DNA of 64,000 nt from Thermodesulfobacteriales bacterium (GTDB lineage: Bacteria > Desulfobacterota > Thermodesulfobacteria > Thermodesulfobacteriales > Thermodesulfatatoraceae), in assembly GCA_026988575.1 (NCBI GenBank), contig JALSKZ010000053.1, positions 1 through 64,000 of the forward strand, given 5' to 3'. Numbering within the stretch: position 1 is the first letter of the stretch; each line of letters starts with the position of its first letter. Below the pieces are notes generated by a model. That model searched no databases and was not told where the DNA came from. It saw only the letters and a program-made list of their open reading frames with translations. Both the position numbers and the translations under genes were made by a program. Below are positions 1-64,000 of this stretch, one piece after another.

Positions 1-84
1 AGCTTCCCTCAAAGTTTTCTGGACAAGCTTTTTGATGGTGTTCTGCACTTCTTCGGGTTGAGGAGCTTTTTTGATTTTGGTCAT
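1..84 (-). CDS. IS256-like transposase, N-terminal start only (runs off the left edge)
   Basis: Twenty-eight codons are visible, starting MTKIKKAPQPEEVQ on the minus strand, with a strong AAGGAGG ribosome binding site just before the ATG. The short charged N-terminus and the upstream terminal sequence ending near base 142 resemble IS256-family (Mutator-type) elements. The catalytic part lies outside the window, so the family call is from the N-terminus and the end sequence only. It is the first of several mobile-element pieces in the first 1.9 kb. Confidence 0.5.
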   Translation of the reverse strand, partial: MTKIKKAPQPEEVQNTIKKLVQKTLREA

Positions 85-147
85 GTGTCCACCCTCCTTA
101 ATTTGGTCATTTTAAATTTACACAATTGGGTGGACACTCCCCTTTCC
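85..147. mobile_element. Probable right end of the IS256-like element
   Basis: The transposase leader ends at an AT-rich segment and the end-like sequence GGGTGGACACTCCCC at 128-142. Read from the minus strand this is the type of terminal inverted repeat (TGTCCACCCAATTGTG) I associate with IS256-like elements. The opposite end lies outside the window, so the boundary and any target duplication cannot be confirmed. Confidence 0.4.
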
Positions 148-270
148 TTCTTTTAAATCGTTCCGCAACTTTTGTATATGCTCTGCTAATTTCACAGCGA
201 TTTCCTTAATTTTAGTATGCCCTAATGTTTCATTTTGAGCGGCGGTGATGAGTTTAGGAATTGATTTATT
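118..270 (-). pseudogene. Short open frame cut by the IS end
   Basis: A minus-strand frame of about 50 codons runs from an SD-like GGAGGAGG into the IS end, finishing in IS-derived codons. It has no ATG, GTG or TTG at the right place. The predicted peptide is helical and charged and I do not recognise it. It is probably a remnant of a small gene whose 3' end was replaced when the element inserted. The rest of 271-448 shows no convincing gene. Confidence 0.2.
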
Positions 271-448
271 ACCTCCTCCTAATTAAGGACCGTACCATGC
301 ATCTTATTCGATATCAAAACAACTTACCCAAGCTACATAAACCATACTGCTGAAAAGTTAATCTGATTTTCAATATGCAAAACTTCTGACATCGTTTCAA
401 AAATCATCTGAAAGATTTACCCATTCCCAAAAAAGCCCGGCTTTTTTT

Positions 449-1074
449 ATGTCTACTGGATTAGAAAAGCACCTTTCGTGGGAGTCGAGCCCAAAAGATG
501 CCTATCAACCCCTTCTAAGACTTATTTCGGAAAATAACAAAAAATGTTTTATCAAATTTCTTGAGACACGCTATGAGCCCTGGCAAGTCGCCCAGGCTGA
601 AGAGGCGATAAAACTTTACAACTACTTCTTTTCTATCTCGCAAAAATCTTCCGAAGAACCTGCGGAGGCGGCCAGGATATCACCGCAGCGATTGACGCCG
701 TAAGGGCCAGGGAAAGACGACGTTTGCCGGTGGTGCTCGAAAGGGAAGAGGTGAAACGGGTACTGCAACACATGTCTTATCCATACCATTTAATTGCCGG
801 TTTGATGTACGGCGCAGGGCTACGCCTAACCGAGGCTTTGAATCTGCGTGTAAAAGACGTGAATTTCGAAAAACGACAAATAATCGTCCGGGCGGGGAAG
901 GGGGACAAAGATCGTGTAACCATCCTTCCGGAAAAACTCGTCGATCCTCTGTGGGAGCATTTACAAAAAGTGAGGCAGCTTTACGAATTTGATCGTGAGG
1001 AGGATCTTCCTGTAGTCCATCTTCCCGGTGTGCTGGCGCTCTGGGTGTACACTCCCTTTTTAAACATAGACTAG
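449..1074 (+). pseudogene. Integron-type integrase (IntI-like tyrosine recombinase), broken
   Basis: Two frames carry pieces of one integrase. Frame 449-703 has the N-terminal region found in chromosomal integron integrases of delta-type bacteria, including EPWQVAQAEEA. From about 670 the reading frame changes and gives AVRARERRRLPVVLE, GAGLRLTEALNLRVKDV (with the catalytic box I Arg), GKGDKDRVTILP and HLPGVL. About 110 residues of the SAM-like core-binding domain between the two pieces are missing. The 3' end stops near 1040, before the H-x-x-R box and the catalytic Tyr. It cannot make an active recombinase. No attI or attC site was recognised beside it. Confidence 0.75.
1043..1060. repeat. 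IS256-end-like scar inside the integrase gene
   Basis: GGGTGTACACTCCC here nearly matches GGGTGGACACTCCC at 128-141, which is the end of the IS256-like element at the left edge. It sits exactly where integrase similarity stops. The simplest reading is that an element of the same kind inserted here and was later lost by deletion. The match is short, so chance is not excluded. Confidence 0.35.
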
Positions 1075-1266
1075 ACTCCTATAGTTTTTATTTATGATTA
1101 TCATGAGAAATATTATGAATCAAGTAAATTTTGCAAAGCTCTCGAATCAATATTAGAGCTATTAAGCTGTGTAATTAGAGATTCAAAGTTGAACACATTT
1201 TCAAAGGTAAATAGACTTAAATCAGCAACTATGAAATCTTTACCTGATTCGTTATACATTGCTTGA
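1075..1266 (+). pseudogene. Unidentified coding relic without a start codon
   Basis: Sixty-three sense codons follow the TAG that closes the broken integrase frame, in the same frame, and end at TGA 1264-1266. The composition (YDYHEKYYESSKF, then a Leu-rich segment) looks protein-like, but there is no plausible start and I do not recognise the family. It may be the tail of a gene brought beside the integrase by the IS-related deletion. The AT-rich stretch 1267-1453 has no gene that I can see; it probably holds the left end of the IS481-like remnant. Confidence 0.2.
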
Positions 1267-1453
1267 TTCTTTTATCATTTTATATGCGTGGGCAATTTGC
1301 TTTGCAAATAATTGGATTATCCTATACCAGGATATTATTGAAATTATTTGCATTAGCTCAGACTTAATCTGACAGGGGGCCCTTTCAAATAAGGAGTGGT
1401 CCAGGCTGTCCTCCCAAGAGATCCACCAAAATCACTAAATAGGAGGAGTAGCC

Positions 1454-1802
1454 ATGATCACTCAAGAAAAACTTATCAAAAACAAATTGGGCTTGCTAGA
1501 GCTTGCTGCTTACTTGAAGAACGTCTCTCGTGCCTGCCGTGTTATGGGCTACAGCCGAGACACTTTCTATCGCTTTAAAAGGGCCTATGAACAAGGAGGC
1601 ATTGAAGCCCTTTATGAAAAATCCCGGCGCAAGCCCAATCTTAAAAATCGCGTCTCCGAAGGAGTCGAAAAGGCCTTTCGACCTGCTCCCCAAGGCCAAG
1701 AATCCTCAGACGAACGGGATTGGCGAGAGATTACCTTTGGACGGAAAATACACCAAAGAGAGGCCGCACAAGGGGCGTTGGCCAAGAAGCGACCAAAATT
1801 AG
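1454..1802 (+). pseudogene. IS481-family transposase remnant, internally deleted
   Basis: The N-terminal helix-turn-helix part is intact for about 75 codons: [18 protein letters not shown], then [17 protein letters not shown] and [10 protein letters not shown]. It is preceded by the SD GGAGGAG. Near 1685 the frame shifts. In the next frame [12 protein letters not shown] (about 1695-1730) matches the region around the catalytic Glu of IS481 transposases, followed by [10 protein letters not shown] from the C-terminus. The central DDE core is gone. The element is dead and probably the oldest of the mobile pieces here. Confidence 0.7.
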
Positions 1803-1866
1803 ACTCGAATTGTGGGATATCGGACCTAATTTCTTCGGGGGGGAGAGTTTTGCTGAGCGTATCATT

Positions 1867-1942
1867 TGGCTCCCCGGGCAGGACTCGAACCTGCAACCTA
1901 CGGGTTAACAGCCCGCCGCTCTGCCGATTGAGCTACCGGGGA
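1867..1942 (-). tRNA. tRNA-Asn (anticodon GTT)
   Basis: Read on the minus strand, the 76-nt sequence folds as a full cloverleaf. The acceptor TCCCCGG pairs with CCGGGGA, the D arm is GCTC...GAGC, the anticodon loop is CTGTTAACC with GTT, and the T arm contains GGTTCGAGTCC. The discriminator is G and the CCA tail is encoded. Its 3' end faces the mobile DNA at 1-1866, the usual side for island integration at tRNA genes. Confidence 0.95.
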
Positions 1943-2006
1943 ATGCAAGACAAAATTATCTTTCCCTAGGGTTCCTGTCAATACCCTCTTGTTTAACGCC
2001 TGCTTC

Positions 2007-2282
2007 TTAGGCCGCCTGGGCAGCTACCTGCTCCAGGGGATATACGCTAACTACTTTTCGTCCGTGACGAGTCTCAAATTTTACTATGCCGTCGATTTTG
2101 GCAAAAATAGTATAGTCTTTACCAAGACCTACATTAAAACCTGGGTGAATTTTGGTACCTCGCTGACGCACTATTATGTTGCCCGCCTTGACAAATTGTC
2201 CCCCGTAACGTTTGACGCCCAGGCGTTTGCTCTTGCTATCGCGTCCATTACGCGATGAACCACCAGATTTTTTATGCGCCAT
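2007..2282 (-). CDS. rpmA: 50S ribosomal protein L27
   Basis: The 91-residue product begins [16 protein letters not shown] and continues [25 protein letters not shown], the standard L27 sequence. Its N-terminal tail reaches the peptidyl transferase centre. It has no cleavable N-terminal extension of the Firmicutes kind, so Met-Ala is the mature start. It lies 15 bases downstream of rplU in the usual rplU-rpmA pair and is followed by tRNA-Asn on the same strand. Confidence 0.97.
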
Positions 2283-2297
2283 AAACGGCCTCCTTTC

Positions 2298-2609
2298 CTA
2301 AGCCTTGATTTCTTGGATTTCAAGAACTGTATAATACTGCCGATGCCCTTGCTTCTTTTTATAATTCTTACGCCGCTTTTTCTTAAATACCAGAATTTTG
2401 CGACTCCGACCTTGCTCAAGGATCTTGGCTATTACCTTGGCCTCAGAAACCAAAGGTTGACCAACTTTTACCTCTTCTCCTTCGCCCACCAAAAGGACTT
2501 CATTCAACTCTATTTCGGTACCTGGTTCCCCAGAGATCTTCTCTACGGTTATCCTTTCTCCCGGGCGAACTTTATACTGTTTGCCACCGGTTTTAATTAC
2601 CGCGTACAC
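2298..2609 (-). CDS. rplU: 50S ribosomal protein L21
   Basis: The product is 103 residues and starts at a GTG (VYAVIKTGGKQYKV), which gives the usual L21 length. GGAGGT lies six bases upstream of this GTG. The frame stays open further upstream to an ATG at 2696, but that extension is not L21-like and overlaps the promoter. KKRRKNYKKKQGHRQ is the rRNA-binding loop. L21 binds 23S rRNA early in 50S assembly. It is the first gene of the L21-L27 operon. Confidence 0.95.
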   Translation of the reverse strand: MYAVIKTGGKQYKVRPGERITVEKISGEPGTEIELNEVLLVGEGEEVKVGQPLVSEAKVIAKILEQGRSRKILVFKKKRRKNYKKKQGHRQYYTVLEIQEIKA

Positions 2610-2643
2610 GTCTTCCACCTCCGCAAAAAAAACTGTGTGGCGC

Positions 2644-2671
2644 AAAATAGCATTTCCTTCTGGCCTGTCAA
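2644..2671 (-). promoter_or_regulatory. Sigma-70-type promoter of rplU-rpmA
   Basis: On the minus strand there is a perfect -35 TTGACA (2666-2671), a 16-bp spacer and a -10 TATTTT (2644-2649, four of six consensus positions). It lies about 35 bases upstream of the rplU GTG. No long L21 leader fits between promoter and start. Confidence 0.6.
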
Positions 2672-2750
2672 GGTTTATATCTGGTTTAGGGCACAAGTTT
2701 TTGTTAAGCTTTTTCCCAATTATACCCTAAAAAAGAAAAAAGGAGTACCC

Positions 2751-4223
2751 ATGATAGCTTATACAGACCTTCAGGAATTTATAGCACGCCTTGAAGCGGA
2801 GGGGGAACTAGTACGCATTAAGGAGCCCCTATCGCCTAAACTTGAAATACCCGAGGTTACGGACCGCGTCTGCAAGCTTTATGGTCCGGCCCTTTTATTT
2901 GAAAATGTCGCTGGTTATCGGATGCCTGTGTTAACCAATGCCTTTGGTAGTTTCCGTAGGATGAGTCTGGCCTTGGGGGTTGAAAACTTCGAGGCCCTGG
3001 CCGAGGACATACTGCAATTTCTGGAGATAGAAGCCCCAGACTCTATCATTAAAAAATTAAATCTGGTGCCTAAAATAAAAAGATTGGCCAATATCTTTCC
3101 CAAGAAAGTCAAAAAGGCCCCTTGTCAAGAGATCGTCCTTGGCGAAGATAAAGTAGATCTCTTGAAATTGCCTGTACTCCACTGTTGGCCTCAAGATGGA
3201 GGCCCTTTTATCACTTTGCCTGTAGTGATCACCAGACATCCCGAGACCGGCACACGAAACGTGGGGATGTACCGGATGCAAGTTTTTGACAAACGTACCA
3301 CCGGTATGCATTGGCATCTCCATAAAGGGGGAGCACACCATTATCGTGTGGCAGAAAGACTAGGCCAAAGGTTACCGGTTGCTGTAGCCCTTGGGCCAGA
3401 CCCGGCGGTAACTTATGCCGCCACGGCACCCCTTCCTGACGATGTAGACGAAATAATATTTGCCGGCTTTTTACGTGGAAAACCCGTGGAGATGGTCAAG
3501 TGTATTACGGTGGATCTTGAGGTACCAGCTACCAGCCAGATTGTCCTTGAAGGATATGTGGATCCAGGAGAGCGCCGGTTAGAAGGTCCCTTTGGGGACC
3601 ATACGGGCTATTATTCCTTGCCAGACTATTATCCTGTATTTCACGTGACCTGTATTACCATGAGGCGAGATGCTATCTACCCTGCCACTATAGTTGGTCG
3701 GCCCCCTCAAGAGGATTGCTATATGGCCAAGGCCACAGAACGCCTCTTTTTACCCCTGATCAAAAAGACCCTTCCGGAAATCGTAGATATAAATTTACCC
3801 ATGGAAGGGGTCTTTCATAATTTGGCCTTTGTCTCCATTGACAAACGTTATCCTGGTCATGCACGTAAAGTTGCCTGTGCCCTTTGGGGCTTGGGACAAA
3901 TGATGTTTTGTAAGATCATCGTAATCTTTGATGCCGAGGTAAACGTCCAAGACGTCTCTGAGTGTTTATGGCGTCTTGGGAACAACATAGACCCTGAGCG
4001 AGACATATTTTTTGTCCAAGGCCCTGTAGACGCCCTAGATCATGCCTCTCCCCAAGCCTATTACGGAAGTAAGATGGCCATAGACGCCACGCGCAAATGG
4101 CCAGAAGAAGGGTTTGGTAGAGACTGGCCCGACGTAATCGAAATGGACCCCCAGATCAAGTCTAAAATAGATCAGCTTTGGAAGCGTCTGGGGCTAGATT
4201 TATGGCTGTCTAAGAGGCGTTGA
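2751..4223 (+). CDS. UbiD family decarboxylase
   Basis: The 490-residue protein starts at the ATG of MIAYTDLQEFIARLE after an AGGAG site. It belongs to the UbiD family of prenylated-FMN-dependent (de)carboxylases. Family segments include GMYRMQVFDKRTTGMHWH (cofactor and metal binding region), EGPFGDHTGYYS and PPQEDCYM. In related anaerobes such enzymes serve ubiquinone-like or futalosine menaquinone synthesis, or aromatic acid decarboxylation. No UbiX or menaquinone gene is in the window, so the substrate is open. The frame is also open upstream to 2274, but that part is antisense to rplU and is not used. The 3' end overlaps the convergent DUF72 gene by 52 bases. Confidence 0.9.
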   Translation: MIAYTDLQEFIARLEAEGELVRIKEPLSPKLEIPEVTDRVCKLYGPALLFENVAGYRMPVLTNAFGSFRRMSLALGVENFEALAEDILQFLEIEAPDSIIKKLNLVPKIKRLANIFPKKVKKAPCQEIVLGEDKVDLLKLPVLHCWPQDGGPFITLPVVITRHPETGTRNVGMYRMQVFDKRTTGMHWHLHKGGAHHYRVAERLGQRLPVAVALGPDPAVTYAATAPLPDDVDEIIFAGFLRGKPVEMVKCITVDLEVPATSQIVLEGYVDPGERRLEGPFGDHTGYYSLPDYYPVFHVTCITMRRDAIYPATIVGRPPQEDCYMAKATERLFLPLIKKTLPEIVDINLPMEGVFHNLAFVSIDKRYPGHARKVACALWGLGQMMFCKIIVIFDAEVNVQDVSECLWRLGNNIDPERDIFFVQGPVDALDHASPQAYYGSKMAIDATRKWPEEGFGRDWPDVIEMDPQIKSKIDQLWKRLGLDLWLSKRR

Positions 4224-4975
4224 ATAAAGCGTAAGGCGTCTTGTTTCATATAAACATTGTTAAAAAAGACCAGTATTTCTTGAGCCCGGGCCGACATTAG
4301 CTTCTCTTGGAGCAAATCAAGTTCCTCCTCGGTATATTGATGCTGATAGACTAGACGTCCTCGAGCGTCTTTTTGGCCGTGTAGTCGTAAATAGAGCCGG
4401 GGTAATAAGGGGGCAAAACGTTGCCACAGGGCTGGCTCCAAAAAGGGGTCAAAGACCGGTATAACTTTATGTTTTAACCATATCCGCGTTAATAGATCTT
4501 CGCCAGGCCAACGTATTTCCAAGGCCAAACGCAGGGCCTTGGGCTTGACTTGCGAAAAAAAGCCTTCTATAAGGTCCTCTTCTTTTTGGCAGTGCTTGGG
4601 AAGTTGAAAGAGAATGTATTCTGCTCCCAGGGTTTGGGCCAGGGCTTCTGTCTGTTGCCAAAAGGAAAGGGTTGTCTCGTTTAGACGTAAACACCCTACC
4701 TTGTCCTTTAGCCTAGAGAGTAAATTTGGTGAAAGGCCAGCGCGTTTCCAGGTAGGAGAACGCAGGGTATGTGTAAGGCCCTGAAAGGCTTTTATGCTCA
4801 CCTTAAAGGTGCGTCCCTGGCGTCCTTGAGCCAAGGCCTTCTGCCAATTAACAATCTGTTTATCCGTTGGAAATTTATAAAAGGTGGTGTTTATCTCAAT
4901 GGCGGAAAAGAGCTCTGGTAATTTCTTCCAGGCCACTACCTGACCGCAAGGACCTACATATATCTGTTTTTTCAT
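4172..4975 (-). CDS. DUF72 domain protein (TIM-barrel-like)
   Basis: The product is about 267 residues, starting MKKQIYVGPCGQ. DUF72 hallmarks are an N-terminal G-x-x-G strand, EINTTFYKFPT near residue 30, FKVSIKAFQGLTH and a C-terminal VFFNNVYM. The family is a predicted TIM barrel of unknown activity. An upstream ATG at 5002 would add nine residues but has no visible SD; AAGG lies close to the chosen start. It is divergent from dtd and its 3' end overlaps ubiD. Confidence 0.8.
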   Translation of the reverse strand: MKKQIYVGPCGQVVAWKKLPELFSAIEINTTFYKFPTDKQIVNWQKALAQGRQGRTFKVSIKAFQGLTHTLRSPTWKRAGLSPNLLSRLKDKVGCLRLNETTLSFWQQTEALAQTLGAEYILFQLPKHCQKEEDLIEGFFSQVKPKALRLALEIRWPGEDLLTRIWLKHKVIPVFDPFLEPALWQRFAPLLPRLYLRLHGQKDARGRLVYQHQYTEEELDLLQEKLMSARAQEILVFFNNVYMKQDALRFIQRLLDSHKSSPRRFQS

Positions 4976-5016
4976 GTCCTTGGCCTTTTTAAAAACTTGC
5001 ATTAAGTTTGCTACAT

Positions 5017-5466
5017 ATGCGTGCGGTAGTCCAGAGAGTAAAAGAGGCCTGGGTCAATGTCGATCAAGAAGAAAGGGCCCGTATTGCAAAGGGGTTATTG
5101 GTCTTATTGGGTATCGAAAAAGACGATAATCATACAGACGTCTCTTGGTTGGTCAAAAAATTGGTAGGTTTACGTATATTCGAAGACTCTGATAACCGGA
5201 TGAATCTCTCGGTAAGAGACGTAAAAGGCGAATTTTTAGTGGTGTCTAATTTTACCATCTGTGGGGATTGTCGAAAGGGCAGACGGCCCTCTTTTGACAA
5301 GGCAGCCCCTGTGGAACAAGCAAAAGGTCTTTACGAAGATTTCTGTGCCGAACTAGAGCAGGAAGAGGTGCCGGTGAAAAGGGGAATCTTTCAGGCCCGT
5401 ATGGAGGTCGGTCTTATCAATGATGGCCCGGTGACCATACTCCTAGATAGTCGCAAGAGGTTTTAA
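5017..5466 (+). CDS. dtd: D-aminoacyl-tRNA deacylase
   Basis: The 149-residue protein starts at MRAVVQRVKEAWVNV. The active-site segments SNFTICGDCRKGRRPSFD (usually SQFTLYGDTRKGRRPSF) and NDGPVTILLDS with the cis-Gly-Pro are both present. The enzyme frees D-amino acids from mischarged tRNA. Usual Gln in SQFT is Asn here. A TTG at 5008 could add three residues, but the ATG gives the standard N-terminus. Its TAA shares one base with the prmA ATG, which indicates translational coupling. Confidence 0.93.
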   Translation: MRAVVQRVKEAWVNVDQEERARIAKGLLVLLGIEKDDNHTDVSWLVKKLVGLRIFEDSDNRMNLSVRDVKGEFLVVSNFTICGDCRKGRRPSFDKAAPVEQAKGLYEDFCAELEQEEVPVKRGIFQARMEVGLINDGPVTILLDSRKRF

Positions 5467-6287
5467 TGGAGTTTCAACCCCACAGAGAAACACCATATTT
5501 ACAGATAACCCTCCGTACAGATAATCCTCATCTTTGGGCCACTCGTGCCCAAAAAATGGAGGCCTTGGCCTTTTTTTATGACCAAGAAGAGGGGCTGTTT
5601 ACCTTCACCTTGCCTGCTAGAGACATAAATAATGTTTTGCGCCACCTCTTAGATGCCTACCCAGAGGCAGACATAGTGGAGGTAGGGCTTCGTCCTGAAT
5701 TAACTCCTCAAGGGCACAGACGTGCTATTCCTGGTGGGCTTACCATTGTTCCCCCCCAACCAGGAGAGACTCCCAGAGAGGGCGAAATTTTTTTAAAGAG
5801 CAATTTTTCCTTTGGCAGCGGTTATCATCCCACCACAGAAATTTCTCTAAAGCTTCTCTCTTTTGTGTTTGATAAGACCAAGATCCAACGGGTATTTGAT
5901 TTAGGGACCGGAAGCGGCATTTTAGCCTTGGCGGCCCATGCCTTGGGAGCCGAAAAAATTCTGGCCGTTGATATCGACCTCCGGGCCTGCCGCGAAGCGC
6001 TTAAAAACACACGCTTGAATCGTGCTACGAAGAATATTCTCGTTGCTTGTGGGTCGTTAGAATGTGCACCGCTTAAAACCTTTGATCTCCTTATGGCCAA
6101 TCTCACTATCGGGGTAATAACCACCCTGGCCCGCGATTTTGCTTCGCTCCTAAGACCTCAAGGGCTAGCCATACTTTCGGGTTTTACCAGGGCCCAAATG
6201 CCCCAGGTCCTAGAGGCCCTGGGGAGAGGGACTTTGTTAAAAGAATTAACTCTAGAGGGTTGGGCAGGTATACTGGTTCAGTTTTAG
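5466..6287 (+). CDS. prmA: Ribosomal protein L11 methyltransferase
   Basis: A 273-residue class I SAM-dependent methyltransferase. The PrmA-type segment GSGYHPTTEISLKLL comes before the SAM site FDLGTGSGILALAA (around residue 140) and AVDID. The catalytic-region motif is MANLTIGVITTLA. An N-terminal substrate-recognition domain of about 90 residues binds L11. The start overlaps the dtd stop. The end overlaps the convergent DIPP synthase gene by four bases. Confidence 0.88.
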   Translation: MEFQPHRETPYLQITLRTDNPHLWATRAQKMEALAFFYDQEEGLFTFTLPARDINNVLRHLLDAYPEADIVEVGLRPELTPQGHRRAIPGGLTIVPPQPGETPREGEIFLKSNFSFGSGYHPTTEISLKLLSFVFDKTKIQRVFDLGTGSGILALAAHALGAEKILAVDIDLRACREALKNTRLNRATKNILVACGSLECAPLKTFDLLMANLTIGVITTLARDFASLLRPQGLAILSGFTRAQMPQVLEALGRGTLLKELTLEGWAGILVQF

Positions 6288-7567
6288 ACTTTACCATGAG
6301 TGCGCCAGACCAAGACCAAAGTGAATAATACCCGCAAGTTGGTAATAAAGGCCAACAGAACAAAAATCCAGATAAACTTTCCCCACCATCCTAAGACGAA
6401 GCATAGGAATACACGTTCATCTCTCTTCCCCGGCCAGAAACGAAGGGGATGTAATAAAGTATAGGCATCTTGGCCAAAGGCCCCACGAAAACGTTCCGTG
6501 GTGTAGCTCACCATGAGAGACCCAAAAATTGCCCAACAAATGGCTACAAAGACCTTGGGATCACTCCAGGGTACATGAAAACTCAAGAAAAATAGAAAAG
6601 CAAAATCTACTACGCGATCTAGTACTGAATCGAGCCAGCCACCAAAGGCCGTGGTGCGCAAAGAGGCTCGCGCTATTTCCCCATCCATACCATCGAGCAT
6701 GGAGCTGAGTTGATAGAGGGCTATGCCCCATCGCGGCCACCAGTAGGTCACTAAAGCCGCTAAAAGCCCCAATAAAAAGGTAAATAAGGTGGCTTGGTTC
6801 GGCGAGAGGATGTTAATTAACCGAGCCGAACACCAAGTAGATACTCTACGGTTGAGTAGCCGAGATACAAGGCCATCTCCCCTGCCTTTTACCGAACAAG
6901 ATAACAAGTTTCTTGTGGCTTTTTTGAGGTCTTCAGGGGTGTCTATGTCCATCCAAAAATAACCCTCAATAGGGGTGCAAGGGAGAGCTGCCTGTTGCAC
7001 CACCGTAGAAAGACTAAAAGGTTCCTTTTTGCGGGCAAGCTCTTCGGCCACCAGAAAGATTTCTGGCGTTAGCACAAAGAAACCTGTATCAAAACCACTG
7101 TAGTTTGAAATATGTTTGCCAATATTTTTTACCCGACCGTTTTGACACAAGACTTTTGTGGCCTCACCAGGGTCTACAAAACGTGCCTTAGGGTCATAAA
7201 TCAGCCCTTGGCCCCTCACGGCCTCTTTTACAAAAGCGGGTTCATAGATATGATCAGACATAGTAAGGATAAAAGTCTCCGTTACAAGGTCTTTGGCCAC
7301 CAAAAGGGAATAACCATTTCCCAACTCTGGGAAAGGATTGACTACTAACCGGACCGGGAAAGGATGCTTGCGCAAAAAATCTTCAAAGGCCTTTTTATTG
7401 TGCGTATTGACGACTAGAACAAAATCTTCTATGCCTTCTTTTGTCAGGAGATATAAATGACGAAACAGGAGTTCTCTTCCGGCTACCTTAAGCAGACCTT
7501 TGGGGCAAAATTTAGTAAAAGGATAAAGTCGGTGTCCCAATCCAGCAGCCAGAATAACGGCTTGCAT
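6284..7567 (-). CDS. Fused inositol-1-phosphate cytidylyltransferase / di-myo-inositol-phosphate-phosphate synthase
   Basis: This 427-residue protein has two parts. Residues 1-220 are a nucleotidyltransferase: MQAVILAAGLGHRLYPFT, CPKGLLKVAGRELL, TMSDH and DIDTPEDL. Residues 230-427 are a membrane CDP-alcohol phosphatidyltransferase with the full signature: D292, D295-G, A-R at 299-300, G310, D313 and D317, in several TM helices. The same order is found in the bifunctional IPCT/DIPPS of Archaeoglobus and other hyperthermophiles, which makes di-myo-inositol phosphate, a solute of heat adaptation. Function is inferred from architecture. No inositol-1-phosphate synthase gene is in the window. A general alcohol-phosphate cytidylyltransferase fusion is the alternative. 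Confidence 0.75.
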   Translation of the reverse strand: MQAVILAAGLGHRLYPFTKFCPKGLLKVAGRELLFRHLYLLTKEGIEDFVLVVNTHNKKAFEDFLRKHPFPVRLVVNPFPELGNGYSLLVAKDLVTETFILTMSDHIYEPAFVKEAVRGQGLIYDPKARFVDPGEATKVLCQNGRVKNIGKHISNYSGFDTGFFVLTPEIFLVAEELARKKEPFSLSTVVQQAALPCTPIEGYFWMDIDTPEDLKKATRNLLSCSVKGRGDGLVSRLLNRRVSTWCSARLINILSPNQATLFTFLLGLLAALVTYWWPRWGIALYQLSSMLDGMDGEIARASLRTTAFGGWLDSVLDRVVDFAFLFFLSFHVPWSDPKVFVAICWAIFGSLMVSYTTERFRGAFGQDAYTLLHPLRFWPGKRDERVFLCFVLGWWGKFIWIFVLLAFITNLRVLFTLVLVWRTHGKV

Positions 7568-7610
7568 TTTTCCTCCTTAGAGAAGTTTTTAGGAGAATAT
7601 AAGCATTATT

Positions 7611-8426
7611 ATGACGAAAAAAATTGTCTCTCTAACTCCTATTTTTGAAGCCGATATCAATCTCTGGGGCACTACCGGGTTAGACGAAGAGGTTTTAGAA
7701 ACTATAGCTCAGGCCAAGGCTATATTGTTACCCCAAATAATAACCCCTGAACTATACGCCTATTGTCGCACTTTAAATATACCAGTGTTTCCCAACTACG
7801 ACTGGCGTTTTCGTTTTTCGGGTAAGATTGGACAGACTCTTATGTTTAAAGCCCTGAGGCTCCCCACGCCCAAGACCATTTGTATACCTAAAATAGCTAG
7901 TCTGGGGCAACATCCGCAAACTAAAAAGCTTAGCATGCCGAAATTTCCCTTTATAGTCAAAGGAAATTACGGACATGAAGGACAAGAAGTTTTCTTAATT
8001 ACAGAGAAAGAACATTGGGAAGAGGCGTTAAAATATTTTAAAATGCAGGAAAGAGAGGGGTTTTTTGGCTTCATACTCCAAGAATATCTGCCAGCACCCT
8101 ATGAACTCAGGGTAATAATCTGTGGGACTGATCTTATACCCGTTTGGCGGGAAAACAGCGATGACTTTAAGGCAAACTTAGCCCAAGGCGGGCAGTTAAT
8201 TCCGTGTCCTGATAAAGAATTAGAAGCCCAAGGCCTGGCCCTGATAAGGCTATTAATAGAGAAAACACAGATTAATTTGGCCGCGGTAGATTTCTTAGTT
8301 GAGGATAAAAAATTGTTATTTAACGAGATCAATTATGTGTTTGGACGCCGAGCTTTAGGGGGAAGCGAAAACTTTTATAAACTTTGGCACAAAGCGGTAA
8401 TTTCCTTTCTTAAACATCTAAAATAG
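7611..8426 (+). CDS. ATP-grasp protein, RimK-like
   Basis: The 271-residue protein has an ATP-grasp fold: PFIVKGNYGHEGQEVFLI (ATP-binding lysine and loop) around residue 115, FILQEYLPAPYELRVI, and the metal-binding end VDFLVEDKKLLFNEINY. RimK-like ligases join a carboxylate to an amine with ATP. The substrate cannot be read from the sequence. It is divergent from the DIPP synthase with 43 bases between the starts. Its 3' end overlaps the convergent kinase gene by 17 bases. Confidence 0.7.
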   Translation: MTKKIVSLTPIFEADINLWGTTGLDEEVLETIAQAKAILLPQIITPELYAYCRTLNIPVFPNYDWRFRFSGKIGQTLMFKALRLPTPKTICIPKIASLGQHPQTKKLSMPKFPFIVKGNYGHEGQEVFLITEKEHWEEALKYFKMQEREGFFGFILQEYLPAPYELRVIICGTDLIPVWRENSDDFKANLAQGGQLIPCPDKELEAQGLALIRLLIEKTQINLAAVDFLVEDKKLLFNEINYVFGRRALGGSENFYKLWHKAVISFLKHLK

Positions 8427-9477
8427 ACGGCTTGGCCAAGGGGAATATCAGCTCAAATCTTGTTCCTTCTCCTTCTTTAGACAGAACCCGTATGTCTCCT
8501 CCTACATCTTCCATATATTGTTTAACCATAGATAGCCCTAAGCCAGTACCTGATTCCTTTGTGGTAAAGAAGGGCATAAAAATCCTATCTATTAGAGATT
8601 TAGACATGCCTGGTCCATTATCTTCAACAATAATTTTGACATAATCTCTTTGATTGTCACGCTCTCTAAGTGTGTAGATATTAATTTTCCCCTTACCATT
8701 TAAAGCATCTACCGCATTCAAGACTAAATTTAAAATAATTTGTTCAAAGGTGACCAAGTCTATATAGATAGAACTTTCCTGAGGGGAAAAAGATATAGAT
8801 AACTCTATTGATTTGGGAAGTAAAATCTCAAAAAGAGACTCTAAGCTTTTCAAGGTTTTATTTACTTCTATATAATTAGCATGTTGGGGATTGAAATTTC
8901 CCAAACGGCATAATTTTTCACTTAAATTGGCCATTTTTTCTACGATAGATTTCATCTTTTCTAAGCGTCTTTTTACGCGGTCTTCACTTATAGTAAGATT
9001 CAACAATTCAATTTGTCCGTTAAAAAACGTTAGGATATTTTTTAAATCATGCATAACACCCAGGCATAATTTACCTACTATTTCGCACTTTTGCGTACGG
9101 AAAAGCGATTTGGCAAAATTTACTAGGTGGGTGGTAGATATAGCAAGATGCCAAAGACAATCAATTTTACCGTCTTTACTTGTAACAGGCGTAACTTTAA
9201 CCAAAAACTCCTGATTGAGGCATTCACTAAGCATGGCGTTTTCGGCCGGAGACTTGGTACGTAAGGCCTTGAGTGCGGGACAACCAGGGGGAGGATGAGG
9301 TTGGCCATGTACCAATTGATAGCAATATTTTCCTTTTATCTCTTGGGGGACAAACCCCACCGCTTGACAAAAGGCCTCGTTAGCCCAGAGGATTTCAAAA
9401 TCGGGAGATAAGAGAAACACATACTCTGGTAAATGGGCACAAATTTTGGGGCAAACTTCATTTTTTAAAATGTCCAT
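8410..9477 (-). CDS. PAS-domain sensor histidine kinase, soluble
   Basis: The 355-residue kinase has no clear TM segment. A PAS domain spans about residues 15-110 (YVFLLSPDFEILWANEAF; CYQLVHGQPHPPPGCPA). The HisKA-like helix has LGVMHDLKNILTFFNGQ with the phospho-His. The ATPase domain shows NLVLNAVDAL, EDNGPGMS and GTGLGLSMVKQYMED. The Cys/His-rich CYQLVHGQPHPPPGC in the PAS domain is often seen in redox- or heme-type PAS kinases of sulfate reducers. No response regulator is adjacent. It lies 45 bases downstream of fabD on the same strand. Confidence 0.85.
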   Translation of the reverse strand: MDILKNEVCPKICAHLPEYVFLLSPDFEILWANEAFCQAVGFVPQEIKGKYCYQLVHGQPHPPPGCPALKALRTKSPAENAMLSECLNQEFLVKVTPVTSKDGKIDCLWHLAISTTHLVNFAKSLFRTQKCEIVGKLCLGVMHDLKNILTFFNGQIELLNLTISEDRVKRRLEKMKSIVEKMANLSEKLCRLGNFNPQHANYIEVNKTLKSLESLFEILLPKSIELSISFSPQESSIYIDLVTFEQIILNLVLNAVDALNGKGKINIYTLRERDNQRDYVKIIVEDNGPGMSKSLIDRIFMPFFTTKESGTGLGLSMVKQYMEDVGGDIRVLSKEGEGTRFELIFPLAKPSILDV

Positions 9478-9522
9478 AATTTAATTTTTCGGTCTTTTAG
9501 GGACATAAAAGAAAAAATTTTT

Positions 9523-10431
9523 TTAAAAAATAGTAGGGTCTTCTACGGCTTTGATTTCCACCTCCCTGCCTTTAAAAATCTTCTTTAAAAGATTGGCCAA
9601 TACGTTTTTGGGGCCCACTTCTATAAATTCTCTTCCCCCCGCCTCATACATAGCTTCGGCTTCCTCGACCCACCTTACAGGGCGTTCCATTTGTTGCCCC
9701 ATTATGTCTTTAATCTCTGCGGGATTAGCCAAAGAAGAAGCTGAAACGTTAAAAAAGATAGTAATTCTAGGGGGGGCAAAGGGGATTGATTCCAAAAACA
9801 GGGCAAATTCGCGGGCGGCTTCATGCATGAGCGGGCTATGGTAAGCACCGCTTACTTTGAGGCGCACTACCCGTGCCCCTTGTGCTTTGGCTAATTCAGC
9901 CAAGAATGAGGTGGCTTCTTCCTCGCCGGTTATAACAATTTGTTCGGGAGAGTTATGGTTGGCCAAGGCCACTATCCCTTTGTTTTGGGCCTCTTGGGCT
10001 AGCTTTTCCAATATAGGACGCTCTAGTCCTATAATAGCGTACATGGCACCAGGGTGTCTTTGAGCTGCTTGTTCCATAAGCTCTCCACGCTTAAGCACTA
10101 CTCGAAATAGGTCTTCTAGGCTCAAAACGCCCGCGGCATACAAGGCACTATATTCTCCCAAGCTGTGCCCGGCTACCATATCTGCCTCAAGGCCCTTTTC
10201 CCGCAAAGCCTCCCAAACGGCGATATTTACCGCCGTAAGGGCCGGTTGAAGGTGGTAGGTACGAGTAAGTTCAGAAAGAGGACCTTCTAGGCAAAGCCTT
10301 TTTAAGGGTAGACCAGAGATCTTTTCGCCTATAGAAAAAACCTTTTGGGCTTGGGGCGAAGATTCCAAAACGGCCCTACCCATACCTACGTATTGTGACC
10401 CCTGTCCCGGGAAGACAACAGCTCTCTTCAT
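9523..10431 (-). CDS. fabD: Malonyl-CoA:ACP transacylase
   Basis: The 302-residue protein has VVFPGQGSQYVGMGRA at the N-terminus, the nucleophile motif GHSLGEYSALYAAG around Ser93, and KVSGAYHSPLM with the catalytic His. It loads malonyl units on acyl carrier protein for fatty acid synthesis. Only three bases separate it from the GcvH-like gene upstream, so the two are probably co-transcribed. No other fab gene is adjacent, which is unusual for fabD. Confidence 0.93.
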   Translation of the reverse strand: MKRAVVFPGQGSQYVGMGRAVLESSPQAQKVFSIGEKISGLPLKRLCLEGPLSELTRTYHLQPALTAVNIAVWEALREKGLEADMVAGHSLGEYSALYAAGVLSLEDLFRVVLKRGELMEQAAQRHPGAMYAIIGLERPILEKLAQEAQNKGIVALANHNSPEQIVITGEEEATSFLAELAKAQGARVVRLKVSGAYHSPLMHEAAREFALFLESIPFAPPRITIFFNVSASSLANPAEIKDIMGQQMERPVRWVEEAEAMYEAGGREFIEVGPKNVLANLLKKIFKGREVEIKAVEDPTIF

Positions 10432-10434
10432 CGT

Positions 10435-10866
10435 TTATTCCTCAATTTCTTCTAATTCGAATTCTTCTTCCACGGGGATCTCTATATCCGCCACGATATC
10501 TTCATAATCGTCTGGTGAAAGCAGTTCTTCGAGTTCCTCTGGATCATCAAGGGCGACCTTTAAAAGCCAGCCTTCATCGTATGGATCTTCGTTGATAATG
10601 TCTGGAGAATCTAAGATTTCTTCGTTAATGGCTATTACTTTGCCGGTAATGGGTGATATAAGATCTACTACACCCCGCGAAGATTCTACACTCCCAAAGG
10701 CCTCCTCTCTTTCTAGCTCATCACCCTCTTCAGGTAGCTCTAAATCCAAGATTTCCCCTAAAGTAAGTTGCCCTACCTCGGTTAGTCCAATAAGGGCTTT
10801 GTTCCCACGCAGACGTTTGACCCATAAGTGATGCTCACTATAGTAGCGGTCTTCTGGAATGCGCAT
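10435..10866 (-). CDS. GcvH-like protein lacking the lipoyl lysine
   Basis: The 143-residue protein has the GcvH fold pattern: YYSEHHLWVKR, ALIGLTEVGQLTLGEI, ITGKVIAIN and DPYDEGWLLKV. In GcvH the lipoate is carried by Lys in ESVKA. Here the motif is ESSRG with Arg64 (codon CGG) and no lysine next to it. It therefore cannot be lipoylated at the normal site. A strongly acidic tail of about 35 residues (EELEELLSPDDYED onward) is added. No gcvT or gcvP gene is in the window. It may be a structural or regulatory paralogue; function unknown. Confidence 0.8.
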   Translation of the reverse strand: MRIPEDRYYSEHHLWVKRLRGNKALIGLTEVGQLTLGEILDLELPEEGDELEREEAFGSVESSRGVVDLISPITGKVIAINEEILDSPDIINEDPYDEGWLLKVALDDPEELEELLSPDDYEDIVADIEIPVEEEFELEEIEE

Positions 10867-10933
10867 AATGTTCCCTCCCCTATGAAGTTCTCTCTGGGAT
10901 TATCGGAAGATCGATCATTTAGCAAGAGTATTT

Positions 10934-11899
10934 TTAACCTCCAATAGAACGCATAAGTCTTTGAGGCCGGCCTTGCAACCTGTCTCTGGGTTTAGCATCC
11001 ACCGCTTGTTTTATATAAGCCCTAATCTCTTCGGTTCTATGAGGACGTCGAAGTAGAGATTTGATGTTGATTTCGTAATCAGAAAAGAGACACGGACGCA
11101 AGCGTCCGTCTGCGGTAAGACGAATTCTGTTACAAGTAGCACAAAAATGGTGTGTCATCGCACTTATGAAACCTATTTTACCTAAAGCACCTGAAATGCA
11201 GAAGGTATGGGCTGGTCCTCCACCCTGGGTAACTACAGGGACTAAAGGCCCTAAAGGTCGTAAGCGTTCTATTACCTCTTTGGTGGAATAAAAATACTTT
11301 TTTTCCCACGCCGCACCTTTGCCCACCGGCATAAACTCTATAAACCGTACTTCTAGAGGATAATGGAGGGTAAGACGGGCTAGGTCTAAAATTTCATCGT
11401 CATTAATTCCCCTTAAGACCACTACGTTTATTTTGACCGGGGCGAGTTTGGTGGCCAAAGCGGCCTCAATGCCTGCCCACACTCGGTGCCAGTAGTCAAA
11501 CCCAGTAATTTCCTTGAAACGTTCGGGTCTTAACGTATCTAAACTAATATTCACTCGGGTAAGGCCAGATTCTTTGAGTTCGGCGGCTACTTCGGCCAAA
11601 AGTGTTCCGTTAGTAGTAAGTGATAAGTCTTTCAGGCCCCAGGCTTTTGAGATTTGCCTAATGAAGGATATAAGTCCTTTTCTGACCAGAGGTTCCCCTC
11701 CGGTTAGACGTATACGCCTAATTCCTAATTTTACCGCCTGGTCCAATATCTCAAAGAGCTCTTCGTAAGAGAGGATTTCCCCATGGGGTATCCACGAAAA
11801 GGCATCTTTTTGACTACAATATATACAACGTAAATTGCACCGATCGGTGACAGAAACCCGCATATAGTCTATATGTCGACCAAATTTATCTTTCAGCAT
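10934..11899 (-). CDS. moaA: GTP 3',8-cyclase (molybdenum cofactor synthesis)
   Basis: A 321-residue radical SAM enzyme. The N-terminal cluster motif is CNLRCIYC, followed by LTGGEPLVRKG. The C-terminal cluster has CATCNRIRLTADGRLRPC. The conserved Gly-Gly tail, needed for SAM cleavage, ends the protein (SIGG). It converts GTP to 3',8-cH2GTP, the first step of Mo/W cofactor synthesis. The start overlaps the DUF4416 gene by 14 bases, so it is in one operon with it. No moaC or moaE is nearby. Confidence 0.95.
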   Translation of the reverse strand: MLKDKFGRHIDYMRVSVTDRCNLRCIYCSQKDAFSWIPHGEILSYEELFEILDQAVKLGIRRIRLTGGEPLVRKGLISFIRQISKAWGLKDLSLTTNGTLLAEVAAELKESGLTRVNISLDTLRPERFKEITGFDYWHRVWAGIEAALATKLAPVKINVVVLRGINDDEILDLARLTLHYPLEVRFIEFMPVGKGAAWEKKYFYSTKEVIERLRPLGPLVPVVTQGGGPAHTFCISGALGKIGFISAMTHHFCATCNRIRLTADGRLRPCLFSDYEINIKSLLRRPHRTEEIRAYIKQAVDAKPRDRLQGRPQRLMRSIGG

Positions 11900-12434
11900 G
11901 TCTTCTTTGCCACTCCTTTAGTTGCTCTTTAAAGCGTTGCCTAAGAGACAAAAAAAACTCTAGGGCTTTGGGATCGGCATAATCGGGATAAGTCCATGGT
12001 AGAGGGACAAATCTATGCCGTTGGAAAAGGAGGGTTACTTCGGCATATACACCCTGCCCAAGATAAATCCGGTGCGTGTAGTTTTTAAAAGTAACCAAGA
12101 CCAAACGTTCCAAGAGGATATAACCCGGGTCAATATTGACCTGTCGCTTGCCCTCTAAAGAGAAATCCTTTTCTATCTTCCAGGCCAAGTGTTTAATAGC
12201 CACGATGGATTCCTGGGGAATTAAACGAGAAAAAGATATAAAACGGCGCACCAATTGGGGACCAAACTCAGGTTCGTAATAGTTTGTTTTGTCAAAGGGT
12301 AAGACGGGACTATAAAAGTCGATGGGGCCTAATACGTTTGCAAGCCTATTTGCGGCCTTTTCAATGAAGACTTCCTCGCGGGCAAATATACTTACTAAAA
12401 GTTTGGCCGGAGAGGCCGGTTGCGGTCTACTCAT
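11886..12434 (-). CDS. DUF4416 family protein
   Basis: The 182-residue protein matches the DUF4416 pattern: KLLVSIFAREE at the N-terminus, GPIDFYSPVLPFDKTNYYEPEFG, INIDPGYILLERLVL-type segment and PWTYPDYADPKALEFF. The family is common in sulfate reducers and other delta-type bacteria and has no established activity. It overlaps the Trm112-like gene by eight bases and moaA by 14, so the three are translationally coupled. Confidence 0.8.
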   Translation of the reverse strand: MSRPQPASPAKLLVSIFAREEVFIEKAANRLANVLGPIDFYSPVLPFDKTNYYEPEFGPQLVRRFISFSRLIPQESIVAIKHLAWKIEKDFSLEGKRQVNIDPGYILLERLVLVTFKNYTHRIYLGQGVYAEVTLLFQRHRFVPLPWTYPDYADPKALEFFLSLRQRFKEQLKEWQRRHAER

Positions 12435-12639
12435 CTGCGTTCTTTTGCTCTTTAGTTAGGGGTTTTGCTTCTTCAATTAACATTATGGGTATGCCATCTC
12501 TGATCTCATAGAGTAAGGCACAATTTTTACACACTAAACCCCCCATTTTTTCGTCCAATTCCACTTCTCCCTTGCATTTCGGACAGGCCAAAATAGATAA
12601 AAGCTCTTCGGAAATAAGAGATACCAGAAGTCCCTGCAT
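12427..12639 (-). CDS. Trm112 family zinc-ribbon protein
   Basis: The 70-residue protein has two CxxC pairs: ILACPKCKGEV and LVCKNCALLYEIRDGIPIML. This is the bacterial Trm112p-like (YcaR/UPF0434) fold. Some Trm112 proteins activate methyltransferases; the bacterial role is not firm. TAGGAG eight bases before the ATG supports this start. It is the first gene of the run reading into moaA. Confidence 0.88.
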   Translation of the reverse strand: MQGLLVSLISEELLSILACPKCKGEVELDEKMGGLVCKNCALLYEIRDGIPIMLIEEAKPLTKEQKNADE

Positions 12640-12690
12640 ATGCCACTCCTACCATTTTTATGGTTTTGCATTATAACCCAAAAGATAAAC

Positions 12691-12717
12691 AAAAAAAAAG
12701 CCGGCATAAAGCCGGCC
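12691..12717 (-). terminator. Rho-independent terminator
   Basis: On the minus strand GCCGGC, loop TTTAT, GCCGGC is followed by a run of nine T. It ends transcription from the glycine-zipper lipoprotein gene 35 bases upstream and insulates the Trm112-moaA operon. Confidence 0.85.
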
Positions 12718-12751
12718 ATAACGTGTTGGGAGGGGCAGGAGCAAAGGGGAC

Positions 12752-13195
12752 TTAGTATGTATTAGTGGTTTTGGTCCCTTCACACACTTCTTCAATACGA
12801 TCGGCCACTAAACGTCCATTTTCCCATATCCGTTTGTGGATTTTATGGCAATGTGTCTGTTGATTATAGGCCATGGGCGTGGCTTCCACTACGGTATTCC
12901 CCTGACGGTAAACCACGGGCTGATTCGTCTGGGCTGCTTGGGCACTGGCTTGTTGACTTATTTCGGTTAATCCGCCGCCCAATATAGCTCCCGCGGTGGC
13001 CCCAATCACCGCCCCACGCCAGGGGTTGTGATGGTCAAGAAGGGCACCGGTAGCCGCTCCTACCACTGCCCCAAGACCAGCACCTTGGGCCGAGGCATTT
13101 TCGGAAGTGGTGGTGGCACAACCACTTACTAATAGCAATATGAATAGCAAAAGAAGAAAACCTAAGGTGGTAAACTCTCGTCTTACCTGTGTCAT
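12752..13195 (-). CDS. Glycine-zipper lipoprotein
   Basis: The product is 147 residues. The start at MTQVRREF is chosen because AAAGGAGG precedes it and a lipoprotein signal follows: a hydrophobic stretch and VSGCATT with the lipid-bearing Cys. Residues about 40-80 are a glycine zipper (GAGLGAVVGAATGALL, GAVIGATAGAILGGG), which inserts in membranes in outer-membrane lipoproteins of the SlyB/Rcp type. The C-terminal part (VEATPMAYNQQTHCHKIH) has two Cys. The frame stays open far upstream to 13411, but that has no signal and is rejected. A terminator follows. Confidence 0.8.
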   Translation of the reverse strand: MTQVRREFTTLGFLLLLFILLLVSGCATTTSENASAQGAGLGAVVGAATGALLDHHNPWRGAVIGATAGAILGGGLTEISQQASAQAAQTNQPVVYRQGNTVVEATPMAYNQQTHCHKIHKRIWENGRLVADRIEEVCEGTKTTNTY

Positions 13196-13442
13196 AGCTC
13201 TATCCTCCTTTAACCTTTCCTTAAGAAGGGAAAGCAATAGACATGCCATGCTAAGATAGCCCTCCATATCTGCTGATTTTATCGTTGCTTTTTGAAAGAT
13301 TGAATGGTCTTCTATGCGTAAATATCTTTTCCCTAAACTGAAGACGTTTTTGTATCCCCACCAACAAAATTGTCGTTTAAACGGACTTTGGTGATCAAAA
13401 ATGGTGGGCATAGGAGTAGGTACATAGGGGGCTACCGAAATG

Positions 13443-13458
13443 TGGCACAGATTTTGTA
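13443..13458 (+). promoter_or_regulatory. Sigma-54-type promoter
   Basis: TGGCAC-N5-TTGTA matches the -24/-12 consensus (TGGCACg-N4-TTGCw) at nearly every position. The GG at 13444-13445 and the GT at 13456-13457 are ten bases apart; GT replaces the usual GC. It lies 47 bases before the ATG at 13505. The rest of 13196-13442 is the divergent control region; I see no gene in it. An NtrC-type activator is encoded at 24384. Confidence 0.55.
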
Positions 13459-13504
13459 CAGCTAACGGTAGCAGGAAAAAATAAATCTTAGAAGGAGGAA
13501 GGAC

Positions 13505-13921
13505 ATGAGGAAAAGAAACATTGTTCCGTTGTTATTTGCCGTCTTATTAATGGGTGTTTCATCGGTATGGGCCTGGACTCCGCCTCGAGGAGGGTGTGCG
13601 TCCATTTTGGCTAATGTGATTTGTAGTGGTACTCCGGTCACCATAACCGGACAGATTATTGGTGTATATCCAGGACGCGGTTATGTGATTCAGAGTGGAG
13701 GCGAAAACGTCACCGTATGTGGTATGGGGCCTATTTGGTACTGGAGACGAATAGGGGTGGCCAAACCACGTATAGGAGAAAACATCACCGTGGATGGTTA
13801 CGAAATAAGCCTGCCTGATGGTAGTACTACCATAGTGGCCATGAAAGTGACTACCCAAGACGGAAATACCGTTCAGTTGCGCGACCCGCAGACCTGCTAC
13901 CCCTTGTGGTTTAAGCGTTAG
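13505..13921 (+). CDS. Exported small protein, OB-fold-like, function unknown
   Basis: The 138-residue protein has a signal peptide ending SSVWAW and an AAGGAGGAAGG ribosome site. The mature part is beta-rich: VTITGQIIGVYPGRGYVIQS, NVTVCGMGPIWYWRR, ENITVDGYEI and VQLRDPQTCYPLW. The pattern suggests an OB-like barrel. It is similar to the protein at 14631: both have a G-P-x-W-[YF]-W motif, an ITVDGY/VEVNGF strand and end in LRDxxxxPLW. I do not know the function. It is first in the operon behind the sigma-54-like promoter. Confidence 0.7.
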   Translation: MRKRNIVPLLFAVLLMGVSSVWAWTPPRGGCASILANVICSGTPVTITGQIIGVYPGRGYVIQSGGENVTVCGMGPIWYWRRIGVAKPRIGENITVDGYEISLPDGSTTIVAMKVTTQDGNTVQLRDPQTCYPLWFKR

Positions 13922-13935
13922 AGGATCTAAGGCTT

Positions 13936-13976
13936 AACTTTGGGCAAAAGGCATTGGGGATTCAGTGCCCAAAAGG
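13936..13976. other. Inverted repeat between two exported-protein genes
   Basis: TTTGGGCA and TGCCCAAA form an eight-base stem with a loop of about 19 bases just after the first gene of the operon. There is no T-run after it on the plus strand, so it is more likely a processing or attenuating hairpin than a full terminator. The remaining bases up to 14032 hold the next gene's AAAGGAGG site. Confidence 0.4.
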
Positions 13977-14032
13977 GAACTGGATCCCCAGCTGGACCAA
14001 ACTCCGTAAAACGCCTATAAAGGAGGTAGAAT

Positions 14033-14608
14033 ATGCGTTTTGTAAAGACTTTTTGTATTTTAATAGGCTTGATATTCGCTTGGAGCGCTACGGTTTGGGG
14101 TAAAAGTATAAATAACAATATTCAGTGTCAAAGATACTATAAACTTATGACCTACCATAAACAACAATACCAGTATCATAGGCTGCTATATCGAAAGTAT
14201 AGACGTCTATATCGAAGAGCACGTTTGCGCCAGAGGTATTGTTTGCGAAATTTTGCCTACCGGAATTTAAACTATAACTATACAACAGGATTTGCATATC
14301 CAAATAATATGGTGCCAAACGTTATGCAAAATAGGTATAGTTATAGAAGACCTCCTCTATATTATAACAATAGTTACTACTATAAAAATCAGGCCAATCG
14401 ATATAGGAATAGATTTTATTCCAATCAAAATAGATATAATAGATATTTTTATGCCCCAAATACTTTGGGACGGCCAATAAGGCCTAATACAAATATACCA
14501 CGTCAAGGGCGTTATACTTGGAGCCAAAGACCTAACCAAACAGGAATTCAACAAGCTCCTAGCCCAAAAAATAACGGGGCTCAAGAATATTTTGATTTAC
14601 CCAGATAA
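14033..14608 (+). CDS. Secreted Tyr/Arg/Asn-rich low-complexity protein
   Basis: The 191-residue protein has a signal peptide (FCILIGLIFAWSATVWG) and an AAAGGAGG site. The mature part is dominated by Tyr, Arg and Asn: LLYRKYRRLYRRARLRQR, then many YxN and NRY units, then a Pro/Asn-rich tail ending EYFDLPR. Three Cys occur in total. It is basic and likely disordered outside the cell. No family is recognised. It may coat the surface, bind polyanions or form crosslinks; these are guesses. It sits between the two OB-like exported proteins. Confidence 0.65.
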   Translation: MRFVKTFCILIGLIFAWSATVWGKSINNNIQCQRYYKLMTYHKQQYQYHRLLYRKYRRLYRRARLRQRYCLRNFAYRNLNYNYTTGFAYPNNMVPNVMQNRYSYRRPPLYYNNSYYYKNQANRYRNRFYSNQNRYNRYFYAPNTLGRPIRPNTNIPRQGRYTWSQRPNQTGIQQAPSPKNNGAQEYFDLPR

Positions 14609-14630
14609 TGCTCGATAATAAAATAACACG

Positions 14631-15086
14631 ATGCCCAGGTGGATTATTATTTTCTATATAATGTTTGCAATAGGAGCCCTTTGGGTCGCCCTCCCTCCCA
14701 CGAGTAAGGCCCAAGGGCCCGCTGTGCCCCCCTGTCAACAGATTGGAGGGCTTACAGAGATTACTCTTTACGGTGAAATAGTAGACTTAGCTTTCCCTGT
14801 AGCTACATTAAAGACCGAAGACGGAAAGATATATCGTATGCGTTTGGGGCCGTGGTGGTTTTGGACCGAAAAAAATTACACCCTTCAGCCTGGTGAATGG
14901 GTAGAAGTTAACGGATTTAAGAGCGGAGATTTGATCTTTCCTCGAATTATAAAAACGGAAAACGGCACTCTTAGACTAAGAGACCGTCGAGGTATCCCTC
15001 TATGGCGCAGGGGTGCAGGATGGGGCAGAGGATTCCGTAGGAGATTTGCTCCTTGGCATCGCCCGCTAAGAAGGGGCCTTCGCTAA
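14631..15086 (+). CDS. Exported small protein, paralogue of the 13505 protein
   Basis: The 151-residue protein has an N-terminal signal (IIFYIMFAIGALWVAL) and a beta-rich core: EITLYGEIVDL, YRMRLGPWWFWTEK, GEWVEVNGFKSGD and TLRLRDRRGIPLWRR. The core matches the protein at 13505 in motif order. The tail is Gly/Arg/Trp-rich (GWGRGFRRRF). No SD is obvious before the ATG, 22 bases after the upstream stop, so coupling is likely. Unknown function. Confidence 0.65.
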   Translation: MPRWIIIFYIMFAIGALWVALPPTSKAQGPAVPPCQQIGGLTEITLYGEIVDLAFPVATLKTEDGKIYRMRLGPWWFWTEKNYTLQPGEWVEVNGFKSGDLIFPRIIKTENGTLRLRDRRGIPLWRRGAGWGRGFRRRFAPWHRPLRRGLR

Positions 15087-15111
15087 CAGAGAGAATAGAT
15101 AGGAGAAGGCC

Positions 15112-15681
15112 ATGCGTACCTGGGTAAGTATGTTTTTATTTGCGTCGCTTCTGGTCCTTTTCGTAACGGGAATAGTACTCTATATCGAACCACCAGGGAG
15201 AATCGCTTACTGGACTAATTGGCATTTGCTTGGTCTTGATAAACACCAGTGGGACGCTCTACACACGATCTTTGGTTTTTTGTTCCTGATATTTTCCATA
15301 TGGCACCTCTTTTTGAACTGGCGCCCCCTTTCTTGGGGTTTAAAAAAACCCGTGGTATTGGGTGTAGTAATCTTTATAAGCCTATTTGTTTTTTGGGGTA
15401 CAGTGACCTACCGGGTTCCTTTTCGTTACGTTATAGACTGGCAACAAATCATCAAGAATAGTTGGCCCGTACCCCCTCCTCCTATACCCCATGCTGAGGC
15501 CATGCCTTTGGGGAGGGTGGCCCGCCTGTTGGGCCTCCATCCTCAAGAAGCTCTTAAGATCTTGCGACAAGCAAACATTAAGGTATCTTCGCCCCAAGAA
15601 ACTATGGGCCAGATAGCCAAACAAAACGGAAAAACACCCAACGAGGTGTTCGAAATTCTCAGAAAACAGAAAAATAATTGA
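15112..15681 (+). CDS. DUF4405 membrane protein
   Basis: The 189-residue protein has three or four TM helices in residues 1-115. His in WHLLGLDKHQWDALHTIFG and IWHLFLNWRP resemble the heme-binding positions of the cytochrome b561/DUF4405 fold. A soluble C-terminal part (GRVARLLGLHPQEALKILRQ...NEVFEILRKQ) looks helical and repeats a short L-x-E-x-x-x-x-L pattern. Such proteins may pass electrons or sense redox state in the membrane. An AGGAGAAGG site precedes it. The kinase gene that follows overlaps it by four bases. Confidence 0.75.
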   Translation: MRTWVSMFLFASLLVLFVTGIVLYIEPPGRIAYWTNWHLLGLDKHQWDALHTIFGFLFLIFSIWHLFLNWRPLSWGLKKPVVLGVVIFISLFVFWGTVTYRVPFRYVIDWQQIIKNSWPVPPPPIPHAEAMPLGRVARLLGLHPQEALKILRQANIKVSSPQETMGQIAKQNGKTPNEVFEILRKQKNN

Positions 15682-16937
15682 GACCTAAATGGCGCGGTTA
15701 TAAACACAGATTTCTTATTACCGGGGCCTTAGTTGTATTATTTTTTGCCTCTATAGGAGAGCTATTTATACTTTACCGGGTACTAAATTTACACGAATAT
15801 CTTGACGCTTTATCTAGCCTAAATTTTATTCAAAACAGAATAGCTGGGCACTTAGAAATACTCAAATTTATCCCAAAACCTCCTGATTATCTCCAAAATT
15901 TAGCTTGGTTGACTGACGAACTACAAGGGCAACCATTTCTAATAGGCGTAATTGTAATCGAAAAAAATAAAGTGTTATTGAATACCTTTCCAGAAGGTAT
16001 TTCGCCTAATAGTAAGATATTGCAAAGTTGTTGGAAGGGTGTAGAAAATGGTAATGTGTTCTATTTGTGTAGGGAGACAACGCCTTTACCTAATAAGAAT
16101 TTATTTATATTAATTGGGCTAGATACTTCTATAAAACAACATATATGGAGGCAAGGGTTATTTTTATGTCTATTAATATTTATGATGTCCAGTATATTGC
16201 TTCTTATATTAGGAATCTATATAGATAGGTTAATTATAAAAGAAAAAGAATTGACAAATAAATTAGAAGCATCAGAACGATTGGCAACTATGGGGAAGCT
16301 TTCTGCTATGGTAGCGCACGAAATCAGAAATCCACTAAATGCTCTTACGATGGGTTTGCAGTATATGCAAGCGGTGGGAGAGTTAAATAATGATATAATC
16401 AAAAATATACAAACAGAATTAAGTCGTCTTACAGAGCTAACTGACGAATTGCTTTCTTTTTCTCATGGGTTAAAATTGAATCCCTGTCCGGTTGAGATAA
16501 GTGAGTTGTTAACGGAAATAAAAAATCGTTTAGTGCCAAAGGCAATAAGAAGGGGGATAAATGTCCATATAGATATAGCGATTGATGAAGAATTTAAAAT
16601 AAATGTAGATAGACGTTGGTTTTTAAGGGCTATAGAAAATATTATACGCAATGCTATTGAAGCAATAGGTAGTAACGGACATATATGGATAAGGGTAAAA
16701 AGAGTGTCGCAAAAAATTGTTTTTGAAATAGAAGACGATGGGCCAGGTATAAATCCTGCACACCAAAAAAAGATATTTGAACCATTTTTTTCTACAAAAA
16801 AAGAAGGTTTTGGTATAGGTCTTTTTATAGTAAAACAAGTAATAGAAGCTCATGGAGGAGAAATTAAAGTAAAAAGCGCAATCAATAAAGGAAGTACATT
16901 TATTATAAGTTTACCCCAACAGGGGCCAACAACGTAA
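15678..16937 (+). CDS. Membrane sensor histidine kinase
   Basis: The 419-residue kinase starts at a TTG in the TTGA overlap with the DUF4405 gene. TM1 is about residues 14-35 and TM2 about 157-182, framing a periplasmic sensor of about 120 residues. Phospho-His lies in MVAHEIRNPLNALTM. ATPase boxes are NIIRNAIEAIG, EDDGPGINP and GFGIGLFIVKQVIEAHGG, as in NtrB-type kinases that pair with sigma-54 activators. No regulator is in this operon. The activator at 24384 is one possible partner (inference). Confidence 0.85.
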   Translation: MRPKWRGYKHRFLITGALVVLFFASIGELFILYRVLNLHEYLDALSSLNFIQNRIAGHLEILKFIPKPPDYLQNLAWLTDELQGQPFLIGVIVIEKNKVLLNTFPEGISPNSKILQSCWKGVENGNVFYLCRETTPLPNKNLFILIGLDTSIKQHIWRQGLFLCLLIFMMSSILLLILGIYIDRLIIKEKELTNKLEASERLATMGKLSAMVAHEIRNPLNALTMGLQYMQAVGELNNDIIKNIQTELSRLTELTDELLSFSHGLKLNPCPVEISELLTEIKNRLVPKAIRRGINVHIDIAIDEEFKINVDRRWFLRAIENIIRNAIEAIGSNGHIWIRVKRVSQKIVFEIEDDGPGINPAHQKKIFEPFFSTKKEGFGIGLFIVKQVIEAHGGEIKVKSAINKGSTFIISLPQQGPTT

Positions 16938-16973
16938 TACCCTTGGGGGCACAAAATAGACGCCCCTTTGACC

Positions 16974-17084
16974 ATTGTCATCGCGAGCGGACGTCTTTTT
17001 TGTTATGGTGAGCGTCGTGAAGCAATCTCAGGAGATCCCTACGGTGACTACGCCGCCTCGCGAGATGGTTTAGGGAAGATTGCC
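16974..17084. repeat. REP-like intergenic repeat, degenerate
   Basis: GTCATCGCGAGCGG, GTGAAGCAATCTCAGGAGAT and GAAGATTGCC in this order resemble the GTCATTGCGAG...GCAATCTC palindromic repeats scattered between genes in many bacteria. Only one copy is in the window, so repetition cannot be shown here. Confidence 0.4.
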
Positions 17085-17086
17085 AG

Positions 17087-17108
17087 GGCGGGCTAGCGCC
17101 CGCCTTTT
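17087..17108 (+). terminator. Terminator after the kinase operon
   Basis: GGCGGGC, loop TAGC, GCCCGCC is a perfect seven-base stem followed by TTTT. It lies at the end of the plus-strand operon 13505-16937 and just touches the stop of the convergent TPR gene. Confidence 0.65.
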
Positions 17109-17727
17109 ATAGCTTCTGCAACATTCCACGTGCTACAACATTTTCGGGATCTAATAAAAGGACTTTTTTAAAAACATTACGTGCCTGTTCGTTTTTTCCT
17201 TGCCACCATAAATCACGCCCTAATTCAACCCAAAACAATACACTGCTAGGATATCTTAATAGCATTTTACGCATTACTTTCTCGGCAAGATTGGCCTTGT
17301 TTTGTAACCTCAAAGAGATTGCTAACCGCAAATTGCCATAATAATTATAAGGGTCCATACTGATTAGTCTATTCATGAGACTTTCAACCCGTGACCATCT
17401 TTTTTGAGCCATTAATGGTAGAGAAAGTCCCAATAATGCTTCGAATGAATTGGGACGTAGCTGTAAAGCTTTTTCATAATATGAAATACTATTAGCATAT
17501 TTGCCATAAAGATAGTATAACCACCCTAGTCGAAGATTTACTAAATAAAATTTGGGATATTCTTTTTGGATAGGTAATAAACAACGAATAGCGTCTTTAT
17601 AGGCCCCCATCTTTTCATAACGATAAGAATCTTTAAAAGATTGCCCAATATTAGCAGAAAAGGAGTTTTTCGGTACAAATACAACCCATACCAAAACGAA
17701 AAGTATAGAAATAATCTTTAAACGCAT
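17107..17727 (-). CDS. Exported TPR-repeat protein
   Basis: The 206-residue protein has a signal peptide (IISILFVLVWVVFVPKNSFS) and then about five TPR units: YRYEKMGAYKDAIRCLLPI, RLGWLYYLYGKYANSISYYEKAL, PLMAQKRWSRVESLMNRL, and VELGRDLWWQGKNEQARNVF. TPRs bind proteins. It is the last gene of the PqqD operon, 19 bases after the barrel protein gene, and could hold envelope partners together. Confidence 0.75.
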   Translation of the reverse strand: MRLKIISILFVLVWVVFVPKNSFSANIGQSFKDSYRYEKMGAYKDAIRCLLPIQKEYPKFYLVNLRLGWLYYLYGKYANSISYYEKALQLRPNSFEALLGLSLPLMAQKRWSRVESLMNRLISMDPYNYYGNLRLAISLRLQNKANLAEKVMRKMLLRYPSSVLFWVELGRDLWWQGKNEQARNVFKKVLLLDPENVVARGMLQKL

Positions 17728-17746
17728 TCAGGACACCTCCTTAAAC

Positions 17747-18655
17747 CTAAAATGAGCCGCCAATACTAATAGTAAATATAGACTGAGAAGCTTTGTCATT
17801 ATATTCTACGTGTTCTAGCCATTGTTGATTAATGTCAAAAGAAGCTCTAAGGTTGTCTGTAATCTTATATCCTAGTTCAAATTCTAAGCCTCCAAGATAT
17901 TTATCTGCCAAATTATATACAACAAAACTTTCATTTTTTACAGCAAAAATTTGTTGTCCAAGCCAGCCAGAAAGCATAAAATCTAAACGTCCTATATAGG
18001 TGCTAACCATTTGCTCTAAAGAATAGCAGTTTTTTATGGAAGAGCCTATAACTTTATCAGCATGTATATAATAAAATCTCGTTTCACCATATATGCGTTT
18101 CTCTAAAATGTTAAAATAGAAACCAATATGAGGACGGACCTGAAAGACATTTATTTTTAGCGGACTATTGTCATATCTAGAGTAGGCAAATTCTAGGCCA
18201 GCATTCCATAAATAAGGAACATAATAACTTCCCTGAAAGTAGAAAATTTTTCCCTGGTCTGTTAATTCGTCATCGCTATTTATGTAGTGAAAACCGATTT
18301 TAAAAATATGATTAGATAGTATTTGATTTATATTTGTATAAACAAAGTTAAAGTCTGTTTGATCTATATCGGAAACAGATTGCTGCAATAACACAACGCG
18401 TTTCTTTTTTATTTGCGTTAGAGTTCCCTCGTTTTTATAATTGACATGCGTTTGAGATAAACCAAATTCTAATGAATGATGATAATTATCTTTAAAGGCC
18501 AAGTATCCCGTTAGGGCCCAACCGTTGTCTTTCACTTTTGAATTTTGAAAATCCATATAAGTGGCATATAAATTAGAATAAGCATTCCATTCTGCTGCTT
18601 GCACAAGGCCACTAATTAGAAAAAAGAAAAGTAAGGGAATTAATAGCTTTTTCAT
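17747..18655 (-). CDS. Predicted outer-membrane beta-barrel protein
   Basis: The 302-residue protein has a signal peptide ending GLVQAAEW. The rest is alternating strands with aromatic girdle residues (YSNLYATYMDF, FYFQGSYYVPYLWNAGLEF, RASFDINQQWLE) and ends IFTISIGGSF with C-terminal Phe, as required for BAM insertion. No domain family is recognised. Its start overlaps the urea transporter/M23 gene by four bases. It may be the outer-membrane part of this operon's system. Confidence 0.7.
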   Translation of the reverse strand: MKKLLIPLLFFFLISGLVQAAEWNAYSNLYATYMDFQNSKVKDNGWALTGYLAFKDNYHHSLEFGLSQTHVNYKNEGTLTQIKKKRVVLLQQSVSDIDQTDFNFVYTNINQILSNHIFKIGFHYINSDDELTDQGKIFYFQGSYYVPYLWNAGLEFAYSRYDNSPLKINVFQVRPHIGFYFNILEKRIYGETRFYYIHADKVIGSSIKNCYSLEQMVSTYIGRLDFMLSGWLGQQIFAVKNESFVVYNLADKYLGGLEFELGYKITDNLRASFDINQQWLEHVEYNDKASQSIFTISIGGSF

Positions 18656-20769
18656 GATACCCTCCTTAAATAAATTTTTTGGCCATTTCTGCTACAATAA
18701 ACTTCATTAATAAATTTTTTGACTGGATCAAGCACTATTCTAGTTTCGATGAGGATGTCTCCTTGTCTTATTTGTCCTTTTATCTCGTTTGGTCCTACAA
18801 ACCAATAGTTTCCTTTGATTAAGGCCCAATTATGTTTGAAAGAAGCCAAGAAGATATAAAGGGCCCTTTTAAAGGGGCCATAAAACGCCTCTAAGGGGAG
18901 AAAATCTTCCCAATAAAGGCCTTTTTGATATACAAGGGGCATACGCGGAAGGGCAAGAAACAGGGCCTTTAACCATATAGCGCCTCCATCGTGACGCAAA
19001 AAATAAAAAGTACCTTCAAACTTGCTAAAATAAAGGGCATTATCAGCCGAAGAAAGATAATAACTGCCGTCAGGAGCCATTTTTACCTTTAAAGAATGTT
19101 CCCTCTTGGCCTTTCCGTCTATCTCTACTAGAAAGACCATCTCTTGATCTAAGGTCAAAGACATAGTGCTTTCTAAAGCTTTTTCGGGATAAAGGGCCTG
19201 CACAACGTCTTCTTCTTGTGGTACGTCGTTGGCGTGATAGACGAGTCTTCCTTCTCCATGTACAGCATAATGAACAAAACTAAACGGTTGGGTGGGAGCT
19301 CCTAGTTCAGGGGTTAATTGGATCTGCACGTGAAGATGTGGTTGCGGAGAATATCCAGAATTTCCACAAAGACCTATTAGTTGACCTTGTTCTACCCACT
19401 GTCCTGTTTTTACCTTGATAGATCCCCTTTGGAAATGGGCCAACAGGACGTAGAATCCTCGCTCATCGTAAATTAATACATAATTGCCCCAATTTTGGGT
19501 TTCGTTTACTGTACCGGGCGTATTGTCTGGTACATCATTAACTAAACTAACTACTCGACCACGTACTGGAGAAAGTATAGGCTTACCAAAGCAATAATAA
19601 TCTTCTAATTGAAGACCTTCTCCAGTATAAGTCTTTTTATGTTTATCTTTAATTACAAAATCTACAGCATAACGCCATATGCCTTGATGAGTCCACTGGC
19701 CATCAAAACCTTGCCAAACTGTCCAAATACCGGCAAAAGGTAGAGTTAATGTCCGATATGTACCTTTAAAACGTGCCTGATAGGAGAGGTAATAATCTAA
19801 AGTCCTTTCGGGACTTCCACGATAATAAGTAGTAAGAAAAGAATAGCCAGCCAGCCCTAAAGCATAAATCAAAGAAAGAACTACTAAATTAAAAGGAAGT
19901 GTAAAGGTGGGAATACCATAGTGGGCCCAGAAAAACGAAGCTGCGTCTAGTAAAAAAGGAGAAATGGCTACGGAAATGGCCGCCAAAAGATAACTGCGTG
20001 GCCCAGGAATAAGAAAAACCCCTCCAATAGCCATGGCAATAAGACTAAAATTAAAGGCCCCTAGATTGCTGGCTGCTTGATAAATAGAACCTTCCATACA
20101 GGTTAAGATAGCTATGCCTAAAAAATATCCACATACTGCTAACAAAAATAAGATGCGCGAAGCTAAAAAGATAACGATTAAAAAGATGAGCCCACCCAAA
20201 AAATGGGGGCAAAATAAAAGGGCACCCAAAGAGCGAGTTAATCCTAAAAGCCAGATAGGTAAATGGAGTTCTAAATTGCTTAAATTAATCCAAGATGGAT
20301 AATATTCGCTTACCAATAGATTGGAATATTTGTAAGCAGCCAAATAAAGTACAGTGCTGACTAAAACAAAAGGAATGTTGATAACGGGAAGTTTGAAAAA
20401 TTGATAGAAAATATTTGATAAAGAAAAAGTGACTATAAAAGTAAAGATACCAGCTGCTACTATTAAAAAAGAAGTAAATAAGGTCAATTTAAAAATATAG
20501 CCTATAGAAAGGCCTACTAGAAGGGGGTTATAAGTATAAAATCCTGATCCATAAAAAGTCTTTTGGAGATTCAAAAAACGTGCAAATTCATAGGCAGAAA
20601 GTACACATAGAAGACCAGCAAAGCCCACGTTGGGGTTTAAAAAAGTGGCAAGTAAAAGGAAAGAACCAAGCCAGAGATTTTCAAAAAAGAAAATTTCAGA
20701 ATAGCTATTTACAATGGTACGTAAATAACCCCGAGCCTTCTCAAGGATATGGGTCATAGTATTAACCAC
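18652..20769 (-). CDS. Urea-transporter-family membrane domain fused to an M23 metallopeptidase
   Basis: The 705-residue protein has two domains. Residues about 30-315 are polytopic and carry both halves of the urea transporter pattern: FYTYNPLLVGLSIG (77-90) and LGAFNFSLIAMAIGGVF (236-252). Residues about 355-500 are an M23/LytM peptidase with likely zinc ligands H361, D370 and H480 (HLHVQ) plus H445. The last 200 residues are beta-rich and of unknown type. The peptidase would sit in the periplasm. Fusions of this kind exist in some delta-type bacteria, but I know of no characterised one. True urea transport is doubtful; no urease is in the window. Eight bases separate it from the PLP enzyme. 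Confidence 0.8.
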   Translation of the reverse strand: MVNTMTHILEKARGYLRTIVNSYSEIFFFENLWLGSFLLLATFLNPNVGFAGLLCVLSAYEFARFLNLQKTFYGSGFYTYNPLLVGLSIGYIFKLTLFTSFLIVAAGIFTFIVTFSLSNIFYQFFKLPVINIPFVLVSTVLYLAAYKYSNLLVSEYYPSWINLSNLELHLPIWLLGLTRSLGALLFCPHFLGGLIFLIVIFLASRILFLLAVCGYFLGIAILTCMEGSIYQAASNLGAFNFSLIAMAIGGVFLIPGPRSYLLAAISVAISPFLLDAASFFWAHYGIPTFTLPFNLVVLSLIYALGLAGYSFLTTYYRGSPERTLDYYLSYQARFKGTYRTLTLPFAGIWTVWQGFDGQWTHQGIWRYAVDFVIKDKHKKTYTGEGLQLEDYYCFGKPILSPVRGRVVSLVNDVPDNTPGTVNETQNWGNYVLIYDERGFYVLLAHFQRGSIKVKTGQWVEQGQLIGLCGNSGYSPQPHLHVQIQLTPELGAPTQPFSFVHYAVHGEGRLVYHANDVPQEEDVVQALYPEKALESTMSLTLDQEMVFLVEIDGKAKREHSLKVKMAPDGSYYLSSADNALYFSKFEGTFYFLRHDGGAIWLKALFLALPRMPLVYQKGLYWEDFLPLEAFYGPFKRALYIFLASFKHNWALIKGNYWFVGPNEIKGQIRQGDILIETRIVLDPVKKFINEVYCSRNGQKIYLRRVS

Positions 20770-20777
20770 AAAAGGGT

Positions 20778-22121
20778 CTATAATTTTAGGCGTTCAGGGA
20801 GCCTCTCTCGGGCCAAGATATCTTCTAAATTTTCTGCTTCGCGAATTAATTCTACTTGCCCGTTAGGATCTATAAGCACTACAGCAGGACGATATCGTAT
20901 GAACTGCATCCACTGGGTGACGTTATAAGCACCTACAGGCGAAAATATTAGTCTTGCTCCTCTGGGCAGAGGGGGGAGTTGTACCTGATCGGCCACTACG
21001 TCTATATTCATACACAAAGGACCATACAAGATACAAGGTTCTGCTGGCCCAGGGACATCTTCTTCAAGCTCTACGCGAAAATTATACCAAAAAGCAGTAA
21101 AGAGGATATTCACTCCGGCATCAAGCACATAAGAACGCGTACCATCAGGAAGACGTTTGCTGGCTTGGACGGTGGTAATGAGGAAACCTGCTTCATCTAC
21201 AATAGCCCGTCCGGTCTCCAATATCAGTTTGGGAAAGTCATTAGGCCGTAATTTGGAAAGCAACGTGTCACAGATGGCCTCGGCGAAGTCTTCTAGGGGC
21301 GGAACGGCAATCTCTGGGGGAAGATATATGCCCTTTAAACGGTTACGAGAGGGAAAACCTCCGCCTAGATCCAGATACTCAATTTGGAGGTCAAAGGCTT
21401 CTTGAAGCTGGTAGGCAAAATCGACCATTTTCTCTACAGCCTTGGCGTAGGCCCTAGGCTCCAATAGGAAAGTACCTAAATGACAATGAAGCCCGCACAA
21501 AATAAGCTTCTCTCCAGATACTAAACGTTTGGCGGCATCAAAGGCCTGCCCTGATTCTAGATTAAAGCCAAAGCGGGTCCATTGAGGACTGATCCCGGTA
21601 TCCATATTGAGACGAATACCCACCTTAATGGGCCGTCCCAACTCTTCAGCCACCTCTTCCAGGTCATATATTTCATCAAAATGGTCTATATTTATCAAGG
21701 CTCCTTCTTCGGCAGCCCTTTTAAGGGCCGAAAGGGGTTTATAGGGCCCGTTAAATATGATCTCTTCTCCCTTTACCCCTAAGCGCCGCGCCTTTTCATA
21801 CTCAAATTCCGAAACTACTTCGGCGGTTTCTCCTTCCTGATGAAGGATAGCACAAATAGCGTCTAAATAATTTGTTTTGTAAGACCAGGAAAATTGAACG
21901 TTTGGATAACGGGTAGAAAAGAGTTGATAGAGCTGTCGATATTTTTCTCGCAACCTCCTTTCAGAAAAGACAAAGAGAGGGGAACCGAAACGGGTAACCA
22001 AATCAGAAACAGGTACCCCGTCTATTTCAGGTCTTATATGGCGACCATAAAGAGAACCAAATTTATTACTAAGACCAATTTGAACTTTTCTAATAACAGG
22101 CTTTTCGTATGGAACCTTCAC
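20778..22121 (-). CDS. PLP-dependent amino-acid decarboxylase, LysA/ODC-like (fold type III)
   Basis: The 447-residue enzyme has the alanine-racemase-like barrel and the decarboxylase C-terminal domain. PLP would bind K82 in WSYKTNYL. Other motifs are GLHCHLGTF, DLGGGFPS, ETGRAIV and, for the second subunit, GPLCMNIDVV with Cys and Asp. It is related to diaminopimelate decarboxylase but lacks the dapF/dapA context; it sits between an ATP-grasp ligase and the UT-M23 fusion. It probably makes an amine, or an amino acid, used by this operon. The substrate is not predictable. Confidence 0.82.
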   Translation of the reverse strand: MKVPYEKPVIRKVQIGLSNKFGSLYGRHIRPEIDGVPVSDLVTRFGSPLFVFSERRLREKYRQLYQLFSTRYPNVQFSWSYKTNYLDAICAILHQEGETAEVVSEFEYEKARRLGVKGEEIIFNGPYKPLSALKRAAEEGALINIDHFDEIYDLEEVAEELGRPIKVGIRLNMDTGISPQWTRFGFNLESGQAFDAAKRLVSGEKLILCGLHCHLGTFLLEPRAYAKAVEKMVDFAYQLQEAFDLQIEYLDLGGGFPSRNRLKGIYLPPEIAVPPLEDFAEAICDTLLSKLRPNDFPKLILETGRAIVDEAGFLITTVQASKRLPDGTRSYVLDAGVNILFTAFWYNFRVELEEDVPGPAEPCILYGPLCMNIDVVADQVQLPPLPRGARLIFSPVGAYNVTQWMQFIRYRPAVVLIDPNGQVELIREAENLEDILARERLPERLKL

Positions 22122-22138
22122 GGCAGATCTCCTTTAAA

Positions 22139-23179
22139 CTAAGTTTCTCCTTTAGTAACTATACGCTGAAAAGTATCCATAGATGTTACCAAATCGTATG
22201 TATAACGGATATAAAGACGGCCTGCTTCATATTCTGCGTCTTTCTCCACCGGCAAGTCTAAAGCTGCTCGCACCAAACGGGCAGGCAAATTTATCCCCGC
22301 CCCGGTGGCAAAGTAGATCCAGGCGGGGAAACGAGGATTTATCTCTATGAGGTAAATCCGATCGTCGGTGGCGATACATTCCAGTTCAAAGGCCCCTCGC
22401 CACCCTATCTCTTCGAGGAACCTCTCTGTAGCCTGTATAAGGTCTTGGTTTTTTATGGTGACGCCGGTCCAGATCTTCCCTAAAGAGGTAATCCAAAGCT
22501 TTTTTATAGCCATTAGTCCCAAAGATCCGCCTTGGCCGTCGCCTACTCCTACCACGTTTACCTCTTCTCCGTGCACTACCTTTTGGACTAGAACCGGATA
22601 CCCCCACTCCTTTACGATTTTCTGAAAGGCCCCTTCGGCCTCGGCGAAGGTGTGCACCCGATAAGCCTTGTAAAACAGACCTTTTATCATGGCTGGGAAC
22701 CCAAGGCGATCTAAGGCCTTTATTAAATCTTGGTAAGAAGAGACGGCCTCTGTAGGTGGAAGAGATAGTCCCAGCCTGGGAGCAAGCTCTAAGAGACGCT
22801 GTTTAGAGCGCAACTCGAATTGTTCCCACGTGGGCAAAAAGGTCTTAATCCCCTGGGCCTCGAGTTGTTTCTCACCTTTGATAAATATGGGTAATTCAGC
22901 ATCTAGGGTAGGAACTACGACTTGGAGCCCGGTAACTTGCTGCACATAAGCTAGACGAGCTAAGTAGTCTTCTTCGGCGCTGGAAGGATAAGGCATAATG
23001 AAAGATCTATCTACCAGCCAATCGAGAAAGATCCCTGGTTCCATGGCATCGTAGGCAAGACCAATAGCTCTTACTTCAAGTTCGGGGTCTTCTTTTAGGC
23101 TCCTTATAACACCAAGCCCGGGGCCTGGATTGTCTACGGCATTTATCCCTGATACCGCTACCACCAGAGTTTCGGCCAT
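22139..23179 (-). CDS. ATP-grasp ligase, carbamoyl-phosphate-synthase-like
   Basis: The 346-residue protein has a pre-ATP-grasp domain (VVAVSGINAVDNPGPGLGVI) and an ATP-grasp domain: FPAMIKGLFYKAYRV, VLVQKVVHGEEVNVVG, GAFELECI and the metal site YLIEINPRFPAW. These enzymes join carboxylates to amines through acyl phosphates. Together with the PLP decarboxylase and PqqD-like protein it suggests amide-bond formation on a small molecule or peptide. It is 11 bases after the PqqD gene and 17 before the PLP gene. Confidence 0.8.
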   Translation of the reverse strand: MAETLVVAVSGINAVDNPGPGLGVIRSLKEDPELEVRAIGLAYDAMEPGIFLDWLVDRSFIMPYPSSAEEDYLARLAYVQQVTGLQVVVPTLDAELPIFIKGEKQLEAQGIKTFLPTWEQFELRSKQRLLELAPRLGLSLPPTEAVSSYQDLIKALDRLGFPAMIKGLFYKAYRVHTFAEAEGAFQKIVKEWGYPVLVQKVVHGEEVNVVGVGDGQGGSLGLMAIKKLWITSLGKIWTGVTIKNQDLIQATERFLEEIGWRGAFELECIATDDRIYLIEINPRFPAWIYFATGAGINLPARLVRAALDLPVEKDAEYEAGRLYIRYTYDLVTSMDTFQRIVTKGET

Positions 23180-23190
23180 GATTTTGCCCC

Positions 23191-23427
23191 TTATATAAGC
23201 TTGTAATTCCTTAACTGCTCTATAAAATCGGTCAGGTCCCTTTCGGCAGTCTCTGGATCTACTTCAAAATATTCGAGCATTTCCGCCAAAATCTCTTCTT
23301 CTTTCTTTCCCTTCTTTAAACGTTCCAGTATCCAGAGCCCGACCTGATTAGTGGTAAAACTATTGCCTGTTATCGGATCAAAGATAAAGCCTTCCTCGTT
23401 GATGGCTAAACGTGATAATCGATTCAT
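23191..23427 (-). CDS. PqqD-family (RRE-like) small protein
   Basis: The 78-residue protein starts at the ATG of MNRLSRLAINEEGF; a TTG two codons earlier is less likely since GAGGG fits the ATG. It has the PqqD pattern: FIFDPITGNSFTTNQVG, WILERLKKGKKEEEIL, FEVDPETAERDLTDFIEQL. PqqD proteins bind precursor peptides and present them to modifying enzymes. No precursor peptide gene was found beside it. It is the first gene of the operon. Confidence 0.75.
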   Translation of the reverse strand: MNRLSRLAINEEGFIFDPITGNSFTTNQVGLWILERLKKGKKEEEILAEMLEYFEVDPETAERDLTDFIEQLRNYKLI

Positions 23428-23464
23428 ACCCAAACCCTCTGGATCTAAAATGGTCGTTCCTTAC

Positions 23465-23495
23465 CCTTATCGACCAGATGTATATTCTGATAAGG
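23465..23495. repeat. Inverted repeat upstream of the PqqD operon
   Basis: CCTTATC (23465-23471) and GATAAGG (23489-23495) form a seven-base inverted repeat with a 17-base spacer, about 40 bases upstream of the PqqD start. It could be an operator. No T-run follows, so a terminator is less likely. No clear promoter was read in 23428-23533. Confidence 0.3.
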
Positions 23496-23533
23496 TCTTT
23501 ATTGATACCACTTAATCTACGAACATAAAGACT

Positions 23534-24244
23534 TTATTCAAGAAATACCCGCTCTTGTATCTCTAAAGATACACATTCCTGGCCCTCGTCGGTAACCTCC
23601 ATTACATAGACTTGATAACGTTCCTGAAAATCGACCTCTAAAGGGATCAATTCGTGAAAGGTAATTTTAGCGGGCAAAGGCGTGCCATTAGGTAACTTGC
23701 CTTCCATAAGGAAAGTCTCTATTTCGCGTAAAAAATCTTTCTGCTCCCGGGGTAAAAGACTCCTTAAGTTTTTCTCTAGCCAAGGTAACAACCGGGTAGG
23801 GTCTTCATGTAAATAGAAAAATCCCACCAACAAGTCCTGATCATCACAGAGGCTTTCCCCTTCAAGGACCAAGGGGACCAAGGCTTGAGGCTCTAAATCT
23901 TTCAGAGAAAGCGGCAATACCACTTTAGCAGCAAATTCATCTCCTGAGAGAAAAAAGCGCTCTACGATAAGATAGTCCCCCTTCGGAGGGGAGAGATTGA
24001 GTTTGATAGCCCTTTTCCTAAGGCTTTCTATCTCTAGGTCTACCCTACCGGGCGCTTCTATGTCTAAGGTGTCTAAAATTATCCCATATTCTTCTAAATA
24101 ATCATTAATTTCGGTCACACTTTTATTCCCTATCCCTTCTTCCAGGTAAATTTCCCCTTTTAGTAATAGAGAGCCCTTCTCCTCGGGGGAGATGCGACCT
24201 ATACATATACGTAAAGGTTGCCCTAATAGCAGAATATTATTCAT
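23534..24244 (-). CDS. Hypothetical protein, unrecognised
   Basis: The 236-residue protein starts after GGGAGGAAC. It has no signal peptide or TM segment and is acidic. Segments such as GRVDLEIESLRKRAIKLNLSP and AKVVLPLSLKDLEPQALVP suggest alternating strands and helices. No known motif is seen. It lies 106 bases upstream of the PqqD gene on the same strand, so it may or may not belong to that operon. It is divergent from the sigma-54 activator gene. Confidence 0.6.
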   Translation of the reverse strand: MNNILLLGQPLRICIGRISPEEKGSLLLKGEIYLEEGIGNKSVTEINDYLEEYGIILDTLDIEAPGRVDLEIESLRKRAIKLNLSPPKGDYLIVERFFLSGDEFAAKVVLPLSLKDLEPQALVPLVLEGESLCDDQDLLVGFFYLHEDPTRLLPWLEKNLRSLLPREQKDFLREIETFLMEGKLPNGTPLPAKITFHELIPLEVDFQERYQVYVMEVTDEGQECVSLEIQERVFLE

Positions 24245-24383
24245 TTTTGTTCCTCCCTTTTTAGGTTTTTAAATTTCTGTCATAATGAGTAAGCTCTGAT
24301 AAAAAAATGACAAGGCTTTTTATCGGAAGGCCCATAGATATTGGTTTTAAAATAGGGCCAAGTTTGTTAAATCTCTATCTACT

Positions 24384-25775
24384 ATGAAACAGTCTAAAAA
24401 GGCCAAAATTTTGGTGGTAGAAGACGAAGATACCCAAAGGAATATCCTGGTAGATTTTTTGCGACACAAAGGTTTTACGCCTTTTGGTGCAGAAAGTGGG
24501 CAAGAGGCTTTGGCTCAGGCCCAACGTCATCATCCAGATCTGGTTCTCCTGGATTGGAAGCTGCCTGACACTGATGGCCTTTCGCTGTTACCCAAATTAA
24601 GAGAAGTCCTACCTCTGAGCCCCATCATAATTATCACGGCCTTTGCTACCGTAGAGCGTGCTGTAGAGGCCATGAAAAAGGGAGCTTATCATTATCTAAC
24701 TAAACCTCTTAATTTAGAAGAATTATTATTAGTTATCGAAAGGGCCCTGAGATCTTTAAAACTCGAACGCGAAGTAAAAGAGCTACGTAAGCAGTTAGAG
24801 AGTGTCGTTTCTTCCCCTCCGCCCGATATTGTTGCCGAAAGCCCGAAGATGAAAGAGCTGCTTACCTTGGCGAGTAAAGTTGCCAAGTCTCAGGCGACGG
24901 TTCTTATCTCTGGTGAGTCCGGTACAGGAAAAGAAGTATTGGCCAATCTTATTTATCGACTCAGTCCTCGGGCCCACAAGCCTTTTTTAAAAATAAACTG
25001 TGCTGCTATTCCTGAAGGGCTCTTGGAAAGTGAGCTTTTTGGTCACGAAAAAGGGGCCTTTACCGGGGCCGATCGTCTAAAACAAGGTCTTTTCGAGCTG
25101 GCCCATGGGGGTACTATCTTCCTTGACGAGATAGGCGATATGCCCTTTGCCCTGCAGGCCAAGTTGTTAAGGGTCTTACAGGAAGGGACATTTAGACGTG
25201 TCGGGGGTATCAAAGAGCTAAAAGTAGACGTGCGGGTAATTGCTGCTACCAATCAAGACCTGGAAAGTTTATGTAAAGACGGCAAGTTCCGTGAAGACCT
25301 CTTTTGGCGTCTCAATGTAGTAAATCTTCACCTTCCGCCCCTAAGAGAGCGACGAGAAGACATTATTCCCCTGGCCCGTTATTTTCTCAAGCGTTTTGTC
25401 CAAAAGCACGGTAAAGAAGATATCAAAGGTTTTAGCAAAGAGGCCTTAGAGGTATTACTTTCGTATCACTTTCCAGGAAACGTACGCGAGCTTGAAAATA
25501 TGATCGAACGGGCGGTTATTCTGGCTGAAGAAGACTATATAACCAAAGAGGATTTCCCGCCGGTAGCCCAGGGCCCGATGGCTCTTAAAGAAATGCCCGA
25601 CCTATTAGAGACTTTGCCTCTGCCGGAAGCGGTGGCCTTGCTGGAAAAAAATCGTATAATTGAAGCCTTAAAGCGTTCTAAATGGATTAAGGCGCGCGCG
25701 GCAGAACTGTTAGGGATCTCTGAGCGCGTATTACGCTATAAAATAGAAAAATATGGTATCTCTATGCCGGGTTAA
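24384..25775 (+). CDS. NtrC-family sigma-54-dependent response regulator
   Basis: The 463-residue regulator has a receiver domain (ILVVEDEDTQ; phospho-Asp57 in LVLLDWKLPD; K in LTKPLN), an AAA+ domain (GESGTGKE Walker A, ELFGHEKGAFTGADR with the GAFTGA loop for sigma-54, TIFLDEIGDMP) and a Fis-type helix-turn-helix (IIEALKRSKWIKARAAELLGI). It opens sigma-54 promoters after phosphorylation by a sensor kinase. No kinase is adjacent. Possible partners in the window are the kinases at 15678, 8410 and 41841. No SD is clear before the ATG. Confidence 0.93.
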   Translation: MKQSKKAKILVVEDEDTQRNILVDFLRHKGFTPFGAESGQEALAQAQRHHPDLVLLDWKLPDTDGLSLLPKLREVLPLSPIIIITAFATVERAVEAMKKGAYHYLTKPLNLEELLLVIERALRSLKLEREVKELRKQLESVVSSPPPDIVAESPKMKELLTLASKVAKSQATVLISGESGTGKEVLANLIYRLSPRAHKPFLKINCAAIPEGLLESELFGHEKGAFTGADRLKQGLFELAHGGTIFLDEIGDMPFALQAKLLRVLQEGTFRRVGGIKELKVDVRVIAATNQDLESLCKDGKFREDLFWRLNVVNLHLPPLRERREDIIPLARYFLKRFVQKHGKEDIKGFSKEALEVLLSYHFPGNVRELENMIERAVILAEEDYITKEDFPPVAQGPMALKEMPDLLETLPLPEAVALLEKNRIIEALKRSKWIKARAAELLGISERVLRYKIEKYGISMPG

Positions 25776-25839
25776 ATCCTTGATTTTTGTAAAAATTTAA
25801 TTAAGTTTCGCAAACTATCGGAAGAGTTGGAGGAGGATT

Positions 25840-27417
25840 GTGGCGTCTCAAAAAGAAAATAGCTCTGCTCAAGAACCCAAAAAAAAAGTAAGGAAGAAAA
25901 GATTACTAAGCAAACTCTACCCGGATTTTATTATCCAACGCGATTTAGAAAAGTGTATTAAGTGCAAGATATGTATCCGCGAATGTACTTATGAAGCCCA
26001 CGGGTGGGACGAAAAACGGGAAATCCTGACGGAAGACCACGCCAAATGTGTAGGCTGTCATCGCTGTGAAGCCATGTGTCCTACTGGTGCTATTGTAATA
26101 ACCAAAAATCCTTCGGCCTTTAGAGAACACGATACCTGGAAACCTTGGTTCATTAAAAACGTGTACAAACAAGCCGATACAGGGGGGGTGCTCCTGTCTG
26201 CTACAGGTTGTGCGGTACCCTTTCGCAACTATTGGGACCACTTAGTCCTGGATGCCTGTCAGGTAACGAATCCTCCCATTGACCCCCTTCGGGAACCCAT
26301 GGAATTAAGGACCTTCTTGGGCCCGAAACCAGACGCCCTCCAAGTGGAGCTCGATGATGAGGGGCGTTTTTACCTCAAGACCAAGGTTGGTCCCTGGATA
26401 AAGCTTGAAGTGCCGATCATGTTTGCCGCCATGTCCTATGGGGCCATAAGTCTCCACGTACATCAAGGCCTGGCCCGGGCCGCCAAGGAACTGGGGACCC
26501 TCTACAATACCGGTGAAGGAGGGCTACACGCTTCGCTTTACGAGTATGGTTCTAATACCATTGTTCAATGTGCTTCTGGTCGTTTTGGACTACACGTAGA
26601 TTACCTAAAAGCAGGGGTAGCCATAGAGATCAAAATAGGCCAAGGGGCCAAGCCGGGCATAGGAGGGCACTTACCTGGAGAAAAAGTTACCGAAGAGATC
26701 TCTAAGACCAGGATGATTCCTGTAGGTTCAGACGCCCTTTCTCCAGCCCCCCACCACGATATCTATTCTATAGAAGACTTGCGGGGCCTAATTTACGCCT
26801 TAAAAGAGGCCACCGAATATAAAAAGCTGGTCTTTGTCAAGATAGCCGCGGTACATAATGCCCCGGCCATAGCCTCGGGTATCGTTCGTGCAGGGGCAGA
26901 CGTAGTAGTCCTTGATGGGTTGAGAGGTGGGACAGGGGCGGCGCCTACCATGTTTAGAGACTATGTAGGTATACCCGTTGAGCTGGCCTTGGCGGCGGTA
27001 GATCAGCGCCTACGTGAAGAAGGTATACGAAACTGGGCCTCACTGGTTATCTCAGGGGGTATCCGATGTAGTGCTGACGTGGTAAAGGCTATTGCCCTGG
27101 GGGCAGATGCGGTTTATATCGGTACGCCGGCTCTTATCGCTTGTGGGTGTACTATGTGTCAGCGCTGTTTTACAGGAAAATGCCCTTGGGGGATTGCTAC
27201 CAATAATCCCAAATTGCTAAAACGTCTTGACCCAGATACGGCCTTTGAACGTATTTATAATCTGGTCCACGGATGGGCCCACGAAATACAGGAGCTTTTA
27301 GGGGCTATGGGGCTCAACTCTTTGGAGAGCTTGCGGGGCAATAGAGACAAACTCCGCGCTGTAGGGCTTAACGAGACTGAATTGCGTATCCTGGGTGTAA
27401 AACACGCGGGAGAATAA
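25840..27417 (+). CDS. Glutamate synthase, FMN/ferredoxin-domain subunit (GltB2 type)
   Basis: The 525-residue protein starts at GTG after GGAGGATT. Two [4Fe-4S] motifs are at the N-terminus: CIKCKICIREC and CVGCHRCEAMCP. Then comes the FMN-binding synthase barrel: AAMSYGAISLHVHQGLARAA, GEGGLH, VLDGLRGGTGAAP, and CGCTMCQRCFTGKCPWG, which supplies Cys for the 3Fe-4S centre. It makes glutamate from 2-oxoglutarate and ammonia. Three-gene synthases of this kind occur in archaea and in thermophilic sulfate reducers. Three bases separate it from the amidotransferase gene. Confidence 0.9.
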   Translation: MASQKENSSAQEPKKKVRKKRLLSKLYPDFIIQRDLEKCIKCKICIRECTYEAHGWDEKREILTEDHAKCVGCHRCEAMCPTGAIVITKNPSAFREHDTWKPWFIKNVYKQADTGGVLLSATGCAVPFRNYWDHLVLDACQVTNPPIDPLREPMELRTFLGPKPDALQVELDDEGRFYLKTKVGPWIKLEVPIMFAAMSYGAISLHVHQGLARAAKELGTLYNTGEGGLHASLYEYGSNTIVQCASGRFGLHVDYLKAGVAIEIKIGQGAKPGIGGHLPGEKVTEEISKTRMIPVGSDALSPAPHHDIYSIEDLRGLIYALKEATEYKKLVFVKIAAVHNAPAIASGIVRAGADVVVLDGLRGGTGAAPTMFRDYVGIPVELALAAVDQRLREEGIRNWASLVISGGIRCSADVVKAIALGADAVYIGTPALIACGCTMCQRCFTGKCPWGIATNNPKLLKRLDPDTAFERIYNLVHGWAHEIQELLGAMGLNSLESLRGNRDKLRAVGLNETELRILGVKHAGE

Positions 27418-27420
27418 ACT

Positions 27421-28608
27421 ATGGATATCTTTATACCAAACAAAGAAATCTCCGGTTGTGGACTTTCGGGTATTATTAACCGCCAGGGAGAGCTCGTTAA
27501 AGGAGAGCTCATTATTGAGTCTATCTGCTGCCAGATGGAACGGGGAAACGGCTTAGGAGCAGGTTTTGCCGCCTACGGCATCTATCCGGAGTTTCAAGAA
27601 CATTACTGTTTGCACATTATGGCAGATAGTAAAAAGGCTCTGAAAGAGGTAGAAGAACTCCTGAACCATCATTGTTATATGGCTCATCAAGAGGAAATTC
27701 CCACTCGGCCTACCCCTGGCATTTCTTCGGCCCCCAGGTTTCGCCGTTATTTTGTAAAACCCCGTTACGAAGGGGAGGTACGTGACCTCTGTGAGGGTAC
27801 TCCCGACGAAGATGATTATATGGTAAATCTGGTAATGCACATTAATACACACATAGACGGGGCTTACGTAATATCTTCGGGCCGCAATATGGGGGCCTTT
27901 AAGGGGGTGGGGTTCCCAGATCAAATCGCCAATTTCTTTCGGCTAGAAGAGTATTCCGCTTATATTTGGACAGCCCATAACCGTTTCCCCACTAATACTC
28001 CTGGATGGTGGGGAGGGGCCCATCCGTTTACTATTTTAGACTGGTCCATTGTACATAACGGGGAGATCTCCAGTTACGGGACCAACCGACGCTATTTAGA
28101 AATGTTTGGGTATCACTGCACGCTACTTACCGATACCGAAGTGGTGGCCTACCTATTGGACCTCCTTATTAGACGCCATCGTTTACCCATGGAAGTGGCC
28201 TGTACCGCCTTGGCCCCACCTTTTTGGTCTGAAATAGACCTTATGCCTGAACCAGAAAAAACCCTTTATACCAGTGTCAGGGCTGTTTATGGGGCGGCCA
28301 TGTTAAATGGCCCCTTTGCTATTTTATTTGCCTACAACGGTGGTCTAGTAGGTCTGAACGATCGCGTAAAATTACGTCCCTTGGTCACGGCCAAAAAGGG
28401 AGAATTTTATTATATGGCCAGTGAAGAGGCCGCTATTAGGGCTATCTGTCCTGACCCAGATGAAGTCTGGTGTCCCAAGGCCGGAGAACCCGTTATTATT
28501 GAAATGGAACCCAACACTATTCCCAATCAAAGAAGTTATCTACACGGCCAAATTTTTGATCTTTCCACCCCTATCTGTCGGTTCCCAGCCGAAGAGGAGG
28601 AAGAATAG
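27421..28608 (+). CDS. Glutamate synthase, class II amidotransferase subunit (GltB1 type)
   Basis: The 395-residue protein is the glutaminase part. The class II nucleophile should be an N-terminal Cys; here it is Cys13 in ISGCGLSGIINR, which implies removal of a 12-residue leader. Other family segments are MERGNGLGAGFA, WTAHNRFPTNTPGWWGGAHPF, SIVHNGEISSYG and YMASEEAAIR. It releases ammonia from glutamine for the FMN subunit. It is second of the three synthase genes. Confidence 0.9.
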   Translation: MDIFIPNKEISGCGLSGIINRQGELVKGELIIESICCQMERGNGLGAGFAAYGIYPEFQEHYCLHIMADSKKALKEVEELLNHHCYMAHQEEIPTRPTPGISSAPRFRRYFVKPRYEGEVRDLCEGTPDEDDYMVNLVMHINTHIDGAYVISSGRNMGAFKGVGFPDQIANFFRLEEYSAYIWTAHNRFPTNTPGWWGGAHPFTILDWSIVHNGEISSYGTNRRYLEMFGYHCTLLTDTEVVAYLLDLLIRRHRLPMEVACTALAPPFWSEIDLMPEPEKTLYTSVRAVYGAAMLNGPFAILFAYNGGLVGLNDRVKLRPLVTAKKGEFYYMASEEAAIRAICPDPDEVWCPKAGEPVIIEMEPNTIPNQRSYLHGQIFDLSTPICRFPAEEEEE

Positions 28609-28612
28609 GGCT

Positions 28613-29356
28613 ATGGCTTTTGAAATAGACGCCAAAGATATCCATTATCGGCAGGTTAATGAGCTAATACGTGAGGCTATTGATCAGGGTGCCCGCGAAA
28701 TTGTCCTCAAAAATGTCAACGGTCAGCGTTATCTGGCGGCAGGCATTTCTTCAGAGGTAAAAATTGATGTTTACGGCACCCCGGGGCTTGATCTAGGGGC
28801 CTTCATGCGCGGGCCAAACATTGTCGTCCACGGCAATACTCAAGACGGTGCCGGCAATACCATGGATGAAGGCAAGATAGTCGTCCACGGCATGGCTGGT
28901 GACGTAGTGGGTTACGCCATGCGGGGAGGCAAGATACACGTAGCCTCCGACGTGGGCTACCGGGTGGGTATACATATGAAGGCCTATATGGATAAAGTCC
29001 CGGTTATTATTATTGGAGGCAAGGCCGGAGACTTTTTGGGTGAATATATGGCTGGAGGTATGATAGTCTTACTGGGGATAAACTCTCGGTACGAGCACCG
29101 CCCCTTAGCAGGCCTTTTTTTGGGTACAGGAATGCATGGTGGGGTTATCTACCTTCGGGGAGAGATCCCTTCTTATCATTTGGGCAAAGGATTAAGTTTG
29201 GAACCTATAAATAAAGAAGATGAAGCTATTTTAGAAGGCTATCTTGTAGATTATTGTCAAGATTTTGGACTTGACCTGCAGGAAATAATAGACGAAAAAT
29301 TTTTCAAGATAAGACCCCAAACTCATAGACCATACGGAAAACTTTATGCCTACTAA
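28613..29356 (+). CDS. Glutamate synthase, GXGXG beta-helix subunit (GltB3 type)
   Basis: The 247-residue protein starts at MAFEIDAKDIHYR, after the GAGGAGG site at the end of the previous gene. It is the right-handed beta-helix of repeating G-x-x-G units: GAFMRGPNIVVHGNTQDG, GEGKIVVHG-type turns, GYAMRGGKIHVASDVGYRVG and GEYMAGGMIVLLG. It is the domain that ends GltB in bacterial enzymes and is structural. The 3' end overlaps purM by 11 bases. Confidence 0.88.
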   Translation: MAFEIDAKDIHYRQVNELIREAIDQGAREIVLKNVNGQRYLAAGISSEVKIDVYGTPGLDLGAFMRGPNIVVHGNTQDGAGNTMDEGKIVVHGMAGDVVGYAMRGGKIHVASDVGYRVGIHMKAYMDKVPVIIIGGKAGDFLGEYMAGGMIVLLGINSRYEHRPLAGLFLGTGMHGGVIYLRGEIPSYHLGKGLSLEPINKEDEAILEGYLVDYCQDFGLDLQEIIDEKFFKIRPQTHRPYGKLYAY

Positions 29357-30398
29357 GAGTCGTTACGCCGAAGCAGGGGTAGACATTGATCGGGCCAATC
29401 GTTTGGTAGAACAAATCAAGGCCTTGGCGGCCTCTACTTTTAAGCGTGGCGTTATTTCTAGTATTGGTGGTTTTGCTGGCCTTTTTGCCTTGGATATTAG
29501 CCGTTTCAAAGAACCTATTTTAGTGGCTTCCACCGACGGGGTAGGGACGAAGATAAAAATAGCCTCTATGGTGGGAGAGCATAAAAATATTGGTATTGAT
29601 TTGGTGGCCATGTGTGTCAATGACATAATCGTCACCGGGGCCACGCCACTTTTCTTTTTAGATTATTTGGCCTTTGGTAAACTTGACGAAAATATAGCTC
29701 TCCAGCTCCTAGAAGGCATTACCGAGGGTTGCAAACAAGCCGAATGTTCTCTTATTGGTGGCGAGACCGCAGAGATGCCCGGGATGTACGGTCCTGGTGA
29801 ATACGACTGTGTTGGTTTTACTGTAGGAGTAGTAGAGAGGAATTCTGTATTAGATGGGTCTGAAATTTCCGTGGGGGACCAAATTATTGGACTTGCTTCT
29901 AATGGTTTACATAGCAATGGTTTTTCCCTGGTGCGTAAAATAATCTTTGAAGAGCTTAGATTAACGCTTGAGGATCAACCTCAAGGTCTTTCTTCTCCGT
30001 TGGCCCAAGAGCTCCTTAAACCCACCAAAATATATGTCCGTACGGTTCTTAATCTCCTTAGGCAGGGAATAACTATAAAGGGTATAGCCCACATTACCGG
30101 AGGGGGGTTTTACGACAACATAGCCCGTGTATTACCACGAGGTTGTCAGGCAGTAATTAAAAAAGGTTCCTGGTCCATACCGGAAATTTTTACCTTTCTC
30201 CAGGAAAAAGGTCAGATCCCAGAAGAAGAGATGTTCCGTACGTTTAATTGCGGTATAGGTATGATTTTGATCATACCCGAGAGCGATCTCCAAGACGCCT
30301 ATCTCTTACTTCAAGGTCTGCAGGAAAAGGCCTTTAATATAGGGCATATAGAGGCCAAAAAAGAACAAAACGCGCCTGCGGTGGTGATTGAAGATTGA
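29346..30398 (+). CDS. purM: Phosphoribosylformylglycinamidine cyclo-ligase (AIR synthase)
   Basis: The 350-residue enzyme has YAEAGVDIDRANRLV, VASTDGVGTKIKIA, VNDIIVTGATPLFFLDY, GGETAEMPGMY, GLASNGLHSNGFSLVRK and HITGGGFYDNIARVL, in the order of PurM. It closes the imidazole ring in purine synthesis with ATP. It overlaps the glutamate synthase gene upstream and the DUF523 gene downstream (four bases), so it is in one transcript with the nitrogen genes. Confidence 0.95.
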   Translation: MPTKSRYAEAGVDIDRANRLVEQIKALAASTFKRGVISSIGGFAGLFALDISRFKEPILVASTDGVGTKIKIASMVGEHKNIGIDLVAMCVNDIIVTGATPLFFLDYLAFGKLDENIALQLLEGITEGCKQAECSLIGGETAEMPGMYGPGEYDCVGFTVGVVERNSVLDGSEISVGDQIIGLASNGLHSNGFSLVRKIIFEELRLTLEDQPQGLSSPLAQELLKPTKIYVRTVLNLLRQGITIKGIAHITGGGFYDNIARVLPRGCQAVIKKGSWSIPEIFTFLQEKGQIPEEEMFRTFNCGIGMILIIPESDLQDAYLLLQGLQEKAFNIGHIEAKKEQNAPAVVIED

Positions 30399-30805
30399 GG
30401 GAAATTATTTTGGTCTCTGCCTGTCTCTTAGGGATGCGTACACGCTACGACGGCCAAAGTAAGCCTGATCCGTTTTTATGTGCTCTCTGGCCGCAAAAAT
30501 TTTTTTTACCCCTATGCCCGGAGCAGTTAGGGGGATTACCCACTCCTCGTTTGCCGGCGGAAATAGTAGGGGGTGATGGTCTAGCCGTATGGCAAGACCA
30601 AGCCCAGGTCTTAAATCGAGCCGGTAAAGAAGTCACCAGGCAGTTTAAGCAAGGCGCTAAAGAGGTCTGGCGCATTGTACGTCTCCTAGGGATAAAAAAG
30701 GCCATTTTAAAGAGTCGTAGCCCTTCTTGTGGGCTTACCCCTAAACTGGGCGTTACCGCGGCCTTACTTCTAGCTCAGGGTCTTGTGGTGGAAGAGTGGG
30801 GCTAG
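30395..30805 (+). CDS. DUF523 family protein
   Basis: The 136-residue protein starts at a TTG in the TTGA overlap with purM. Family motifs are ILVSACLLGMRTRYDG, LPLCPEQLGGLPTPR and ILKSRSPSCGL. The conserved Cys suggest metal or sulfur binding; the family has no settled role. The 3' end overlaps the convergent pgpA gene by 36 bases. Confidence 0.85.
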   Translation: MREIILVSACLLGMRTRYDGQSKPDPFLCALWPQKFFLPLCPEQLGGLPTPRLPAEIVGGDGLAVWQDQAQVLNRAGKEVTRQFKQGAKEVWRIVRLLGIKKAILKSRSPSCGLTPKLGVTAALLLAQGLVVEEWG

Positions 30806-31237
30806 AAGATAGATAAGAATATTGGCCAAAATACCAGCCACCAAGTCATCGGCCATAATTCCCCATCCTCCCGGGATCTTTTCTGCGTGACGTATAGGAA
30901 AGGGCTTAAAGATATCCAGGGCCCTGAAGAGAAAAAAACCAAGACTTAGGGTCAAAAACGAGGGGGTATGCCCCATAAGGGCTACCATCTGACCAACTAT
31001 TTCGTCGCCTACCACTTTAGAAGGGTCTTCTTGGGCTTCTTCTTTTGCGACTAGCCCTGCTCCAAAGGCCCCGAGTACTGTTAAAGAGATAGCGGTAGCT
31101 ACTTGGTAAATTAGAGGCCACCTGGCCAAAAAAAGGGCCCAGATACTTAGGCCCAGAAGGGCTCCCCAGGTTCCTGGGGCCTTAGGTAAGAGACCAATAC
31201 CTCCTCCCAAAGCTATCCAGCGGGCTATGAATCGCAC
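30770..31237 (-). CDS. pgpA: Phosphatidylglycerophosphatase A
   Basis: The 155-residue membrane enzyme has GLLPKAPGTWGALLGL, KVVGDEIVGQMVAL, RALDIFKPFPIRHAEKI and GIMADDLVAGILANIL, as in PgpA. It removes phosphate from phosphatidylglycerophosphate to make phosphatidylglycerol. The acidic residues in GDEIVG and MADDL bind Mg. Its start overlaps hisS by 13 bases. Confidence 0.92.
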   Translation of the reverse strand: MRFIARWIALGGGIGLLPKAPGTWGALLGLSIWALFLARWPLIYQVATAISLTVLGAFGAGLVAKEEAQEDPSKVVGDEIVGQMVALMGHTPSFLTLSLGFFLFRALDIFKPFPIRHAEKIPGGWGIMADDLVAGILANILIYLLAPLFHHKTLS

Positions 31238-32496
31238 GGAGCCCCCAATTCTTGTTGGAGTCTTTTTAAGAGCTCTTTTTGGGGTTCCAGAGGGAGTTCC
31301 TTTTGGCGACCGGTTTCCATATTGCGCAACAAGACTATCCCCTGGTCTAATTCATTGTCCCCTAAAATTAGGGCTGCTTTAGCCTTAAGTTTATTGGCTT
31401 GCTTCAATAAGGCCTTAAGGCTCCTTCCCTCATGATCAAGCTCTACCATAAGGCCTTCTTGGCGGAGGTTTTGCACCACGGGCAGAAGGGTCATATAGGC
31501 CCTTTTGCCTAAAGGTATGGCGTAAAGATCTAGTCTAGGAGTAAGATCAGGTAATTGGGCCACCAGGAGAAAACGTTCTATCCCAATGGCAAAGCCTATT
31601 CCCGGTATGTCAGGACCTCCCAGGGCCTTAACCAATCCATCGTAACGTCCTCCTGCCGCCACGGTGTCCTGAGCGCCCAGTTGGGGAGCCTTTATTTCGA
31701 AAGTGGTACGCACATAGTAGTCTAACCCCCGCACTAGGCGGGGGTTGATTTCGTATACCAGGTTCCATTGTTTCAGATATTGCTGGACCTCAAGGAAATG
31801 TTCTCTACAAGCCGAGCACCAAAAGTCTTCTATCAGGGGGGCTTTCTCGTATAACTTTTGACAGTTTTCGTTTTTACAATCCAGGGCCCTTAGAGGATTT
31901 TTTTGGGTCCGGCGTTGACAATCCTCACAAAGCTTGGCCTTAGATTGTTCCAGAAATTCCTGTAGAGCATCTCTAAAGCGGGGACGACATTGAGGACAAC
32001 CTAAAGAATTTATCTCCATCCTCAGGCCCTTAGCTCCTCCTGCCGTTAGTATCTCCCACGCCAAGAGGATGATCTCCGCATCGGTCCCTGCACTATGGCT
32101 GCCAAACACCTCGGCGTCTATTTGATGAAACTGGCGCAACCGTCCCTTTTGAGGACGTTCATGTCGGAACATGGGCCCTATGGTATAAAGCTTGATAACC
32201 TTTGCCTTGGCGTAAAGGCCGTGCTCAATAAGGGCCCGACATATCCCCGCAGTGGCTTCAGGCCTTAAGGTCAGGCTTTCTTTATTGCGGTCTAAAAAGG
32301 TATACATTTCTTTTTCCACTATATCGGTGGCCTGACCAATACTGCGGGCAAAAAGTTCTGTTTTTTCGAGAATAGGTATGCGAATTTCTTGAAAGCTGTA
32401 GGCCCTAAAGTATTTACAAGCCAAGCGCTCCAAATAACACCACTTTTCCGCCTCTCCAGGAAGGATATCCTTAAAACCCCTTACGGCCTTAACCAT
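31225..32496 (-). CDS. hisS: Histidyl-tRNA synthetase
   Basis: The 423-residue class II synthetase has motif 2 (FRHERPQKGRLRQFHQ) and the His-specific VRGLDYYVRTTFEI, then GGRYDGLVKALGG and the motif 3 region IGIERFLL. It contains a Cys-rich insertion (LGCPQCRPRF, LCEDCQRR, CKNENC and WCSAC) like a zinc ribbon, found in many delta-type HisRS. The C-terminal anticodon-binding domain ends the protein. It overlaps pgpA. Confidence 0.95.
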   Translation of the reverse strand: MVKAVRGFKDILPGEAEKWCYLERLACKYFRAYSFQEIRIPILEKTELFARSIGQATDIVEKEMYTFLDRNKESLTLRPEATAGICRALIEHGLYAKAKVIKLYTIGPMFRHERPQKGRLRQFHQIDAEVFGSHSAGTDAEIILLAWEILTAGGAKGLRMEINSLGCPQCRPRFRDALQEFLEQSKAKLCEDCQRRTQKNPLRALDCKNENCQKLYEKAPLIEDFWCSACREHFLEVQQYLKQWNLVYEINPRLVRGLDYYVRTTFEIKAPQLGAQDTVAAGGRYDGLVKALGGPDIPGIGFAIGIERFLLVAQLPDLTPRLDLYAIPLGKRAYMTLLPVVQNLRQEGLMVELDHEGRSLKALLKQANKLKAKAALILGDNELDQGIVLLRNMETGRQKELPLEPQKELLKRLQQELGAPCDS

Positions 32497-32673
32497 TAAA
32501 ATGCCTCCCTATCCCCAAAAACCATTTTCCAGACACAACAAAAGTTTTTCCTCTTTGATTAACAGGTGCGCAAAAGGGTAGCAACAAATGTTCCTCAAAA
32601 AACTATACAGAGGCAAAGTAGGGCCCTAATTTTAGCCGATAGATCCTATACAGGCACTAGGAGTGGATTAGTT

Positions 32674-32749
32674 TGGTGGAGATGGGGGGATTCGAACCCC
32701 CGGCCTCCACGTTGCGAACGTGGCGCTCTCCCAACTGAGCTACATCCCC
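32674..32749 (-). tRNA. tRNA-Ala (anticodon CGC)
   Basis: The 76-nt minus-strand gene folds as a cloverleaf. The acceptor GGGGATG pairs with CATCTCC (one G-U), the anticodon arm is CCACG-TTCGCAA-CGTGG with CGC, and the T arm is GGGGG-TTCGAAT-CCCCC. The CCA is encoded. The 177 bases between it and hisS hold no gene that I can see. Confidence 0.95.
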
Positions 32750-32771
32750 TTTTTAAAAAGCTTAAACTATA

Positions 32772-33053
32772 TTAAGCCTCTTTTCCAGCAGACTTCTTGG
32801 CCTCTAACCTTGTGGAAAGACGAGATATTTTACGCGCTGCCGTGCGCCAGTGGAGGGTACCTTTAGAAACAGCGCGCTGTATAATGCTTTGGGCCTGACG
32901 AAAAGCAGCCTCTGCTTCTTCTACCGTACCGGTCTCCAAAGTGGCCAAGAATTTTTTTACCGTATTTTTGATGCGCGTTTTCATGGCCTTGTTGCGCATC
33001 CGACGGTTTAAGCTTTGTCTCCACGCCTTAGCCGCAGATTTATGTTGAGGCAA
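32772..33053 (-). CDS. rpsT: 30S ribosomal protein S20
   Basis: The 93-residue basic protein starts MPQHKSAAKAWRQSLNRRMRN and continues RIKNTVKKFLATLE and KGTLHWRTAARKISRLSTR, the three-helix S20 pattern. It binds 16S rRNA. It is monocistronic, just upstream of tRNA-Ala on the same strand and divergent from the MscS gene. Confidence 0.95.
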   Translation of the reverse strand: MPQHKSAAKAWRQSLNRRMRNKAMKTRIKNTVKKFLATLETGTVEEAEAAFRQAQSIIQRAVSKGTLHWRTAARKISRLSTRLEAKKSAGKEA

Positions 33054-33104
33054 GTCTACTCCCTCCTTCCATTTTTTGTAGCCGGCTTTATAATACGACC
33101 CAGC

Positions 33105-34163
33105 ATGAGTGTCAATGAATTACAAAAATTTTGGACGCTACTTTCTCATCACCACCTGTTGGGTCCTATTCTTACTATCTTAATATATCTCATTTTGGCC
33201 AAGGTAGTAGATATTTTGTTCCAGCGCGTATTTCGTCGCTTGACCAAAGTTACCCATATCACCCTTGATGATTATATCGTCCAATTCCTGCACTGGCCTA
33301 TTATAATAAACATTATTTTACTAGGGCCTTTACACGTAATCTATACCATCAAACTGAGCCCCTTTGTGGTCTCCCTCTCCTCCAACATTATCAAAAGTCT
33401 TATCATCCTGATTTGGTGGATAACGGCCTTTCGTCTAATCCGTCTTGTAGCCAAACGTAAGGCCTATCTAATCGAACGTTTTGGGGATCTGGGGGGCGAT
33501 GTTGTCGTATTGCTCAAAAATCTGGCCTACATTTTGGTTACCGTCACCGGCGTAATATGCTTACTAAGTACCTGGCACATTGATCTAACCCCGTTTTTGG
33601 CCTCGGCAGGTATTGCTGGTGTAGCGGTGGCCCTAGCCGCCAGAGAAACATTGTCTAATTTCTTTGGCGGTATATCTATATTTTTAGACCGCACCTATAA
33701 GGTAAGCGACTACATTATTTTAGATTCTGGAGAACGGGGTGAAGTTATTGATGTAGGGATTAGATCGACGCGCATCCGTACCCGCGACGACGTCATTATC
33801 ACTATTCCCAACTCCATAATGGCTAATTCCAAAATCATAAACGAAAGTGCACCAGAACCTCGCTTTAGATTGCGTCTGCCCGTAGGGGTAGCCTACGGGT
33901 CAGATCTAAAAAGGGTAGAAGAAGTATTGTTAGAGGAGGTCTATCAGGTGCCCCACGTGGTAACAGATCCCCAAGCCCGTGTCCGCTACAGGCGTTTTGG
34001 AGACTCTTCGGTAGATCTCGAACTCCTCTGTTGGGTAGATGATCCCCGTTTTAAAGGGGTAGTAACCCACGCCCTTATCAAGCGCATCCACCAACGGTTT
34101 GAAAAAGAAGGTATTACCATTCCCTTCCCTCAGCGGGACGTCCATCTATATCAAAAAGATTAG
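33105..34163 (+). CDS. MscS-type mechanosensitive channel
   Basis: The product is 352 residues from MSVNELQKFW. It has four TM helices; the pore helix is FLASAGIAGVAVALAARETLSNFFGG with Gly/Ala packing, followed by the beta domain (DRTYKVSDYIIL, GEVIDVGIRSTRIRTRDD, IPNSIMANSKIIN). It opens under membrane tension to release solutes. An upstream start at 33015 adds a segment antisense to rpsT and is less likely. A TATAAT lies just upstream (33089-33094), without a clear -35. Confidence 0.88.
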   Translation: MSVNELQKFWTLLSHHHLLGPILTILIYLILAKVVDILFQRVFRRLTKVTHITLDDYIVQFLHWPIIINIILLGPLHVIYTIKLSPFVVSLSSNIIKSLIILIWWITAFRLIRLVAKRKAYLIERFGDLGGDVVVLLKNLAYILVTVTGVICLLSTWHIDLTPFLASAGIAGVAVALAARETLSNFFGGISIFLDRTYKVSDYIILDSGERGEVIDVGIRSTRIRTRDDVIITIPNSIMANSKIINESAPEPRFRLRLPVGVAYGSDLKRVEEVLLEEVYQVPHVVTDPQARVRYRRFGDSSVDLELLCWVDDPRFKGVVTHALIKRIHQRFEKEGITIPFPQRDVHLYQKD

Positions 34164-34177
34164 AGACTCGTTTGGGC

Positions 34178-36313
34178 TTAGATTCGTTCTAAGCGGGCGT
34201 ATTTTAAGTGCAAGGTTTTTTCTCCGGCTGAGACAAACTTCACTATTACCTTCTCGTTGTCTGCCATATGTTTTACCTGGCCTTCGCCAAAGACCGGGTG
34301 CCACACCAGCTCCCCTGGTCGAAAACGAGAGGAGTTAGGCTTGGTTTCTATATCTTCTTCGGTGGTCTCCAAGCTTAAGAAGCGTGGAGAAGGGACCCAG
34401 TTGCGGAGATAATCTTGGCGTACTTCTTCAATAAAACGGGAGGGTTTGCTGAATATACGGCCTTCCCCCGGCGCATAATAAGTAGCTGGGAAGGTCAGAA
34501 ATAGATTTTCTCTGGCCCTGGTTACAGCTACGTAAAACAGCCTGCGTTCTTCTTCGAGGTCCTCCTGACGCCCCATGGCGTAACTAGAAGGGAAGCGTCC
34601 CTCGGCCAGAGAAATTACAAAAACCGTGTGCCATTCCAACCCTTTAGCCGAGTGCACAGTAGATAAGGTGAGCTTTTCTTCGTCACTGTCTGGAGGTGTT
34701 ACTTCCGATACAGAGGCCTCAGGGGGTTCCAGGGCCAAGTCCGCTAAAAATTCCTCTAAAGAAGAATATTTATGGGCAATGGCCCGAAGTTGGTCTAGAT
34801 CTTTAGCCCGTTTAGGGTGGTCGTCATAATACACACGTGTAAGGATAGGGTCGTAATATTCTTCAATGAGCAGAAGCCGTTCTTCAGGGCTGAGGTCGGC
34901 GCGTAAAGCCGAGAAGAGTTTTGTTAACTTTTGGAGCCCTTTGGCGAAAGAGGGGCGCGAGGGATATTCTTTTAGGGCGGCAAGGGGATCGTTACTGGTG
35001 CGCAAAAAATCCATAATGCGTCTTGAGGTCTTTGGCCCGATCCCCTCGATAAGTAGCAAAACCCTGTTCCAGGCAAGCATGTCATAGGGATTAAGCAGAA
35101 GCCTCAAATGGGCCACTACGTCTTTGATATGGGCGGTTTCGATGAGTTTTAGCCCCCCGTACTTCAAAAAGGGTAGGTTGCGTTTGGCCAGTTCTAATTC
35201 TAGATCAAAAGAGTGAAAGGCCGAGCGGAATAAGACGGCTATTTCGTTTAAGGGGACACCTTCTTCACGCAGCGCAAGGATCCGTTCGGCTATAAACCTG
35301 CTTTGGTCGGCTTCGTCTTTGGCCTTATACAAAATGGGTTTTTCTCCCCCTTGTTTCCGGGTAAACAGGCACTTGGTATATTTTTCTTTGGCCCTAGCCA
35401 TTACGGCATTGGCCAAGTCCAAAATGGGCTGGGTGCTACGATAGTTTTCTTCTAGCTTGATAATCTTTGTGCCTGGAAAAAGTTGGGGAAACTCCAAGAT
35501 GTTACGAAAATTGGCCCCCCTAAAGGCGTATATGGATTGGGAATCATCACCTACTACCATTACGTTTTGGTGCCTTTCGGCCATTAAATACACGATTTCG
35601 GCCTGAAGGGCATTGGTGTCTTGATATTCATCCACCATAATGTACTGAAAACGTGTGCCCACGGCCCTTCGTACCTCGGGAAATTCCTTAAGCACTCGGT
35701 ACCAATTCACAAGCAGGTCATCGTAATCCATAAGCTGGTGCTCTTGCTTATACCGGACATAATGCTCAAAAAGACGGGCCAGATCCTCCAGTTCGTTTAA
35801 AAAGTGGGGAAAATGTTCCTCTACGACCTCGGCTAAAGATTTGCGTAGGTTTATGGCCTTACTAAAGATGTTGGCGATGGTGTCTTTTTTGGGGAAGCGT
35901 CGTCCTTTTTCGGCCAGGCCCAGACCTGTACGAAGCAGGTTAATGGCGTCTTCGGCGTCCCCGCGGTCGAGAATCACGAAGTTTCGAGTATAGCCAAGCA
36001 AAGGACCAAACTCTCGTAGCATCAAGTTGGCCAGGGAGTGAAAGGTTCCGCCAGCCACTTGTTCACAACGTTCGTCAGACAGCAATGCCGCACGTCTGAG
36101 CATTTCTCTGGCGGCCTTGCGGGTAAAGGTGAGCAAGAGGATATTTTCTGGTTCTACACCCTCTTCCAGTAAACGTGCTACGCGGTATACCAAGGTGCGG
36201 GTCTTCCCCGAACCGGCTCCCGCAATGACTAACACCGGTCCCCCCAGGGTTTCTACTGCTTCCCGTTGGGCGGGATTTAAATCCTCTGTATAGTTAAGCT
36301 TTTTGACAAACAT
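34178..36313 (-). CDS. UvrD/PcrA-type DNA helicase
   Basis: The 711-residue superfamily 1 helicase has all motifs in order: LNPAQREAV, GAGSGKTRTLVYRV (Walker A), TFHSLANLML, VDEYQDTN (Walker B), GDDSQSIYAFRGA, LEENYRST, LSTVHSAKGLEW and VAVTRARENL. The C-terminal tail (ELVWHPVFGEGQV) is the PcrA/UvrD RNA-polymerase- or DNA-binding tudor-like segment. The start at MFVKKLNYTED is chosen; an ATG at 36400 lies inside the divergent cysteine desulfurase gene. It works in repair and unwinding. Confidence 0.9.
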   Translation of the reverse strand: MFVKKLNYTEDLNPAQREAVETLGGPVLVIAGAGSGKTRTLVYRVARLLEEGVEPENILLLTFTRKAAREMLRRAALLSDERCEQVAGGTFHSLANLMLREFGPLLGYTRNFVILDRGDAEDAINLLRTGLGLAEKGRRFPKKDTIANIFSKAINLRKSLAEVVEEHFPHFLNELEDLARLFEHYVRYKQEHQLMDYDDLLVNWYRVLKEFPEVRRAVGTRFQYIMVDEYQDTNALQAEIVYLMAERHQNVMVVGDDSQSIYAFRGANFRNILEFPQLFPGTKIIKLEENYRSTQPILDLANAVMARAKEKYTKCLFTRKQGGEKPILYKAKDEADQSRFIAERILALREEGVPLNEIAVLFRSAFHSFDLELELAKRNLPFLKYGGLKLIETAHIKDVVAHLRLLLNPYDMLAWNRVLLLIEGIGPKTSRRIMDFLRTSNDPLAALKEYPSRPSFAKGLQKLTKLFSALRADLSPEERLLLIEEYYDPILTRVYYDDHPKRAKDLDQLRAIAHKYSSLEEFLADLALEPPEASVSEVTPPDSDEEKLTLSTVHSAKGLEWHTVFVISLAEGRFPSSYAMGRQEDLEEERRLFYVAVTRARENLFLTFPATYYAPGEGRIFSKPSRFIEEVRQDYLRNWVPSPRFLSLETTEEDIETKPNSSRFRPGELVWHPVFGEGQVKHMADNEKVIVKFVSAGEKTLHLKYARLERI

Positions 36314-36393
36314 GTTTTTAAGGTATCGCACTTCCCCAAAAATGCCAGGTACAAGATTGAGAACAAGGCAAAATCCTGTTAATGCTTGGGAAC

Positions 36394-37521
36394 ATGGCAC
36401 CTAAAAAATTGCTCTATTTTGATTATAACGCTACTACTCCAGTGCTTCCTGAGGTAGCCCAAGAAGTATTGTTCTATTTGACCGAATGTTTTGGCAACCC
36501 TTCCTGTGCACACCTTATGGGACAAGAGGCCCAAAAAGGGCTTGAAGGTGCCCGGGGACAAGTAGCCCGTTTGATAGGGGCAAGCCCTGAGGAGATCTAT
36601 TTTGTAAGTGGGGGTACCGAAGCCAATAATTTGGCCCTTTTAGGTGCTGCTTTAGCGCAAAAGAAAAAAAAGCATATTATCACCACCAGGATCGAACATC
36701 CCTCCGTACTGAATCCGTGTATCCATCTTTTGGAAAGGGGTTTTGATGTATCCTTTGTAGAGGTAGACCCCTTTTGTCGGGTAGATCCTCAAGAGGTAGC
36801 CAGGCAAATACGTTCAGATACCCTGATGGTCAGTGTGATGCTGGCCAACAACGAAACCGGTGTCCTTCAGCCCGTGCAAGAAATAGCATATATATGTCGG
36901 GAAAAGGGGGTTTTATTCCACACAGACGCGGCCCAAGCCGTGGGTAAAGTGCCCATCTCGGTGGCCGAATTGGGCTGTGATTTACTTACTATGGCCGGCC
37001 ACAAGCTTTATGCCCCTAAAGGCATTGGTGCTATTTATATACGTAAGGGGGTGTCTTTGGCTCCTATTCTTTTTGGAGCTGCTCAGGAAAGAGGGCTCCG
37101 GCCCGGCACAGAGCCTGTGGCCCTGGCGGCGGGTTTGGGGAAGGCCTGTGCCCTCGCCCAAAGAGATTTACAGGCCGAAGCCCAACGGCAACAATCTTTG
37201 CGAGAATATTTATTCGAGGGCCTAAAAGAGATCTTTCCCCACATTGTCCGCCACGGCAGGCCAGAATATTGTCTGCCTAATACCTTGAGTGTTGCCTTCC
37301 CTGGACATCAGGGAGAAGAGATCCTTAAGGCCCTACCTGAACTATGTGCTTCCACTGGTGCTGCTTGTCACGATCGGCGGGTAAAGGTCTCTCATGTACT
37401 GGCTGCCATGGGGGTGCGTCCAGAAGTTGCCCAGTCTACCATACGTCTTTCTCTCGGACGCTTCACCTCTTTAACAGATATAAAAGCTCTTCTGGATCTT
37501 TTTCGACAATATTTTGCTTAA
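36394..37521 (+). CDS. Cysteine desulfurase-like aminotransferase (NifS/IscS family)
   Basis: The 375-residue class V PLP enzyme starts at MAPKKLLYFDYNATTPV (an ATG four codons earlier is possible). PLP lysine is in MAGHKLYAPKG; other motifs are SGGTEANNLALLG, LANNETGVLQPV and FHTDAAQAVGKV. The active Cys is in CASTGAACHDRR instead of the usual SSGSACSSG. It takes sulfur (or selenium) from cysteine (selenocysteine). No iscU or tRNA thiolation gene is beside it. The last codon is one base from the MFS gene start. Confidence 0.85.
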   Translation: MAPKKLLYFDYNATTPVLPEVAQEVLFYLTECFGNPSCAHLMGQEAQKGLEGARGQVARLIGASPEEIYFVSGGTEANNLALLGAALAQKKKKHIITTRIEHPSVLNPCIHLLERGFDVSFVEVDPFCRVDPQEVARQIRSDTLMVSVMLANNETGVLQPVQEIAYICREKGVLFHTDAAQAVGKVPISVAELGCDLLTMAGHKLYAPKGIGAIYIRKGVSLAPILFGAAQERGLRPGTEPVALAAGLGKACALAQRDLQAEAQRQQSLREYLFEGLKEIFPHIVRHGRPEYCLPNTLSVAFPGHQGEEILKALPELCASTGAACHDRRVKVSHVLAAMGVRPEVAQSTIRLSLGRFTSLTDIKALLDLFRQYFA

Positions 37522-37522
37522 T

Positions 37523-38740
37523 ATGTCTGTGATAGAAGCCATAGCGCATAGTGCCCTTTTGCCCTTACGTAAACGTAATTTTCGGCTTTTTTTTGTGGGG
37601 CAAAGCCTTTCTCTTTTGGGTACCTGGGTGCATACCACGGCTCAACGATGGCTACTCTTTGAGCTTACCAATTCTGCTATCTCTTTGGGGGTTCTGGGGG
37701 CCATTGGGTCTCTTCCCATTTTGTTGTTCTCGCTTCCTGCAGGCTATCTGGCCGACCGCCTCCCCAAAAGGAAGTTGCTCCTGCTGGCCCAAACCATAGC
37801 GGCTTCTCAAGCTTTTATTTTGGGTATGTTGGTGCTCGAACACGTGGTAAAACCTTGGCATATCTTTGCTTTGGCCTTTGTGCTAGGGACTAGCGTTGCC
37901 CTTGAGTTCCCTGTGCGTCACTCTTTTATATACGAGCTGGTAGGCAAAGAGCCTTTAATAGCGGCCCTTTCCCTCCATTCTACGGCCTTTAATCTGGCTC
38001 GCTTTAGCGGACCGGCCTTGGCTGGTTTCTTGATGGGGACCTTCGGCATAGCTACCTGTTTCTTTTTCAATGCCTTCTCTTATGTGCCTCTGCTGTGTAT
38101 CCTGGCCTCGATGAATATTAATCAGGGGACCACTTCGGCCAAAAGGCCCTGGGAAGGGATTCAAGAGGTCTTTACCTTTGTAAAAGACAACCCGTCTATT
38201 AAGGCCACGCTTTTACTCATAGCCACCACGAGTGTCTTTCTCCTTCCCTATGCCATACTATTGCCTGTTTTGGCCCGCAAGGTTTACGGGGTGGGGGCTC
38301 AGGGCTTTAGTTTTCTCATGGCTATAAATGGGTTAGGGGCGTTATGTGGTGCCCTTTTTATGGCTAGTGTGGGACAGCGGTTGCCCCGCAGAAAGTCTAT
38401 ATTGGCCCATCTTTTGGCTTTGAGTTTCTTTTTGGGGCTTACGGCTCTTACGCATCGGTTCTCTGTGGCCTCCATTGGTCTACTAGCCGCGGGCTTCCAC
38501 ATGGTTTGTACCTTTACCTTTGCCAATGCCCATCTCCAAATAAATTCCTCTGATGAACTTCGGGGACGGGTGTTGAGTCTCTTTAGCCTCAGTTTTTTGG
38601 GGCTCTTCCCTTTTGGGAGCTTGCTTTCTGGCTTTTTGGCCCAACACTTTGGCGTCCAAACCACTTTGCTAATAGGTTCAAGCATAGGTATTTTAATGGT
38701 CACTGTACTCTTTATTAGGGGCTTTGGCCGGCGTTTTTAG
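37523..38740 (+). CDS. MFS transporter, EntS-like
   Basis: The 405-residue protein has 12 predicted TM helices and the MFS loop motif GYLADRLPKRKLLL between TM2 and TM3. The N-terminus PLRKRNFRLFFVGQSLSLLGTWVHT is the pattern of EntS/MFS_3 exporters. The substrate is unknown. It starts one base after the cysteine desulfurase stop, so it is co-transcribed. It may export a small molecule made elsewhere. Confidence 0.82.
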   Translation: MSVIEAIAHSALLPLRKRNFRLFFVGQSLSLLGTWVHTTAQRWLLFELTNSAISLGVLGAIGSLPILLFSLPAGYLADRLPKRKLLLLAQTIAASQAFILGMLVLEHVVKPWHIFALAFVLGTSVALEFPVRHSFIYELVGKEPLIAALSLHSTAFNLARFSGPALAGFLMGTFGIATCFFFNAFSYVPLLCILASMNINQGTTSAKRPWEGIQEVFTFVKDNPSIKATLLLIATTSVFLLPYAILLPVLARKVYGVGAQGFSFLMAINGLGALCGALFMASVGQRLPRRKSILAHLLALSFFLGLTALTHRFSVASIGLLAAGFHMVCTFTFANAHLQINSSDELRGRVLSLFSLSFLGLFPFGSLLSGFLAQHFGVQTTLLIGSSIGILMVTVLFIRGFGRRF

Positions 38741-38781
38741 ATAGAGCTTGTACTTTAAAGGCCAGATGCTAAATTGGGACC

Positions 38782-39357
38782 ATGCTTACCGAAATATTGA
38801 AGTTAGACCACCAACTCTTTTTGTTCTTTAATCAAAGACGTATCCCTTTACTGGACCAACTAATGCCCATTTTTAGTGAACCCCGTTTTATCTATCTTTT
38901 TTTTATCTCCATAGCTGCTGTATTACTGTGGCGGAAGGGCAAAAATACTTTGATCGTAGCCTGTGGAGCCTTAATTTTTATGTTGGCTACCGATTTCGTC
39001 TGTGGACAAATATTAAAACCTCTAGTTGGTCGACCAAGGCCTTTTAGGAAGGTAAGCCCTGTTTATATTTATCAACATCATCACTGGCAAAAACTTCTTC
39101 ACCCTTTAAAACCCTTGCCTCGAGGGCGCTCTTTCCCCTCTTGTCACGCCAGTAATGTCTCCTGTGTAGCTACTATTTTTACCTGTTTCGCCCCGGAACT
39201 AGCCCCGGTTTTGTGGTCTTTTGTCGCCGCGGTGATGTATTCGCGTCTCTATTTGGGAGTTCATTACCCTTTAGATGTCTTGGCGGGTCTGCTAGTAGGT
39301 CTAGTGATGGGAATAATGGGTTTTCGACTAATAGATTTACTGAGGTCTAAACGGTGA
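38782..39357 (+). CDS. PAP2 family phosphatase
   Basis: The 191-residue membrane protein has the three PAP2 motifs: KPLVGRPRP, SFPSCHASN and SRLYLGVHYPLDV, with the catalytic His residues. It removes phosphate from undecaprenyl pyrophosphate, phosphatidate or lipid A. The GT39 gene follows with an overlap of four bases (GTGA), which suggests a role in the undecaprenyl or lipid A pathway. Confidence 0.87.
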   Translation: MLTEILKLDHQLFLFFNQRRIPLLDQLMPIFSEPRFIYLFFISIAAVLLWRKGKNTLIVACGALIFMLATDFVCGQILKPLVGRPRPFRKVSPVYIYQHHHWQKLLHPLKPLPRGRSFPSCHASNVSCVATIFTCFAPELAPVLWSFVAAVMYSRLYLGVHYPLDVLAGLLVGLVMGIMGFRLIDLLRSKR

Positions 39358-40865
39358 AACGTTATATAAATGCCCTGTTTTCTCCAGCAGGATTGTTCAT
39401 TTTGGTAATTGTCTCGGCCAGGCTGGTCTTTTTACAACAGATAAAACTACCTCTAAGCCCTGATGAAGCCTATTATTGGGATTGGGGGAGGCATCTGGCC
39501 TGGGGCTACTATAGTAAGCCCCCCATGGTGGCTTGGCTAATAGCCCTTTCGACCCACTTTTTGGGCATTAGTGAATATAGTGTTCGTATTCCAGCCTGGT
39601 TATGCGGTGGTCTTTATCTTGTCTTTCTATACTTTTTCAGCTTACGGCTCTTTGACGAGCAGGTGGGGTTGTGGTCTATCTTGGCCGCTGCCGCCACCCC
39701 CATAATGGCTGTTTATAGCTTTGTCATGACCATTGATCCTCCGCTTTTGATGTTTTGGGCTCTGGCCTTGTGGGTGGGCTGGCTTGCTGCCGAAACGCCC
39801 AGTTTGGGCCGCTTTGCCCTCTTGGGCCTTGTTATCGGGTTAGGCCTACTCAGTAAACAGACTATGGTGGCCTTTCCGGTGTTTTATTTTCTGTGGTTAT
39901 ATTACCACCCGGAATCCCGCAAGCTTTTACGCAAACCAGGTCCGTATTTGGCGGTTCTGCTGGCCTTTATTATGTGTGTACCTACCCTATGGTGGAATGC
40001 CCAACACCACTGGATTATGTTTAAACACACCTCCACCCATTTCAAGGAACAGGCCTTTCGGCTAGACGGCCCCCTTTTTTTTCTGGTGGAACAAGCCGGG
40101 GTTATTACTCCTATTACTTTTGTCTTGATGCTCCTAGGCTTTTACCTGGTAATAACCAGGGAAAAGTTGCGCAAAATACGTCAGGTGACCTATCTGTTTT
40201 TCCTTTCTGCCTTACCCCTGGGCCTTGTGTTGCCTCTGGCTTTTTTGCGTAAAGTAAACGCCAATTGGCCTGCCCCCTTTTATACCAGTGCGTTTTTGCT
40301 CGTTGCTGTGCTGTGTCTGCGTACAAAATGGCCTCAAAAGCGGGGGGTGTGGGTAAAGCGATCTTTCCTTATGGGAGTGCTTTTGGGGTTTATAATAACC
40401 ATTATGTTGTACAAACTCCCGGTAATGCCGCAGAAATTCCCTCCGGCCGTAAGGGGGTTGTTATACAAGTTTGATGGTTGGCCGGAACTTGCCCAGGTGA
40501 CCACCAAAAAGTGTCCCCCAGGGGCCGTAATTATTGCTGGAAGCCGCGATTATGCAGCAGAGTTGGCCTTTTATCTGCCTGGTCATCCGTATACCTATAC
40601 CCTGTGGGAAGGAAGTTACCGTAGCCAATACGATATATGGGATGGCCTGGGGAATAAGATTGGCCGGAGGGCCCTGGTGGTTACCAAAGGCCCTCTAAAC
40701 AAGAGTACTCTAAACCAGTGCTTGTGCCCGGTAAAATTTTTAGGGGCTTGGGAAAAGAAACTTCTAGGAGGACATAAAACAATACGGGCCTATTTTTATT
40801 CGGGAAGGCTGAGACATTGTCCTTGGTGGGGACCAACATGTCCCAAAAACGTTTCTTCACCATAG
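39354..40865 (+). CDS. GT39-type glycosyltransferase (ArnT-like)
   Basis: The 503-residue membrane protein starts at GTG. It has about 12 TM helices and the GT39/83 first-loop motif LSPDEAYYWDWGRHLAWGY with the catalytic Asp/Glu, followed by SKPPMVAWL. ArnT-like enzymes move sugars from undecaprenyl-phosphate to lipid A or proteins. The C-terminal periplasmic part includes AELAFYLPGHPY. The sugar is unknown. It is coupled to the PAP2 gene and its end overlaps the next gene by 28 bases. Confidence 0.85.
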   Translation: MKRYINALFSPAGLFILVIVSARLVFLQQIKLPLSPDEAYYWDWGRHLAWGYYSKPPMVAWLIALSTHFLGISEYSVRIPAWLCGGLYLVFLYFFSLRLFDEQVGLWSILAAAATPIMAVYSFVMTIDPPLLMFWALALWVGWLAAETPSLGRFALLGLVIGLGLLSKQTMVAFPVFYFLWLYYHPESRKLLRKPGPYLAVLLAFIMCVPTLWWNAQHHWIMFKHTSTHFKEQAFRLDGPLFFLVEQAGVITPITFVLMLLGFYLVITREKLRKIRQVTYLFFLSALPLGLVLPLAFLRKVNANWPAPFYTSAFLLVAVLCLRTKWPQKRGVWVKRSFLMGVLLGFIITIMLYKLPVMPQKFPPAVRGLLYKFDGWPELAQVTTKKCPPGAVIIAGSRDYAAELAFYLPGHPYTYTLWEGSYRSQYDIWDGLGNKIGRRALVVTKGPLNKSTLNQCLCPVKFLGAWEKKLLGGHKTIRAYFYSGRLRHCPWWGPTCPKNVSSP

Positions 40866-41863
40866 GTCTTACACCCCATCGACTAGAATTCCTGCCCGCT
40901 ATGACGGCCTTAATGGCCCAACATAAGAGCATTGTCCTGGAAGAGCCCCCTCATGAAGGACTAAGTTCTTTTTTAAAAGGCCGTGTATCTATCGAAGAAA
41001 TATTAGAAGACTTGGAGGCGGGTTTTCCTGAATACACCAAGGCAGCTTATAGGCACCTGAAAGTATTTCATGATCAAGGGCTAAAAATTTGTCAGGTAGA
41101 ACCCTATTTGGAAGGGGTTTTTGTAATCCACAAATTGATAGAGGAAGAAGGGTGTTCGCCCCAAGATATTTCCCGACTGCCGTTTCTGGCAGAGGTCTAT
41201 AAATACGAACACCAGGCCACCGGGGCCCTCTTAGATTTTTATGCCGCCATGGGCGCCCCTTTTGAAGAGGTCTTGAGCAAATTAAAGGCCTTTGCCCGGG
41301 CCGATGCCCAGCGCCTTGATTTTCGAGATCAGCTGAGGGCCAGGGCCATACGAAAGCTTCTATCTCACTTACCCATGCCGATCTTTATTGAAGCCGGCTA
41401 TATCCACCTGCGCCTGATTTATTATTTGGCCCGTAACAAAGGGGCGTGGCGGCTTTGTGTACGTAACTTGCTCCTTGAGGCCACGCGTACCCACGGTTTG
41501 TCTTCTTTTTGGCCCTCCCCAGGCGATGGTTTGACTTCTTATTATCTGTTAGGTAAACGCCACCGCCATGTGTCCGAAGACCTATTGGCCGCGCGCAGTC
41601 TGGTCTACATAAAGCTCATCGAAAAAGAAGAAATGTTCCCCAGCGCCCAGAAGAAGTTTCCCCACCTCTACCACGAGTTGATTTGGCGCATATTTGTCAA
41701 TTTTTTATCCTACGAGGACTGTAAGCGTTTGGACCGTTTTATCAGGCTTTTACCTACAAACGAGGCCCAGTCTTTGGCCCAAAAACTCTTCCCTCACCAA
41801 GTACAACAGGCCCGAAAGAAGGTGGAAGAAGCCTTCCAGGCTAACGCGTTAAGGGCAAAATAA
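40838..41863 (+). CDS. Hypothetical protein, unrecognised
   Basis: The 341-residue protein starts at the ATG of MSQKRFFTIG, with GGTGGGG upstream. A TTG at 40817 would add seven residues. The N-terminal third (HRLEFLPAMTALMAQHKSIVLEEPPHE and IEEILEDLEAGFPEY) is reminiscent of TraB/ChaN-type folds, which would be weak evidence only. The rest is helical and rich in Leu, Arg and Lys. No signal peptide. The end overlaps the convergent kinase gene by 23 bases. Confidence 0.6.
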   Translation: MSQKRFFTIGLTPHRLEFLPAMTALMAQHKSIVLEEPPHEGLSSFLKGRVSIEEILEDLEAGFPEYTKAAYRHLKVFHDQGLKICQVEPYLEGVFVIHKLIEEEGCSPQDISRLPFLAEVYKYEHQATGALLDFYAAMGAPFEEVLSKLKAFARADAQRLDFRDQLRARAIRKLLSHLPMPIFIEAGYIHLRLIYYLARNKGAWRLCVRNLLLEATRTHGLSSFWPSPGDGLTSYYLLGKRHRHVSEDLLAARSLVYIKLIEKEEMFPSAQKKFPHLYHELIWRIFVNFLSYEDCKRLDRFIRLLPTNEAQSLAQKLFPHQVQQARKKVEEAFQANALRAK

Positions 41864-42941
41864 TGACGAATTCTGCCCCTTTTTGGTAATTTCGTCCCTT
41901 TATTTCTCCTCCGTGGGCTTCTACTATACGTCGTGATATAGAAAGCCCTAAGCCTGTTCCCTTTTTCTTGGTGGTAAAAAACGGTGTAAATAAATGTTTT
42001 AAGACCTCTTCAGATAGACCTGGACCTGTATCACGAATAAAGATATAGACTTCTTTTTCTTGAGGCCTTATCTCTAGTTCTAGCTCTCCCCCCTGAGGCA
42101 TGGCTTCCAGGGCATTTTGCATAAGATTAAAGAGTACTTCTTTAAAGCGCATTTCATCCAGGTGGAGCTTTAGGGGGTAATCTGGTGCCTTAAAGCGTAC
42201 GTGAATTCCTTTTTCCTTGAAACGAGCCTGGTAAATTTTTAGGGCCTCTTGGCAAAGCTCGCGGAGGTCTATTTCTTTTAGATCTAACTTTAGCGTCCTC
42301 CCAAACTGGTTTATGTCTTGCAAAAGCTTTTGGAGCCTTTCTACTTCGCGAAGGATGAGCGCCAGTTTTTCTTTTTTACGTGGGTCTTCTTCCTTGCGAT
42401 AAAGATTGGAGACCAAACCACCAATGGCAATGAGGGGGTTTTTTATGTCGTGTACAATACGCGATACAGCCATTCCTACAGCAGCCAGTTTTTGACTCTC
42501 CACCAGCTGCCTTTCCATTTCTTTACGTTTAGTGATGTCGCGCAATATGGCGGTAAAGATCCAGCTGTCTTTGCACCGTGAGGCAGAACGCGAGATGCGC
42601 AAAGGAAAACGTTGCCCGTTTCGTCGATAGCCTGTACCAGAAAGGACCTGCCCTAGGACAGGTGACCTTCCGGTTTGCAGGAATTGTTCTATAAATTTTT
42701 TGTGTCTGCCGCGCAGTTCAGGAGCAAGAATAAGGTCCAGATCTTTACCCAAAACTTCATGGGCTTGCCAGCCAAATATCCTTTCTGCCGAACGATTAAA
42801 GAGAATAATACGGTGAGATTGATCTATAACTATAATGGCGTCGGTGGCGGACTGGATGATGCCTTCTAGAATGTCTTTACTAAGATCAGCCTTGGTGATA
42901 GAAGGGTCCCCTTTAAGTCCATTTTTACTATTAACACTCAC
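41841..42941 (-). CDS. PAS-domain sensor histidine kinase
   Basis: The 366-residue soluble kinase has a PAS domain (DAIIVIDQSHRIILFNRSAERIFGW; residues 30-130) and the HisKA motif RIVHDIKNPLIAIGGL. ATPase boxes are NLMQNALEAM, IRDTGPGLSE and GTGLGLSISRRIVEAHGG. The overall form is NtrB-like. Its start overlaps the flavoprotein gene by 11 bases, so redox sensing linked to that enzyme is possible (inference). No regulator gene is adjacent. Confidence 0.87.
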   Translation of the reverse strand: MSVNSKNGLKGDPSITKADLSKDILEGIIQSATDAIIVIDQSHRIILFNRSAERIFGWQAHEVLGKDLDLILAPELRGRHKKFIEQFLQTGRSPVLGQVLSGTGYRRNGQRFPLRISRSASRCKDSWIFTAILRDITKRKEMERQLVESQKLAAVGMAVSRIVHDIKNPLIAIGGLVSNLYRKEEDPRKKEKLALILREVERLQKLLQDINQFGRTLKLDLKEIDLRELCQEALKIYQARFKEKGIHVRFKAPDYPLKLHLDEMRFKEVLFNLMQNALEAMPQGGELELEIRPQEKEVYIFIRDTGPGLSEEVLKHLFTPFFTTKKKGTGLGLSISRRIVEAHGGEIKGRNYQKGAEFVIILPLTR

Positions 42942-43908
42942 GTTCCAGTCTCGCTAAGTGATGTCTTTTTATTCCTTCTACCACACGATGAGCAGAATTA
43001 AAAGCACTCATGATGCTTCCCTTCTCTACAGCTAGGTCTCCAGCCAAAAATAGACCGGGGATATTGGTCTCTCCGTATTCATTCACTACAGCCCGTTTGC
43101 CTTCCATTTTGACACCAATACTCTTTAAGAAATTTTCCGGAGTGCTACCGCCAAGACAATAATAAACAGCTTCCACCACTAGGGGGTCGTGGTCTTTAAA
43201 GATCACTTTTATACCTTGCGGGTCTGGTTCTAAACGTTGGATATCCGTATTCATTAACAGGGTGATCTTTCCTTCCTGGACGAGTTTTTCTAGGTGGGCC
43301 ATGTTGGTAGGATTAATCCGAAAGAACTGCGGACGTCTGTAAGAAAGAAATACCTGGGCTTTTTTAGCTAAAAAGCAGGCTGTTTCTGCTGCAGAATCCC
43401 CGCCTCCTACCACTAAAACTTTACGAAACGAAGAGTCTAGATGGGCCTGGGTACCAAAAAAGACCCTATCTTTGATTTCTTTGGGGATCTTATAAGAAGG
43501 CTTTACCGGACGACCAAATATCCCTATGGCTATTACTACTACGGGGGCCTTTACAACTAAGCCCTGATTGGTCTCCACCACAAAACAATCGTTTTCCTTT
43601 TTGATATTACGTACTTCTTGCTTGAAGCGTATATCAAGTTCATATCTTTGAATGTAATCGTCTATTAGGGCCAGAAATTCTTCCTTAGTGCAGGTATCAA
43701 AACGACAAATCCCCTCTGGTTCTATTTTCCTCTTGCGGTAAACGGGATCTACCCTCTTGCCAGGATGATAAAATTTGTGTATAGTTTCACACGGTTGGTT
43801 GCTTTTTTCTAAGATAATTACAGGTTCAAGGCCTGCGCTTTTGGCCTCTACTGCTGTAGCTATACCTGCTGGTCCTGCCCCAATAATAGCAATCTTTGTT
43901 TTTTCCAT
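42931..43908 (-). CDS. Pyridine-nucleotide-dependent flavoprotein (TrxR-like fold, no CxxC)
   Basis: The 325-residue protein has the FAD motif AIIGAGPAGIATAVEA and the NAD(P) motif VLVVGGGDSAAETACFL, and the C-terminal GLFLAGDLAVEKGSI. It lacks the redox CxxC of thioredoxin reductase, so it is not one. The architecture resembles YpdA-type disulfide or persulfide reductases and ferredoxin-linked flavoproteins. The segment CETIHKFYHPGKRVDP is unusual. Substrate unknown. It is followed directly by a PAS kinase gene. Confidence 0.8.
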   Translation of the reverse strand: MEKTKIAIIGAGPAGIATAVEAKSAGLEPVIILEKSNQPCETIHKFYHPGKRVDPVYRKRKIEPEGICRFDTCTKEEFLALIDDYIQRYELDIRFKQEVRNIKKENDCFVVETNQGLVVKAPVVVIAIGIFGRPVKPSYKIPKEIKDRVFFGTQAHLDSSFRKVLVVGGGDSAAETACFLAKKAQVFLSYRRPQFFRINPTNMAHLEKLVQEGKITLLMNTDIQRLEPDPQGIKVIFKDHDPLVVEAVYYCLGGSTPENFLKSIGVKMEGKRAVVNEYGETNIPGLFLAGDLAVEKGSIMSAFNSAHRVVEGIKRHHLARLEREC

Positions 43909-43933
43909 AGACCTCCCTCTTAGAAACCTTTTT

Positions 43934-43957
43934 CCGGATGGGTTTTACCCCATCCGG
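43934..43957. repeat. Strong hairpin between two genes
   Basis: CCGGATGGG, loop TTTTAC, CCCATCCGG is a perfect nine-base stem between the stress protein gene and the flavoprotein gene. No T-run follows on either strand, so it may be a processing or stability hairpin in the transcript. Confidence 0.5.
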
Positions 43958-43989
43958 CACCGAAGATTTTAGTTTAAAGTTTATTTTAG

Positions 43990-44442
43990 TTATTTTTGAT
44001 AGTGAGGATTTACCGTCATTACTGGACAAGGAGCACGTTTTATTACTTGTTCTGCTACACTACCCAAAAGAATTTTTTCTAACCCTTTTCGTCCGTGGGT
44101 CCCCATAACGATTAAGTCAATATTCTTTTCCTCCGCGGTCTTTACGATTTCTTCCGCTACTTCACCCCGCTTGACAATGGTCTCCACGTCCGAAAGGTCT
44201 TCCATATATTCATCAACAAAATTGGCCATTTTTTTCTCCGCCGCGGCTATCATTTCTTCTTCTAAATTATCTAAGGCACTGTGGGGTACATAGAAATTGG
44301 CGTATTTTGATAACTCTTCCACTACAAAGATTACTACCAGTTTTGCCTCTAACTTCTCTACAAAATAACGTACATACGGAAGCACTTTTTTCGAAGCGCT
44401 AGTGAAATCTACAGGAAAAAGGATATTTTTGATCTCGGCCAT
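43990..44442 (-). CDS. Universal stress protein (UspA family)
   Basis: The 150-residue protein has the Usp fold: NILFPVDFTSASKKVLPYV at the N-terminus and the ATP-binding motif MGTHGRKGLEKILLGSVAEQVI with G-2x-G-9x-GS, then APCPVMTV. ATP-binding members act in stress and dormancy. A sigma-70-type promoter precedes it. The flavoprotein and PAS kinase genes follow on the same strand beyond the hairpin at 43934. Confidence 0.92.
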   Translation of the reverse strand: MAEIKNILFPVDFTSASKKVLPYVRYFVEKLEAKLVVIFVVEELSKYANFYVPHSALDNLEEEMIAAAEKKMANFVDEYMEDLSDVETIVKRGEVAEEIVKTAEEKNIDLIVMGTHGRKGLEKILLGSVAEQVIKRAPCPVMTVNPHYQK

Positions 44443-44474
44443 AAGATCCTCCTATGTTAAATTGTCGTTCATAC

Positions 44475-44504
44475 TTTGTACTATTTAGTAGATAAACAAG
44501 TCAA
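44475..44504 (-). promoter_or_regulatory. Sigma-70-type promoter of the universal stress gene
   Basis: On the minus strand TTGACT (44499-44504), an 18-bp spacer and TACAAA (44475-44480) precede the stress protein gene by 32 bases. Both boxes match four or five of six consensus positions. The region is shared with the divergent PHP gene. Confidence 0.4.
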
Positions 44505-44522
44505 GAGAATTGGGGGCGTTTA

Positions 44523-45380
44523 ATGACTAGAAAAATTGATCTACACACCCATTCTACGGCCTCGGACGGGAGTTTTTCGCCAAAACAGCTTGTTCGTTTA
44601 GCGCAAGAGGTGGGTCTAGCTGCCTTAGCCCTTACAGACCACGATACCGTAGAGGGCCTTGCAGAGGCGGAACAAGAGGCCCAGAAATTACAAATATCTT
44701 TTGTCCCAGGGGTGGAGATAAGTGTTAAGTTTGAGGGCCCTGGTCACTTTCATCTGTTGGGATACTTTATTGACTATCGCCATCCTGCTTTGGTGGAAAC
44801 CCTTACCAAACTAAAAGAAGCGCGGGCTTGCCGCAACCAGCTTATGCTTAAAAAGCTTCAAGCCCTTGGTATAGACATTCAATGGGAAGAGGTGGTTGCT
44901 GTTTCTGGGGGGGGAGAAATCGGCCGTCCTCACTTGGCCCGTATTTTGGTAAAAAAAGGATTAGTAAAGGATATAGACGAGGCCTTTGAGAAATATTTGG
45001 CCAAGGGCGCCTCTGCTTATGTGCCTAAGGCCCGCTTGACCCCCGAAGAGGCCTTTAAAGTAATCCATCAGGCCGGGGGGTTAACTTCCTTGGCCCACCC
45101 CTATTATCTGAAACTCGCTCCAGAAGAGCTTACCGCGTATATTATCCACCTAAAGGAGCTAGGATTGGACGCTATAGAGGCCTATTATACCGATCATTCT
45201 CCGGAATATACCCGTTTTTTGCTGGACCTCGCCCAAAAATTAGGGCTTTTGGTCTCTGGGGGTAGTGATTTCCACGGGGATAATAAACCAGAAATCGCCC
45301 TTGGCTCAGGAAAAGGCAACCTCTTGGTCCCCGAAGAGGTATATTTACGTCTGTACGAGGCCTGGCAAAAGAGGAGATAA
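44523..45380 (+). CDS. PHP-domain phosphoesterase (RNase AM / YciV-like)
   Basis: The 285-residue protein has the metal-binding PHP motifs: KIDLHTHSTASDGSFSP, LTDHDTVEG, EIGRPHLARILV, SLAHPYYL and SGGSDFHGDN. Proteins of this type (TrpH/YciV) hydrolyse 3',5'-nucleotides such as pAp and trim RNA 5' ends. No other domain is present, so it is not a polymerase subunit. It is divergent from the stress protein gene. Confidence 0.88.
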   Translation: MTRKIDLHTHSTASDGSFSPKQLVRLAQEVGLAALALTDHDTVEGLAEAEQEAQKLQISFVPGVEISVKFEGPGHFHLLGYFIDYRHPALVETLTKLKEARACRNQLMLKKLQALGIDIQWEEVVAVSGGGEIGRPHLARILVKKGLVKDIDEAFEKYLAKGASAYVPKARLTPEEAFKVIHQAGGLTSLAHPYYLKLAPEELTAYIIHLKELGLDAIEAYYTDHSPEYTRFLLDLAQKLGLLVSGGSDFHGDNKPEIALGSGKGNLLVPEEVYLRLYEAWQKRR

Positions 45381-46124
45381 TCAAGTTTTAATCAGCTTAA
45401 GTAGTTGGCGCCTTTCTTTGGGGGTAAGGGGCCTTATTTCTCCCGGTCTTAGTCCTTTTAGGCTTAAAGGACCAAATTGGGTCCGTTTCAACCGGAGCAC
45501 TGGGTGCCCAATAGAGGCAAACAGCTTGCGCACTTCTCTTTTGCGTCCTTCACCTACTATTACTTCAAAAGTTGTAGAGCTTTTATCTCTTCGGCGCACC
45601 CTTAGGGCCTTGGGGTATACACGGCGCCCTTCTACTTCGATCCCTTTACGTTCAAGGGCGTATATCTTTTCCGGGCAGGGATGCCCCTTGACCTTGGCTT
45701 CATACACCCGGTTTATCCCGTAGCGAGGGTGCAGAAGCCTCTGGGCCAAAAGACCGTCGTTGGTTAGCAATAGTAAGCCTTCGGTATCTTTGTCTAGACG
45801 TCCCACAGGAAAGACCCTTACCGGTAAGTCTTGCAAAAATTCTTTTATCGTTGGTCGGCCATGAGGGTCATAAAGGGCGGTAAGGTATCCCCTTGGTTTA
45901 TAAAATACGTAATAGACCTTGGCCGCGGGAATTATCAGGCGCCCGTTTACGGTGACTTTATTTTGGTTCGGGTCTATCCTAAGCCCTGGCTCCAAAACAA
46001 TCTTACCGTCTACCGCTACCTTGCCTTGGAAAATGAGCTCATCGGCCTTGCGGCGTGAACAGACTCCAGCCTCGGCTATGAAGCGATTTAATCGTATCTT
46101 TTGGGAGACTATATCCTTAGACAT
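45381..46124 (-). CDS. rluB: Ribosomal large subunit pseudouridine synthase B family
   Basis: The 247-residue protein has an S4 RNA-binding domain (IRLNRFIAEAGVCSRRKADELI) and the RsuA/RluB catalytic domain with Asp in VGRLDKDTEGLLLLTND. The C-terminus (PLSLKGLRPGEIRPLT) is family-typical. RluB modifies U2605 of 23S rRNA. It lies 18 bases after bamA on the same strand. The exact target (RluB, RluE or RsuA) is not settled by sequence alone. Confidence 0.88.
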   Translation of the reverse strand: MSKDIVSQKIRLNRFIAEAGVCSRRKADELIFQGKVAVDGKIVLEPGLRIDPNQNKVTVNGRLIIPAAKVYYVFYKPRGYLTALYDPHGRPTIKEFLQDLPVRVFPVGRLDKDTEGLLLLTNDGLLAQRLLHPRYGINRVYEAKVKGHPCPEKIYALERKGIEVEGRRVYPKALRVRRRDKSSTTFEVIVGEGRKREVRKLFASIGHPVLRLKRTQFGPLSLKGLRPGEIRPLTPKERRQLLKLIKT

Positions 46125-46142
46125 CTTTAGGCATCAAATGGA

Positions 46143-48836
46143 CTAAAATTGTCCCCCTATACGGAAGTTCCAGTTGCTCTTTTCCTCTCCAGCATGGGCA
46201 TCGATATTGTACCCCCATTCTATGCGCAACGGCCCCATAGGAGAAAGCCAACGGATACCAAACCCCACACTCTTGCGGATATCAGAAAGCTTGTAGGGTC
46301 CACCAGCCCGCCATACGTTTCCCATATCAAAGAATAAAACTCCGTTAAGCCCCATATTTTTTACCAGAGGGATTATGTTTTCTATTTGTACGTAAGCCAT
46401 ACGTTCGCCACCAATGCGCTCTCCTGTCTGAGGATCAATGGGACTGATGTCTCCATAGCGATACCCACGGACAGAGTCTAGACCACCCAGATAAAATTTT
46501 TCGTAAACCGGTAGTTTCCCCCCTGCGGCAGGCAATATAGCTCCTAAGCCAAAGCGCAAGTGTCCGGTAGTATGCCACAATAACGGGAAATACCAACTGT
46601 CCGTGAACACAAATTTTTCAAAGGCGCTATCGCCTCCTAAAAATCCGCCAGCATGTTCGTAGCTAAAAGTAGTGCGCATCCCCTTGGTAGGAGAGAAGAA
46701 GCTATTTCGCGTATCTCTGATTAAGCCCATTTCTATAGCGCTAGTAATATGTATGTCTGCCGATTCGCGTATAATAGAAGATTGATAGTATGTATAATCT
46801 GTTAAATTTGAGTCATCATAACGATATCCTATATATCCTTTGAGGTTAGATGTTAGCAAATAGCCAAAACGGATACTTCCTCCTTTACTATCTCTCGTAT
46901 AATCTTCGTATTCTCTACTCCAGTTATAGAGGCTAAGGCCCAAGGATACTCTAGTATCTCGAAAATAAGGATCAGAGAAAGACAAAGAATAACGTGTAGT
47001 GCGCGCCCCAAAGGTACCATTGAAAGAAAGTGTTTGTCCCTTACCAAATAGATTCCTTTGCGAAATTTGGCCCATAAATATAAATTTATCTACCGAGCTA
47101 TAGCCAGCACCTATGCTGAAAGTTCCTGTGGGTCGTTCTTTGACCTTTATGTGAACATCCATTTGGTTTTTTTGAATGCCTTTTTCCATAGAAAAGTTCA
47201 CATCGTCAAAATATCCGAGTCGTCGTAATCTATCCTGGCTCTTCCTGTAACGCGTGGCGCTAAAGGGCCATTGTTCAACTATGAGTAGTTCTCTTCTAAT
47301 AACCTTGTCTCTAGTGCGAGTATTTCCAGATATTTCTATCCTATTTATATAGACAAGAGGACCTTTATTTATTTTAAGGACTATATCGACAATATGCTCT
47401 TTAGGACGTTTTTTTATAATAGGATCGATCTCTGCATAAGCATAACCTTTATCCGCAAATATTTCAGTAAGGTGCAAAATATCTTTTCTTAAGGTTTCGC
47501 GATCGAAAAATTTCTCTTTATTAATTTCTAGCTTTTTTAGAAGCCATGAGCTATCCGTGAAAAGGTCTTGCTCTATACTTACTTTTCCGACTTTGTATTG
47601 TGGCCCCTCTTCTACAGGGATCTTTATGTATATCCATTTCCCTTTTTGTTCTATTTCTGGGTCTCCTACTCTTGCGTCTATATAGCCGTGATTATGATAG
47701 AAAGAAATTATTTTCCCTAAGTCTCTGTAGAGGGCTCCCATGCTATATACACCAGGCTCTATCCCTCCCGTAAAAAATGTTTTTATCTTTTTTAGCCAGG
47801 AAAAATGTCCTTTTTCGCTAATAGATAGCAATTTTTTTAACTGTTCATCGGAAAAGGCCTTGTTCCCTACAAATTCAATCTTTTTAATATAAACCTTTTC
47901 TCCTTCTTTTATGTGAAAAATTACTTCTACTTCATTCTTTGAAATGGGTTTTATTGTAAAATCGACTTTAGTATCGTAGTAGCCCTTCTCTTTATACAAA
48001 AATTCAATTCGTTCTAGTGCCAAATTTATTTTGTCTAAATTTAAGATAGTATAAGGTTTTAGTTCAGTTATTTTTTCTAAATCATTAGTCTTAATGTGTT
48101 TATTGCCTTCATATATTATGCGCTTTATGACGGGCTTTTCTTTTACTATATAGGTTATTACTAACCCTTTTTGCTCTTTTTTTACGTCGGCTTTGATATC
48201 ATCGAAATAGCCTAATTTGTAAATAGCTTTAAGGTCTTGTCTTATTTTTTGGGGATCATAATAATCTCCGGGTTTGAGAGACGTTACCGCCAGGATTGCG
48301 TCACTATCCATACGGATATTACCTTTGACCTCTACGCGCCATACCTTTTCTCGTTGGAAAAGGGCGGCCAAGAGAGTCTGTGCCGCCTGTATCTCAAAGG
48401 TAGAGCTTGTTGAAGAGCCCGAAGCCGAGGCGTATTCAATCTGGCCGGTGGAACAACGCCAAAGACGCCAATCTATGCTCAAAGAATCTTTTAGGCGTAC
48501 CAAGGTGCCCCAAATTACCACGTCCGGATTTAACCCCGCGCATATCTCTTTTACTTCTTGGATAGTGGGTTCAGAAGGCACGTTGCCCAGTAAGTCTAGT
48601 ACTTTAGCCGGGGGGATTATTATGACGTCTGCGGCCTTGAGTTTGGCCTTCACTAACCCCTCTAAGCGCATCTTTAAAAGGGGACAAGGGGATAAAGAGA
48701 CCACCTTTAGCGGTAGTAACACTACCTGAGGGCTTTTAAAATGGTCTACCGAGGAGGCGTCGGCCTTAGCTAGTAGACCAATACAGAAGATGATGATGAA
48801 AAACAGAAGACGAAATTTTCTCACTGGGTACTCCAT
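46143..48836 (-). CDS. bamA: Outer-membrane assembly factor BamA with an extra N-terminal domain
   Basis: The 897-residue protein starts at MEYPVRKF (a TTG two codons earlier is possible) with a signal peptide. Residues about 33-165 are an added domain (QVVLLPLKVVSL, LNPDVVIWGTLVRLKDSL) resembling TolB-N/FlgO-like periplasmic folds. Five POTRA domains follow from about 168, for example IKRIIYEGNKHIKTNDLEK and IDARVGDPEIE. A 16-strand barrel starts near 560; VRGYRYGDISP is the lid-lock motif and the end is FRIGGQF. Usual BamA is about 780-810 residues. It inserts barrel proteins in the outer membrane. Confidence 0.92.
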   Translation of the reverse strand: MEYPVRKFRLLFFIIIFCIGLLAKADASSVDHFKSPQVVLLPLKVVSLSPCPLLKMRLEGLVKAKLKAADVIIIPPAKVLDLLGNVPSEPTIQEVKEICAGLNPDVVIWGTLVRLKDSLSIDWRLWRCSTGQIEYASASGSSTSSTFEIQAAQTLLAALFQREKVWRVEVKGNIRMDSDAILAVTSLKPGDYYDPQKIRQDLKAIYKLGYFDDIKADVKKEQKGLVITYIVKEKPVIKRIIYEGNKHIKTNDLEKITELKPYTILNLDKINLALERIEFLYKEKGYYDTKVDFTIKPISKNEVEVIFHIKEGEKVYIKKIEFVGNKAFSDEQLKKLLSISEKGHFSWLKKIKTFFTGGIEPGVYSMGALYRDLGKIISFYHNHGYIDARVGDPEIEQKGKWIYIKIPVEEGPQYKVGKVSIEQDLFTDSSWLLKKLEINKEKFFDRETLRKDILHLTEIFADKGYAYAEIDPIIKKRPKEHIVDIVLKINKGPLVYINRIEISGNTRTRDKVIRRELLIVEQWPFSATRYRKSQDRLRRLGYFDDVNFSMEKGIQKNQMDVHIKVKERPTGTFSIGAGYSSVDKFIFMGQISQRNLFGKGQTLSFNGTFGARTTRYSLSFSDPYFRDTRVSLGLSLYNWSREYEDYTRDSKGGSIRFGYLLTSNLKGYIGYRYDDSNLTDYTYYQSSIIRESADIHITSAIEMGLIRDTRNSFFSPTKGMRTTFSYEHAGGFLGGDSAFEKFVFTDSWYFPLLWHTTGHLRFGLGAILPAAGGKLPVYEKFYLGGLDSVRGYRYGDISPIDPQTGERIGGERMAYVQIENIIPLVKNMGLNGVLFFDMGNVWRAGGPYKLSDIRKSVGFGIRWLSPMGPLRIEWGYNIDAHAGEEKSNWNFRIGGQF

Positions 48837-49534
48837 GGCCAAGGTCTATCTTTAGGAAGTTCTTTGAGGCTACCGTTTACCAGACCAAAAATGCGGTCCA
48901 TTTGGGTGGCCAGTTCCGGATTATGGGTCACTACCACTAAAGTGATCCCGTGATTTTTATTTAGGTCTAACAGCAAACGGGTGATGTCTTGGGCAGTACG
49001 CATGTCCAAGTTTCCTGTTGGTTCATCGGCCAATATTATTGGGGGTTTGAGGGCAATGGCTCGGGCTATAGCTACCCTTTGTCTTTCTCCCCCCGAAAGT
49101 TCGCCCATCTTGTGGGTAAGACGATGTTGAAGACCTACCAGTTTGAGCGCTTGAGCGGCAGCTTCTTGGGCCCTAGAGGTGGTCCATCCGGCTATAAGGG
49201 CCGGCAGCATAACGTTTTCAAGGGTATTGAATTCAGGCAGGAGATGATGAAACTGAAAGATAAAACCGAGTTTTTGGTTCCTAAAACGGGCCAGCGCGGG
49301 CTCTATAAGGGAAAATACGTCAATGTCAAAGTAAAAAACCTTTCCCGATGTGGGACGGTCTAAGGTGCCTAAGATATGTAATAAAGTGGTTTTGCCCGCC
49401 CCAGAGGCCCCTACAATGGCAATCTTTTCCCCTGCGCTAATACAGAGATCGATACCCTTTAGTACCGTTAGTTGGGTATGCCCTGATTTAAATACTTTGA
49501 CCAGCCCTTTAGCGGCCAGAGCCACTTTACCCAT
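48821..49534 (-). CDS. lolD: Lipoprotein-releasing ABC transporter ATPase
   Basis: The 237-residue ATPase has Walker A ([12 protein letters not shown]), the Q-loop ([18 protein letters not shown]), signature [14 protein letters not shown] and Walker B ([12 protein letters not shown]), as in LolD. It powers release of lipoproteins from the inner membrane. It overlaps lolC/E by eight bases and bamA by about 16. Confidence 0.93.
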
Positions 49535-50804
49535 AGCGTAATACCTCCGCTGGAGGGAGTTGGGAGGCTTGACGAGCCGGGTAAATGGTAGCCAACAAGG
49601 CCAGTATCAGGGCCGAAACAGAAATGACAATTACGTCTAAGGCCTGGATAAGCACGGGGAGGTGATCTACATAATACACATCGGTAGGGAGCTTTATCAG
49701 GGGATAATGGGCCAAAAAGGCACACAGTCCCAGGCCTCCGATGATACCCAAGGCTACCCCTACCGCCCCTAATAAGAAGCCCGTAAGCATAAATATGCGC
49801 AAGATACTGGCGTTGCTTGTGCCCATGGACTTTAATATGGCGATGTCTTCTCGTTTTTCCGAGACAAGCATAATGAGGGCGGCTACGATATTAAAGGCTG
49901 CCACCAAGACTATCAGGGTCAAAATGACAAACATGGCCGTTTTTTCTAGGCGGAGGGCGGAAAATAGGCTTGCGTTCATGCGTTTCCAATCGATGGTCCA
50001 GTAAGGAAAACCGAGTTTTTGAGATAAGGCCTTGCTAAACTCTTCGGCGTAAAAAGGGTCACTGATGCGTACCTCAAGCATGGTTACCGCCTGGCGCAGG
50101 CTAAGTAATTGCTGGGCCGTGGCAAGGGCTATAAAGGCAAGACTGGCATCGAATTCGTAAAGACCTGTCTCAAAGAGGCCTACTACTTTGAAGGTCTTTA
50201 TTTTGGGCAAAAGTCCAAAGGGGGTTATTTGACCTTCCGGGACTATGAGACGTACCTTGTCTCCCAAGGATACCCCAAGATTAGCAGCCAGTCGTTTACC
50301 CAAGATAATGCCTGGGGGAAAAGAGTCAGAAAGTTGCGAAAACCCTCCTCCTTTAAAGCGCAGATTTTTAAAGACCTTAAGGGCTATTTGAGGGTCAACG
50401 CCCCTTATTACTACTCCTGATTGTCCCTGGCCAGAAGAAATTAGGCCCTGGAGATTGATACAGGGCAAAACAGCGGTGACGCGCACCTTACCCTGGCCTC
50501 TTACGCGGGCCCACAGGCCTGAAAGGCCATGCTTGTACAAAGTAACACCCTCTAGCTTTTTTACCAAAGCCGGATAGTTTTGAATTTCTCCTCCCAGGCG
50601 TTGGACTATTATATGGGCGTTTATACCGATGAGACGGTCTTGCAACTCCTTTTGGAACCCGTCCATTACGGCTATTACTACTATTAGAGCCATTACTCCT
50701 ATGGTTATTCCCAATACGGCCATACAAGAGATAAAAGAGGTAAAACGCTGTCGTTTGGGAGCAACTATGTATCTAGTGGCGATATACCACTCAAAACGTC
50801 TCAT
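49527..50804 (-). CDS. Lipoprotein-releasing ABC transporter permease LolC/LolE family
   Basis: The 425-residue permease has one TM helix at the N-terminus (FISCMAVLGITIGVMALIVVIAVMDGFQ), a large periplasmic domain of about 220 residues, and three C-terminal TM helices (FtsX type). The first segment EWYIATRYIV is typical. One copy only is seen, so the transporter may be a homodimer (LolF-like). It is between lysS and lolD on the same strand. Confidence 0.9.
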   Translation of the reverse strand: MRRFEWYIATRYIVAPKRQRFTSFISCMAVLGITIGVMALIVVIAVMDGFQKELQDRLIGINAHIIVQRLGGEIQNYPALVKKLEGVTLYKHGLSGLWARVRGQGKVRVTAVLPCINLQGLISSGQGQSGVVIRGVDPQIALKVFKNLRFKGGGFSQLSDSFPPGIILGKRLAANLGVSLGDKVRLIVPEGQITPFGLLPKIKTFKVVGLFETGLYEFDASLAFIALATAQQLLSLRQAVTMLEVRISDPFYAEEFSKALSQKLGFPYWTIDWKRMNASLFSALRLEKTAMFVILTLIVLVAAFNIVAALIMLVSEKREDIAILKSMGTSNASILRIFMLTGFLLGAVGVALGIIGGLGLCAFLAHYPLIKLPTDVYYVDHLPVLIQALDVIVISVSALILALLATIYPARQASQLPPAEVLRYG

Positions 50805-50816
50805 CTTTGCCTTGCT

Positions 50817-52316
50817 CTAACCCCTTTGTCCTTCCGGACGGAGATGGGGAAACAGGATCACCTCTCTAATAGAAGGGGCATCAGTAAATAACATGACTAA
50901 TCGATCAATACCTATACCTTCTCCTGCTGCCGGAGGCATACCGTATTCCAGGGCCCTTATAAAATCTTCGTCTATTTCCGGATGGATTTCAGGGTCATCG
51001 GCCAATCGTCGACGAATTTGTTCTTCAAAACGGGCCCTTTGATCCCGCGGATCATTGAGTTCGGAAAAGGCGTTTGCTATTTCGCGCCCTGCGATAAAGA
51101 GTTCGAACCGGTCGGCTACAGAAGGATCTTCTTCATTGCGTCGCGCCAGGGGAGAGATATCTACCGGAAAGGCCACCACAAAGGTGGGTTGAATGAGTTG
51201 TGGTTCCACCAAGGCATCAAATAGTTTGGCCCATAGTTTGCCCAGTATCTTTTCTTTTTCGTCTACCTTGATATTGTGCTCTTTGGCCCAAGATAGGGTC
51301 TTTTCTCTGCTCTCAAGGACCTCAGGGGGTACTTTCCCTATCTGAATCAGGGCTTCTTTAAACCCAATGCGTTTCCACGGCGGAGTCAAATCTATCTTGT
51401 GTCCTTGATAGGTAATACAGGTGTGGCCGGTGATTTCCCGCGCCAGGGAAGAAAAGATCTCTTCTGTGCGCACCATAAGATCTTCATAAGTGGCGTAGGC
51501 CTCATAGAATTCAAGCATGGTAAATTCTGGGTTGTGCTGGACGGATATACCTTCGTTACGGAAATTTCGATTCAGCTCAAATACACGTTCAAAACCCCCT
51601 ACCAAAAGGCGTTTTAGATATAGTTCCGGAGCAATACGGAGATAGAGCTCGCGTTCTAAGGCGTGGTGATAGGTCTTAAAGGGACGAGCGGTGGCTCCTC
51701 CCGGGATGGGCTGCATCATGGGCGTTTCTACCTCTAGAAAGCCCTGGCTCTGGAAATATTCCCTCAAAAATTGGACAATTTGGGAGCGAGTACGAAATAT
51801 TTCCCGGACACGCTGGTTCATAATGAGATCTAAATAGCGACGTCGATAGCGCAACTCTACGTCTTGAAGACCATGATATTTTTCCGGAAGGGGTCTAAAG
51901 GCCTTGGTGACCAGCACCAACTTGTGGGCCAATATGGTCAATTCACCGGTTTTGGTACGAAATAGGGGGCCCTCCACCCCTATTATGTCGCCTAAATCAA
52001 TATATTTTTTGAATAATTTGAAATTTTCCGGGCCTATTTCGTCTCTTTTAACAAATATCTGTATTTGATCCGTTTCATCCTGGATATGCATGAAGACAGC
52101 CTTGCCAAAGTCGCGTCGAGACATTATGCGCCCGGCTAGACAAAAACTATCCTTAATGGACATGAGCTTTTCGTTGTCGTATTCGGCAAAAATTTCTTTA
52201 AGAGGCCCGGCGTGATCTTTGGGCCTAAATCGGTTAGGAAAGAGACTAACCCCTAACGATTCCAGCTCTTCGGCCTTTTGTTTCCGTACTTTTAAAACCG
52301 CGCTTTCTTCGTTCAC
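50817..52316 (-). CDS. lysS: Lysyl-tRNA synthetase, class II
   Basis: The 499-residue class II enzyme has an N-terminal OB-fold anticodon-binding domain (FCLAGRIMSRRDFGKAVFMH), motif 1 (FQSQGFLEVETPMMQPIPGGA), motif 2 (FRNEGISVQHNPEFTMLEFYEAY) and motif 3 (GIGIDRLVMLFTDAPSIREV). It charges tRNA-Lys. It lies 12 bases upstream of the LolC/E gene. Confidence 0.97.
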   Translation of the reverse strand: MNEESAVLKVRKQKAEELESLGVSLFPNRFRPKDHAGPLKEIFAEYDNEKLMSIKDSFCLAGRIMSRRDFGKAVFMHIQDETDQIQIFVKRDEIGPENFKLFKKYIDLGDIIGVEGPLFRTKTGELTILAHKLVLVTKAFRPLPEKYHGLQDVELRYRRRYLDLIMNQRVREIFRTRSQIVQFLREYFQSQGFLEVETPMMQPIPGGATARPFKTYHHALERELYLRIAPELYLKRLLVGGFERVFELNRNFRNEGISVQHNPEFTMLEFYEAYATYEDLMVRTEEIFSSLAREITGHTCITYQGHKIDLTPPWKRIGFKEALIQIGKVPPEVLESREKTLSWAKEHNIKVDEKEKILGKLWAKLFDALVEPQLIQPTFVVAFPVDISPLARRNEEDPSVADRFELFIAGREIANAFSELNDPRDQRARFEEQIRRRLADDPEIHPEIDEDFIRALEYGMPPAAGEGIGIDRLVMLFTDAPSIREVILFPHLRPEGQRG

Positions 52317-52394
52317 TTATATCCTCCTAATTAGGGGTATCACTAGAAGTGCAAACCTAGAAAAATTTTGGGTATTCCTCAAGGGGGTAGTGTG

Positions 52395-52751
52395 TCAATT
52401 ACAGGGGCTCATATGCCTTTGTGGAGAAGAAACCTTCTCTAACATTATGTTTTCTACCGGTCCACCCCGATGTGGACCGGCCTCAAGGCACCATTTGTTA
52501 CCTTTTCCCTCAAAACACATAGAAATAAAGGCTGCCTGGTGAGTCCCTAAATCGACCTCTACCGGGAGCGAAGAGCCGGGCTTGATTTCCTTTCCCTCCG
52601 GGAAACGGATACTTACGCCTCACGGCTTATGTAATTCGGTCAACCTTACGGGATAAGAAGCAGGGTTGTAAACGTAAAATTTTGTCAAATAACCCCCAAA
52701 GCAATTGGCCACCCCAAAAAACAAAAAGAAGAAAAAGAGCACTCTTTTCAT
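52395..52751 (-). CDS. Candidate selenoprotein: small exported DUF1573-like protein with an in-frame TGA
   Basis: One uninterrupted frame of 119 codons runs from the ATG at 52751 to a TGA at 52395-52397, but codon 44 (52620-52622) is also TGA. The gene starts with GGAGTTTCTATG, nine bases after thrC, and has a signal-like N-terminus (VLFFFFLFFGVANC). The sequence continues in the same frame after codon 44: ELHKP-stop-GVSIRFPEGKEIKPGS-LPVEVDL. The pattern resembles DUF1573-type beta domains, where a Cys of a C-G pair sits at this position. A SECIS-like hairpin follows the TGA. Read through, it is 118 residues with Sec44. A nonsense-mutated pseudogene is the alternative. SelA/B/C genes are not in the window. 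Confidence 0.6.
52589..52608 (-). promoter_or_regulatory. SECIS-like hairpin downstream of the in-frame TGA
   Basis: On the minus strand CC-G-TTTCCC-GGA-GGGAAA-GG forms a stem of six pairs, one bulged G and two more pairs, with a GGA loop. The loop begins 21 bases after the TGA. Bacterial SECIS elements lie in this range and have a G among the first loop bases. This fits, but a hairpin of this size can occur by chance. Confidence 0.5.
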
Positions 52752-52760
52752 AGAAACTCC

Positions 52761-54152
52761 TTACGTCAAAGCATGTTGCGCCACAAAATCTTTGACTGGT
52801 TTGACCTCGGCAGGCAGGAGCTCAAAGCGTTGGGGTCTATTTTCCAACTCGGCCAGGGCTGCCGGACGCGGTGGGTCTATCCCCAGGGCCTTTTTTACGG
52901 CTTCGGGAAATTTGGCGGGATGGGCCGTGGCCAGACAGATCATGGGCAAGTGGTTCCGAAAGGCAAGCCCTGCCCTTACGCCTACAGCGGTATGGGGGTC
53001 TAAAATATAGCCAGTTTCCGCATAAAACTGTTTTATGGTAGCCAGGGTCTCCTCCTGGGATACAGAACGCGAATAGAAATCCTCTTGGACCTTTTGGGTT
53101 TCGGCCTTTTCAAAAGACAACTTTCCTTTGCGGGCAAACTGGACCATGGCCTCCTTTACCCTCATGGGGTCTTCATCATAAAGATAGTAGAGATAGCGTT
53201 CGAAGTTGCTGGCTATTTGGATGTCCATGGAGGGACTTATAGTGGACTTTACCTGGCCCAGAGAATAATCTCCCTGGTTGACGAAACGAGTCAAGATGTC
53301 GTTTTCGTTGGTGGCCAAGATAAGATGCTCAATACCCTTGCCTATCATCTTCTTGGCGATATAGCCGGCAAATATATCGCCAAAATTCCCCGTGGGGACA
53401 GAAAAGCGCACATATTCTATTCCTTCGGCCTCGGTCACGCGGAAGTAGGCCCAGATATAGTAGACCACCTGGGCTAATACACGGGCCCAGTTGATGGAAT
53501 TAATGGCCCCCAAGTGATATTTCCTTTTAAAGGTTAAATCTCCAAAAATTTCCTTTACAATGGCCTGGCAGTCGTCAAAGGTCCCTTTTACGGCCAGATT
53601 AAACACGTTGGGGTCTGTTACCGTGGTCATTTGTAGGGCCTGGACAGGTGAGACGCGCCCGTGTGGGTGCAAAATGAAGATGTTTATATTTTGGCGCCCT
53701 TTAACACCGTATATGGCCGCCGAACCCGTATCCCCAGAGGTGGCCCCTAAAATGTTCATTTTTAACCCTTGCTCCCTCAGGAGATACTCAAACAGGTTTC
53801 CGAGGAATTGAAGGGCCACGTCTTTAAAGGCCAATGTCGGGCCGTGGAAGAGCTCCAAGATCCAAACAGGGCCCTTTTTTACCACAGGACAGATATCTGG
53901 GTGATCAAAAGAGGCATAGGCCTTAAAAATAAGTTCTTTTAAGTGGGAACGGGGCAGGTCGTCGGCAAACAGGCTCAAGACCTCTAGGGCCAATTCAGGA
54001 TAAGAAAGGCCCCTCCAGCTTTTTAATTTTTTTTCTTCCACCACGGGAATACTTTCGGGCAGTATAAGCCCTCCGTCTTCGGCCAAGCCCATTAAAACAG
54101 TTTCTTTGAACGAAATGGGGTTTATTCCCCCCCGCGTGCTTATATAGCGCAT
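52761..54152 (-). CDS. thrC: Threonine synthase
   Basis: The 463-residue PLP enzyme starts MRYISTRGGINPISFKE. PLP lysine is in FHGPTLAFKDVALQFLGN, and the phosphate/PLP segment is LGATSGDTGSAAIYG. It converts O-phosphohomoserine to threonine. The candidate selenoprotein gene follows after nine bases, so they are co-transcribed. Confidence 0.95.
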   Translation of the reverse strand: MRYISTRGGINPISFKETVLMGLAEDGGLILPESIPVVEEKKLKSWRGLSYPELALEVLSLFADDLPRSHLKELIFKAYASFDHPDICPVVKKGPVWILELFHGPTLAFKDVALQFLGNLFEYLLREQGLKMNILGATSGDTGSAAIYGVKGRQNINIFILHPHGRVSPVQALQMTTVTDPNVFNLAVKGTFDDCQAIVKEIFGDLTFKRKYHLGAINSINWARVLAQVVYYIWAYFRVTEAEGIEYVRFSVPTGNFGDIFAGYIAKKMIGKGIEHLILATNENDILTRFVNQGDYSLGQVKSTISPSMDIQIASNFERYLYYLYDEDPMRVKEAMVQFARKGKLSFEKAETQKVQEDFYSRSVSQEETLATIKQFYAETGYILDPHTAVGVRAGLAFRNHLPMICLATAHPAKFPEAVKKALGIDPPRPAALAELENRPQRFELLPAEVKPVKDFVAQHALT

Positions 54153-54231
54153 GTCCTTAATGATAGCAGGCTTTTTATTTCTGCCTAGTCTGACTTTGAC
54201 TTATGGGCCATAGTACTGCATATTTTCTCTT

Positions 54232-56988
54232 ATGGCACGTTACATAATAGGTATAGATTTGGGTACTACGAATACGGCGTTGGCCTATGTGGATCTTAAG
54301 ACCTCTGGGCCCCAATTAGAGATAAAGACCTTTTTAGTCCCTCAATTAGTAGGTCCTGGACGAATAGGAGAGCGTTCTACCCTGCCCTCGTTTTTATATT
54401 TGCCCGGACCATACGAGCTCGCTCCAGAAGAGCTGGCTTTACCCTGGGATCCTAACCGTAGATTTGCTGTGGGGACCTTTGCCCGTGACCAGGGGGCCCT
54501 GGTGCCAGGCCGTTTGGTCTCTTCTGCCAAGAGCTGGTTATGTCATGGAGGCGTGGACAGACAGGCCCCTATTTTGCCGTGGGGAGCAGGAGACGAAGTA
54601 GAAAAAGTCTCTCCTGTAGAGGCCTCGGCGCGTTATCTTGAACATCTGCGCGAGGCCTGGAATTACACCATGGCCAGAGATGATCCAGAGTCCCGGCTAG
54701 AAAAACAGACGGTCATTATTACTGTACCGGCCTCTTTTGACGAAGTAGCCCGAGAACTTACACGCCAGGCCGCAGAAAAGGCAGGGCTTAGGGAAGCGAT
54801 TCTCCTTGAAGAGCCCGTGGCTGCCCTCTATGCTTGGCTATCTCAGCACGAAAAAAATTGGACCGAAATCTTAAAAGAGGGCGAGCGGGTTCTGGTCTGT
54901 GATGTAGGGGGAGGCACCTCGGACTTCACGTTGGTAGAGGTACAGCAGGGGCCTCAGGGGCTTTCGTTAGAGCGTATAGCCGTGGGAGAACACATCCTGT
55001 TGGGAGGCGATAATGTCGATCTGGCCTTGGCCCGCTTAGTAGAACGAAAACTTCAGGGGGTGCGTCTCGATTTTGCCCGTTTTCAAATGTTGACTTTCCT
55101 CTGTCGCGAACTCAAAGAAAAACTATTGGCCCAAGAGGGGCCAATAGAAGATGCTGTACGTCTCCCTGGTCGGGGTACATCTTTGATTGGTGACACTTTA
55201 GTGGTGAAGGTCTCTAAAGAGGAAGTCCTGGATCTAATCCTTAAAGAATTTTTCCCCTCGGTGGAATATGGTCCTGCCCTCCAGAGGGTAGAATCTGTTC
55301 CCAGAGTCCTTCCCGAATGGGGATTGCCTTTTGCTCGCGATCCAGCGGTGACCCGTCATTTAGCCGCCTTTCTTTATCGACATGAGGTAAAAAACATAGA
55401 CGTGCTCCTCTTTAATGGAGGGGCCTTAAAGCCCCTATTGTTACGTCAAAAAATACGGCAAGAGGTGGGTAATTGGTTCAAAAGACAAGACGTCCGCGAA
55501 CTTGAAACCGCCTCCCTGGATTTGGCCGTCTCTATTGGGGCGGCTTATTACGGTTTGGTACGCCAAGGCCTTGGCATTAGGGTTGGTGGCGGACTGCCCC
55601 GTTCTTATTACCTAGGGGTGGCCAGTGAAGAGGGGAAAAACAAGGCCGTGTGCTTGGTGCCTAAGGGGACCAAAGAGGGGGAACAACTCTGTTTGCCCCT
55701 TACTTTCCGGGTGCTTACCAACAGACCGGTTAGCTTTCCCCTTTATACTTCCTCCTTGCGTGAAGATGCCTTGGGTGCAGTGGTAGAGATCAACAAGGAA
55801 GAGTTTGTCGCTTTGCCGCCCCTGGCCACCGTATTGAAATTTGGGCGCAAGACTGCTGTGCGGGAAATACCGGTGGAAATAGAGACCTGTCTTTCGGAAC
55901 TGGGGGTCTTAGAGACCTATTGTCGGTCTAAAGAGACACCTCACCGCTGGCGGTTACAGTTTGCCCTGAGGGAGATGGAGCTTAAACGTTCTGAAATGCC
56001 CGAGGGTATACTGGTAAAGCCCAAAGAGCCTTCTGAAACACCCGTAAGTGAAGAACTTGTCGAGAAGCTGCAGGGTGTCCTTGAACATTATTTCGCCCAC
56101 CGCGAAGACTTACCTCAGCTGGCCCGCGCTTTAGAAAATATCCTGGAAATGGAGCGCGATCGTTGGCCTTTACCTGTTCTTAGGGCCCTGGCCGACCTCC
56201 TACTAGAAAGAAAAGATGTGCGCGAAAAAACGGCCTTACACGAAGCACGCTGGTTGAACCTAACGGGCTTTTCTTTAAGACCAGGCTATGGGGATCCTCT
56301 AGACCCTTTTCGGATACGCAAATTATGGGGGCTTTATTTTGAGGGGCTTAAGCACCGTCAGGACAAAGGGGCAAGATGTGAGTGGTGGATTTTCTGGAGA
56401 CGCATAGCCGGGGGTTTGCGTAAAGGTCAACAAGAACAATTTTTTGCCTCGGTGAGGCCCTACCTCCAAGGGGTTTCTAAAAAAAAGGCCTCCACTCCTA
56501 AGCTTTCACCACCAGAGCGCATAGAGCTTTGGCTCTGTGTGGCCAATATGGAACTCCTGTTGCCCAAAATAAAGACAGAATTGGCCCGCTCTTTATGGCG
56601 AGAGCTCAAAAAATTTGATCGGCGTTTGCTCCTGGCTTGCGCAAGGCTTTTATCCCGGGAATTACTTTACGGTCCGGCAGACAAGGTAGTGCCTGCTTCG
56701 CAAGCAGAAGACCTTATCAGGAAGTTCATCGAGCGGGTAAAAAATAAAAAATTAAAGGGGGCCCTTGCCCGGGCGGTGGCCGAGGCCTTGTTAAAGATGA
56801 CCCGGTTGACCGGGGATCGGGTACGCGATGTATCCGAAGGACTACGGCAGGAGGTGGCTGATTTGTTGTGTGTGCTGGGGCTTCCCAAGGAGGCCACCAA
56901 GCCTCTTTTTAACGTCATTCCCATGAAAGAAGGCGAAAAGGCAGAGCTTTTTGGCGAATCGTTGCCCTTGGGGTTGCGGCTTTCATGA
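54232..56988 (+). CDS. Hsp70-family protein with C-terminal DUF3731-like domain
   Basis: The 918-residue protein has an actin-like Hsp70 ATPase: IIGIDLGTTNTALAYV, VIITVPASFDEVAREL, LLEEPVAALYAW, VLVCDVGGGTSDFTLV and FNGGALKPLLL. After a beta region (about 500-600) comes a long helical C-terminal part in place of the DnaK lid, matching the Hsp70-DUF3731 architecture. It is not DnaK. No DnaJ or GrpE gene is adjacent. Its function is unknown. Its last four bases overlap the HU gene. Confidence 0.85.
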   Translation: MARYIIGIDLGTTNTALAYVDLKTSGPQLEIKTFLVPQLVGPGRIGERSTLPSFLYLPGPYELAPEELALPWDPNRRFAVGTFARDQGALVPGRLVSSAKSWLCHGGVDRQAPILPWGAGDEVEKVSPVEASARYLEHLREAWNYTMARDDPESRLEKQTVIITVPASFDEVARELTRQAAEKAGLREAILLEEPVAALYAWLSQHEKNWTEILKEGERVLVCDVGGGTSDFTLVEVQQGPQGLSLERIAVGEHILLGGDNVDLALARLVERKLQGVRLDFARFQMLTFLCRELKEKLLAQEGPIEDAVRLPGRGTSLIGDTLVVKVSKEEVLDLILKEFFPSVEYGPALQRVESVPRVLPEWGLPFARDPAVTRHLAAFLYRHEVKNIDVLLFNGGALKPLLLRQKIRQEVGNWFKRQDVRELETASLDLAVSIGAAYYGLVRQGLGIRVGGGLPRSYYLGVASEEGKNKAVCLVPKGTKEGEQLCLPLTFRVLTNRPVSFPLYTSSLREDALGAVVEINKEEFVALPPLATVLKFGRKTAVREIPVEIETCLSELGVLETYCRSKETPHRWRLQFALREMELKRSEMPEGILVKPKEPSETPVSEELVEKLQGVLEHYFAHREDLPQLARALENILEMERDRWPLPVLRALADLLLERKDVREKTALHEARWLNLTGFSLRPGYGDPLDPFRIRKLWGLYFEGLKHRQDKGARCEWWIFWRRIAGGLRKGQQEQFFASVRPYLQGVSKKKASTPKLSPPERIELWLCVANMELLLPKIKTELARSLWRELKKFDRRLLLACARLLSRELLYGPADKVVPASQAEDLIRKFIERVKNKKLKGALARAVAEALLKMTRLTGDRVRDVSEGLRQEVADLLCVLGLPKEATKPLFNVIPMKEGEKAELFGESLPLGLRLS

Positions 56989-57281
56989 ATCGTCGAGAAT
57001 TGGCTATAGAATTGGCTAAGCGTTTGGGTATAAGTAAACGTTTGGCCGAAAGGTTAGTAAAGGCCTTTTTTCAGGAGATAATTGAGGCCTTGAGACGAGG
57101 AGAACGGGTAGAAATGCGCAACTTTGGTGCCTTTGAAGTCCACAACCGACGGGCTTTTTTAGGATTTCATCCAAAAACAGGCCGAAAAATACAGATCTCT
57201 CCCTCAAAAAGTATTCGTTTCCGGCCTAGCAAAAGGATAAAGCAGATCATCCAAGACTGTGGTCCGGAGAAAGAATTTTAG
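56985..57281 (+). CDS. HU/IHF-family DNA-binding protein
   Basis: The 98-residue protein has the HU/IHF fold: RRELAIELAKRLGISKRLAERLVKAF, ERVEMRNFGAFEVHNRRA and GRKIQISPSKSIRFRPSKRIK. The beta-arm usually has RNPKTG; here FHPKTGRK. It bends DNA. The ATG overlaps the Hsp70-like gene by four bases, so it is translated with it. Confidence 0.9.
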   Translation: MNRRELAIELAKRLGISKRLAERLVKAFFQEIIEALRRGERVEMRNFGAFEVHNRRAFLGFHPKTGRKIQISPSKSIRFRPSKRIKQIIQDCGPEKEF

Positions 57282-57323
57282 TTTGGGCTTTTTAGAAGGG
57301 ATACTTAGTGGTAAAAGAAGACC

Positions 57324-57887
57324 ATGAGATACATTCGGTTGCCACGTCCTGATCCCACAAAGCTGATTGAAGAAAAAATAGCGCTGGCTGAAGAGCTATT
57401 TGAAGTTTGGGGACCAGGTCTTAAAGAAGACCCCGAGATAGCACCTTTATTGCCTCTTTATAAAAAGGCAGTAGAAGCCTCCAATAAGGCCATGGAAGAG
57501 GCCGGCACCTTTAAGGAATGCTTCGTGTGTACGGTTGAAGAGGGTAAGGGCTGTTGCAAAATTGGTCTAGAAAACGAATGTACTGTACTCATCCTCCTTT
57601 TAAATCTTCTCCTGGGGGTGAAATTTCCTAAAGAACGCGAAGTACCTGGACGGTGTTTTTTTGTAGGTCCTCTGGGTTGTAAGATCCTGGCACGCCCTAT
57701 GTTGTGTCGAGACTATTTTTGCCTTCGGCACTATAAAAAGGTACCCGAAGAAGTTATGGCGCATATAACCCAGGTGCTCCATGAAGAATTGATGTTGCTC
57801 CATCAAATTACAAGACTTATCCGTCACCGCCTCGAATCGTGGATAGGCGATTTTTTGATGGAATTAGACTTAACCGGTTACACTTAA
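57324..57887 (+). CDS. YkgJ-like cysteine-rich metal-binding protein
   Basis: The 187-residue protein has a Cys-rich centre: FVCTVEEGKGCCKIGLENEC, then GRCFFVGPLGCKILARPMLCRDYFCL. The order (CC...C...GC..F..RP..CR.Y.C) matches the YkgJ/CxxCxxCC family, proposed to bind zinc or iron. N- and C-terminal parts are helical. The role is unknown. It lies 10 bases before pal. Confidence 0.7.
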   Translation: MRYIRLPRPDPTKLIEEKIALAEELFEVWGPGLKEDPEIAPLLPLYKKAVEASNKAMEEAGTFKECFVCTVEEGKGCCKIGLENECTVLILLLNLLLGVKFPKEREVPGRCFFVGPLGCKILARPMLCRDYFCLRHYKKVPEEVMAHITQVLHEELMLLHQITRLIRHRLESWIGDFLMELDLTGYT

Positions 57888-57897
57888 GGAGGACATA

Positions 57898-58491
57898 ATG
57901 TACGCAAAGAAGAGGTGGTCTTTAATATTATTTTTGGTCTCAATCATTTTTTTGGTCTCTTGTGCGAAAGAAAGTCTACCTCCTGCGGCCTTGAGCCCCT
58001 CGGAGACTTCTCCGGCCCAGGTGGCGCCGGCGGCCCCTTCTAAGGAGGCATCCCCGACCAAAGCTGTTTCCCAACCTCCTGCCTTTGAGAGTGAAGCTTT
58101 AGAGGCCAAGGCCTTGCCCCCTGAAAAACGCCTGGCCCTTTATGGTCGGAGTACTCCCCCTTTAGAGGCCATATTTTTCAATTTTGATTCTTATGAAATA
58201 AGAGACGATATGAAAGCCAGGCTTCAAAAAGACGCCCGTATACTCCTGGAACATCCTAACTGGAAGATACAGTTACAGGGTAATTGTGACGAAAGGGGTT
58301 CCAGTGAGTACAACCTGGCCTTGGGAGAAAAAAGGGCCCTTATGGTGAAGCGTTATCTTATGAATTTGGGCATTGAGGCCCGTCGCTTAACTACGGTAAG
58401 CTTTGGCGAGGAAAGGCCCTTGGCGAAAGGCCATAACGAAAAGGCCTGGGCCCTAAATCGGCGCGTCGATTTAGTCGTGGTAAACAAATAA
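57898..58491 (+). CDS. pal: Peptidoglycan-associated lipoprotein Pal-like
   Basis: The 197-residue lipoprotein has an LVSC lipobox at about residue 21, a Pro/Ala-rich linker of about 50 residues (longer than in E. coli Pal), and an OmpA-like domain with NFDSYEIRDDMKARLQ, GNCDERGSSEYNLALGEKRA and NRRVDLVVV. The D and R that bind diaminopimelate are in GNCDERG and NRRVD. It anchors the outer membrane to peptidoglycan. No tolB or tolA gene is in the window. Confidence 0.9.
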   Translation: MYAKKRWSLILFLVSIIFLVSCAKESLPPAALSPSETSPAQVAPAAPSKEASPTKAVSQPPAFESEALEAKALPPEKRLALYGRSTPPLEAIFFNFDSYEIRDDMKARLQKDARILLEHPNWKIQLQGNCDERGSSEYNLALGEKRALMVKRYLMNLGIEARRLTTVSFGEERPLAKGHNEKAWALNRRVDLVVVNK

Positions 58492-58500
58492 GGAGGTAGT

Positions 58501-59037
58501 ATGCGAAAAATAATCGTCTTTAGCCTGATTTGTCTGTTCTGTTGCCCCTCTTTACTTTTGGCTCAGGGGCTAAAAGTGGCTGTGATAGACATGCAGAGCG
58601 TGGTACGCCAGTCGCAGGCTGGACAACAAGCCCTGGTTAAATTGCAGCAGAAATTCGATGTGCTCAATAAAAAGCTCAAGGCCCAAGAAGAAAAGATAAA
58701 GCAATTCAAACAAGAGCTAGAAAAAAAGGCCCCTTTGTTGTCCGCCGAGGCCCGTCAGGAACAGGAGAGACAATACCAAAAGATGGTAAGGGAGTATCAG
58801 GCCCAAAGAGAAGATGCCCAATTTGAAATGCGCCAGGCCGAACAAGAGGCCTTAAAGCCCATTTTGAAAGATCTGCAACACATAGTCCAAAATATGGCCC
58901 AAAAAGAAGGCTACGACCTCATCTTGGAGAAAAAAATGCCCGGAATATATTGGGCTTCTCCCAAAATTGATATTACTAATCACGTTATTGAGCTCTACAA
59001 TCAATATCTCCAGGGCCAAAAAAATAAGAAAAACTGA
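58501..59037 (+). CDS. OmpH/Skp-family periplasmic chaperone
   Basis: The 178-residue protein has a signal peptide (ending LLLAQG) and the Skp pattern: KVAVIDMQSVVRQSQAGQQAL, a Lys/Glu-rich coiled coil (KLKAQEEKIKQFKQELEKKA), and a final strand YDLILEKKMPGIYW. It holds unfolded outer-membrane proteins in the periplasm. It follows pal after 9 bases; the AAGGAGG site is in between. Its stop overlaps glk by one base. Confidence 0.87.
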   Translation: MRKIIVFSLICLFCCPSLLLAQGLKVAVIDMQSVVRQSQAGQQALVKLQQKFDVLNKKLKAQEEKIKQFKQELEKKAPLLSAEARQEQERQYQKMVREYQAQREDAQFEMRQAEQEALKPILKDLQHIVQNMAQKEGYDLILEKKMPGIYWASPKIDITNHVIELYNQYLQGQKNKKN

Positions 59038-60002
59038 TGCTATTAGCCGGGGACGTAGGAGGGACCAAGACCCAGCTGGCGCTATACGAATTTAAGGGCC
59101 CTATGCGTCCTCGTTTTTTGCGCACTTATCCTACCAAGGCTTATACCAGTTTAAGGGCTCTTTTGGAGTCTTTTTTAGAAGAGGCAGGGGTCAAAGACTT
59201 GGAGGCCCTTTGTCTTGCTGTAGCGGGCCCGGTACTAAAAGGCCGGGTAGATATGGTAAATGTGGGCTGGAAATTTTCCGAAGGGGATCTGAGTCGATAT
59301 TTCCACACCAAGGTGAAGATCCTAAACGACCTTGAGTCCCTGGCCTTTGCTATCCCTCACCTGTCGAGCAAGGCGTTTTTCCCGCTATTTAAACGCAGAG
59401 CTGAGCCTCAGGGGAATATAGGGGTAATTGCCGCGGGGACGGGATTGGGGCAAGCCATGCTCATAAGGAAAGGGGCTTTAGGGGCTGTCCCTGTGGCTAC
59501 GGAAGGAGGTCATACCGAGTTTGCGGCAGACAGAGAAGAGGAATGGCTACTTTATAAATGGTTAAAGGCCCGATACGGGCATGTGAGTCTTGAGCGCGTG
59601 CTATCTGGACCAGGGTTGGAAAATATCTATCGGTTTTTACAGGAATGGCATGGAGAGACCGGCCCTGGCCTTTCGGCTCCCGAAATTACCCGCTTGGCCC
59701 TACAGGGAGAGTCCTTGGCCGCAGAGGCCTTGGATATTTTTGTCCGCCTTTATGGTCGCGAGGCGGGCAATTTGGCCTTACGGTGTATGGCCACCGGGGG
59801 GATCTTTTTAGGAGGAGGTATTGCCCCCAAAATCCTTGTCTTCTTACAAAGAGATTCCTTCCTCAAGGCCTTTTTAGACAAAGGACGACTGCGCTGGTTT
59901 GTAGAAAAGGTCCCTGTAAAGGTCGTTCGGCATCCTTACGCCGTGCTTCAGGGAGCGGGGCTTTACGCCCGGGCTTATCTTAGGCCAGAAGTACGGCAAT
60001 AA
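59037..60002 (+). CDS. glk: Glucokinase
   Basis: The 321-residue enzyme starts MLLAGDVGGTKTQLALYEF (ATP phosphate-binding motif). Other family segments are LAVAGPVLKGRVDMVNVGW, ILNDLESLAFAIP with catalytic Asp, AAGTGLGQAMLI and ATEGGHTEFA. It phosphorylates glucose. This is a glk-type enzyme (not ROK with Cys zinc motif). It is an odd partner for pal-skp. The end overlaps the convergent DUF1614 gene by 23 bases. Confidence 0.88.
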   Translation: MLLAGDVGGTKTQLALYEFKGPMRPRFLRTYPTKAYTSLRALLESFLEEAGVKDLEALCLAVAGPVLKGRVDMVNVGWKFSEGDLSRYFHTKVKILNDLESLAFAIPHLSSKAFFPLFKRRAEPQGNIGVIAAGTGLGQAMLIRKGALGAVPVATEGGHTEFAADREEEWLLYKWLKARYGHVSLERVLSGPGLENIYRFLQEWHGETGPGLSAPEITRLALQGESLAAEALDIFVRLYGREAGNLALRCMATGGIFLGGGIAPKILVFLQRDSFLKAFLDKGRLRWFVEKVPVKVVRHPYAVLQGAGLYARAYLRPEVRQ

Positions 60003-60651
60003 TACCGGTGAGAAATATCCCGTCAAAAGTTCCTGCTCCACCAATAGAGGCCACTGGGGCCCTTAAACGATCTATTTCGCGGAGATGTAATAGATCGGCC
60101 CCGATCAACGTGCCCATAGTACCAGAGATGTAAGCTACAGCTGGAGCATGTAAGGGGTCTAATAAAAGGGCCACCAAGGCGGCCAAAAGGGGAGGAATAA
60201 ACATGGGGAGGCCAATACCAATGCCAGGGATGGGACGGGCCAGTTTATAACATACAAGGCTTACCACCGTGACCCCTAAGATGGGGGTGATCAGCAAATG
60301 GTGTTGCAACATAAGGTATATGGAGAGCAAAAGGGGAATAATACAGCCTCCGAAATTAACTGCTATAACGGTAGTTTGTGGTTTTCTGACCGGAGGTACT
60401 ACGTAACGGATACCAAAGAAATTTATTTCCCTTTCCGGATAAAATTCATAACCATGATGTATGGTCTTTACGGGAATATTGATGTGACTGCCCAGCAACG
60501 AGCCCAAAAGGAAGGCCAAAATTTGGTCTCCCGAAAGGCCAAGTTTGGTGGCGGCGATGGTAATGATACCTATATGAAACAGGACAAAGATAAAAAAGAG
60601 AATGATCAAAAAACCAAAGAAAAAGAGCAAAGCAAAGGGGCTAAAGATCAT
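59980..60651 (-). CDS. DUF1614 membrane protein
   Basis: The 223-residue protein has six or seven TM helices. Family features are GSHINIPVKTIHHGYEF, GIRYVVPPVRKPQTTVIAVNFGGCIIP and SIGGAGTFDGIFLTGI. The function is unknown. It overlaps tsaE upstream by 11 bases. Confidence 0.8.
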   Translation of the reverse strand: MIFSPFALLFFFGFLIILFFIFVLFHIGIITIAATKLGLSGDQILAFLLGSLLGSHINIPVKTIHHGYEFYPEREINFFGIRYVVPPVRKPQTTVIAVNFGGCIIPLLLSIYLMLQHHLLITPILGVTVVSLVCYKLARPIPGIGIGLPMFIPPLLAALVALLLDPLHAPAVAYISGTMGTLIGADLLHLREIDRLRAPVASIGGAGTFDGIFLTGIIAVLLA

Positions 60652-61075
60652 TAGACTCTCCTTTTAAGGTCTTTATGGTTATCTGGCGCTCTGTGGGACT
60701 GGAAACGAGTATTTCTACCAGGAGACTATGGGGAAGAGAATAAGGCAGTCTTTCTGCCCATTCTATGGCCAATATCCCTTCTTCTAGTAAGTCCTCAAGA
60801 CCTAGATCTTCTACTTCGCCTGCTTCTAAGCGGTAGAGGTCTACGTGAAAGAGGGTTATACGTCCTGGATACTGATTGATCAAGGCAAAGGTGGGGCTTG
60901 AGACATAATAGTCCTCAGGCACCTCAAGACCTTGGGCCAGGCCCTGAATAAAGGTGGTCTTGCCGGCGCCAAGGTCTCCCTTGAGCAATACTACGTCTCC
61001 TATTTTTAGTTTTTGGGCCACCTGAGAGGCCAATTTTTTGGTCTCCTCTGGGGTTTTGGTAAGATATTTTTCCAT
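60641..61075 (-). CDS. tsaE: tRNA threonylcarbamoyladenosine ATPase TsaE
   Basis: The 144-residue protein has Walker A LKGDLGAGKTTFIQGLAQGL, SPTFALINQYPG, LFHVDLYRLEAGEVEDLGLE and AIEWAERLP, the TsaE pattern. It drives t6A37 tRNA modification with TsaB/D. The stop-start overlap with the epimerase/dehydratase gene is one base. Confidence 0.94.
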   Translation of the reverse strand: MEKYLTKTPEETKKLASQVAQKLKIGDVVLLKGDLGAGKTTFIQGLAQGLEVPEDYYVSSPTFALINQYPGRITLFHVDLYRLEAGEVEDLGLEDLLEEGILAIEWAERLPYSLPHSLLVEILVSSPTERQITIKTLKGESNDL

Positions 61076-62637
61076 TATAAGGTCCTCTTGAAGACCAATT
61101 TTTTAAAGACTACCGGGACTTTTTCGGCCAGCTCAGAGGCCAGAAACCCCCAAGGACCTTTTTCTGCGGCAAGCAAATCACCAGCTGCACCATGGATATA
61201 TACTCCCAGGCAAGCCGCTTCAAAGGGATCCCTGCCCTGGGCCAAAAAGGCACCGATGATCCCCGCAAGTACGTCACCCATACCTCCGCTGGCCATTCCA
61301 GGATTGCCTGTGCTGTTTACGGCCTCTCGTCCATCGGGAGAAGCAATCACGGTGGCGGCCCCTTTAAGCACGACTACGGTGTTGGTTTCTCGGGCCGCTG
61401 TTCGGGCCGCTAGTAAGCGGTCTTTTTGGATAGTTTCTTTGGGGCTCTGGAGGAGACGGGCCAGTTCTCCCGGGTGAGGGGTGAGCACACGGGGGTATTG
61501 AGCCCTGCGCAGATGATAAAACTGTCCGGAGAGGGCGGTTAAGGCATCGGCATCCACCACCATAGGCAAGGGAAGTTCCGCCACCAGACGCTGTACCAGA
61601 GACATGGTGGAGGCGGTCAACCCTACGCCAGGGCCTACTACGGCGGCCCTTTTCCCTTCAGCTATATTAGAGAGCGCTTCAAAGGCCTCCAGCGAGAGAC
61701 AACCTTCAGCAGTTTCTTCGCCTATGGGGGTGGTCATGGCCTCGATAAGAGAGTTTTCAAAGACTAAATTGGTACTCCTGGTAGAGGCCAAAGTGACTAG
61801 ACCTGCCCCGGCCCTTAGGGCCCCTTTAGCCGCAAGTATTGCGGCACCGGTCTTTCCTGGAGAGCCCGCTATAATCAGAAGGTGGCCGTAGGTGCCCTTA
61901 TGGGTATCAGGTTCTCGGGGGCCAATATGTTTTAGGGCCCAATCTTCAGTGAGCCAAAGGCGTTTTGGGCCCTTTTCGGCGATGACTTGGGGGGGCATAG
62001 AGATGTCTACCACGCAAAGTTCCCCTACGTATTGTCGGCCCGGGTAGATAACCTGCCCCACCTTGGGCAGTGCCATGGTAGCCGTAAGATCGGCCTTTAC
62101 CGCCAAGCCCAAAGGATGTCCTGTGTCTGCGGAAAGCCCTGAGGGCATATCAACGGCCAAGATAAATACGTCGGAAGAATTTAATATCTCTACGACCCGA
62201 GCCAAAAAGCCACTCACCGGTCTTTTAAGGCCAGTACCAAAGATGGCGTCTACAATTAACCCAAAGTGTTTTAACAAAAAGGGCAGGGAATCAAGGTCGC
62301 TCTCGGTAAGCTCGATTAAAGGCAGCCCTATACGTTTCAGAATTTGCAAATTTAAGGCTGCTTCCCCCTTGTATTTTTCTGGCGGGACAAGGGTGATGAC
62401 CTTTACCGGTATATTCTTTTGGGCCAGGTGTCGGGCTATGACAAAACCGTCGCCCCCATTATTGCCCGGCCCGCATACAATAAGGGTGCCTTTTTGGGCC
62501 TTTGGGGCCAAGCGAGACCATATCAACTCGGCTATTCCTCGACCGGCATTTTCCATGAGGATTTCACCAGGTATCCCCATTTCTTCGATGGTATAGCGAT
62601 CAAGGGCTTGCATCTCTTCGGCGTAGACCAGTCTCAT
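61075..62637 (-). CDS. nnr: Bifunctional NAD(P)HX epimerase/dehydratase
   Basis: The 520-residue protein has the epimerase domain (residues 1-215; VCGPGNNGGDGFVIARHLA, DAIFGTGLKR, VDMPSGLSADTG) and the ADP-dependent dehydratase domain (225-510; SPGKTGAAILAAKGALRAGAG, VLTPHPGELARLL, VVVLKGAATVIA and SGGMGDVLAGIIGAFLAQG). It repairs hydrated NAD(P)H. The order is as in the E. coli YjeF-type enzyme. Confidence 0.95.
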   Translation of the reverse strand: MRLVYAEEMQALDRYTIEEMGIPGEILMENAGRGIAELIWSRLAPKAQKGTLIVCGPGNNGGDGFVIARHLAQKNIPVKVITLVPPEKYKGEAALNLQILKRIGLPLIELTESDLDSLPFLLKHFGLIVDAIFGTGLKRPVSGFLARVVEILNSSDVFILAVDMPSGLSADTGHPLGLAVKADLTATMALPKVGQVIYPGRQYVGELCVVDISMPPQVIAEKGPKRLWLTEDWALKHIGPREPDTHKGTYGHLLIIAGSPGKTGAAILAAKGALRAGAGLVTLASTRSTNLVFENSLIEAMTTPIGEETAEGCLSLEAFEALSNIAEGKRAAVVGPGVGLTASTMSLVQRLVAELPLPMVVDADALTALSGQFYHLRRAQYPRVLTPHPGELARLLQSPKETIQKDRLLAARTAARETNTVVVLKGAATVIASPDGREAVNSTGNPGMASGGMGDVLAGIIGAFLAQGRDPFEAACLGVYIHGAAGDLLAAEKGPWGFLASELAEKVPVVFKKLVFKRTL

Positions 62638-62640
62638 GGC

Positions 62641-63018
62641 TTAATCCCCCTCTAATAGTACCATTGCTACCGCATAATCTTTTTCGTGCGATAGCGAAAC
62701 ATGGCTCTTTTGAGCCCCCAATTCATGGAACCGACGCTTGGCCCTACCGTGAAAAACGAGAAACGGTTTGCCGCTTGGTTCGTGTCTTATTTCTATCTCC
62801 CGCCACCCCACGCCTCTCATCCCCGTACCTAAAGCCTTAGAAGCAGCTTCTTTAGCTGCAAACAAGGCCGCAAAATAGAGCAATGCGTTAGAACGATTTT
62901 GGGCCAAGACTTGTTCCCTGAAGGTATAAATTCTATGGAGAAAACGCTCTCTATAAGATTCCCATACACGTTGAAACCGGTCTATGGCTACTATATCTAT
63001 ACCTATGCCGATTATCAT
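62641..63018 (-). CDS. acpS: Holo-[acyl-carrier-protein] synthase
   Basis: The 125-residue protein has MIIGIGIDIVAIDRFQRV, FAAKEAASKALGTGMRG and HVSLSHEKDYAVAMV, the AcpS metal-binding (D8 and E of KEA) and CoA motifs. It loads the phosphopantetheine arm on ACP. It is first of the acpS-nnr-tsaE-DUF1614 run. Confidence 0.95.
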   Translation of the reverse strand: MIIGIGIDIVAIDRFQRVWESYRERFLHRIYTFREQVLAQNRSNALLYFAALFAAKEAASKALGTGMRGVGWREIEIRHEPSGKPFLVFHGRAKRRFHELGAQKSHVSLSHEKDYAVAMVLLEGD

Positions 63019-63165
63019 GTGCTCTAACCTCTTTGCTTTAGTTTTACCTGAGCTAAATCTAGAAAAAAAGTTTTTGTGGCCTGCTTAATCTACGAAATTA
63101 ATTTTTTAGCAGGTTCCAGGGATGTCTTTCTGCTATATAAATGAAAGAACATAAAGGAGGCTTTT

Positions 63166-64000
63166 ATGGAGGTCAAATCTCTGGTCAAACGGAGTGATTA
63201 TGAATGGGAAATCCCCAAAAAAGGGGCAATGAGAGTCCCTGGACGTATCTTTGCCAGCAGGAAACTCCTGGAGGAGATGGACGAAAAAGTACGCGAACAG
63301 GTTACGAATGTGGCTTGTTTGCCAGGCGTTGTGAAGGCTTCCATGGCCATGCCTGATGCCCATTGGGGGTATGGTTTTCCTATAGGAGGGGTAGCGGCCT
63401 TTGACCCGGAGGAAGGGGGAATTATTTCGGTTGGTGGAGTAGGATATGATATTTCCTGTGGGGTGCGCTGTTTACTCACTGGTCTTAAGAAAGAAGAAGT
63501 ATTACCGGTCCTGGAAGATCTTGTAGAGCAACTTTTTATTACGATTCCCTCTGGCGTAGGGGCAGAAGGGAAAATACGCCTTTCGGTAAAACAATTAGAC
63601 GAAGTCCTTGTTGGTGGTGCTCGATGGGCGGTGAGTAAGGGTTATGGTGACCCTCAAGATTTAGATTTCATCGAAGAAAGGGGTTGTCTTCCAGGGGCCG
63701 ATCCTGATTGTGTATCTTTAGAGGCCAAGAAGCGGCAACACCGTCAGGTGGGTACGTTGGGCTCGGGCAATCATTATTTAGAAATCCAATACGTGGCAGA
63801 AATTTATGATCAAAAGGTGGCCGAAGCCTTTGGATTGGTCAAAGACGAAGTTGTAATTTCCATTCATTGTGGTTCACGGGCTTTAGGGCACCAGATTGCC
63901 ACAGATTACATCAAAATTCTGGCAAAGGCTTCTAAAAAATATGGTATTCCTGTAAAAGAAAAAGAATTAGTCTGCGCGCCCATTCTTTCTCCAGAAGGTG
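63166..64000 (+). CDS. rtcB: RtcB-type RNA ligase, N-terminal part (runs off the right edge)
   Basis: Two hundred and seventy-eight codons are visible, from an ATG preceded by AAAGGAGG. RtcB motifs are MAMPDAHWGYGFPIGGVAAF, GGVGYDISCGVRCLL with the metal-binding Asp and Cys, and LGSGNHYLEIQYV. HCGSRALGHQIATD also fits. Further His and the guanylylated His lie beyond the edge. RtcB joins 2',3'-cyclic phosphate ends to 5'-OH ends with Mn and GTP. TATATAA lies just upstream; no archease gene is seen before it. Confidence 0.9.
   Translation, partial: MEVKSLVKRSDYEWEIPKKGAMRVPGRIFASRKLLEEMDEKVREQVTNVACLPGVVKASMAMPDAHWGYGFPIGGVAAFDPEEGGIISVGGVGYDISCGVRCLLTGLKKEEVLPVLEDLVEQLFITIPSGVGAEGKIRLSVKQLDEVLVGGARWAVSKGYGDPQDLDFIEERGCLPGADPDCVSLEAKKRQHRQVGTLGSGNHYLEIQYVAEIYDQKVAEAFGLVKDEVVISIHCGSRALGHQIATDYIKILAKASKKYGIPVKEKELVCAPILSPEG

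Follow-up and report, generated by a model that had tools for sequence, protein, structure and literature searches.

A urea-transporter-fold protein fused to an M23 peptidase domain, a candidate inner-membrane component of a widespread metabolite cassette

We found that a urea-transporter (UT) domain and an M23 peptidase domain are joined in one chain of 705 aa, here called UT-M23, in the window, that is, the whole 64,000-nucleotide stretch of contig JALSKZ010000053.1 (Thermodesulfobacteriales bacterium) that was analysed. With a probability of roughly 0.5, UT-M23 serves as the inner-membrane component of a widespread metabolite cassette that has not been described before, and the conserved gene company points to a small-molecule pathway instead of urea uptake or a cell-wall enzyme. 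The best reading is that UT-M23 would be a channel bearing a metallo-amidase in the cytoplasm, as part of a pathway by which a small amine or amide metabolite is made and moved. UT channels are regarded as passive urea pores; here the UT fold is kept over a wide phylogenetic distance with an altered filter and with a zinc-enzyme domain, probably at the inner mouth, and a decarboxylase and a ligase regularly accompany it. If so, the UT fold would have a broader range of substrates, an M23 domain would have an intracellular job and an RRE would have an enzyme as its ligand. No description of this architecture or cassette was found in the non-subscription literature. The features of the cassette are as follows.

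17107..17727, minus strand: TPR protein with a hydrophobic, signal-like segment at its N-terminus (Pfam among the bases)
17747..18655, minus strand: secreted outer-membrane beta-barrel of 14 strands, OmpG/CymA-like
18652..20769, minus strand: UT-M23 fusion protein, 705 aa (ORF, Pfam, relatives, AlphaFold2)
18655..19152, minus strand: C-terminal region of UT-M23, residues 540-705, mostly beta (Pfam, relatives, AlphaFold2)
19255..19752, minus strand: M23/LytM-fold domain of UT-M23, residues ~340-505 (Pfam, conservation, model, Foldseek)
19861..20721, minus strand: UT domain of UT-M23, residues 17-303 (Pfam, alignment, Foldseek)
20778..22121, minus strand: LysA-like fold-III PLP decarboxylase, 447 aa (Pfam, NCBIfam)
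22092..22109, minus strand: YEKPVI tail, residues 5-10 of the LysA-like protein, a YxxP motif of the RRE-recognition type
22139..23179, minus strand: ATP-grasp ligase, 346 aa, PF15632 (Pfam)
23191..23433, minus strand: PqqD/RRE protein, 80 aa (Pfam, NCBIfam)

The UT-M23 reading frame begins with GTG and contains no internal stop. Pfam assigned the UT domain to PF03253 (E 2e-68, 231 bits against a gathering threshold of 25) and residues 395-484 to Peptidase_M23, PF01551 (E 3.1e-14, 53 bits against 28.7), while the C-terminal region 540-705, which is kept among the family members, gave zero Pfam matches. Both UT half-signatures are present, LPVINIPF at 127-134 and IPTFTLPF at 286-293, and the zinc ligands H361, D370 and H480 together with the catalytic H445 and H478 are invariant in 97 of 97 fetched relatives. 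The Asp ligand is spaced as H-x8-D rather than the usual H-x3-D, and the Pfam M23 match therefore begins beyond it. An AlphaFold2 model built with 67 relatives as input reached a mean pLDDT of 93.5 and a pTM of 0.89; Foldseek matched the UT part of the model to dvUT (3k3g; TM 0.82, by target length) and the M23 part to LytM domains (DipM, EnvC, lysostaphin). UT-M23 thus belongs to the UT fold family by its Pfam score and dvUT-like fold, and to the M23 peptidases by PF01551, the zinc ligands and the catalytic His residues. These results bear out the initial annotation, which had named a single-chain UT/M23 fusion, the two UT signature halves and the three M23 ligands at these positions.

The fusion is widely distributed. 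It occurs in 17 genomes of 60 relatives (44-100% identity), 16 relatives within the order carry it at 44-73% identity, and the closest record, from Thermodesulfatator autotrophicus, is 73% identical. From 143 candidate stretches in the species genomes scanned, 80 were retained, and all 80 are fused. These loci come from more than a dozen bacterial phyla, covering Thermodesulfobacteriota, Aquificota, Campylobacterota, Myxococcota, Verrucomicrobiota, Gemmatimonadota, Calditrichota, Ignavibacteriota, Bacteroidota, Thermotogota, Deferribacterota, Nitrospinota, Lentisphaerota, Omnitrophota and Gammaproteobacteria, with many of them being metagenome bins and some record titles wrong. In a sample of the window's phylum, five of the six UT-family genes that score above the cut-off belong to reading frames 690-765 aa long. 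That two separate genes had been joined by a sequencing or assembly error, the doubt attached to the original proposal, is ruled out by the 97 fused relatives, given that the 16 relatives and the 80 multi-phylum loci are fused in one open frame. An origin of UT-M23 from a mobile element or phage was also rejected, plasmid and phage collections giving no match that covers most of the protein. A UT-like stretch of 24% identity was seen in a Staphylococcus phage record (OR844994.1, 46585-47466), possibly host sequence in the record.

UT-M23 shares with the SLC14/UT channels (dvUT, 3K3F/3K3G) the fold, the two half repeats and the conserved Asn. The filter residues of dvUT include E187, F190, L84, L247, T130 and T294 (PMC4357013). 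In the alignment, E25 and A183 of UT-M23 stand at the positions of dvUT Q24 and E187. We take Q24 and F27 to be further filter residues of dvUT. At the Q24 position the family carries E, G, A or D and never Q (96 of 97 sequences have a residue there), and at the E187 position A, S, T, C or M and never E or Q (97 of 97); the T130 position is S or N and the T294 position T or A. The phenylalanine slots (F28/F186), L84 and probably the N-in/C-in topology are shared with dvUT; F28, L84 and F186 line the pore and are conserved along with N81 and N240, and about 30 UT-domain positions, these three pore-lining residues among them, are at least 97% conserved. The initial annotation had worried that the UT motifs might be lost in relatives: the fold motifs are retained, but the two polar residues of the urea filter are gone. 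A filter that is changed in a pore whose residues are kept suggests that the pore seems retained but retuned; it could also be closed. Judged by these filter residues, UT-M23 is not a urea channel.

Retention of the UT fold, the phenylalanine slots and the middle leucines would also suit a transporter of urea or a close analogue with an accessory domain, but we regard this as very unlikely, since Q24 and E187 are lost wherever a residue is present and UT-M23 scores 122.6 against the urea-transporter equivalog TIGR03441, below its cut-off of 274.6. The source genome yielded no urease alpha subunit, and no urease gene recurs among the conserved neighbours of the fusion; urea transport together with urease was therefore rejected, and UT-M23 differs from the SLC14/UT proteins both in lacking this link and in its C-terminal M23 domain. 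In contrast, L110, a gene from this phylum that encodes UT alone, is flanked on one side by urease accessory genes and on the other by an ammonium transporter, as named from the sequences around it, and keeps Q/Q and T/T.

The cassette runs in the order PqqD/RRE, ATP-grasp, LysA-like decarboxylase, UT-M23, 14-strand outer-membrane protein (OMP) and TPR protein, on a single strand with short gaps or frequent 4-base overlaps; in the window, the end of UT-M23 and the start of the OMP gene share the letters ATGA. Among the 61 loci with enough upstream sequence, the LysA-like gene was present in 51, the ATP-grasp gene in 49, the PqqD gene in 48 and all three in 48, and the TPR gene was found in 48 of 58 loci with enough downstream sequence. 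In the Verrucomicrobia-type loci L058, L064, L078, L083 and L084, a TPR stretch lies inside a longer ORF at the position of the outer-membrane gene. Across the 60 relatives, the ATP-grasp ortholog was found in 17/17 fusion genomes and in 1/43 fusion-free ones, where the match is merely 35-37% identical (Fisher 4.6e-14, a naive value that ignores shared ancestry). That fusion-free genome carries two such distant ATP-grasp relatives in tandem (G059:C301:1798-3884). Where the fusion gene is solitary, the ATP-grasp gene lies elsewhere in seven of eight genomes, and the LysA-like gene is present in six of the seven such genomes searched for it. In one genome (G010:C1:1278465-1279494) the ATP-grasp gene seems split in two, one piece having an in-frame stop, while the fusion gene is intact.

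Moreover, both enzymes have been exchanged in one clade. Six loci (L081, L087, L093, L096, L101 and L104), among them Shewanella and a Moraxellaceae bin, group as one clade with 100% support in which an Orn/Lys/Arg decarboxylase of a different fold (OKR_DC_1) and a PRK06524-like ATP-grasp protein replace the usual enzymes; five of these loci also encode an AAT/C45 hydrolase, and OMP and/or TPR genes lie alongside. Neither the usual ATP-grasp gene nor, with positive controls, the LysA-like gene was found in the five swap genomes searched. Replacement of two enzymes by unrelated ones of the same kind indicates that the membrane part needs amine formation and ATP-dependent ligation, and we infer that the cassette product is an amine or amide. 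The parallel swap restricts the chemistry to an amine together with ATP-dependent formation of an amide, and the question of the substrate thereby becomes testable.

The usual decarboxylase shares the fold-III PLP architecture and the PLP lysine (K82) with diaminopimelate and N-citrylornithine decarboxylases (LysA, FslC), but it falls below both NCBIfam cut-offs, scoring 219.9 against TIGR01048 (lysA) where 297.9 is needed, and by this score does not class as LysA. It also differs from them in carrying CMNxD in place of the CExxD substrate motif, with CMNID at least 95% conserved, and in its YxxP tail. The source genome encodes two other proteins above the lysA cut-off, and its own LysA has CETGD. 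In the N-terminal stretch read, neither of these two showed the YxxP motif, while YxxPx[I/L/V/M] stands near the start of every one of the 76 LysA-like proteins whose N-terminus could be read, followed by a conserved Gly in 75 of them; of the 1353 remaining ORFs in the loci, 5 have it.

PqqD proteins normally serve ribosomal peptides, and the best NCBIfam match of the cassette PqqD is a lasso-peptide PqqD model. YxxP is the recognition motif for lasso-peptide RREs, and the discrete RREs of lasso clusters share with the cassette protein the PqqD fold family and this motif (PMC12710340). YxxP, normally a RiPP leader signal for the RRE, here lies on a decarboxylase beside a stand-alone PqqD gene. 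The cassette therefore has the discrete RRE and YxxP motif by which lasso/RiPP clusters are recognised, and the ATP-grasp and metallopeptidase parts would also fit a lasso-like RiPP cluster with UT-M23 as its protease or exporter. We nevertheless find this reading quite improbable: the YxxP tail belongs to an enzyme instead of a precursor peptide, the OKR variant loci showed no PqqD match, and among the conserved neighbours (ORFs of at least 50 aa) there is neither a recurrent precursor peptide nor a lasso macrolactam cyclase, on which account a lasso peptide cluster was rejected. The simplest reading of these sequences is that PqqD docks the decarboxylase through the YxxP tail.

UT channels have both the N- and the C-terminus in the cytoplasm. 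No signal peptide or extra membrane helix was found ahead of the M23 domain, and the loops of the modelled helices carry a mean of 10.6 K+R on the face where the termini lie and 3.1 on the opposite face, which amounts to 0.100 and 0.030 per residue. This bias agreed with the positive-inside rule in 67/67 sequences and, with both termini omitted, in 59/67 (7 ties). The T5a-Pb loop has been placed in the periplasm (PMC4357013). From the UT topology and these counts, both termini are predicted to be inside, and the M23 domain should then be cytoplasmic. In comparison with M23/LytM peptidases (lysostaphin, DipM, EnvC, ShyA), UT-M23 shares the LytM fold and the zinc and catalytic residues, and differs in the H-x8-D spacing, the attached channel, the predicted cytoplasmic location and the extra conserved C-terminal beta region.

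The initial annotation had seen the UT scaffold as an anchor or channel for a cell-wall peptidase. Such a murein endopeptidase, held by the UT part at the outer face of the inner membrane, would agree with the full set of M23 zinc and catalytic residues, with the best-characterised M23/LytM relatives, which cut or regulate murein, and with the adjoining OMP and TPR genes; a periplasmic murein role is possible if the topology is reversed. We consider it unlikely, because the C-terminus is predicted to be cytoplasmic, the M23 part has no signal peptide of its own, the pore-lining residues are conserved and the gene is linked to biosynthetic enzymes. A murein operon was rejected because the conserved neighbours include no murein gene, and the cell-wall proposal found no support. 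A mere anchor is likewise unlikely, since some 30 highly conserved UT positions, pore lining included, exceed what an anchor needs. The nearest relatives without a UT domain in the plasmid collection also argue against a murein role, as they include haloarchaea, which are not known to possess murein. Haloarchaeal and Thermus plasmid M23 proteins are 36-47% identical to UT-M23 over the M23 region, and a Thermomicrobium plasmid protein is 30% identical over a longer stretch. These proteins share the CGNSG...PHLH block (in those read) and N-terminal hydrophobic segments, about three in the haloarchaeal and Thermus relatives; they differ in having no UT domain, and the cassette was not seen in the three loci examined (L121, L122 and L123, plasmids with an M23 domain of the UT-M23 subtype and N-terminal membrane segments).

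We know of little precedent for hydrolysis by an M23 domain in the cytoplasm. An M23 domain that lies in the cytoplasm but does not hydrolyse, and instead binds a ligand and so gates or regulates the pore, would agree with the existence of LytM regulators, with EnvC and DipM among the structural matches, and with the joining to a channel in every member. However, regulatory LytM domains usually lack the zinc triad and both catalytic His residues, which are invariant here in 97 sequences, and we hold this explanation to be improbable.

For the preferred reading, a channel with a cytoplasmic metallo-amidase, we propose the following mechanism. PqqD would hold the decarboxylase by its YxxP tail, the decarboxylase would form an amine, and the ATP-grasp enzyme would attach this amine via an amide bond, synthesis of the small product in the cytoplasm being favoured. 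The product or its precursor would then cross the UT-fold pore, whose filter is no longer of the urea-channel type, and subsequently the outer-membrane barrel, with the M23 domain, placed at the pore's cytoplasmic mouth, cleaving an amide upon entry or exit. As a whole, this envelope-spanning system of an RRE-YxxP-recruited PLP decarboxylase, an ATP-grasp conjugate, a repurposed UT pore whose M23 amidase couples transport to the conjugate's cleavage or release, and a dedicated porin with a TPR protein is a tentative proposal, which we think possible rather than probable.

We also observed other features around the cassette. In the window, a 191-aa secreted-looking protein with a very high content of Tyr, Arg and Asn and without a Pfam match is encoded at 14033-14608 on the plus strand. 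Genes for a DUF4405 protein, an AtoS/ZraS-like sensor kinase and a sigma-54 response regulator (15112-16937 and 24384-25775, both plus strand) flank the cassette, with DUF4405 and the sensor kinase on one side and the response regulator on the other. In L062 and L090, NtrC-like, HK and DUF4405-type genes lie immediately upstream of PqqD.

Follow-up and report, generated by a model that had tools for sequence, protein, structure and literature searches.

The locus and its gene

The window, a stretch of 64,000 nt of contig JALSKZ010000053.1 from a Thermodesulfobacteriales bacterium, carries on its minus strand, between the genes for threonine synthase and lysyl-tRNA synthetase, a short reading frame with one in-frame TGA (Table 1). 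The preliminary description had placed this frame correctly, with the TGA at codon 44 and a second stop at its end, leaving the strand unstated; a plus-strand reading of the same interval was dropped because it contains stops. Read through the TGA, the protein is MKRVLFFFFLFFGVANCFGGYLTKFYVYNPASYPVRLTELHKP-U-GVSIRFPEG...CFEGKGNKWC...SPCN-stop, with U for selenocysteine (Sec). An annotation based on ordinary stop codons would truncate it at codon 43. The ATG lies 9 nt past the thrC stop and a GGAG is found just before it, in agreement with the earlier proposal of an own Shine-Dalgarno sequence. This arrangement makes co-transcription of the gene with thrC probable. The signal-like N-terminus that had been noted before is also recognizable by eye, and by the same judgement an A-x-A cleavage-type site is clearer in most of the relatives than in the window copy.

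Table 1. Features at the locus of the putative selenoprotein gene, in positions of the window
Feature	Position	Strand	Remarks
Putative selenoprotein gene, DUF1573-like Ig-type domain	52395..52751	minus	118 codons + TGA stop; dN well below dS either side of the TGA
In-frame TGA, codon 44, very probably read as selenocysteine	52620..52622	minus	Same column in 8/8 homologues
Terminator TGA	52395..52397	minus	TAA/TAG terminators in relatives
Shine-Dalgarno sequence (GGAG)	52755..52760	minus	Between thrC stop and ATG
Signal-peptide-like N-terminus	52689..52751	minus	Judged by eye from the sequence
SECIS-like hairpin	52578..52618	minus	Upper stem 52605..52600 / 52596..52591; GGA loop 52599..52597; lower stem about 52618..52615 / 52581..52578
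Threonine synthase gene thrC	52761..54152	minus	Directly upstream neighbour in all 8 copies
Lysyl-tRNA synthetase gene lysS	50817..52316	minus	Downstream in the window; not found adjacent to the gene in the other loci inspected

Conservation of the in-frame UGA

A search for read-through homologues in 99 related genomes yielded copies in seven other genomes, all from the same family as the window genome (Thermodesulfatator and relatives), each with an in-frame TGA and with 30–38% identity to the window protein. The eight copies are from separate assemblies, including that of the isolate Thermodesulfatator autotrophicus S606. In 8/8 copies the TGA is at one column of the alignment, where no relative has a sense codon, and no further stop occurs before the terminator. 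The homologues have the pattern KP-U-xV...FPEG...CF...G...C in common, and the invariant residues include N29, P30, K42-P43-U44, F50-P-E-G53, C79-F80, G84 and C88. The residue following U varies among the copies (G, R, K, Q or P); therefore, it is the UGA itself which is kept. Read-through of the terminal TGA was set aside, since this codon is not conserved.

Past the in-frame TGA, dN is about 0.26–0.63 in divergent pairs, compared to a dS of about 2 or saturated. Before the TGA as well as after it, dN lies well below dS, which is near saturation in most pairs. These substitution rates indicate that purifying selection acts on the frame past the TGA in all eight copies. The preliminary description had named a nonsense mutation in a pseudogene as the alternative, and the interruption of the window frame by a TGA would agree with that. 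However, the TGA is shared at one column by 8/8 species, selection is purifying on both sides of it, the Shine-Dalgarno sequence and the frame are intact, and there is no decay past the TGA in the relatives. A decaying pseudogene would imply that the mutation arose eight times in parallel, or that an ancestral pseudogene was kept open under selection, and we reject this reading as extremely improbable. Hardly any more credit can be given to a UGA that acts as a true stop, followed by a separate or regulatory element as the conserved downstream part. An in-frame stop is indeed present in all copies, but no conserved start codon with a Shine-Dalgarno sequence is found past it, the gene's own frame is the only stop-free frame downstream in six of the eight copies, and the amino-acid conservation is continuous across the TGA.

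In one pair of close copies (L007 and L008) dS is 0.49 before the TGA and 0.02 after it, as if the latter part were constrained at silent sites or had been exchanged recently.

Furthermore, 84,980 species were scanned with a DNA pattern that was built from the residues flanking Sec and allowed any codon at the Sec position. Only five loci matched, all of them among the same TGA genes (Thermodesulfatator autotrophicus S606, a MAG of T. atlanticus and three further Thermodesulfobacteriota MAGs), and viral contigs gave zero matches. A search of 395 genomes of the phylum contributed nothing beyond two remote DUF1573 proteins, neither of which has a TGA. A Cys-containing orthologue is usual for a bacterial selenoprotein, but not required; here neither the 395 genomes nor the pattern scan yielded one, and the only proteins with Cys were remote DUF1573 proteins. 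One match, L014 in genome G010, lies in a NUDIX-like frame and was rejected as due to chance. Two genomes of the same family (G001 and G009) are without the gene, but since both are incomplete and also without thrC, its absence from them is uninformative.

A SECIS-like hairpin past the UGA

Inside the coding sequence past the UGA, the sequence TTTCCC-GGA-GGGAAA forms a predicted hairpin with a GGA loop, an upper stem of 6 bp and a distance of 20 nt from the UGA to the loop (-14.4 to -15.5 kcal/mol). The published bSECIS model (PMC13188914) sets four constraints for bacterial SECIS elements, and the window copy satisfies all of them. Over all eight copies, pairing in the upper stem reaches 100% of cells, one pair switching between U-A and C-G; with sliding stem partners 39–66% of cells pair, compared to 93%. 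Covariation is limited, as most stem positions are invariant. The codons beneath the hairpin, CCG-GAG-GGR, are nearly invariant, and CCG makes up only 16% of the Pro codons in the long ORFs of the window. That these codons are fixed across proteins with as little as 30–38% identity to the window protein lends independent support to the hairpin. Compared to synonymous recodings, single copies gave a mixed result, the hairpin being modestly more stable (z about -1 to -4), and the hairpin of one copy (L011) is weak. No SECIS family was matched in an Rfam search. Judged from the alignment, the hairpin is conserved and of the SECIS type.

Selenocysteine machinery and decoding of the UGA

All four genes selA, selB, selC and selD are present in the genome. 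The matches to selA (624.7 bits), selB (397.7) and selD (383.6) are over the cut-offs, and the tRNA-Sec encoded by selC has the anticodon UCA. The selD gene (L030) carries an in-frame TGA of its own in the context GUAAK, a site at which this enzyme is well known to contain Sec, and thus constitutes a second, independent selenoprotein gene in this genome. SelD, the selenophosphate synthetase, is an enzyme unrelated to the DUF1573-like protein, but the same machinery would likewise decode its UGA as Sec.

Another tRNA, such as a tRNA-Cys of the selC* type, might insert Cys (or Trp) at the UGA instead of Sec. A tRNA-Cys with the shape of a tRNA-Sec exists in the genome (L002), and some selC* tRNA-Cys elsewhere have the anticodon UCA (PMC7609411). 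The tRNA-Cys found here, however, should not read UGA because its anticodon is GCA, the UCA belonging to the tRNA-Sec; moreover, TGA is the ordinary stop of 5 of the 35 long ORFs in the window, and the SECIS-type hairpin past the UGA also speaks against such a decoding, which we consider very unlikely. Selenocysteine is strongly supported by the TGA shared in 8/8 copies, the hairpin and the Sec machinery, so that the candidate put forward in the preliminary description stands: on this comparative evidence, the UGA at codon 44 very probably encodes selenocysteine in a small protein with predicted export. SelB, loaded with Sec-tRNA-Sec and bound to the hairpin, would insert Sec at this codon.

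The tRNA-Cys mentioned above (L002:1500-1593; G000:C32:8187-8280) is the second one with anticodon GCA, 94 nt in length and with a long variable arm, and scores 61.7 bits to the tRNA-Sec family. It overlaps the end of an ORF resembling a 2-hydroxyglutaryl-CoA-dehydratase activator. It fits the selC* type of tRNA-Cys which has been reported from Thermodesulfobacteria (PMC7609411).

Relation to DUF1573 selenoproteins

The likeness to DUF1573 that had been proposed for this protein is supported, its membership in DUF1573 proper is not: the score to Pfam DUF1573 (PF07610) is 12.1 bits, below the gathering cut-off of 26.1. An hhalign comparison with DUF1573 gave a probability of 58% (E 1e-4, 45 columns), with the Sec aligned to the first Cys/Sec. 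In a mixed alignment Sec44 falls into the column of the Sec of the SUGC motif of the phylum's DUF1573 proteins. In these alignments the TGA takes the place of the first Cys of the CGC motif, as the earlier reading of a replaced Cys in a C-G step had it. The CGC/UGC motif itself is absent, the window protein having UGV and its relatives U[RKQP]V. No significant match was obtained in NCBIfam, including its selenoprotein models, for any of the eight members (best E 0.056, unrelated).

The preliminary description had known of no selenoprotein of this family, which does not hold. Two reviews (PMC9312934, PMC13188914) include DUF1573 selenoproteins with the motif UGC in their lists. Our comparison set for them were loci of the same phylum, in which an in-frame TGA is very common: among the about 150 PF07610 matches listed, 76 have one TGA each. 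Seven such genes (L072, L080, L085 and L090–L093) were inspected, and in 7/7 the TGA is the first position of U-G-C. DUF1573 selenoproteins therefore seem to be widespread in this phylum.

In kind, the protein thus appears to belong to the already known DUF1573 selenoproteins, by a remote link: it comes from the same phylum, has an Ig-like beta domain as they do and, in the alignment, carries its Sec in the column of their first Cys. In contrast to them, it is without the second Cys of UGC (UxV) and below the Pfam cut-off, its N-terminal part is shorter, it has the FPEG motif and the C79/C88 pair instead, it always adjoins thrC, and no Cys form was found. What is new, as far as these comparisons go, is a divergent, lineage-restricted subfamily which has lost the second Cys, has its own C79/C88 pair and exceeds the cut-off of neither a Pfam nor an NCBIfam model. 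In the open-licence papers that were searched, no description of it was found. Probably, this is an undescribed and apparently Sec-only family, confined to the Thermodesulfatator lineage, with a fold that goes back to DUF1573 and a cross-strand Cys pair as the partner of Sec in place of the usual neighbouring Cys. The known selenoproteins thereby gain a well-supported subfamily, one that is present in cultured thermophiles. That no Cys form was found, together with the frequent TGA in the phylum's DUF1573 genes, offers a comparative handle on the role of Sec in an uncharacterised domain.

Predicted structure and possible function

The structure model is an all-beta domain in which Sec44 lies between strands 35–41 and 47–49. 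C79, on strand 76–82, and C88, on strand 85–91, belong to a tight hairpin and are in register to face each other. Searches of the PDB by sequence and by fold gave nothing significant. Judged by the conserved residues and this model (mean pLDDT 77.5, no significant fold match), an extracytoplasmic selenol/thiol redox role is the most likely function, with about an even chance of being the right one. The protein would be exported and fold as a beta-sandwich, with Sec44 in the loop that follows its second strand; Sec44 would then be the attacking residue, and C79 and C88, opposed on the beta-hairpin, the resolving pair. As the main alternative, Sec and the two Cys may bind a soft metal.

Genomic neighbourhood in other genomes

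In the rest of the order, no homologue adjoining thrC was found. In the genome that consists of a single 2.32-Mb contig, genes which by eye resemble dsrA and dsrB immediately precede thrC and the selenoprotein gene (L031:8705-11298), an arrangement that is not seen in the window.
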